Shown: positions 1 to 32,184 of the stretch, piece by piece
Layout: every line of letters begins with the position of its first letter
How positions within the stretch are numbered: position 1 is the stretch's first letter
Assembly: GCA_028282935.1 (NCBI GenBank)
Contig: JANQGU010000119.1
Span: forward strand, 1 to 32,184
Direction: 5' to 3'
Source: Kiloniellales bacterium
GTDB lineage: Bacteria; Pseudomonadota; Alphaproteobacteria; Kiloniellales; JAKSBE01
DNA length: 32,184 nt
Notes under the pieces: generated by a model
What the model saw: the letters and a program-made list of their open reading frames with translations, nothing else
Told to the model about the DNA's origin: nothing
Database searches by the model: none
Translations under genes and position numbers: made by a program

Positions 1-60
1 GGCACCACCCCTCGAGGCTTTCTTGGAGGCGAGCCTTGTGATCGGCCGCTTGGGGCTGCC

Positions 61-1686
61 CTACTTCCGAAGGCGGTCGCCGAGATACTCGAAGTCGTAG
101 GCGCTCGCCGCCGAGGCCGAGAAGGAGCTCAGCGTCAGGGCCGGCACGGCCGGGACCAGCGGCAAGTCCCTGAAAGCGAACTGCAGCATGGCGTCGGCCG
201 TGATCTTGCTGTTCAGCTCGAGGGCGACCAGCGAGAGGTTGTCGAGGGTGTCGCAGGGTGTGTGGTAGCAGGAGTCGTACTGCTCGCCGGCCGTGCCGCC
301 GTACTCCGCCGCCTGCGCTTCGGTCTTGATGCCCTCGGCGCCGGTGAAGAGCCCGCCGACCGCGATGCCGGCGTCGCTGAAGGGGAGGTAGTCGGAGCGG
401 CCCGACAACTCGGTCGGCTGGGAATTGACGCCGCGATCGAGGAAGGCCTCCTGGAAGACCTGCTCGATGATGTCGGACCCCGGAGGACCCACAGGATCGA
501 AGTCCGAGCCGTCGCCGTCGAAGACGAAGGGCACGTAGTTGGGCGAGCCGATCATGTCGAAGTTGAGGTACATGGCGGTCTCGGCCAGCTCCTCCTCCGT
601 CAGGTTGGCGACGTAGAACTCGGAACCGAGGAGGCCGGATTCCTCCGCGCCCCACCAGGCGAAGCGGATGCGGTTCCGCAAGAGGAAGGAGAAGGGCCGG
701 AGCTTGCGGGCGATCTCCAGGAGCGCGCCGGAGCCGGTGCCGTTGTCCGAGATGCCGGGGCCTTCCTCGACCGAGTCCAGGTGCGCGCCGAGCACGATCA
801 CCGGCTTGTCCCGCTGGTGCGGCCAGGCCCGCAGATCCGCGATCAGGTTCTCGGTCGGGCGGAACTCCGAGAGCGCGTCGACCGCGACGCGGGCCGTGAC
901 CGCACCGGCCGAGGCCTGCGCGACGAGCTCGTCACCGATCGCGAAGGTGGTGCCGACCACCGGGATGGTGAGACTCGGCTCGCCGAGAGTCCCGTTGATC
1001 GCATCGGTGCGCCCGTCCTGGCCCTCGTTGAAGATGATGACGCCGACCGCGCCGGCGTTCTCGGCGTTCTGCGCCTTCAGGAAGAAAGTGCAGGTGCCGC
1101 GCTGGATCAGGGCGATCCGGCCCGGCGTGAAGCCGGCGAAGTCCTCGGCCTCGCAGCCGCTGGTCGAGGTGTTGGCGTCCGGTGCCGGCGGCAGGATGAA
1201 GTCGACCGCCTCGATCGCCGCGGTGGCGTCGCCACTCCCGGAGTACGACATGGTAAAGAAGCCCTCCGCCGTGTTCGGCGGGTAGACCGTGGGCGCCGGG
1301 TCGACCCGCTCGAAGGCCGGATCGCTCAGCTCCTGGAAGAAGGGGAAATCGAACTCCTGGCGCGTGATCTCGTAGCCCTTGCGCCGGAGCTGCTCGACCA
1401 CGTAGTCGACGGACTGGTCGTAGCCCGTGGTGCCGGATGCGCGGTTACCGTTGTTCCGGTCGGCGATCTCCTGCCAGGCTTCCAGGTGCTTGTAGACGTT
1501 CTCGACCTTGATCTGCCGGTCGAAGATCTTCCGGACGATCTTCTGGAGCTTGTCGCTGCTGTAGTAGCCGTCGGCCTGGGCTTCGCTGGTCGCCAGCGCC
1601 ACGCCTAGGCCCGCGACAAGCAGAACGCTTGTCAGACTCGTGAAGAGCTTCAGTCGCCCTCGCACGCCTTTGGATTCGTCGGTCAT
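61..1686 (-). CDS. Exported M28-family zinc aminopeptidase with PA domain
   Basis: Predicted secreted di-zinc peptidase of 541 residues that would release N-terminal amino acids from peptides outside the cytoplasm. Residues about 11-38 form a signal peptide (positive n-region, hydrophobic core, cleavage near EAQA-DG). A protease-associated (PA) domain lies at about 160-270, with CTFFLKAQNAENAGAVGVII typical of it. The M28 catalytic domain follows with the expected metal and catalytic residues: H302 and D304 in GAHLDS, D314 in SDNGTGSG, E348/E349 in WWGAEES, D377 in NFDMIG and H475 in YHTPCDT. All ligands are present, so it should be active. The start is the ATG preceded by a GGAGGGG-like ribosome site. 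It is a single gene, separated from the gene upstream by about 500 bp. The family is secure; the natural substrate is unknown. Confidence 0.9.
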   Translation of the reverse strand: MTDESKGVRGRLKLFTSLTSVLLVAGLGVALATSEAQADGYYSSDKLQKIVRKIFDRQIKVENVYKHLEAWQEIADRNNGNRASGTTGYDQSVDYVVEQLRRKGYEITRQEFDFPFFQELSDPAFERVDPAPTVYPPNTAEGFFTMSYSGSGDATAAIEAVDFILPPAPDANTSTSGCEAEDFAGFTPGRIALIQRGTCTFFLKAQNAENAGAVGVIIFNEGQDGRTDAINGTLGEPSLTIPVVGTTFAIGDELVAQASAGAVTARVAVDALSEFRPTENLIADLRAWPHQRDKPVIVLGAHLDSVEEGPGISDNGTGSGALLEIARKLRPFSFLLRNRIRFAWWGAEESGLLGSEFYVANLTEEELAETAMYLNFDMIGSPNYVPFVFDGDGSDFDPVGPPGSDIIEQVFQEAFLDRGVNSQPTELSGRSDYLPFSDAGIAVGGLFTGAEGIKTEAQAAEYGGTAGEQYDSCYHTPCDTLDNLSLVALELNSKITADAMLQFAFRDLPLVPAVPALTLSSFSASAASAYDFEYLGDRLRK

Positions 1687-2198
1687 GAGACGAGTCCCCT
1701 CCTTGCACGTTAAGGGAGATTTTTCTGCCTCTTGTTCCGACCGCCTTCACTCCGTGCCCGATGCCGACGAGACTCCCTGTCCGAATACGGCAAGCCGATC
1801 CAGCTGCGAACGTGCTGAAGGATTGAAACCGAGCACTCCCTGATCTCCGGTGGACTTGCAACCGTCCGGCGTCTCCCAGATCCGGACGACCGGCCGAAAC
1901 CCTTCTTTCGCTTTGGTCGGGGCTTTCGGCAGTCCTTGCTTCTTAGGTGCGGAGTTTAGACACGGCGCTTGGTAAACGAGAAGTCAATTGTGGATCTGCG
2001 CGCAAAGATAGAAATTTTCGAGCCCAAGCTGCACACGGCGCATAATTTTGTTGCGCAGATTGCAGTATATGCACGGCTGCTGCCCGGACCCGACTGAGGC
2101 CCGGACCCGACTTGGCCTCGAATCGGCGCTCTTCACCTTCGCTGCGTCGATCACGCCATCCCCGCGCACCGCGGCGGGCGGTTGGCCGCGCCCGTCCG
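1687..2198. other. 512-bp non-coding region between peptidase and betA
   Basis: No convincing gene is seen. Bases about 1950-2075 are clearly more AT-rich than the surroundings. Upstream of the peptidase, on the minus strand, there is a TTGACT hexamer (1987-1982) and a TGTCTA-like hexamer (1962-1957) 19 bp apart, a weak promoter candidate about 270 bp from the start codon. No terminator for the leftward betA transcript is obvious. The promoter is a guess; the absence of a gene is more secure. Confidence 0.4.
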
Positions 2199-3860
2199 TC
2201 AGCGCTGCGCGCTTTCCCAGTCCGGGTGGATCCAGGGTTCCTGGTTGGAGGGCGGCAGGGGATCGCGGCCGAGGATGTGGTCGCTGGCCTTCTCGCCGAC
2301 CAGGATCGAGGGGCCGTTGAGGTTGCCGTTGGTGATCTGCGGGAAGATCGCGGAGTCGGCGACCCTGAGGCCCTCCAGGCCGATCACCCGGCACTCGGGA
2401 TCGACCACCGCCTTGGGATCGTCCGCTGCGCCCATGCGGCAGGTGCCGCAGGGGTGGTAGGCGCTCTCGACCGCCTCGCGGATGAAGTCGTCGAGCGCGG
2501 CATCGCTCTCGGCCTCCGGCCCCGGCGCGATTTCCCGCCCGCGGTAGGCATCGAAGGCCGACTGGGCGAAGATCTCGCGGGTCAGGCGGATGCAGGCGCG
2601 GAAGTCGGCCCAGTCCTCGGGTTGCGAGAGGTAGTTGAAGCGGATCTCCGGCGCCGCCTCGGGATCGGCGGAGCGCAGGCGGACCCAGCCGCGCGACTTG
2701 GAGCGCATTGGCCCGACGTGGGCCTGGAAGCCGTGGGTCTTGGCCGGCGCCTTGCCGTCGTAGCGGATCGCGACCGGCAGGAAGTGGAACTGGATGTCCG
2801 GATAGCGCACTCCGGCCTTGGAGCGGATGAAGGCGGCCGACTCGAAATGGTTGCTGGTGCCGTGGCCGCGCTTGAAGAACAGCCACTCGGCGCCGATCCG
2901 CGCCTTGGACAAGAGGTTGAGCTGGGAATAGAGGGTGATCGGCTGGGTGCAGGCCTGCTGGACGTAGAGCTCCAGGTGGTCCTGCAGGTTCTCGCCGACT
3001 CCCGGCAGCGCGTGCAGCGGGGCGACGCCGGCCGCCTTCAGGCGCGCCGGATCGCCGATGCCGGAGAGCTGCAGCAGCTTGGGCGAGTTGATCGCGCCGG
3101 CGGCGAGCACGACCTCGCGGGTCGCCCTGGCGAGGATCAGGCGGCCGCCGCGGCGGTACTCCACGCCGACCGCGCGCTTGCCTTCCAGCAGGACGCGCTG
3201 GACCAGGGCCCGGGAGACCAGACGCAGGTTCGGACGCTTCAGCGCCGGCTCCAGGTAGGCCTTGGCGGCGGACCAGCGGTTGCCCCGCCAGACCGTCATC
3301 TCCATCGGCCCGAAGCCTTCCTGCTTGGCGCCGTTGTAGTCGGCGGTCAGCTCATAGCCGGCTTGGCGGCCGGCCTCGACGAAGGCCTCGTAGAGCGGGT
3401 TCGCCCGCGGGCCGCGGGTGACGTGCAGCGGCCCGGCCTCGCCGCGCCAGCCGGCCTCGCCGCCGTGGCTCGACTCCAGCCGCTTGTAGTAGGGCAGGAC
3501 GTGGCGGTAGCCCCAGCCGGCGGCGCCGGCCGCCTCCCAGCCGTCGAAGTCGCAGGCGTGGCCGCGCACGTAGACCATGCCGTTGATCGAGGAGGAGCCG
3601 CCGATCACCTTGCCGCGCGGGCAGGCGAGGCTCCGCCCGCCGAGCTGCGGCTCCGGCTCGGCCCGATAGCCCCAGTCGTAGCGCTTCATGTTCATGGGGT
3701 AGGAGAGGGCGGCCGGCATCTGGATGAAGGGCCCGGCGTCGCTGCCGCCGTGCTCCAGCAGCAGCACCCGGTGCCGCCCCTCCGCGCTCAGCCGCTCCGC
3801 CAGCACGCAGCCGGCCGAGCCGGCCCCGACCACGATGTAGTCGTAGCTCTCGGCGCTCAT
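2199..3860 (-). CDS. betA: Choline dehydrogenase (GMC flavoprotein)
   Basis: Oxidises choline to betaine aldehyde (and can often carry out the next step), FAD-dependent and associated with the inner face of the membrane in the characterised enzymes. The 553 residues match the usual BetA length of about 550-560. Visible features: FAD dinucleotide fold [10 protein letters not shown] at residues 12-21, the GMC signature [14 protein letters not shown] near residue 90, the catalytic His region [10 protein letters not shown], the C-terminal ITNGNLN segment with the paired active-site Asn, and the BetA-like tail ending in HPDWESAQR. It is the last gene of the leftward betI-betB-betA set. It is split from betB by 366 bp of palindromic repeats instead of the usual short gap, so it may have reduced or separate expression. 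The symbol rests on motifs plus the betI/betB context. Confidence 0.92.
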
Positions 3861-3909
3861 GACGACTCACCGTTGCTGGGTCGCACGCACCACCCTTCGG
3901 TTCTCCCCG

Positions 3910-4000
3910 CTGTCATCACCGGACTTGATCCGGTGATCCATGACCGGCGACGGGCGCGAAGCGGCACCATGGATGCCCGGATCAAGTCCGGGCATGACAG
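3910..4000. repeat. 91-bp palindromic repeat unit, copy 1
   Basis: A unit bounded by CTGTCA and TGACAG, made of two 33-bp inverted arms (3910-3942 and 3968-4000) around a 25-bp centre. Each arm is itself a hairpin: stem ATCACCGGA/TCCGGTGAT at 3915-3937 and stem ATGCCCGGA/TCCGGGCAT at 3973-3995, each with a 5-base loop. Elements of this CCGGACTTGATCCGG type are common between genes in alphaproteobacteria and give spurious MPGLDPGIH-like reading frames. Confidence 0.9.
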
Positions 4001-4041
4001 TGGAGTGGGTGGCAGCGGCTGGGGCATGGCGGATGCCATGA

Positions 4042-4064
4042 AAGCCCGGATCAAGTCTGCCTTG
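4042..4064. repeat. Degenerate remnant of the palindromic repeat
   Basis: GCCCGGATCAAGTCTGCC resembles the right arm of the 91-bp units, but the second half of the stem is mutated so the hairpin is lost. It lies between the two intact copies and suggests an older third insertion or duplication. Confidence 0.55.
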
Positions 4065-4095
4065 CGACCGTGGCCCGGCTCTCGCCACTCTCTCG

Positions 4096-4186
4096 CTGTC
4101 ATCACCGGACTTGATCCGGTGATCCATGGCAGACGACGGGCGCCCGGCGGCGCAATGGATGCCCGGATCAAGTCCGGGCATGACAG
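4096..4186. repeat. 91-bp palindromic repeat unit, copy 2
   Basis: Same architecture, length and orientation as the copy starting 186 bp to the left. The left hairpin is at 4101-4123 and the right hairpin at 4159-4181, with terminal CTGTCA and TGACAG. The arms are nearly identical between copies while the 25-bp centre differs at several bases, as expected if the stem structure is what is conserved. It sits just downstream of the betB stop codon. Confidence 0.9.
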
Positions 4187-4226
4187 CGGAACGGGTTGCG
4201 GGCGTCGTCGCATCGTCCGCCTCCGC

Positions 4227-5699
4227 TCAGTACGGGCAGTCGACGTCGCCCAGCTCGACGTAGACGCTCTTAAGTTGGGTGTAGTGCTCGATCGCGGCCT
4301 GGCCGTTCTCGCGGCCGATGCCGGACTGCTTGTAGCCGCCGAAGGGCATCTCGATCGGCGTGACGTTGTAGGTGTTGATCCAGCAGGTGCCGGCCTGCAG
4401 GCGGGCGATGACCCGGTGGGCGCGGGCCAGGTCGCGGGTGAAGACGCCGGCCGAGAGGCCGAAGGGCGTGTCGTTGGCCCGGGCCAGGACCTCGTCCTCC
4501 TCCTTGAAGGTCAGGATCGACATGACCGGGCCGAAGATCTCCTCGCGCACGATGGTCATGTCGTCGCGGCAGGCGTCGAAGATGGTCGGCTCGACGAAGT
4601 TGCCGGCCTGCAGCGCCGGGTCCTGCGGCCGGCCGCCGCCGGCGACCAGCCGGGCGCCGCCGGCCTTGCCGGCGTCGATGTAGCCCAGCACCTTCTCCAT
4701 GTGCTCGCGCGAGATCAGCGCGCCGACCTGGGTCTCCGGGTCCATGGGGTCGCCGATCCTCATGCCCTGGGTGCGCTCGGCGAGGCGGGCGACGAAGGCG
4801 TCGTGCAGGGACTCCTCGACGAAGACCCGGGTGCCGTTGGAGCAGACCTCGCCCTGGGTGTAGAAGTTGGCCAGCATCGCCGCCGAGACCGCGTTCTCCA
4901 GGTCGGCGTCGGCGAAGACGATCAGCGGCGACTTGCCGCCCAGCTCGAAGGTGACCTGCTTCAGGGTCGCCGCCGCGTCGGCCATGACCGCCTTGCCGGT
5001 GCCGACCTCGCCGGTCAGCGAGACCTTGGCGATGCCGGGATGGCGGCTCAGAAGCTGGCCGGTGGGGGCGAAGCCCTGGACCACGTTGAAGACCCCGTCG
5101 GGAACCCCGGCCTCGCTGTAGATCTCGGCCAGCTTGAGCGCGGTCAGCGGCGTCAGCTCCGCCGGCTTGAAGATCATGGCGTTGCCGCAGGCCAGCGCCG
5201 GGGCCGACTTCCAGCAGGCGATCTGGATCGGGTAGTTCCAGGCGCCGATCCCGGCGCAGACGCCCAGCGGCTCGCGCCGGGTGTAGGCGAAGGCACTGCC
5301 CAGGTCGATGTGCTCGCCGTGCAGCGAGGCGGCGAGGCCGGCATAGTACTCGATGCAGTCGGCGCCCGAGGCGACGTCGACCGTCTCGGCCTCCTGGATC
5401 GGCTTGCCGCTGTCCAGGACCTCGAGCTCGGCCAGCTCGCGGTTGCGCGCGCGTAGCAGGGCCACGGCCTTCGTCAGGATCCGGCCGCGCTCGGCGCCGG
5501 TCATGGCCGACCAGGTCCGGAAGCCGGCCTCGGCGGCGGCGACCGCGCGGTCGACATCCTCGGGCCCGGCGATCTGGATGTCGCAGATGACCTCGCCGGT
5601 CGCCGGGTTGAGGTTCTGGAAGGTCTCGCCCTCGACGGCGTCGACCAGGCGGCCGCCGATGAAGAGTTGCTGGCGGGGCAGGCTGCGGGCTGCGGTCAC
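4227..5699 (-). CDS. betB: Betaine aldehyde dehydrogenase
   Basis: NAD(P)-dependent oxidation of betaine aldehyde to glycine betaine in the cytoplasm, the second step of osmoprotectant synthesis from choline. Starting at the GTG at 5699 gives 490 residues, the usual BetB length. The open frame extends about 100 codons further up, but that part overlaps betI and is not BetB-like. The GTG overlaps the betI stop as GTGA, a 4-base overlap implying translational coupling. Seen in the protein: the N-terminal QLFIGGRLV, the general base Glu in FELGGKSP, and the catalytic Cys in [14 protein letters not shown], followed by EEIFGPV and the C-terminal [14 protein letters not shown]. Aldehyde dehydrogenase is certain; the BetB assignment comes from length, motifs and gene context. 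Confidence 0.95.
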
Positions 5700-6289
5700 G
5701 GTCGTGGCTCCGAGACAGAGATCTGTGAATCGACGTACTGGTGGGCGATGCGGCGGGCCGCGGCGGCGTCCATGGTCCCGCCGGCGAGGGCGGCGTTGAG
5801 CCAGAGGCCGTCGATCAGGGCCGCCAGGCCCGCGGTCAGGCGCTCGGCCTCGGCCGGCGCCAGGAAGAGCTTGAAGGCGTGCATCAGGTTGCTGCGCAGG
5901 CGGCGCTGGTAGATCCGCTGGATCCGCAGCAGGCCGGGCGACTGCCGGACCATGGACCAGAAGGCGAGCCAGGCCGAGACCACCTCGGGCACGCACTGGG
6001 TCGGCGCGAAGTTGGCGTCGATGATGGCGTGGACTCGGGCTTGCGGGCCGCGGGCCCGGGTCAGACGCTCGACCGCCTCGCGGCGCAGGGCCTCGACCAG
6101 GGTCAGCATGGTCGCCTCCATCAGGCCGGCCTTGTCCTGGAAGTAGTGGGCGATGATCCCGGCCGAGAGCCCGGCGCGGCGGCTGATCCGCTGCACCGTG
6201 GTGTTGGCGAAGCCGTCCTCGTGCATCGAGGCGATGGTCGCGTCGATGAGCTGGCGCCGACGGATCGGCTCCATCCCGAGCTTGGGCAT
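5696..6289 (-). CDS. betI: TetR-family choline-responsive repressor BetI
   Basis: Represses bet genes and is relieved by choline in the characterised members. The 197 residues match the family. The N-terminus [17 protein letters not shown] is diagnostic of BetI and confirms the ATG used. The helix-turn-helix lies at about residues 28-50 ([20 protein letters not shown]). The C-terminal ligand domain contains the typical AWLAFW and LIDGLW segments. It is the first gene of the leftward operon and overlaps betB by four bases. A perfect 14-bp palindrome 53 bp upstream of its start is the probable operator, so it should control itself, betB, betA and the divergent cho genes. Confidence 0.95.
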
Positions 6290-6325
6290 TCCTGATCGTC
6301 CCGCAGGCCGTCGAAACCGGAAAGC

Positions 6326-6354
6326 AGATTAGGTGTTTTATATTGAACGTTCAA
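6326..6354 (-). promoter_or_regulatory. Predicted betI-betB promoter
   Basis: On the minus strand TTGAAC (6354-6349) and TAATCT (6331-6326) are 17 bp apart, close to the sigma-70 consensus and about 35-40 bp before the betI start. The -35 hexamer is one half of the BetI palindrome, so a bound repressor would block it. Confidence 0.6.
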
Positions 6355-6355
6355 T
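6342..6355. promoter_or_regulatory. BetI operator palindrome
   Basis: ATTGAACGTTCAAT is a perfect 14-bp inverted repeat in the betI-choX gap, in one of the few AT-rich patches of the region. It resembles the TTGAACGTcCAAT-type BetI site of other proteobacteria as I recall it. Position between the divergent bet and cho operons supports control of both. Confidence 0.75.
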
Positions 6356-6372
6356 CAAAAAAGAACTATAGT
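6343..6372 (+). promoter_or_regulatory. Predicted choX promoter
   Basis: On the plus strand TTGAAC (6343-6348) and TATAGT (6367-6372) are separated by 18 bp. The -35 hexamer is the other half of the BetI palindrome. The leader to the choX start would be about 155 bases. Confidence 0.6.
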
Positions 6373-6536
6373 GCATCCTCGGAAGTCGGGGTGGAACTGC
6401 GAGGGCTGACGGCCGCGTCGTGTTTCCCTAGACTTCCGGTGCAACAACAAGCGCCGCCGTCCATGCAGGGGGCGCGCACAGCGGGAAGCGGCCGGCCCGG
6501 GCCGATACCCGCAATCCTAGGGGAGGTTGGAAAGAC

Positions 6537-7481
6537 ATGACCGCCAAGCGATTCCTTGCCGTTGTTACCTTGTCGCTGCTGGTTTCGGCCGGCGCGGCCC
6601 AGGCCGCGGAGCCGGAGTCCTGCAAGCAGGTCCGCCTGTCGGACGTCGGCTGGAGCTGCGTCACCGCGACCACGTCGATCGCGGTCTCGATCCTCGAGGG
6701 CCTCGGCTACGAGACCAAGGTCGACGTGCTCTCGGTGCCGGTGACCTTCCAGAGCCTGGCCAACAACGACATCGACGCCTTCCTCGGGCTTTGGCTGCCG
6801 ACCCAGCAGAGCATGATCGCCCCCTACTTCGAGAAGCAGCAGGTCGACAAGGTCGCGACCAACCTGGAGGGCGCCAAGTACACCCTGGCGGTCAACAAGG
6901 CGGCCTACGACGCCGGCGTGAAGACCTTCGCCGACCTGGCCGCGAACAAGGACAAGTTCAAGGGCAAGATCTACGGCATCGAGCCGGGCAACGACGGCAA
7001 CCAGATCATCCAGGACATGATCGATAACGACGCCTTCGACCTGAAGGGCTGGGAGCTGGTCGAGTCCTCCGAGCAGGGCATGCTGGCCCAGGTCGAGCGC
7101 GCTGGGAAGCGCGAGGACTGGATCGTCTTCCTGGGCTGGGCGCCGCATCCCATGAACCGGCGCTTCGAGATGGCCTACCTCGACGGTGGCGACGACTACT
7201 TCGGGCCGAACTACGGCGGCGCCACGGTCTACACCCTCGCGCCCGCCGGCTACAGCGAGCGTTGCCCCAACGTCGGCCGGCTGCTGAAGAACCTGACCTT
7301 CTCCCTCGACATGGAGAACGAGATCATGGGCTACATGCTCGACGAGGGCATGGATCCCCAGGCGGCGGCGGTCAAGCTGGTCAAGAGCCATCCCGAGCTG
7401 GTCGACCGCTGGCTTTCCGGCGTCACGACCCGGGACGGCGGAGAGGGCGCCGCCGCGGTGAAATCGCACCTGGGCATGTAA
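6537..7481 (+). CDS. choX: Periplasmic choline-binding protein of an ABC importer
   Basis: Captures choline in the periplasm and delivers it to the ChoW/ChoV importer. It has 314 residues with a signal peptide at 1-23 (cleavage AQA-AE). Compared with the Sinorhizobium meliloti ChoX numbering I recall, the aromatic cage is conserved with a constant offset of four: W39, W86, Y115 and W201, plus N152 in PGNDGN. The position equivalent to Asp45 is Cys41 here (DVGWSC), an unusual change in a ligand-contact residue. Other cysteines are C29 and C243, which could pair. A strong GGGGAGG site precedes the ATG. It is the first gene of the rightward cho operon, under the predicted BetI-controlled promoter. 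Confidence 0.93.
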   Translation: MTAKRFLAVVTLSLLVSAGAAQAAEPESCKQVRLSDVGWSCVTATTSIAVSILEGLGYETKVDVLSVPVTFQSLANNDIDAFLGLWLPTQQSMIAPYFEKQQVDKVATNLEGAKYTLAVNKAAYDAGVKTFADLAANKDKFKGKIYGIEPGNDGNQIIQDMIDNDAFDLKGWELVESSEQGMLAQVERAGKREDWIVFLGWAPHPMNRRFEMAYLDGGDDYFGPNYGGATVYTLAPAGYSERCPNVGRLLKNLTFSLDMENEIMGYMLDEGMDPQAAAVKLVKSHPELVDRWLSGVTTRDGGEGAAAVKSHLGM

Positions 7482-7590
7482 GCCGCGCAGATCGTGCTAG
7501 GCTGAGACGCCGCGGCGCCGGGCGGTCGGGAAGACGGGGGCGGAGCCAGGTCTCCCGGCCCCTCGACCGCAGCGGCGGCCGAGGCGTTTC

Positions 7591-7632
7591 TGCTCAAGCC
7601 CCGGTGCTCAAGCCCCAGTGCTCAAGCCCCAG
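7591..7632. repeat. Three tandem 14-bp repeats in the choX-choW gap
   Basis: TGCTCAAGCCCCGG, TGCTCAAGCCCCAG and TGCTCAAGCCCCAG run head to tail. They lie in the 230-bp gap between choX and choW, which otherwise holds only a small CCTCG/CGAGG hairpin at 7561-7584. No gene is seen in the gap. Confidence 0.85.
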
Positions 7633-7645
7633 TACGGAACCTGCG

Positions 7646-7667
7646 AAAAATGACTCTGACCCCTTTT
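7646..7667. other. Possible mobile-element end motif
   Basis: AATGACTCTGACCCCTTTT resembles the GGGGTCAGAGTCATTTT-type sequence that I recall flanking REP-associated (Y1) transposase genes in many bacteria. Only one copy and no transposase is present, so at most this is a remnant. Confidence 0.3.
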
Positions 7668-7711
7668 CTTGACCGCCCTTCGTTTCGGCAGGGGCGGAGG
7701 GACGGCGCGCC

Positions 7712-8572
7712 ATGGACTGGCTGACCGATCAGATCGAGGCCGTGAAGATTCCCGTCGGGCCCTGGGGCGCCGGCCTGATCGACCTCATGACCACGCACTT
7801 CGCCGCGGCCTTCGACCTCTTCTCGCAGGGCCTGGAGGCGGTGATCGACGGCCTGACCGATACGATGCTGTGGTTCCCGCCGCTGGTCCTGATCGCGATC
7901 ATCGCGGCCATCGCCTATTGGCTGCAGCGGTCCTGGGCGCTGGTCGGCGGCGTGGTCGCCTCGCTGCTGTTCATCGTCAACCAGGGCTATTGGGAGCCGA
8001 CCATCAACACCCTGGCCCTGGTCGGCGTGGCGACCTTCCTCTGCATGCTGCTGGGCGTGCCGGTCGGCATCGCCGCGGCGCATCGGCCCTGGCTCTACAC
8101 CGCGATCCGGCCGGTCCTGGATCTGATGCAGACCCTGCCGCCCTTCGTCTATCTGATCCCGACGGTCGTGCTCTTCGGGCTGGGCGTGGTGCCGGGGCTG
8201 ATCTCGACCATCGTCTTCGCGATCCCGGCGCCGATCCGCCTGACCTACCTCGGCGTCTCCTCGACGCCGGTCCAGCTCACCGAGGCCGCCGAGTCCTTCG
8301 GCGCGACCAAGAGCCAGCTCCTCTGGAAGGTCGAGCTGCCCCACGCCCTGCCGACCATCATGGCCGGCTTCACCCAGGCGATCATGCTGTCGCTCTCGAT
8401 GGTGGTGATCGCCGCCTTCGTCGGCGCCGGCGGCCTGGGGACCTACGTGGTGCGGGGTCTGCAGCAGCTGCGTCCGGAGATGGGCATCGAATCCGGCCTG
8501 GCGATCGTGATCCTGGCGATCCTGCTGGACCGGATCTGCAAGCAGCCGGAACGGAAGGCCCAGGGGCAGTAG
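7712..8572 (+). CDS. choW: Choline ABC importer permease
   Basis: Inner-membrane subunit of the choline/betaine importer family (ProW/OpuAB type). The 286 residues carry about six hydrophobic segments: about 50-68, 72-90, 104-126, 140-163, 172-190 and 215-245. The coupling EAA loop reads EAAESFGATKSQLLWKVELP at about residue 192, followed by the typical GAGGLG. The ATG follows a GGAGG site in GGCGGAGGGACGG. It sits between choX and choV in the standard order. The 230-bp gap after choX may let the binding protein be made in excess over the membrane subunits. Confidence 0.92.
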   Translation: MDWLTDQIEAVKIPVGPWGAGLIDLMTTHFAAAFDLFSQGLEAVIDGLTDTMLWFPPLVLIAIIAAIAYWLQRSWALVGGVVASLLFIVNQGYWEPTINTLALVGVATFLCMLLGVPVGIAAAHRPWLYTAIRPVLDLMQTLPPFVYLIPTVVLFGLGVVPGLISTIVFAIPAPIRLTYLGVSSTPVQLTEAAESFGATKSQLLWKVELPHALPTIMAGFTQAIMLSLSMVVIAAFVGAGGLGTYVVRGLQQLRPEMGIESGLAIVILAILLDRICKQPERKAQGQ

Positions 8573-8590
8573 AGGACAACCAGCCTGATC

Positions 8591-9814
8591 ATGTCGGTCG
8601 TCGAATTCAACAAGGTCGATATCGTCTTCGGAAAGCTGCCCGAGGGCGCCCTGCCCCTGCTGGACCAGGGCCGTTCGCGCGAGGAGATCCTGGAGGAGAC
8701 CGGCAACGTCCTCGGCGTCGCGGACGCCTCTCTCGCGGTTGCGGAAGGCGAGATCTGCGTCCTCATGGGCCTCTCCGGCTCCGGCAAGTCGACCCTGCTG
8801 CGCGCGGTCAACGGCCTGAACCCGGTGACCCGCGGCGAGGTCCTGGTCCGCGACGGCGCCGAGATGATCGACGTCGCGAGCTGCGACGCCGCCACCTTGC
8901 GGCGGCTGCGCAGCGACCGCATCGCCATGGTCTTTCAGCAGTTCGCCCTGCTGCCCTGGCGCACCGTGGAAGAGAACGTCGGCCTCGGCCTGGAGCTGCG
9001 CGGCATGGGCCGGGACGAGCGCCGGGCCGTGGTCGAGGAGAAGCTCGAGCTGGTCGGCCTGGAGCAATGGAAGGACAAGTACGCCCACGAGCTCTCCGGC
9101 GGCATGCAGCAGCGGGTCGGCCTGGCCCGCGCCTTCGCCACCGACGCCGACATCCTGCTGATGGACGAGCCCTTCTCGGCGCTCGACCCGCTGATCCGCA
9201 CGCACCTCCAGGACGAGCTGCTGGAGCTGCAGCGGAGCCTGAGGAAGACCATCATCTTCGTCAGCCACGACCTGGACGAGGCCCTGAAGCTGGGCAGCGA
9301 CATCGCGATCATGGAAGGCGGCCGGATCGTCCAGGTCGGGCGCCCGGAGCAGATCGTGCTCGATCCGGTCAACGACTACGTCGCCGAGTTCGTCGCCCAC
9401 ATGAACCCCCTGGACGTGCTGCGGGGCGCCTCGCTGATGACGCCCTTGCAGGAGTTGCGGCGCGAGGGCGACGCCGTGCTGCTGGACGGCGAGGGGCGCT
9501 TCCGGATCGAGCTCGACGGCAGCGGTGCGCCCAGCGCCGTCAGCCTCGATGGCCGGCCCGGCCGCCTGCTGGCCTATCGGCCGGACCAGGACCCGGAGGC
9601 CTGGCGCGACGCCGCGCTGATCACCGCCTCGACCGAGATGACCCTGCGCACGGCGATCGAGCTGCGCCAGGCCAGCGGCCATCCGGTCGCCCTGCTCGAG
9701 GACGGCCGCCTTGTCGGCGTCTGCGGCGATGACGAAATCTATAGAGGGATCCTGCGTCAGGCCGCCTTGGCACCGGCCAAGACCAAGAAAGAGGAGGCCC
9801 GCGATGCGGTCTAG
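8591..9814 (+). CDS. choV: Choline ABC importer ATP-binding subunit
   Basis: Cytoplasmic ATPase that energises ChoW. In its 407 residues: Walker A GLSGSGKST at 60-68, Q-loop VFQQFALLPWRTV, signature LSGGMQQRVGLARAF, Walker B DILLMDEPFSALD and switch His in FVSHDLDEAL. The N-terminal 45 residues and the C-terminal region after about residue 275 (two weak CBS-like stretches) are as in ProV/ChoV proteins, where the C-terminal domain senses ionic strength. The start is the ATG 18 bases after choW. The 3' end overlaps the next gene by 11 bases. Confidence 0.93.
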   Translation: MSVVEFNKVDIVFGKLPEGALPLLDQGRSREEILEETGNVLGVADASLAVAEGEICVLMGLSGSGKSTLLRAVNGLNPVTRGEVLVRDGAEMIDVASCDAATLRRLRSDRIAMVFQQFALLPWRTVEENVGLGLELRGMGRDERRAVVEEKLELVGLEQWKDKYAHELSGGMQQRVGLARAFATDADILLMDEPFSALDPLIRTHLQDELLELQRSLRKTIIFVSHDLDEALKLGSDIAIMEGGRIVQVGRPEQIVLDPVNDYVAEFVAHMNPLDVLRGASLMTPLQELRREGDAVLLDGEGRFRIELDGSGAPSAVSLDGRPGRLLAYRPDQDPEAWRDAALITASTEMTLRTAIELRQASGHPVALLEDGRLVGVCGDDEIYRGILRQAALAPAKTKKEEARDAV

Positions 9815-10619
9815 CCGCGCTTTCTGCCTGCTCGCCTTCCTGCTCTGCCTGGGCAGCGGGGCCTCGGCGCACTACGTCAGGCTGGATGAGGAGCTGGTCA
9901 CCAAGGGCACCCTGACCGTCGGCCTCGGCCTTTCGGGCCGGCCCTTCGCCTACCGCGAGGGCGGCGTGCTGAAGGGCTTCGAGGTCGAGATCTCGCGGGC
10001 GGTGGCGGAGGCCCACGGCCTGGACCTGGAGATCAAGCAGCTGCCCCGGGCCAAGCTCCGGGCCGCCCTGGAGGCCGGCGAGGTCGACGCCATCAACACC
10101 CTGCCGCTGAAGCAGGAGTCCCAGGCCGCGGGTCTGGCCCTGCTGCCCTACCTCGCGGTGGGCAACCACATGCTGGTCTTGAAGGGCAACCCCTTCCGGG
10201 TCGAGAACGCCGGGGATCTGGGCGGACGCACCGTGGCGGTGACCGGCGGAACCTCGGCGGAGGTCTTCGCCCGGGCGCTCAGCGACGAGCTCGAGGCGGC
10301 CGGCGGCAACAGCATGCGGATTCACTCCTTCCCGAACCACCGGCACACGCACATTCCGGTCTCCATGGGTCACGCCGCCGCCTATTTCGTGCACACGGTG
10401 AGCGCGATCGCCACCACGCGGGATCCCGAATCCCGCATGATGCTGGTCGAGGGCGTGTTCCGGGCCGAGCGCGAGGTCGGCTTCGCGGTCTACGAGAAGG
10501 GCTCGAACATCCATCATGCCATCGAGCACGCCATCGCGGCCGCGGTGGCGACCGGCAAGTACGACCGCCTCGTCTCGGAGGCCGGGCTGCCGCCGGACCT
10601 CTCCGCCTTCAAGAAATGA
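9804..10619 (+). CDS. Orphan family-3 solute-binding protein in the cho operon
   Basis: A periplasmic amino-acid-type binding protein (SBP_bac_3 fold) of 271 residues. I place the start at ATG 9804, which gives a clean signal peptide (MRSSRAFCLLAFLLCLGSGA, cleavage ASA-HY) and a GGAGG site at 9792. An upstream in-frame ATG at 9711 would add a non-signal extension inside choV. The fold shows in GTLTVGLGLSGRPFAYREGG-LKGFEVEISRAVAE and the second-lobe motif DLGGRTVAVTGGTSAEVFA. It overlaps choV by 11 bases, so it is co-transcribed and probably translationally coupled. No permease or ATPase of its own is nearby. It also has a His-rich stretch FPNHRHTHIP. The ligand is unknown; it may extend the ChoWV substrate range or act as a sensor. 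Confidence 0.8.
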   Translation: MRSSRAFCLLAFLLCLGSGASAHYVRLDEELVTKGTLTVGLGLSGRPFAYREGGVLKGFEVEISRAVAEAHGLDLEIKQLPRAKLRAALEAGEVDAINTLPLKQESQAAGLALLPYLAVGNHMLVLKGNPFRVENAGDLGGRTVAVTGGTSAEVFARALSDELEAAGGNSMRIHSFPNHRHTHIPVSMGHAAAYFVHTVSAIATTRDPESRMMLVEGVFRAEREVGFAVYEKGSNIHHAIEHAIAAAVATGKYDRLVSEAGLPPDLSAFKK

Positions 10620-10629
10620 CGGGTAGGAC

Positions 10630-11349
10630 GTGACGGAAGCGGCCGGGGAGATTCGCGGCGTCCTCTTCGACAAGGACGGGGTGCTGATCGACTTCGCCGC
10701 GACCTGGGATCCGGTCAACCGCCGTCTGGCGGAGAGGATGGCCGGCGGGGATCCGTTGCTGGCGGCGCGCCTGCTGTCCGCCGGCGGCTACGACGGGGAG
10801 GGCGCGTCCCTGCGGCCGGGCACGGTCCTCGCGGCCGGGACCCCGCCCGAGGTCGCCGCCACCTGGATCTGCCACCTGCCGGCCTGGACGGAGGCGGCGC
10901 TGGCGGAGGAGATCGATCGCTTCTTCGACTCGGCCAGCCCCGAGCTGGCGGTTCCCTTGCTCGACGTCGCCGCGCTCTTCGCGCGGCTGAAGGGCAGGGG
11001 GCTCGCGCTCGGCGTCGCCACCAACGACAGCGAGCTCGGCGCCCGGCGCGGCCTCGAACGGCTCGGCGGCCTGGAGCGGCTCGACTTCCTTGCCGGCTAC
11101 GACAGCGGCCATGGCGCCAAGCCGGCGCCGGGCATGGCCGAGGCCTTCTGCCACGCCACCGGCCTGGCGGCCTCGGAGATCGCGGTGGTCGGCGACAACC
11201 TGCACGACCTCGACATGGGCCGCGCCGCCGGCGCCGGCGTCCTGATCGGCGTCCGCTCCGGCACCGGCGACCCGGCCGCCCTGGCCGCGGCCGCCCATCA
11301 CCTGATCGACAGTGTTGCGGAGTTGGAAGGGCTGCTGGACGGGCTGTAG
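10630..11349 (+). CDS. HAD-superfamily phosphatase (phosphoglycolate phosphatase-like)
   Basis: A cytoplasmic haloacid-dehalogenase-type phosphatase of 239 residues, starting at GTG 10630 just after GGGTAGG. Motif I is FDKDGVL at 13-19 (nucleophile D14, acid D16), motif II is VATND, motif III Lys is in HGAKPAPGM and motif IV is VVGDNLHDLDMG. All four motifs are intact. The helical cap of about 70 residues after motif I is like Gph/PGPase proteins. It follows the orphan binding protein by 10 bases and is the last gene of the rightward operon. The substrate cannot be told from sequence; the position suggests a phosphorylated product of choline-linked metabolism, but this is inference. Confidence 0.82.
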   Translation: MTEAAGEIRGVLFDKDGVLIDFAATWDPVNRRLAERMAGGDPLLAARLLSAGGYDGEGASLRPGTVLAAGTPPEVAATWICHLPAWTEAALAEEIDRFFDSASPELAVPLLDVAALFARLKGRGLALGVATNDSELGARRGLERLGGLERLDFLAGYDSGHGAKPAPGMAEAFCHATGLAASEIAVVGDNLHDLDMGRAAGAGVLIGVRSGTGDPAALAAAAHHLIDSVAELEGLLDGL

Positions 11350-11354
11350 GCCCG

Positions 11355-11468
11355 CCCCTCACCCAGCTCCGGCTAAGGCTCGGCTTTCAGCTTCGCCAAG
11401 CCTCCTCATCCCTCTCCCCGTGGGAGAGGGAGGGGCCCATCGCCGTCAGGCGATGGGAGGGTGAGGGG
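11355..11468. repeat. Multi-stem inverted-repeat element
   Basis: An outer inverted repeat CCCCTCACCC (11355-11364) and GGGTGAGGGG (11459-11468) encloses at least two hairpins: CCCTCTCCC/GGGAGAGGG at 11410-11430 and CCCATCGCC/GGCGATGGG at 11436-11457. There is also a weaker AGGCT/AGCCT pair (11376-11380 with 11399-11403). It lies between the convergent HAD and 5'-nucleotidase genes and could act as a two-way terminator. Intergenic repeats of this look are common in alphaproteobacteria. Confidence 0.85.
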
Positions 11469-11502
11469 GCCTTTCGGTCCCATTCAGAGCCGTCGATGCG
11501 GC

Positions 11503-13458
11503 TCAAGGCGTCGAAGCCAGGACCAGGCCGCAGTTGAAGCGGTCGATGCGGTTCACCGACTGGGTGCTGTACTCCTCGATCGGCAGGCGGTCGACGAGGC
11601 CGCCGAGGTCCTGCTCGACGTAGTCGATGAAGGCCTGGGCGTAGTCGATGAAGGTGTCGGTCTTCTGGCCGTCGGGGATCGTCCCGAAGGTGTCGTAGCC
11701 GTCGCGGCCGCCCGCGATGAAGCTGTTGGCGACCACCCGGTAGGTCTGGGCCGGGTCGAGCGGCTCCCAGATCTCGGTGCCCTTGGGTCGGCCCTCCAGG
11801 TTCGACAGGCGGCTGCCGGCCGGGGCTGCCAGGTCGAGGTCCCAGCGCAGGCCCGAGGCGTAGGGCATGGCGCCGGTCGAGCCGCTGGCGTCGAGGAACT
11901 GGCTCAAGGCCTCCTCCAGGACGGTCGCGATCTGCGCGCCGGTCATGTCGATCTCGACCAGGGTGTTGGCGAAGGGCAGCAGGGTAAAGGCGTCGTTGAT
12001 GGTGATGTCGCCCGCCCCGATGTCGGTGCGTATGCCGCCGGAGTTCTGGATCGAGAACTCGGCGGTGAAGCTGCGCTCCAGGAAGGCCTTGGTGACCAGC
12101 TGGGTGATGTCGCCGCCGTTGTCCCAGGTCTCGGTGCAGGCGCAGATGGCGCTGCGGCCCTGACCCGGCACCCGCTCGAAGCAGAGGTCCTCGCTGGCGG
12201 TGGCGACCACGGTCTCCTTCAGGACCTCGACCTCTTCGGCGAAGACGTCGAGCTCGGCCTGGGCCGCGGCGTCGGCCTCGACCAGGCTGAGCTCCGGCGC
12301 CTCGGCGATCAGGGCCTCGGCCTGGGCGAGTTGCTCGGGCGTGGCCTCGCCGTCTGGGTCCAGGCCGGCGATGATCATGTGCGGCGTGCCCTCGCAGGAC
12401 AGCACCCGGCCGCGCCGGTCGAAGGTCACCTTCAACTCGCCGACGACGTTGGCATACTGCCAGGCCTGCACGACGCAGACCTTGTTGCCGTACTTGTCCC
12501 TTGCCTGGGTCGGATAGGGACCGGCCGGGTTGAAGCCGTAGTCGGCGAAGGACTCGCCCAGCAGGGAGTGGGAATCGCCGCCGACGATGACGTCCACGCC
12601 CCTCAGGTTGGCCGCCAGCTCGAGGTCGTTGGCGTACTGGATGTGGGTCAGGAGGACGATCTTGTTGATGCCGAAGAGGCGCAGCAGGTCGATGTTGCGC
12701 TGCGCCGTCCGGGTCTCGTCCAGGAAGCGGGTGGTCTCCAGCGGGCTGGAGGATTCCTTGGTCTTGCCGGCGATGTTGATGCCGATCACGCCGACCAGTT
12801 CGCGTCCGACCTTCATGATCGTGAAGGGCTGGATCAGGCTGTCCCGGCGGTTCGGTCGCAACGGCGTGCCTACGGCTGGCTTGACGTTGGCGGCCAGCAC
12901 CGGCGTGCGGCAGTCGCCGTGCTTCGGCCGGCCCGGCTTCTTGAACCAGACCGGGCGGGTGTCGGCGCCGTTGAGGAAGCCGATGAAGTCGGCCAGCCCC
13001 TGGTCGCTGTCGTCGAACTCGTGGTTGCCCAGGGCGAAGGCGTCGAAGCAGACCCGGTTCATCAGCTTGGCGTCGGCCTCGCCGCGGAAGATGGAGTAGA
13101 AGATGGTGCCGGTGACGGCGTCGCCGGCGTGCAGCACGATCTCGTTGTCCAGGCGGTCGCGCAGCTCGTCGATCTTGCTGACGACCTGCGGGAAGCCGCC
13201 GAGCTCGACCTCGACCTCGACGTCCCCGCCCTCGGGGTCCTGCCCGATCACGAGGTCGCTGCCGTCCGGCTCCAGGTGCGAGTGGTGGTCGTTGATGTGG
13301 ACGATGTTCAGCTCGAAGAGCCGGTTTTTCCGCTCGCCCCGGACGTCGTCCCGAAAGTCGTCAAGGTCGTCGGCCGCGGCGCCGGTCATCGCGCCGGAGG
13401 CCAGAAAGAGAACGGCCGCGGATGCGCAGGCGCGCGCGGCAGAAACCAAGTTCCGCAT
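11503..13458 (-). CDS. Exported 5'-nucleotidase / UDP-sugar hydrolase family protein
   Basis: Periplasmic di-metal phosphoesterase of the UshA/NadN group, which releases phosphate from nucleotides. The ATG at 13458 has a GGGGGAG site and gives 651 residues with a signal peptide at 1-29 (cleavage near GAAA-DD). The frame is open further up but without a ribosome site. Metallophosphatase motifs: D57 and H59 in NDHHSH, GDAVTG, GNHEFD, the His of LLTHIQ, and GGDSHSLLG, where the first His of the common GGHSH form is Asp. The C-terminal 5'-nucleotidase domain shows NSGGIRTDIGAGDITINDAF and NSFIAGGRDGYDTF. An acidic stretch follows the signal peptide. It is convergent with the HAD gene. The exact substrate is unknown. 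Confidence 0.9.
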   Translation of the reverse strand: MRNLVSAARACASAAVLFLASGAMTGAAADDLDDFRDDVRGERKNRLFELNIVHINDHHSHLEPDGSDLVIGQDPEGGDVEVEVELGGFPQVVSKIDELRDRLDNEIVLHAGDAVTGTIFYSIFRGEADAKLMNRVCFDAFALGNHEFDDSDQGLADFIGFLNGADTRPVWFKKPGRPKHGDCRTPVLAANVKPAVGTPLRPNRRDSLIQPFTIMKVGRELVGVIGINIAGKTKESSSPLETTRFLDETRTAQRNIDLLRLFGINKIVLLTHIQYANDLELAANLRGVDVIVGGDSHSLLGESFADYGFNPAGPYPTQARDKYGNKVCVVQAWQYANVVGELKVTFDRRGRVLSCEGTPHMIIAGLDPDGEATPEQLAQAEALIAEAPELSLVEADAAAQAELDVFAEEVEVLKETVVATASEDLCFERVPGQGRSAICACTETWDNGGDITQLVTKAFLERSFTAEFSIQNSGGIRTDIGAGDITINDAFTLLPFANTLVEIDMTGAQIATVLEEALSQFLDASGSTGAMPYASGLRWDLDLAAPAGSRLSNLEGRPKGTEIWEPLDPAQTYRVVANSFIAGGRDGYDTFGTIPDGQKTDTFIDYAQAFIDYVEQDLGGLVDRLPIEEYSTQSVNRIDRFNCGLVLASTP

Positions 13459-13804
13459 CGGATGCTCCCCCAAAGAGTCTCCAGGACTGGAGTCGAATTC
13501 CGTCCGAGCCTTGCAGGGAGCTTTGAAGGTCCTGTGACACTTGGATGAAACTATCGCGGAGCCATGAGGGCGCCGGCGTCGAGCGGGCGGCCCATCGGCG
13601 CCATCGCGCCATAATACCGAGGAGCGGATGAAAGGACTTGGCGGGTGACCATCGCGGGCGTGCCGACCTCGCCCTTCGACAAGGGGCGTAGCCCGGCGCT
13701 GCGCGCGGACGAGGTGAAAGAACCCCCTCATGCTGAGCCTGTCGAAGCATGAGGAGGCCGAAGGCCTGCAAGTCGCAATGCAACCTTTCATAGGCTCGCT
13801 GGTA
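13459..13804. other. 346-bp non-coding region upstream of the 5'-nucleotidase
   Basis: No supported gene. It holds a CGCCCTT/AAGGGGCG hairpin near 13670-13690 and the CCTCATGC...GCATGAGG repeat described separately. A promoter for the 5'-nucleotidase probably lies here, but no clear -35/-10 pair stands out. Confidence 0.45.
13726..13754. repeat. CCTCATGC stem-loop repeat
   Basis: CCTCATGC (13726-13733) and GCATGAGG (13747-13754) form a perfect 8-bp stem around a 13-base loop (TGAGCCTGTCGAA). This matches a widespread alphaproteobacterial intergenic hairpin. It may stop transcription coming from the GNAT gene. Confidence 0.75.
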
Positions 13805-14281
13805 TTACCCGATCCGCTTCTCCAGGCGCGGCAGCTTGCGGCCCGGGATCGAGGCGGAGGGGGACTCGCCGACCAGAAGCGCGCCCATGGCCTCGTAGAA
13901 GGCCTGGGCCTCGGGATCCGAATCGATCGTGATCCGCCCCGCGCCCAGCGACCGGGCGCGCGCCTCCAGATGCGCCCAGAGCGAGCGGCCGATGCCGCGG
14001 CGCTTCGCGGCGGGTGCGATGAAGAAGGCTTCCGCCTCGGCGAGATCCGCCTCGATGCGCAGATCGAAGAAGCCCAGAACGCGCCCTTCGTCGTCCTCGG
14101 CGAGCCAGACCTCGCCGGCCGCCAGCGACCCGGCGTCGACGGTGAGCTCCGCCACGCAGGCGGCCATGAAGGCCTCGCCGTAGCCGTTGGAGGCCTTGGA
14201 CCGGAGCGCGAGTTCGGTGAGCGGGCCGCAGTCCTCGGCGCGGGCACGCCGCAGCTCCAGGTTCGGTCTTTCACAAGACAC
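13805..14281 (-). CDS. GNAT-family N-acetyltransferase
   Basis: A small cytoplasmic acetyl-CoA-dependent acyltransferase of 158 residues. It starts at GTG 14281, preceded by a strong GGGAGGGG site 8 bases away. The acetyl-CoA-binding motif A is seen in EAFFIAPAAKRRGIGRSLWAHLEARARSLGA (R/Q-x-x-G-x-G/A form as KRRGIGRS), followed by ITIDSDPEAQAFYEAMG, the typical beta5-alpha4 segment. The N-terminal LELRRARAEDCGPLTELALRSK is also family-like. The acceptor is unknown. It lies 44 bases downstream of mtnA on the same strand, so the two may be co-transcribed. Confidence 0.85.
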   Translation of the reverse strand: MSCERPNLELRRARAEDCGPLTELALRSKASNGYGEAFMAACVAELTVDAGSLAAGEVWLAEDDEGRVLGFFDLRIEADLAEAEAFFIAPAAKRRGIGRSLWAHLEARARSLGAGRITIDSDPEAQAFYEAMGALLVGESPSASIPGRKLPRLEKRIG

Positions 14282-14325
14282 CGCGAAGCCCCTCCCGGTC
14301 GTGGCGCAGGGTGAATCCTTGGAGT

Positions 14326-15426
<1,101 letters not shown>

Positions 15427-15508
15427 CCTTCGCCTCCCGACGGGTGATCCCGCCCACATAGAAACGCTTCCGGGGGCGGACGGCAAACGGGGATTGCGAT
15501 CCTTGGCG

Positions 15509-17062
15509 TTACACTCGGACGAGATAGGCGGGGCTGGCGGATTCGAGTTGCGGCCGCGCTTCGATCTCCTCCTCCCGCTCCAGCGATGTCCTGAAGAGAA
15601 GCGAGATCACGGCGCCGATGCCGCCGCCGACGACAAGGGCGCTCAGGAAACCGGGCCATCCGGGACCCGAAGCCGGCAGGGTGGTGAACAGCAGATCGAC
15701 CAATCCCATGCCCAGGCTGCTGGCGACGAAGAGGATCGTGCCGCCGAGCGCGGCAATGCGCGCGGGAGAGGCCGCGGGCGCCTTCGCCTGACGGCAGGCC
15801 ATCGCCACGCCGAAGGAGAAGAAGACCGGCATCAGCCGCCAGGGCCAGCGCTCGGCAAAAGCCTGGGCCGAGGTCACGAAGGCCGCGAGGCCCTCGGTCG
15901 GCACCAGCGGCGCGGCGACCAGCGCGAGGCGCGCCAGGGTGCAGAGCGTCACCGCCAGAAGGGCGAAGACCACGAACTTCGCCACAGGCGGAAAGTTGAA
16001 GCGGTCCTCGTGACCGAGGGTCTTGTAGGCCGCCAGCACGCCGATCACCGTCGAGATGCAAACCTCGACCGATACGATCACCGCTTGGAACAAGCCCTGC
16101 GTCAGGCCGGAGGTGCCGGGGAAGAGGATGAAGTACAACATGAAGAAACTGATCGAAGCGATCAGGATCGTGAGATATTGGTTCATCCCGATGAAGGAGC
16201 GGGCCTTCTCGATCTCGAAGCCGAAGGCCTGGAGCCGCCGATAGCGCCTGTTCTCGGTCCGCTCCACGAAGAGAACCGCGCGGGCCAGGACCTGGGCAAG
16301 GCGCAGGAACATATTCTGAGCGTTCTCGCGGAACAGTTCCGCGTAGGCCTTCCTGGGCGCGGTCATCCGGAAAAAGTCGTTGGCCTCCTGCAGGAACTCC
16401 CTGAAGTCCTTTTCGAGCGGGTTCAGGATCTCGCTGTGCTTGGCGAGAAAGAGGCGGTAGCTTTTCGGCAGGCTGCTCTGCTTGTGAAGAAAGAAATAGA
16501 AGATCGTGAAAGACTTCGTGAAGAGCGCCTTGTCCGGGTCCGCGTTGCAGAAATCGAGGGTCTTGGCGTCGATCTCCAGCTCCCGGCCGGCCGCGGCGAT
16601 CTGCTCGGCGAGGGCCGGGTCGCTTTCGGCGGTGCCCGGCTGCGCTTCGTCGCAGAGCCGGAACACGGACTGCCGCGTGATCCGATAGACGAGGTTGTCC
16701 ATCTCCAGCGGCGTCGCGGCCAGCCGCTCGCAGATGCTCCGCGCGCCGAGGTCGAGGCGCTTCACCCTGCTGTCGTACCAGGACAGGACCACGAGGAGCA
16801 TGGCGACGACCGGGACCCCGAAGGCGTAGTCCTCGGGGATGGCGATGCTGAAATCCGTCAGGACCTTGCCGCCGCCCCGCAGGGTCAGGATGACCAGCGT
16901 CCAGATCGACAGCGTCAGAAGGTAGTAGAGCGTCAGTCCGGCGGAGAACAGGAACCAGGTCGTCCCGGACCGCCGCGTCGGCGGCTGGTCGAACTTGGTC
17001 TTGGCGACGACCAGCAGGACGATCAGGGATATCAGCCAGGCTGCGGTATCTAGGAAGATCAC
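15509..17062 (-). CDS. Unrecognised multi-pass membrane protein
   Basis: I do not recognise a family. The likely start is GTG 17062 with GGAAGG seven bases upstream, giving 517 residues; a longer frame begins at 17164, but its first 34 residues look like translated non-coding DNA. Hydrophobic segments lie at about 2-20, 34-61 and 80-95. A soluble part of about 195 residues (96-290) follows, rich in charged and helical sequence, and then more membrane segments at about 297-315, 322-345, 362-386, 409-423, 437-462 and 470-490. The tail is acidic ([10 protein letters not shown]). The basic linker next to TM3 (SRVKRLD) suggests the soluble domain is cytoplasmic. It is followed 82 bases later by mtnA on the same strand. 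The function is unknown. Confidence 0.75.
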
Positions 17063-17350
17063 GTCCGCCTTCCGTGGATCGACCCTCTGCAGGAGGTGAT
17101 ATCTTGCGGCCCGCCTCGCGCCGGGCCTGTGGGAAATCCCACAGGAACCGCTCCTTGGTATCAATCCGCCTGGAGCGGCCCGAGGTTCGGATCAACCCGA
17201 TTTGACGGCCCCGTGATCCGAGTTGTTTTGCCGCCCTCTTCAGATCCCGGTTGGGTTGGGGCGACGGCGGGCGCCCGGACCGGGCGCGGAGTTCCGCCCT
17301 GGCATCGGAGGCCCGCCGTCGTCGCACAGTGGCAACCAGAGGATCACGCT

Positions 17351-18028
17351 ATGTCTTTCCGGCAAACGACGACCGCCGTCTCCGTCGCCTTGGCGACCTT
17401 CCTCGCCGGCGGGGCCTTGGCCCAGGCCGCGCCCTTCGAGGTGACGATCACGAACCTGACCGCGGGTCAGCCGATCTCGCCGCCGCTGATCGTGTCGCAT
17501 CGCAGCTCGATCGCGCTGGCGGAAGCCGGCCAGGCGGCCTCGGCGCCGCTCGCCGCCGTCGCCGAGGACGGCGACGCCAGCGATCTGGCCTTTCTGCTCG
17601 AAGGCCTGGACGAGGTCCGTGACGTCGTCGTCGCCGAGGGTCCGATTCCGCCCGGCGGCAGCCGCAGCGTGACCCTCGATATCCGCGGGGGCGACGTGCT
17701 GTCCGGCGTCGGCATGCTGGTCAACTCCAACGACGCCTTCTTCTTCCTGGACAGCCTGCGGGTCAATCGCTTCAGGACCGAGAGTGTCGCCGTCGCCGCC
17801 TGGGATTCCGGCAGCGAGGCGAACACCGAGGACTGCGACGACATCCCGGGTCCGGCCTGTCCCGCAGGTTCCAGCAACAACCGCCAGACCGGGGATGCGG
17901 AGGGCTTCGTCCACGTCCACCGGGGCATCCAGGGCGGCAGCGACCTGAGCCCGGCCGCCTACGACTGGCGCAACCCGAGTGTCCTGATCACCGTCGAGCG
18001 TATTCGCGGCCGCAGGGACGACGATTGA
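17351..18028 (+). CDS. Exported Spondin_N-like domain protein
   Basis: A 225-residue exported protein with a signal peptide at 1-26 (cleavage AQA-AP). The rest matches the bacterial spondin-N type: FEVTITNLTAGQPISPP at 29-45, DIRGGDVLSGVGMLVNSNDAFFFLDSL at about 110-136, AWDSGSEANTE at 150-160 and GFVHVHRGIQGGSDL at 185-199. The family is thought to bind metal through acidic residues of these loops; the precise function in bacteria is unknown. The two cysteines C162 and C170 could form a disulfide. The tail RRDDD is charged. The start follows an AGAGGA site. It is divergent from the membrane protein at 17062, leaving a 288-bp shared promoter gap with a TTGACG hexamer at 17202 but no good -10. 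Confidence 0.8.
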   Translation: MSFRQTTTAVSVALATFLAGGALAQAAPFEVTITNLTAGQPISPPLIVSHRSSIALAEAGQAASAPLAAVAEDGDASDLAFLLEGLDEVRDVVVAEGPIPPGGSRSVTLDIRGGDVLSGVGMLVNSNDAFFFLDSLRVNRFRTESVAVAAWDSGSEANTEDCDDIPGPACPAGSSNNRQTGDAEGFVHVHRGIQGGSDLSPAAYDWRNPSVLITVERIRGRRDDD

Positions 18029-18058
18029 GCTCGGATCCGCAGCGGTAAGTTCAAGCGT

Positions 18059-18082
18059 GGGAGCGGTCTCTCTGCCGCTCCC
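18059..18082. terminator. Stem-loop between convergent genes
   Basis: GGGAGCGG (18059-18066) and CCGCTCCC (18075-18082) form a perfect 8-bp GC-rich stem with an 8-base loop in the 69-bp gap between two convergent genes. No T-run follows on either strand, so termination is likely but not certain. Confidence 0.5.
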
Positions 18083-18097
18083 CGCTTCCCTGTCGCG

Positions 18098-19183
18098 TCA
18101 GCAGACGGCGCTGGTTTCCGCCGTGCGCTCCCGGGAGGCAAGCGCCGACAGCCCGACGGCCGCCGCGGCTTCCACGGGCCGTGCCACGGCCTCGCCCGCA
18201 AGGGACGCCAGCAGCCAGTCCCAGTCGCCCGGCGCCGTGCGCTCGCTGCGCCGGCGCTCGGGTCGTGTCGCCTCGATGCCCTCCGCGGTCTCCCGCGCGA
18301 TCACAAAGCGGAAGACGTAGCCCGGATAGAGGCCCATGCGCAGATCGGCCATCAGGACCTCGTCGTCCTGGCGTTCGAGCCGGTAGAAGCCCTTGCTGAA
18401 GGCGGCCAGCTTCTGGAAGGCCGGGACTTCCTCGAGGCAACGGCCGGCGCTGATGCTGCGCGGATGGACGTAGGGGGCGGTCCGGCCCTCGCCGAAGACC
18501 GGCAGGTAGAGGTTGACGTGGTGGTCCTCCTCGATCGCGATCACCTGCCAGAACAGCGTGTTGAAGGGGGTCGGGATGGCGAGCAGGCGCTGCGGCTCGA
18601 CCCCGGCCTCGGCCAGAACGGCGGCGGCGCGCGCCTGCATGACCTGCTGTGCTGCCAGGCTCCAGGCCAGATAGCCGGTCGTGAAGACGAGGCTCGCCGC
18701 CAGGACGTTGCGGAGGCGCGGGGTCCAGGCCTTGAGACAGAGCGCCCAGATCACCGCGAAGAGGAGCGGCAGGCTGTAGAGGGGATCGATGATGAAGACC
18801 GAGCCGATCCCGACCGGTTCGGGCCAGAGCGGCCAGAAGAGCCTGGTGCCGTAGATGGTCATGGCGTCGAGCAGGGCGTGGGTCGCGAAGCAGAGATAGA
18901 CCGCCAGGTAGGTCTGCCAGCGATGCTCCCGAAGGCCCTTGAAGCTCCGGACCAGCGCCTCGCCGAAGAGCGGCGTGACCACCGCCTGGACGATCAGGGA
19001 ATGGCTGGGCCCGCGGTGCAGGACGAAGGCGTCGACCGGATCGTCGAAGGGCACGACCACGTCCAGGTCCGGCAGGCTGCCCAGCAGGCCGCCGACCAGG
19101 GCCGCCTTGCGCGGGCCCATGCGGTGGCCCAGGACGGCCGTCCCGACCGCCGCGCCGAGCAGGAATTGCGTCAGCGAGTCCAA
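18098..19183 (-). CDS. YdjM-type membrane-bound metal-dependent hydrolase
   Basis: A 361-residue inner-membrane protein of the YdjM/YfhO-like metal-dependent hydrolase group (DUF457). Conserved features at the N-terminus: MDSLTQFLLGAAVG, H20, GSLPDLDV with D39/D41, HRGPSHSL with H56 and H61, and THALLD with H102 and D106, all possible metal ligands. Membrane segments lie at about 90-105, 125-145 and 155-175. The C-terminal half (about 190-361) is mostly soluble and less conserved. The E. coli relative is SOS-controlled; no LexA box is evident here. The enzymatic reaction of the family is poorly defined. Confidence 0.8.
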   Translation of the reverse strand: MDSLTQFLLGAAVGTAVLGHRMGPRKAALVGGLLGSLPDLDVVVPFDDPVDAFVLHRGPSHSLIVQAVVTPLFGEALVRSFKGLREHRWQTYLAVYLCFATHALLDAMTIYGTRLFWPLWPEPVGIGSVFIIDPLYSLPLLFAVIWALCLKAWTPRLRNVLAASLVFTTGYLAWSLAAQQVMQARAAAVLAEAGVEPQRLLAIPTPFNTLFWQVIAIEEDHHVNLYLPVFGEGRTAPYVHPRSISAGRCLEEVPAFQKLAAFSKGFYRLERQDDEVLMADLRMGLYPGYVFRFVIARETAEGIEATRPERRRSERTAPGDWDWLLASLAGEAVARPVEAAAAVGLSALASRERTAETSAVC

Positions 19184-19533
19184 GACAGCCCTCTCCCGGT
19201 TTCGGCTATTCCGCCGCCGCAGCTCGCGCCCGCCGCGGCCACTGCTGATCTAGATAGGGCCGGCGCCGGCCGTCGTCCACCGCCGGCGGCGCAATAAGGC
19301 GCCGCCGCGGCCTTCGGATTCGGGGCCCCGGCGGTCCTGTGGCTTTTGCCACTGCGTCGCCGGCACCCCCGCAGTCTGATGACGCCCTGCGGCCCAGGGC
19401 GCCTGGCACCGGGAGAGAGGCAGGAGGCCCGCGCCGCAGCACGGCCAACGGATGGCTGCCCGTGGTTCCCGATGCCCGCCGGCACAGGGCCGGCGCGCCT
19501 CGCCGCGCGGGCAGGGCAAGGATCAGGTAGACA
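19184..19533. other. 350-bp non-coding divergent region
   Basis: No supported gene. Several short open frames are composition artefacts of about 70 percent GC. A 14-bp perfect palindrome GGCCGGCGCCGGCC lies at 19258-19271. Promoters for the genes on both sides should be here, but I cannot point to one. Confidence 0.4.
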
Positions 19534-20457
19534 ATGACGCAGGGATATCTCGAGACTCGTCGGCGCGCCGGCAAGGCTGCCCCTCGGTTCCGCCTGGGGG
19601 CTGTCGTCGCCTTGGCGCTGGTCCTTTCGGCGGCGCCCGGGCTGCGGGCCGAGCCGATCCTCAGCGATCGGGAGCTCTTCATCAAAGGCAAGCAGGCCAG
19701 CGACGCGCTGGACTGGGCCCGCTCCCTGAAGTTCCTCTACGCCTATCTGCAGCGCAATCCTGTGGCCCTGGACGAGGTCCCCGGGCACCGGCTGCAGGTC
19801 GAGGGCGCGCTGCTCGCGGCCGAGTCCTCGATCGATGACACCTTCAGGCAGCACGCCGAACTGGAGCGGCAGGTCGCCGGGGCCTCCGAGGCCGCCAGCC
19901 TGCCGGACCTGCAGGACGTCCCGCGGCTCGACCAGCCGCAGGGCCTGTCCGAGGCCCGGCCGCGCCGGGCCCAGGCGGGGCTTCTGGACGAGTTCGACCA
20001 GCTCATGGTCAGCGACTTTCTGGTCGATCCCGGGCGCTACGTCCGGGTCGAGAGCGAGCGCCTTTCCCGCTCGACCTTCAACACCAGGCAGAAGGGCGTC
20101 TTCGTGCTGCCGGCCGCGCGCCGGAACAAGGGGATCGCGATCCTGGTGACCAACCGCAGGGTCCACGGCAAGCTGCTGTTCTCCTGGGGGCTGCCGGGCG
20201 ACGGCCGCGAGCTCAGCCTGATCCTGGAATCGGTGACCCTCTACGACAAGGTCCGGGACCCCAGGAGCGTCCGCCGGACGCAGCGCATCGTCGTGCCGCC
20301 CTCCCTGGCGGTCGACCTGGACAGCGGCCGGATCAGCGACGACGAGGCCGCCGATCTCCGCTTCCGCAACATGGACGGACAGATCATGTTCATCGAGGCG
20401 ACCAACGGCGCCCGCCTGGAGTTCCCCATGGCCTCGCTCTGCACCTGGTGCAGATAA
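19534..20457 (+). CDS. Unknown exported protein with C-terminal CTWC
   Basis: I do not recognise a family. The protein is 307 residues, with an N-terminal basic stretch and hydrophobic core at about 21-38 followed by LRA-EP, a good signal peptidase I site. The mature part starts with a helical region (RELFIKGKQASDALDWARSL) like a TPR-type repeat, then an acidic central part and a beta-rich C-terminal half (GVFVLPAARRNKGIAILVTN). The only two cysteines found are C303 and C306 in the final CTWCR, a thioredoxin-like CXXC spacing at the very end. An AAGGA site precedes the ATG. It is convergent with the SDR gene, with only 20 bases between stops. Confidence 0.7.
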   Translation: MTQGYLETRRRAGKAAPRFRLGAVVALALVLSAAPGLRAEPILSDRELFIKGKQASDALDWARSLKFLYAYLQRNPVALDEVPGHRLQVEGALLAAESSIDDTFRQHAELERQVAGASEAASLPDLQDVPRLDQPQGLSEARPRRAQAGLLDEFDQLMVSDFLVDPGRYVRVESERLSRSTFNTRQKGVFVLPAARRNKGIAILVTNRRVHGKLLFSWGLPGDGRELSLILESVTLYDKVRDPRSVRRTQRIVVPPSLAVDLDSGRISDDEAADLRFRNMDGQIMFIEATNGARLEFPMASLCTWCR

Positions 20458-20477
20458 ACGGCGCTTTCCGACCCGGC

Positions 20478-21236
20478 TCAGCCGCGCCCGACGAAGGGCA
20501 TCTTGGTCGCCATCACGGTCATGAACTGGACGTTGGCGTCCAGGGGCAGGCTCGCCATGTGCAGGACCGCGTCGGCGACGTGCTGCACGTCCATCAGGGG
20601 CTCGGCGGCGACCCGGCCGTCGGCCTGGGGAACGCCGTCCTTCATCTTGGCCGCCATGGCGGTCTCGGCGTTGCCGATGTCGATCTGGCCGCAGGCGATG
20701 TCGTACTTCCGGCCGTCGAGCGAGGCGCACTTGGTCAGGCCGGTCACCGCGTGCTTGGTCGCGGTGTAGGGCGCCGAGTTCGGCCGCGGCGCGTGGGCCG
20801 AGATCGAGCCGTTGTTGATGATCCGGCCGCCCCGGGGGTCCTGGTCTTTCATCAGGCGGAAGGCGGCCTGGGTGCAAAGGAACATCCCGGTCAGGTTGAC
20901 GTCCACGACCGTCTGCCACTGCTCCAGGCTCAAGTCCTCCAGCGGCAGGGGCGGGGCGTTGGCCCCGGCGTTGTTGAAGACCACGTCCAGGCGGCCGAAG
21001 CGCGCCTTGGTCTCGGCGAAGAGCCGTTCCACCGAATCCGGGTCGCCGACGTCGCAGGAGACCGCCAGGCCTCGCTCGGCGGCCTCGCCCGCCTGGGTCA
21101 GGGTCTCGTCCAGGGCCTCCTGGCGCCGCCCGGCCAGGGCGACGCCATAGCCGTCCTTCAAGAAGGTGGTGGCCACGGCGCGGCCGATCCCGCTGCCGGC
21201 GCCGGTGATGATCGCGACCTTGCCGTTACCCTTCAT
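20478..21236 (-). CDS. Short-chain dehydrogenase/reductase
   Basis: Cytoplasmic NAD(P)-dependent oxidoreductase of the classical SDR type. The ATG at 21236 follows GGGGAGGA and gives 252 residues, the typical size. Motifs: the nucleotide-binding TGAGSGIG at about 11-18, NNAG at about 88, the catalytic Ser in NNGSISA and the YTATK pair (Tyr and Lys). R in AGRR after beta2 hints at NADP preference. The substrate is not predictable. It lies 78 bases downstream of the DUF454 gene and might belong to the same leftward transcript. Confidence 0.9.
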
Positions 21237-21314
21237 GCCGTCCTCCCCTGGATCGCAGATGTCCTGGACACATAACGGTCCAATCCGGCCGATTTGGCAA
21301 GCCGGCGGCGGCAC

Positions 21315-21743
21315 TCAGGGCGTCGGACCGTCCTTGTCGCGCTCCTCGGGCGGCAGGGGGCGGGTCAGGATGAAGACCGCGACCGCGACCAGGACCGCGG
21401 CCTGGATCCCCAGCACCATCAAGGGGACCGCCAGGACCACGCTCAGCAGCAGGACCAGGAGCATCGCGAAGACCGCGAGCTGCTTGGCGCCGCGGGAGAT
21501 CGCGCCGTGGCGGCGCCAGGCCTCGATCGGCGGGCCGAAGCGCGGGTGGGTGGTCAGCCAGTCGTGCAGGCGCTGCGAGCCCCGGGCGAAGCAGAAGGCG
21601 GCCAGCAGCATCAGGGGGGTCGTGGGCAGCAGGGGCAGGAAGATCCCGATGAAACCCAGGACCATGCTGATCAGCCCGAAGGCCAGCCAGAGCGCCCGCG
21701 CCAGGGGATTGCGCCGCAGTTGCGTCGTGGTGCTGTCGTCCAT
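21315..21743 (-). CDS. DUF454 (YbaN-like) inner-membrane protein
   Basis: A 142-residue membrane protein matching the YbaN/DUF454 family: LGFIGIFLPLLPTTPLMLLAAFCFARGSQRLHDWL at about 29-63, then HPRFGPPIEAWRRHGAISRGAK, the conserved family region. Hydrophobic segments are at about 18-55 and 90-127. The role of the family is not established. It starts 94 bases after the ATPase gene and may be read from the same transcript or its own promoter. Confidence 0.88.
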   Translation of the reverse strand: MDDSTTTQLRRNPLARALWLAFGLISMVLGFIGIFLPLLPTTPLMLLAAFCFARGSQRLHDWLTTHPRFGPPIEAWRRHGAISRGAKQLAVFAMLLVLLLSVVLAVPLMVLGIQAAVLVAVAVFILTRPLPPEERDKDGPTP

Positions 21744-21837
21744 GCCAAGCCTTGCCGGGGGCGGGCCGCTGGCCCGGTGTCTCTTGCCCCAGCAACCTTG
21801 GGTGCCAAAGCCCGCCCGTCAAGCCGGAAGCGCTAAA

Positions 21838-22869
<1,032 letters not shown>

Positions 22870-22896
22870 CTTTCCTACCTCGCGTCCTTCTCCTCA

Positions 22897-22952
22897 TGCC
22901 TTGCTCGTCAGGCCTTGCCCGTTAGGCCTTGCCCGTTAGGCCTTGCTGGGGC
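22897..22952. repeat. Four tandem 14-bp repeats at the end of the glycosidase gene
   Basis: TGCCTTGCTCGTCA, GGCCTTGCCCGTTA, GGCCTTGCCCGTTA and GGCCTTGCTGGGGC are arranged head to tail. The two central copies are identical and the outer two are diverged. The glycosidase stop codon (TAA on the minus strand, 22938-22936) lies in the third copy, so repeat number change would move the stop. The remaining copies fill the gap before the ATPase gene. Confidence 0.8.
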
Positions 22953-24201
22953 TGGCCCAGGCCAGCCAGACCGCCGCGGTCCAGGTGAAGTCGCCGCCGC
23001 CGGCGCCGCTCCCGTCGCGCGGATCGTAGTATTCGTAGAAGCCTCCGCCCTCGATGAGGCGCCGGGTGTCGGCGCGCACGCGGGCCGCGGTGTCGACCAG
23101 CCCCGCCTCCTCGAGGCCGCGGCCGATCAGGTAGTTCATCACCGGCCAACTCGGCCCGCGCCAGTAGCGCCGGGCGTCGAACCTGGGATGCGCGGGATCG
23201 AAGCTCGGCACTCCGAAGGGCGCGGCCGAGAGGACTCGGTCCAGGGTGGCCAGCAGCCGGGCGTCGCGCCGGGGGTCCGAGATACCTGCGAAGAAGGCCA
23301 GGAAGGCGACGCTGGAAACGCCGTCGGCCGGCCTGCCGTCGCGCAGGTCCAGGGCGGCATAGCTCCGCAGCCGGTCCTGCCACAGCAGCCCCGCGCCCTC
23401 GGCAGCGCGGTCGACCCAGGTGGCGACCTCCCTGGCGCAGGCGCTTTCGCCCAGGGTCTCGGCCAGCGCGCCCAGGTCGCGGTCGGCCCGGGTCAGGATG
23501 AAGGTCAGGCCAGGATCGGCCACCGCCAGGGGGCCTTCCCGGGTGATCCGCAGGTGGTCCCAGGCGGCGGCCCGTCCCCACTCGATGATCCGGATGTAGC
23601 GGTCGTAGTCCTCCTGGGTCGGGCGCATCGCGGGGTCGACCTGGTGGATGTCGTGGCGGTCGTAGGGGGTCACCCCCGTGGGATCGACCTTGGCCATGGC
23701 CCCGTCCCAGTCCGGTGCGTTGTCGCGGCCCGACTCCCAGGGATGGGTGGCGGCGATGACGCCGCGGCCCTCGGGGTCGCGCGTCTCGTGAAACCAGCGG
23801 TGCCAGGCCAGGAGCTTGGGAAGCAGTGCCCGCGCCCGGGCCGCGCCCGCCGTCCGGTCCCGTTCGAAGAGGCTCCGCACCACCGTGGCCGCGAGCGGCG
23901 GCTGCGAGTGCCCCGAGGTCGGCGGGACCTGCTCGCAACCCCAGACCGAGGGGCCGGGGAAGTAGTCGGCCCCGTTGTGGCGGAAGATGATGTGCGGGAC
24001 CATGCCGTTCGGCCATTGCCCCTCGAAGAGGGTCTCGATCTCGGTCCAGGCGCGGTCGAGGTCGAACTCGGCGAAGCCCAGCGCGGCGAAGGCCGAGTCC
24101 CAGTTCCACTGGTGGGGATAGAGGCCCGCCGAGGGCACGGTGAAGCCGCCCCGGTCGTTGGCCTTCATGATCTCCACGGCGCGGCGGTCGAGGTCGGCCA
24201 T
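22936..24201 (-). CDS. GH63-like glycoside hydrolase (mannosyl/glucosylglycerate hydrolase-like)
   Basis: A 421-residue soluble (alpha/alpha)6-barrel type hydrolase; no signal peptide, so cytoplasmic. The opening RGGFTVPSAGLYPHQWNWDSAFAALG, then GMVPHIIF and WESGRDNAPDWD at 155-166, the acidic TPYDRHDIHQVDP at 178-190 and FYEYYDP at 388-394, are as in MGH1-type GH63 enzymes that cleave mannosylglycerate or glucosylglycerate. The length is also like the bacterial mannosylglycerate hydrolases. The reaction would split an imported compatible-solute glycoside into sugar plus glycerate. The gene lies between permease and ATPase genes in one operon, 4 bases from the permease, so its substrate is most likely the transporter's cargo. 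The exact glycoside is inference. Confidence 0.82.
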   Translation of the reverse strand: MADLDRRAVEIMKANDRGGFTVPSAGLYPHQWNWDSAFAALGFAEFDLDRAWTEIETLFEGQWPNGMVPHIIFRHNGADYFPGPSVWGCEQVPPTSGHSQPPLAATVVRSLFERDRTAGAARARALLPKLLAWHRWFHETRDPEGRGVIAATHPWESGRDNAPDWDGAMAKVDPTGVTPYDRHDIHQVDPAMRPTQEDYDRYIRIIEWGRAAAWDHLRITREGPLAVADPGLTFILTRADRDLGALAETLGESACAREVATWVDRAAEGAGLLWQDRLRSYAALDLRDGRPADGVSSVAFLAFFAGISDPRRDARLLATLDRVLSAAPFGVPSFDPAHPRFDARRYWRGPSWPVMNYLIGRGLEEAGLVDTAARVRADTRRLIEGGGFYEYYDPRDGSGAGGGDFTWTAAVWLAWASPSKA

Positions 24202-24205
24202 GGCC

Positions 24206-25456
24206 TCAGCCCTTGACCGCGCCGGCGGCGAGGCCCTGCACCATGAAGCGCTCGAGCCAGAGGAAGATCGCCATGATCGGCAGGGTCGCGATGACCGCGC
24301 CGGCCATCATCAGCTCGCGCGGCAGCTCCGAGGAGTTCAGGGAGGCGACGCCGCGCGGCAGGGTGAAGATGCCGGGGTCGTCGAGGAACATGAAGGCGAA
24401 GAGGAACTCGTTCCAGGCGATCATGAAGACGTAGAGCGCGACCGAGGCCAGCGCCGGCAGGCTGAGCGGCAGGGTGATCTTGACGATCACGGCGGCCCGG
24501 CCCAGCCCGTCCATCAGCGCGGCCTCCTCGATCTCCGCCGGCAGGCCGCGGAAGTAGCCCTGCAGCATGTAGAGCGCGACCGGGATGGTGGTCGCCGGAT
24601 AGACCATCAGCAGGCCGATCAGGGTGTTGCGCAGCTCGAGCTGGCTGAAGACCGCGTAGATCGGCAGCACCAGGACGATCGCCGGCACCATGTAGATCAG
24701 CAGGATCGACTGCGCCCAGACGTCGCGCCCCGGGAAGCGCAGCCGGGCGACCGCATAGGCGCCCGGCACCGCGACCAGCAGGGTCAGGACCACCGTCGAC
24801 AGCGACACGATCGCCGAGTTGAGGATGTAGCCGCCGAAGTTGAAGCGGGTGAAGAGCTCGACATAGCTGCCGAAGAGGTCGTCGCGGCCGAGGTCGATGG
24901 AGAAGTCCAGCGGATTGGCCAGCAGCGCCGCCTGGCTCTTGAAGCTGGTCATCACCATCACGTAGAAGGGCAGCGCCACGAAGACGGTGAAGAGGACGAA
25001 GCCGGCGCCCCGGGCGATGCCGATCATCAGGCGCTCGAAGTCGTAGCGGCTCAGGCGGCCCAGGGGCGCGCCGCCGAGGCAGAGCCAGTTGGCCTGCGCC
25101 ACCGCGCCGGCGAAGAGCAGCAGCGCGATCGCCTGCCAGAGAGTCGCCTCGGCCAGCGGCAGGCCGAAGGGCGTCCCCAGGGTCAGCAGCAGCAGCACCG
25201 CCAGGGTCGCGCCGCAGGAGACCGTCCAGCCCCGCCTCGCGCGCGCGTCCCGCGGGGTCAGCAGGACCGCGGCGGCGCCGGCCAGGCCAGAGAGCGCCGC
25301 CACCCCCACCGGCGGCCGCGTCGGCGCGCCCGAGACCAGGGCCAGGGCCACGCCGATCACGATCATGCCCAGGGTGCCGAAGACCAGGCCCGAGATCACG
25401 CCGACGCTGGCGCCCGAGCGCAGGCCGTATCCGCCTTGGTCCCGGATCGCCGCCAT
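24206..25456 (-). CDS. MalG-type ABC permease with extra N-terminal membrane domain
   Basis: Inner-membrane subunit of a CUT1 importer. It is 416 residues against about 280-300 for usual MalG proteins. Residues about 140-416 are the standard permease: RGAGFVLFTVFVALPFYVMVMTSFK and the EAA loop EEAALMDGLGRAAVIVKITLP at 310-330, with the usual C-terminal helices. Residues 1-135 are an extra block with about four hydrophobic segments (16-40, 50-66, 80-98 and 106-122). The ATG is one base after the stop of the MalF-type gene, so the pair is co-translated. No good ribosome site suggests a later start, but M144 with the usual permease N-terminus is an alternative. Confidence 0.88.
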   Translation of the reverse strand: MAAIRDQGGYGLRSGASVGVISGLVFGTLGMIVIGVALALVSGAPTRPPVGVAALSGLAGAAAVLLTPRDARARRGWTVSCGATLAVLLLLTLGTPFGLPLAEATLWQAIALLLFAGAVAQANWLCLGGAPLGRLSRYDFERLMIGIARGAGFVLFTVFVALPFYVMVMTSFKSQAALLANPLDFSIDLGRDDLFGSYVELFTRFNFGGYILNSAIVSLSTVVLTLLVAVPGAYAVARLRFPGRDVWAQSILLIYMVPAIVLVLPIYAVFSQLELRNTLIGLLMVYPATTIPVALYMLQGYFRGLPAEIEEAALMDGLGRAAVIVKITLPLSLPALASVALYVFMIAWNEFLFAFMFLDDPGIFTLPRGVASLNSSELPRELMMAGAVIATLPIMAIFLWLERFMVQGLAAGAVKG

Positions 25457-25457
25457 C

Positions 25458-26747
25458 TCAGCCCTCCTTCGGCGAGAAGCGGAAGAAGACCAGGGCGAAG
25501 GCGAGCAGGACGGCGAAGACCACCACGGCGACCGCCGCGCCGGCGCCGAGGTTCGACAGCGCGATCGCCTGTTCGTAGACGTCGACCGTCAGGGTCCGCG
25601 TGCCGGCGGCCCCGCCGGTCATCAGGAAGATGTCGTCGAACTTGTTGAAGGTCCAGATGAAGCGCAGCAGGAAGAGGATCGCCAGGATGGTCGCGAGCTG
25701 CGGCAGCGAGAGGTACCAGAACTGCTGGAAGGGCGTCGCGCCGTCGATCTCGGCGGCCTCGTACATGTCCGTGTTGATCGACTGCATCCGCGCCAGGATG
25801 AAGAGGAAGGACAGCGGGAAGTAGCGCCAGGCCTCGAAGACGATCACCGTGGTCAGGGCCAGCCGGAACTCGATCTCCAGGCCGAAGAGGTTGAGGGTGC
25901 CCGCCGAGCGTTGGCCGAGGAAGTTGATCGGCCCCTCCGTCGCGCCCATCTGCGCCAGGATCGCGTTCAGCGCGCCCGAGTTCGGGTCGAGCAGGGTGAC
26001 CCAGGTATAGGCGACCGCGATCACCGGAGCGACGTAGGGGAAGAGGAAGAGGCCGCGCAGGAAGGCCCGGCCGCGGAAGGCCTGGTTGAGCAGCAGCGCC
26101 GCGAAGAGGCCCAGGGCCAGCGCGCCGCCCGTGCCGAAGACGGTGTAGAGGATCGAGGTCCAGAGCACGTCCCAGAACTCCGAGGCGTTGAAGACGCGCC
26201 GGAAGTTGTCGAAGGTGAAGTCGAGGCTGGTCAGCGGGTTGTCGCCGCTGCCCGTCGTCAGCGGCGCCGAGCCCTCCAGCAGGGCCTCGGCGTCGGCGAC
26301 CGCCGCCGCGAAGGTCGCGTTGACGCGCACCCGCTCCCGGGCCCGCGGCTCCAGGTCGCCGAAGGCGCAGCGCAGCCGGCCCTCGGCCAGGGTGCAGCGC
26401 GGGTCCTCGACCGCCAGAGCGACACCCTCGGGCGCGCTGTCCTCGAAGGTGACGCCGGCCAGCGGCCGGTTCGGCGAGGTGTTGCGGACCGTGTAGACGA
26501 CCTCGAGGCTTTCCCCGGCGGCGATTGCCTCGCCGCGCACGCGTTCCGTGACCTTGGGCGCGGGCGGGCGCAGGTCGGCGAGCTGGACCGGCTTGGCGCT
26601 GATCCAGAAGTTCGCCAGCAGCGGCAGGGCGACGATCAGGGCGACGATCGCGAAGGTCGGGCCCAGCATCGCCCAGGCCAGGCGCGCCTCCCGCTTCTGC
26701 AGGGGGCCCGTGCCTCGAGGCGCGCCGGAAGGAGGCCTGGGCGACAT
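25458..26747 (-). CDS. MalF-type ABC permease with DUF11-like periplasmic insert
   Basis: Partner inner-membrane subunit (CUT1) of 429 residues. TM1 is at about 27-48. Residues about 60-165 form an inserted domain resembling DUF11-type beta-sandwich repeats: LEVVYTVRNTSPNRPLAGVT, then FEDSAPEGVAL and CTLAEGRLRCAFGDLEPRARERV, with C118 and C127 able to pair. The permease proper resumes with LDFTFDNFRRVF. The EAA loop reads YEAAEIDGATPFQQFWYLSLP, followed by the usual last helices. The insert sits where the large P2-type periplasmic loop is found in some MalF proteins, so it would face the binding protein. The gene is 27 bases after the binding-protein gene. Confidence 0.88.
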   Translation of the reverse strand: MSPRPPSGAPRGTGPLQKREARLAWAMLGPTFAIVALIVALPLLANFWISAKPVQLADLRPPAPKVTERVRGEAIAAGESLEVVYTVRNTSPNRPLAGVTFEDSAPEGVALAVEDPRCTLAEGRLRCAFGDLEPRARERVRVNATFAAAVADAEALLEGSAPLTTGSGDNPLTSLDFTFDNFRRVFNASEFWDVLWTSILYTVFGTGGALALGLFAALLLNQAFRGRAFLRGLFLFPYVAPVIAVAYTWVTLLDPNSGALNAILAQMGATEGPINFLGQRSAGTLNLFGLEIEFRLALTTVIVFEAWRYFPLSFLFILARMQSINTDMYEAAEIDGATPFQQFWYLSLPQLATILAILFLLRFIWTFNKFDDIFLMTGGAAGTRTLTVDVYEQAIALSNLGAGAAVAVVVFAVLLAFALVFFRFSPKEG

Positions 26748-26774
26748 CGCTTGCGTCTCTTCCTCGCCGCCGGC

Positions 26775-28124
26775 CTAGAGCTTCGCCAGCTCCGCGTTGA
26801 TGGTCTTGGCGGCCTCCGCGGCCGAGACCTCGTCGTCGATGAACTGGCGCACGATCCGGTTGACGATCTGGCTGTTCAAGACCTTGGAGGCGGCGGAGAG
26901 CTGGCCCTCGGCGACGCCCCAGCGCTGGGCGGTGTCGAGGCCGGAGACGATCGCGGCGATGACCTCCGGCGGATAGACCTCGGTCAGCGGCGCCTTTCGG
27001 TCGACGCCGACCGGCAGGCCGGACCAGAGCTTGACGAACTTCTCCGGGTCGTCGCCGTCGCCGCGCCGCACCGGGAACTTGCCCTCGGGCGCGATCGACA
27101 GGGTCTGGGCATAGCCCTCGTCCAGGGCGTACTTGATGAACTCGATGGCCGCGTCGGTATCGGCGTTGGTGGTCACGCCGAGGTACCTGATGTCCGCCCA
27201 GGCCGCGCCGCTCGGATTGGAGGGCCCGGAGAAGGCGGTGACGACGCCGGTCATCCCGGCCAGCTCGCGGCTCGCCGGGTCGTCGTTGATGGTCGGCGGC
27301 GCGCTGTCGCGGAGTCCCGCCAGCTCGTCGAGGATAAAGGGCGACCAGATGATCATCGCCGCCTTGCCGGCGAAGTAGAGCTCGCGAGACTGCTTCCAGT
27401 AGAGCTCGCCCGGGGGCGAGGCCTTGGCGACGGCTTTGTAGAACTCCAGGCTCTCGACCAGCTTCTTCTCGTCGAAGCCGGCGATGCCCTTGGGGCCGAT
27501 CGGGGTCGCGCCGTTGGCCAGAAGCACGTGCTCCAGGACCTGGCTCATGAAGTTCTCGTCGATCTTGGTCGCCGCCACGAAGCCATAGAGCTCCGGCGGA
27601 TTGTGCAGCTTGTCCAGGGCGGCGCGGATGGCGTCGTAGGAGGTCGGCGCCGCCAGCCCGGCGGCGTCGAAGAGGTCCTTGCGGTAGATCACCATCTGGG
27701 TCCAGCCGTCGACCGGCACCGCCGCGAAGTCGCCGTCGATGTCGGCCATCTTCAGGGCGCCCGGCGCGAAGGTTCCGGCGTCCAGCTCCTCCAGCGCCTC
27801 GGTGTTGGCGTCGATGTCCAGGATCCCGGCCTCGGCCCAGGGCTGCACGTACTGCAGGGTGTGATAGATCACGTCCGGCAGGTCGTTGGCGGCGAAGGCG
27901 GCCGTCGCGCGCTTGCCGAGGTCGGTCTCGGTGACCGGGATCACCTCGACGGCGGTGCCGGTCTTGGACTCGAAGTCGGCCGCCAGCGCCTCCTGCTTGG
28001 CGAGGCGCTCAGGTTGTTCCTCGGTGGTCCACAAGCGGATCGAGTCCGCGGCCGCGGTGCTCGCAAACAGCAGCGCCGCCGCCGTGGCCGCCGCGAGCGC
28101 TGCCCGCGCCTTGCTGGTCGGCAT
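26775..28124 (-). CDS. Family-1 extracellular solute-binding protein
   Basis: Periplasmic carbohydrate-type binding protein of 449 residues, with a signal peptide at 1-26 (cleavage TAAA-DS). It shows the usual family-1 pattern: IRLWTTEEQPERL at the start, PDVIYHTLQYVQPWAEAGIL, MVIYRKDLFDAAGLAAPTSYDAIRAAL and AMIIWSPFILDELAG. The ATG follows a strong GGGAGGAAG site, which lies inside the lacI-type frame upstream. It is the first transport gene of the leftward operon. The substrate is unknown; the GH63-like gene in the operon points to a glycosylglycerate or a related alpha-glycoside. Confidence 0.9.
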   Translation of the reverse strand: MPTSKARAALAAATAAALLFASTAAADSIRLWTTEEQPERLAKQEALAADFESKTGTAVEVIPVTETDLGKRATAAFAANDLPDVIYHTLQYVQPWAEAGILDIDANTEALEELDAGTFAPGALKMADIDGDFAAVPVDGWTQMVIYRKDLFDAAGLAAPTSYDAIRAALDKLHNPPELYGFVAATKIDENFMSQVLEHVLLANGATPIGPKGIAGFDEKKLVESLEFYKAVAKASPPGELYWKQSRELYFAGKAAMIIWSPFILDELAGLRDSAPPTINDDPASRELAGMTGVVTAFSGPSNPSGAAWADIRYLGVTTNADTDAAIEFIKYALDEGYAQTLSIAPEGKFPVRRGDGDDPEKFVKLWSGLPVGVDRKAPLTEVYPPEVIAAIVSGLDTAQRWGVAEGQLSAASKVLNSQIVNRIVRQFIDDEVSAAEAAKTINAELAKL

Positions 28125-29238
28125 TTCTCTTCCTCCCTGGTTCTTTCCCCTCGCTTCGGCCGCGTCGGCGCCGCGCCGCGTCGAGCCGGGCCCTGAGCGA
28201 TTGCGGCGTCCGGGCGGGCGGGCCGTGCGAAGCGCGCGGGATCAGCGTCGCCGGCCGCAGCTCCTGCAGATCCTTGGCCCGGCGACCGCGCATCAGGTCG
28301 AGCAGCATCTCGGCCACCCGCGCGCCCGCGGCCTCGCTCTCCTGCGAGAAGGTGGTCAGCGGCGGGTCCATGAACTCGGCGTGGGGCACGTCGTCGTAGC
28401 CGATCACCGAGACGTCCCGGCCGACCGTCAGTCCCCGCGCGCTCAAGGCCCTGGCGGCGCCGATGGCGACCGCATCGCGTACGCAGAGCAGGGCCGTGGG
28501 CGGGCGCTCCAGCGCCATCAGGGCCTCGGCCCCGGCCCAGCCGTCCGCCGCCTGCAGGCCGGCGCGCCGGATCAGCGCCCGCTCGTCGTCCAGGCCGAGG
28601 GCGTCCCGCGCGGCGCGGTATCCGGCCAGCCGCTCGCGGGCGAAGTTGAAGGCGCCCTTGGCGGCGATGAAGCCGATCCGGCGATGGCCCAGGGCGGCGA
28701 GCCTCTCGGTCGCCTCGGCGAAGGCGCGCCGGTTGTCCATGTCGAACCAGGCGTACTGGCTCGGGTTCTCGGTGCGGCCGTGGCTGACGAAGGGCACGCC
28801 GCGCTGGCGCAGGTAGTGGATGCGCGGATCGCGGGTCTCGGTCCGGGTGACGATGAAGCCGTCGACCTTGCGCGAGGCGATCAGGCGGTCGTAGGCCTCG
28901 CGCCAGCGGCCCGGCCCGGGCGCGGTCGTGACCAGGAGGTCCAGGCCCTCGCGGTCGAGGGCGCGGGTCACCCCGCGGAGGAACTGCACGAAGAAGGGGC
29001 TGGCGATGTCGGGGCCTTCGCCGGTCAGGACCACGCCGACGGTGTCGACACGGCCGCGCTTGAGGTTCCGGGCCATGCTGGACGGGCGATAGCCGCAGCG
29101 GTCCGCGGTGCTGCGCACCAGTTCGCGGGTCTGTTCCGCGATATCGGGATAGCCGTTCAGCGCCCGCGAGACGGTGCTCTTGGCCAGTCCCAGTTCCCGC
29201 GCCAGAGTGTCGAGGGTCACGCCGTTCTTCGCCGGCAT
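28009..29238 (-). CDS. LacI-family transcriptional regulator with long overlapping tail
   Basis: Likely local repressor of the transport/glycosidase operon. The ATG at 29238 gives the typical start VTLDTLARELGLAKSTVSRALNGY (helix-turn-helix at about 8-28), followed by the hinge YRPSSMARNLKRGR and a periplasmic-binding-protein-like sensor domain (FVSHGRTENPSQYAWFDMDN, RIGFIAAKG). A normal family member would end near residue 335-345 (after LIPRASHG), but no stop follows in the frame. It continues about 70 residues of basic, low-complexity sequence and stops at 28009, overlapping the binding-protein gene by 116 bp. No stop occurs in the other two frames over the same gap. A sequencing indel or real overlap are both possible. 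GGGAGG lies 11 bases upstream of the ATG. Confidence 0.85.
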   Translation of the reverse strand: MPAKNGVTLDTLARELGLAKSTVSRALNGYPDIAEQTRELVRSTADRCGYRPSSMARNLKRGRVDTVGVVLTGEGPDIASPFFVQFLRGVTRALDREGLDLLVTTAPGPGRWREAYDRLIASRKVDGFIVTRTETRDPRIHYLRQRGVPFVSHGRTENPSQYAWFDMDNRRAFAEATERLAALGHRRIGFIAAKGAFNFARERLAGYRAARDALGLDDERALIRRAGLQAADGWAGAEALMALERPPTALLCVRDAVAIGAARALSARGLTVGRDVSVIGYDDVPHAEFMDPPLTTFSQESEAAGARVAEMLLDLMRGRRAKDLQELRPATLIPRASHGPPARTPQSLRARLDAARRRRGRSEGKEPGRKRNADQQGAGSARGGHGGGAAVCEHRGRGLDPLVDHRGTT

Positions 29239-29283
29239 TCCCGCAGCCGCCTCCCAAGGCTTCGTTCTTTGCACTTTTTCTAC

Positions 29284-29313
29284 TATTGAGGACCAGCAGG
29301 CGTCGGGATTCAA
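29284..29313 (-). promoter_or_regulatory. Possible promoter of the lacI-type gene
   Basis: Minus strand TTGAAT (29313-29308) and TCAATA (29289-29284) are 18 bp apart, about 45 bases from the start codon, in a locally AT-rich stretch. The match to the consensus is moderate. Confidence 0.35.
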
Positions 29314-29322
29314 CGAAACCTT

Positions 29323-29340
29323 TCCGAAACCGGTTTCGGA
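29323..29340. promoter_or_regulatory. LacI-type operator palindrome
   Basis: TCCGAAACCGGTTTCGGA is a perfect 18-bp palindrome with the GAAACCGGTTTC core usual for LacI-family regulators. It lies 85 bp upstream of the LacI-type start and 10 bp upstream of the proposed -35 box, between the CBS gene and the regulator. Autoregulation of the whole leftward operon is the simplest reading. Confidence 0.7.
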
Positions 29341-29387
29341 GCGTGGCGCTTCACGGAGGCCTTTCCGACCGCCGTCCCGGTCTCGGC

Positions 29388-29813
29388 CTACATCTCGACC
29401 AGGCGTCCCCGCTTCTTCTGGGCGGCGGGCGCGTTCTTGACGGTGAAGCGATGGCCCTCGACCAGCTTCAGCAGGTCGAAGGAGGTTATGATTCCGACCA
29501 CCTGCTTCTCGTGGGTCACGACGACGTGGTGGATCTTGTGCTTGCGCATGATCCGGGCGGCCGTGCTTACCTCGTTGTAGGCCGGCACGCTGTAGACCCG
29601 ATCAGACATGATCCGCTTCACCGGCGTCGTGCCCTTCAGCTTCCGCGCCAGGTCGGCGGTGGTCACGATGCCGCTGGCCTCGCCCTCCGGCCCGACGATC
29701 GGGACCGCGTGGATCCGGTTCCGCTCCAGGATGCCGCGGACATGGTCGACGCTGTGGTGGGGCCGAGCGGTGATCACCCGCTTGGCCATGAGGTCGGCGA
29801 TCTTGACGTTCAT
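29388..29813 (-). CDS. Two-CBS-domain protein
   Basis: A 141-residue cytoplasmic protein consisting of two CBS motifs: about 8-59 (MAKRVITARPHHSVDHVRGI to GIVTTADLARKL) and about 68-118 (MSDRVYSVPAYNEVSTAARI to GIITSFDLLKLV). Such pairs bind adenosine nucleotides or SAM and signal energy state. The tail KNAPAAQKKRGRLVEM is basic. It is 43 bases downstream of the iron-sulfur flavoprotein gene on the same strand, so it is likely co-transcribed with the 2-oxoacid oxidoreductase genes and could modulate them. The ligand is unknown. Confidence 0.9.
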   Translation of the reverse strand: MNVKIADLMAKRVITARPHHSVDHVRGILERNRIHAVPIVGPEGEASGIVTTADLARKLKGTTPVKRIMSDRVYSVPAYNEVSTAARIMRKHKIHHVVVTHEKQVVGIITSFDLLKLVEGHRFTVKNAPAAQKKRGRLVEM

Positions 29814-29847
29814 CCCCCGCTCCCTGCTCCCTGGCCCCCGCTCCCTG
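29814..29847 (-). repeat. Repeated Shine-Dalgarno-like leader of the CBS gene
   Basis: Two identical 13-bp copies of CCCCCGCTCCCTG (29814-29826 and 29835-29847) flank a partial copy CTCCCTGG. On the coding strand this offers three GGGAG ribosome-binding-like sites just before the CBS-gene ATG. Confidence 0.6.
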
Positions 29848-29856
29848 GACCGAGTC

Positions 29857-31512
29857 CTAGACCGTTTCCGGCTCCATCCTGATCGCTCCGCAGGGGCACT
29901 CGGCGGCGCACATTCCGCAGCCCTTGCAGTAGTCGTAGTTGAAGCGGAAGCGCGCGCCGGGACCCAGCTTGATGACCGCGTTGTCCGGGCAGATGCCGTA
30001 GCAGTTGTCGCATTCGAAGCAGTTGCCGCAGGACAGGCAGCGCCGCGCCTCGAAGAGGGCGTTCTCCTCGTTGAGGCCCTTCAGCACCTCCTCGAAGCCG
30101 CTCTGGCGGCGGACCAGGTCGAGCTGGCCCTGGACCCTCTGCGGGGCGTCGTCGTAGTACCAGGTGTTGAGTAGGTCGAAGCCGGCGAGCTCGTGCTTCG
30201 GCGGCTTGTCGTAGCGCCTCCCTCGCAGCCAGGCGTCGATGTTGCGCGCCGCCTTCTTGCCGTGGCCGACGGCGACGGTGACGGTGCGCTCCGAGGGCAC
30301 CATGTCGCCGCCGGCGAAGAGGCCCTCGCGGCCGGTCATCATCTGGGAGTCGACCTGGACCACGCCGTCCCGGGCGATCTCGACCCCCGGGACCGCCTCC
30401 AGGAAGCTGGTGTCGACGTCCTGGCCCAGCGCCAGGATCAGGGTGTCGGCCTCCAGGGTCTCGAACTCGCCGGTCGGCTGCGGGCGGCCGTCCTGGTCGA
30501 TCATCATCTTCTCGACCGTGAAGGTGGTCTCGTCGATCTGCTTGATCGTCCGCAGCCAGTGGATCATGACCCCTTCCTCCTCGGCCTCGCGGGCCTCGAA
30601 GTCGTGGGCGGGCATCTCCTTGCGCGAGCGGCGGTAGACGATCATGGCCTCCTCGACGCCCAGCCGCTTGGCCGTGCGCGCGACGTCCATGGCGGTGTTG
30701 CCGCCGCCGTAGACGACGACCCGGCGGCCGAGCTGGGGCGGGCCGTCGCCGGTCTCCATCTCGCGCAGCACCGAGACCGCGTCCAGGATCTTGCCGGCGG
30801 CGTGGGCCGGGATCTCGGTGCGCTTGGCGAGATGCGCGCCGACCGCGACGAAGACCGCGTCGAAGCCGTCGTCCCGGAAGGCCGCCTCGATGTCCTCGAC
30901 CTTGGCGTTCAGCTCCAGGGTCACGCCCATATCGACGATGCGCTGGATCTCGGCGTCCAGGACGTCGCGGGGCAGGCGGTACTTGGGGATGCCGAAGCGC
31001 ATCATGCCGCCGGCCATGGGCCCGGCCTCGCGCAGGGTGACCCTGTGGCCGAGCCGGGTCAGGTGGTAGGCGGCGGAAAGGCCGCTGGGCCCGGCACCGA
31101 CGATCAGCACCCGCTTGCCGCTGGGCTCGGCGTCGAAGGCGGGTGCCAGGCCCTTCTCGATGGCGAAGTCGCCGAGGAAGCGCTCGACCGCGTGGATGCT
31201 GACCGGTTGGTCGAGCTGGGCGCGGTTGCAGGCGGTCTCGCAGGGGTGGTAGCAGACCCGGCCCATCACGGCGGGCAGGGGATTGTCCTCGACCAGGCTC
31301 TGCCAGGCCGCGGCGTAGTCGCCCTCCTCGGCGTGGAACAGCCACTTCTGGATGTTCTCGCCGGCCGGGCAGGCGTTGTTGCAGGGCGGCAGGCGGTCCA
31401 GGTAGACCGGCCGCTCGGTCCGCCAGGAGCCGGTCTGGTTGGCCAGGCTGGTGCCGGGATCCAAGGTGATCGCGAAGGGCAGCCCGTTGTCGGTCTTGGG
31501 TGCGTCGGTCAT
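29857..31512 (-). CDS. Iron-sulfur flavoprotein: GltD-like oxidoreductase fused to PorD-like ferredoxin domain
   Basis: A 551-residue cytoplasmic electron-transfer protein. The N-terminal part has the GltD/DPYD-type cysteines C44, C48, C87, C91 and C95 (CNNACPAG and CYHPCETACNR). An FAD-binding fold follows with GAGPSG at 139-144 and a second nucleotide-binding site in YGGGNTAMDVA. The C-terminus (about 490-547) carries two 4Fe-4S ferredoxin motifs, CLSCGNCFECDNCYGICP and CKGCGMCAAECPCG, as in the delta subunit of pyruvate:ferredoxin oxidoreductase. It would link NAD(P)H to the 2-oxoacid oxidoreductase. The ATG overlaps the beta-subunit stop as ATGA, so it is translationally coupled and probably part of one complex. 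Confidence 0.88.
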   Translation of the reverse strand: MTDAPKTDNGLPFAITLDPGTSLANQTGSWRTERPVYLDRLPPCNNACPAGENIQKWLFHAEEGDYAAAWQSLVEDNPLPAVMGRVCYHPCETACNRAQLDQPVSIHAVERFLGDFAIEKGLAPAFDAEPSGKRVLIVGAGPSGLSAAYHLTRLGHRVTLREAGPMAGGMMRFGIPKYRLPRDVLDAEIQRIVDMGVTLELNAKVEDIEAAFRDDGFDAVFVAVGAHLAKRTEIPAHAAGKILDAVSVLREMETGDGPPQLGRRVVVYGGGNTAMDVARTAKRLGVEEAMIVYRRSRKEMPAHDFEAREAEEEGVMIHWLRTIKQIDETTFTVEKMMIDQDGRPQPTGEFETLEADTLILALGQDVDTSFLEAVPGVEIARDGVVQVDSQMMTGREGLFAGGDMVPSERTVTVAVGHGKKAARNIDAWLRGRRYDKPPKHELAGFDLLNTWYYDDAPQRVQGQLDLVRRQSGFEEVLKGLNEENALFEARRCLSCGNCFECDNCYGICPDNAVIKLGPGARFRFNYDYCKGCGMCAAECPCGAIRMEPETV

Positions 31513-32096
31513 GCCTGCGCCTCCTCCGGCTGCAGTCCGTACCTGGCGACGTTGGCGTCGGCCATGCGCTGGATCGCGGCGATGCGCTCCCGGTCCTCGT
31601 CCCCTTTCTTGAAGAGGTGCGCGAAGCGGCGCTGCAGGCGCAGGTAGTCCTCGACCGGGACCACGCGGCGGATCTTCTTGACCGCCGTGACCATGCCGTG
31701 CTCGGCCTCGAAGAGCGGGAAGAGCCCGCTCTCCACCGCCAGGCGCGCGACCTTGATGGTGTCCGCCGCCTTGGAGCCCCAGCCCAGCGGGCAGGGCACC
31801 ATGATGTGGATGTAGCGCGCGCCGCTCATGCCCATGGCCTTGGTCACCTTCGCCTCCAGGTCGTGCAGGTCGGCGACCGTGGCGGTGGCGACGTAGGGGA
31901 TGTTGTGGGCCATGGCGATCAGCGGCAGGTTCTTGCCGGTGCCGAAGACGTTGCCCGGCGCCTCGCCGACCGCGGGCGTGGTCGCGGTCCGGGCGGTCGG
32001 CGGCGTCGCCGAGGAGCGCTGGACGCCGGTGTTCATGTAGGCCTCGTTGTCGTAGCAGACGTAGAGCACGTCGTCGTTGCGCTCGAACATGCCGGA
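31509..32096 (-). CDS. 2-oxoacid:ferredoxin oxidoreductase beta subunit (partial)
   Basis: C-terminal part of a thiamine-diphosphate-dependent beta subunit (PorB type) that decarboxylates 2-oxoacids such as pyruvate. The window edge cuts it. The visible part has LSG-MFERNDDVLYVCYDNEAYMNTGVQRSS, the typical ThDP and metal-binding loop near DNEAYMNTG, and the later HNIPYVATATVADL and HIMVPCPLGWGSK. The Met that opens the frame at 32090 is internal: codons upstream (Ser-Gly) still fit the family. Beyond about 32097 the DNA becomes an inverted copy of this gene's own coding part, so the true 5' end is missing. It stops with a 4-base overlap with the next gene. Confidence 0.85.
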   Translation of the reverse strand, partial: SGMFERNDDVLYVCYDNEAYMNTGVQRSSATPPTARTATTPAVGEAPGNVFGTGKNLPLIAMAHNIPYVATATVADLHDLEAKVTKAMGMSGARYIHIMVPCPLGWGSKAADTIKVARLAVESGLFPLFEAEHGMVTAVKKIRRVVPVEDYLRLQRRFAHLFKKGDEDRERIAAIQRMADANVARYGLQPEEAQA

Positions 32097-32184
32097 GAGG
32101 CCTACATGAACACCGGCGTCCAGCGCTCCTCGGCGACGCCGCCGACCGCCCGGACCGCGACCACGCCCGCGGGCGGCGAGGCGC
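31958..32184. repeat. 88-bp inverted duplication at the right edge
   Basis: Bases 31958-32045 reappear reverse-complemented at 32097-32184, with a single mismatch (31969 versus 32173) and a 51-bp spacer. The arm is coding sequence of the beta subunit. The second arm runs to the last base of the window, so it may extend beyond. The most likely cause is a fold-back or chimeric join at a contig end. Confidence 0.92.

Follow-up and report, generated by a model that had tools for sequence, protein, structure and literature searches.

The window, by which we mean the whole 32,184-nucleotide stretch of DNA analysed here, contains an importer gene cluster that is read entirely from the reverse strand. 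A LacI-family regulator (28009-29313; LacI and Peripla_BP_3 domains above cut-off) is followed by a solute-binding protein which, judged from its sequence, has a cleavable signal peptide and no lipobox (26775-28124; SBP_bac_1, 81.4 bits). Two permeases, an MGH1-like glycoside hydrolase (22936-24201; PF22422, 391.6 bits) and an ABC ATPase with the Pfam domains ABC_tran and TOBE_2 (21838-22869) complete the cluster. The 3' end of the LacI-family reading frame overlaps the binding-protein gene by 116 bases (28009-28124) in another frame, and its C-terminal tail does not look like native protein, possibly owing to a frameshift or an error in the sequence close to the LacI end. Permease 2 (24206-25456) is a MalG-type protein of 416 amino acids whose N-terminal extension was recognized from hydrophobic segments and alignment.

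Permease 1 (25458-26747, reverse strand) is an open reading frame of 429 amino acids with six hydrophobic segments at residues 26-44, 202-220, 228-246, 301-319, 346-364 and 404-422. Residues 210-420 match the Pfam domain BPD_transp_1 with 51.8 bits (cut-off 26.4), and residues 330-343 form the EAA-type motif EAAEIDGATPFQQF, in which E330, A331, A332, D335, G336 and A337 are invariant in the family alignment. This domain and this motif identify the protein as a CUT1 binding-protein-dependent permease of the MalF type.

Between TM1 and TM2, permease 1 carries an insert of the DUF11 type at residues ~61-173 (26229-26567, reverse strand), with boundaries set against relatives that lack it and presumably on the periplasmic side of the membrane. 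An earlier note on this DNA had placed a DUF11-like domain in the first periplasmic loop at 26253-26570, near these revised limits. Scanning of the whole protein gave a DUF11 (PF01345) score of 22.1 bits for residues 66-149, below the gathering score of 24.6, while the excised insert alone reached 24.7-24.9 bits, so that the case from the single sequence is marginal. Among 71 homologous inserts, however, 53 matched DUF11 at E<0.01 (best 1.3e-8), which strengthens the assignment, and the insert is best read as a divergent member of DUF11. When the PDB was searched by sequence with a profile of the insert, nothing was returned at E<=1. The presence of the insert in permease 1 is confirmed and not a product of chance.

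AlphaFold2 modelling of the insert with 71 family sequences yielded a domain of eight strands with a mean pLDDT of 87, a pTM of 0.77 and block pLDDT values of >=90 over most of its length. The model confidently predicts a beta-sandwich, in agreement with the fold assumed in the earlier note. Foldseek placed an adhesin CLIPPER domain, carbohydrate-binding modules of the CBM2 type and domains of AP2 mu and macroglobulin among the best solved matches, all of them beta-sandwiches with 8-19% identity; these neighbours inform on fold class and not on function. The model of full-length permease 1 was weak in its membrane part (pTM 0.47), and no MalF appeared among the 50 Foldseek matches listed for it, which fit the insert region; the poor modelling of the membrane part is the probable reason.

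The two-cysteine segment mentioned in the earlier note consists of Cys118 and Cys127 (26367-26396, reverse strand), both of which are conserved without exception in the 81 aligned sequences. They lie on a predicted hairpin of strands 118-121 and 124-132, in which the register taken from the model would place residues 118 and 127 opposite one another. As the pair is invariant and belongs to an exported domain, a disulfide between Cys118 and Cys127 probably locks the insert. Besides the cysteines, about 20 insert positions are conserved in >80% of the members. Conserved polar residues are E68, R71, R88, N89, S90, S91 and R137, together with R86, which is shared by most members; several of them lie outside the usual DUF11 motifs. 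The conserved arginines would suit an insert that itself binds a carbohydrate or anionic substrate and serves as a pre-concentrating or sensing module, as would its CBM2-type cellulose- or chitin-binding Foldseek neighbours 3ndy, 2rtt and 6qfs (E 5e-4 to 2e-3). Yet these matches share 12-19% identity and stand next to adhesin, AP2 and macroglobulin domains as generic beta-sandwiches, and the conserved columns contain no Trp/Tyr sugar platform, Y85 being the only such residue. We consider direct substrate binding very unlikely.

Profile alignment equated residue 179 of permease 1 with residue 261 of MalF, with collinearity from there onward, and the helix preceding the insert aligned with the helix preceding P2. 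Since the MalF_P2 domain spans MalF residues 100-260, the insert occupies the same site as P2: by alignment, it lies in the P2-equivalent loop, which joins helices one and two of the six-helix core. The analogy with MalF P2 drawn in the earlier note is therefore supported as to site. Kinship of the two domains is not supported by sequence, as hhalign gave a probability of 0.3% and the permease of the window did not match PF14785 (MalF P2) at E<=1, while the E. coli MalF control scored 206 bits against PF14785.

A scan with one genome per species recovered at least 80 loci, every one with the insert. Their hosts are mostly marine Alphaproteobacteria (Ruegeria, Roseibium, Thalassospira, Stappia, SAR116), and a few are labelled Gammaproteobacteria. 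Together with further genomes and two plasmid records, 97 family loci besides the window were assembled, a few of them near-copies. Measured from the helix end that follows TM1 up to where TM2 begins, all 97 have 132-142 residues, whereas the same stretch measures 21-27 residues in all 44 permeases outside the family, six paralogues of the window genome included. A general CUT1 feature is thereby rejected, as the earlier note had expected. At the family edge, profile scores dropped from 480 bits to 167 bits for the best outside sequence. In a tree of the permease core calculated after removal of the insert columns, one change explains the insert and the family forms one side of a branch with an SH-aLRT value of 93; sampling was biased towards sequences close to the query, and some of the outer branches are long. 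On this tree the insert was gained once in the permease lineage, and all family members seen have retained it. Beyond what the earlier note described, the insert is the mark of a transporter family that is widespread and has a conserved operon. No description of a DUF11 insertion in an ABC transporter permease was found in the titles and abstracts of a limited set of literature.

The insert diverges roughly 3.5-fold faster than the core of the permease (mean distances of 1.07 and 0.30), a rate that would fit a neutral passenger held in place by inertia. Against such a passenger stand the lack of any loss in the 97 family loci, the two invariant cysteines and the roughly 20 positions conserved in >80% of members, and we regard it as the least probable of the readings considered. 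Slightly less improbable, and still highly so, is the reading that the insert tethers the importer to the cell wall or to some other partner in the envelope, in the manner of DUF11 surface proteins. The sole other related stretch in 289 genomes of the class belongs to a surface-protein-like open frame of 3202 residues, which is in line with anchoring, but one short domain at the inner membrane cannot reach far and no anchoring motif was seen.

The conserved operon provides information on the likely substrate. In all of the at least 80 loci, binding protein and permease 2 adjoin permease 1; the ATPase is present in 77/80, the MGH1-like hydrolase in 76/80 and the LacI regulator in 65/80. Among the 289 genomes of the class, the hydrolase occurred in seven of eight with the insert and in four of 281 without it (Fisher 8e-11, relatedness ignored). 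The hydrolase of the window scored 355 bits against NF047898 (glucosylglycerate hydrolase), under the equivalog cut-off of 550, and hence is named here only gluco-/mannosylglycerate hydrolase-like. Its best solved relative is TTHA0978 (E 3e-113), which we take to be the mannosylglycerate hydrolase of Thermus. An insert-bearing importer on plasmid pD4M1C of Paroceanicella profunda belongs to an operon without the MGH1-like hydrolase. At this locus (L149), a divergent gene upstream of the LacI gene (3628-5328, reverse strand), annotated as alpha-amylase family, codes for a GH13 protein with the motifs PYELN and TETN, both reported as marks of glucosylglycerate phosphorylase (PMC10608839). A search of the at least 80 family loci for a GH13 phosphorylase found none. 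Four loci, of Thalassospira type and, in two cases, from roseobacters (L069, L093, L102, L191), keep the importer and have no hydrolase within several kb. The MGH1-like hydrolase and the Paroceanicella GH13 protein point to glucosylglycerate, with mannosylglycerate as the alternative, so that one of these related compounds is most likely the substrate of the importer. Marine cyanobacteria use glucosylglycerate as a compatible solute. Another compatible-solute uptake system of the window, an ABC importer of the glycine betaine type with an OpuAC binding protein, a permease and an ATPase, lies at 6537-9814 on the forward strand.

The nearest transporters without the insert come from Nonomuraea (L147) and the haloarchaea Halomarina (L148) and Haladaptatus (L150). 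Their permease cores show 44-46% identity, and they have a homologous binding protein (30-39%) and permease 2 (40-44%). They differ from the family in lacking both the insert and the permease 2 extension and in having a lipobox on the binding protein. A simple pattern test for a lipobox in the at least 80 loci was negative for all family binding proteins (0/80). By this motif, the binding proteins of the insert-free sisters could be held at the membrane, and the insert would fit an arm that offsets the missing membrane tether of the family binding protein, with the restriction that the difference in lipobox amounts to one event only and coincides with that between diderm and monoderm cell envelopes, which confounds it.

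Three other alphaproteobacterial importers (G099, G115 and G187; loci L187-L189) resemble the family in clustering a LacI regulator, a binding protein, two permeases, an ATPase and a hydrolase of the same type. Their permeases, in contrast, are distant (26-30%) and without insert, and their binding proteins have no BLAST-detectable similarity to that of the window. These binding proteins also have no lipobox and yet their permeases do without an insert; a docking arm is thus not generally needed in such hydrolase-linked importers. At these loci the same kind of enzyme is served by two transporter types, with a similar LacI regulator and a different CUT1 importer.

The partner permease is enlarged as well. 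The sister proteins of Nonomuraea and the haloarchaea have 283-299 residues, and their alignment to permease 2 of the window starts only at residue 133-134. Permease 2 thus exceeds them by an N-terminal stretch of about 130 residues (residues 1-133) with four TM-like segments, giving ten in total in the window. A length of approximately 400-445 amino acids was found in 79/80 of the at least 80 loci, the exception reflecting a contig end or start choice, and the extension is kept throughout the family despite poor sequence conservation. With the insert in permease 1 and the extension in permease 2, both membrane subunits are enlarged in the same family. The co-occurrence of the two additions, both missing in the nearest relatives, would agree with an assembly or stability module that packs on the enlarged permease 2 and holds the heterodimer together without taking part in docking. 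Of the partial rate correlations with the insert, that of the permease 2 core was also the highest (0.22), but this value is weak, its interval overlaps the others and the extension itself gave about 0. Moreover, the extra helices of permease 2 lie in the membrane and the insert outside it. Overall, a pure assembly function seems unlikely. Mirror-tree analysis of rate covariation with the insert did not single out the binding protein, with partial correlations of 0.13 for the binding protein, 0.18 for the hydrolase and 0.17 for the ATPase.

We infer that the insert is a periplasmic arm that aids docking of the soluble binding protein, as a non-homologous counterpart of MalF P2, and put the probability of this reading, drawn by analogy, at about 0.52. 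It is proposed because of the P2-equivalent site, the family-wide retention, the conserved polar residues and the lipobox contrast with the sisters. According to this model, a DUF11-type beta-sandwich, probably disulfide-locked, would have entered the first periplasmic loop of the MalF-type subunit once and then been kept; the importer itself most likely takes up glucosylglycerate or the related mannosylglycerate. The domain would rise from the membrane beside the translocation path, contact the soluble binding protein and hold or orient it during sugar hand-over, a role parallel to that of the unrelated P2 of E. coli MalF acting on MalE. A broader scenario of convergence, in which adoption of a soluble binding protein was accompanied by gain of DUF11 at the P2 site, independently of the gain of P2 in MalF, and of four partner helices to give a distinct type I importer architecture, is tentative and somewhat unlikely.

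Among accessory loops, P2 of MalF is the textbook example, from the model ABC importer; a few permeases have such a domain and most have none. The unrelated domain that a widespread marine family carries at the P2 site offers an independent test case for docking arms, and its recognisable architecture marks an importer, probably of glucosylglycerate, that belongs to common bacteria of the sea. P2 (residues 91-271 of MalF) contacts MalE directly (PMC3150292). It is located between MalF helices 3 and 4, is common to MalF1 and MalF2 of Thermotogales and is smaller or absent elsewhere (PMC2246101). Like P2 of E. coli MalF, the insert adds a periplasmic domain to a CUT1 permease, and it does so between the same pair of core helices. 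It is smaller, with about 113 residues versus 160-180, and permease 1 lacks the N-terminal helix pair of MalF and belongs to a different transporter clade. With DUF11/B_ant_repeat proteins (PF01345, TIGR01451) the insert shares a profile match at the cut-off, the N and D.LP.G motifs and the predicted beta-sandwich. It differs from the usual DUF11 domain of surface proteins as a single copy in an ABC permease loop and by its invariant cysteine pair.
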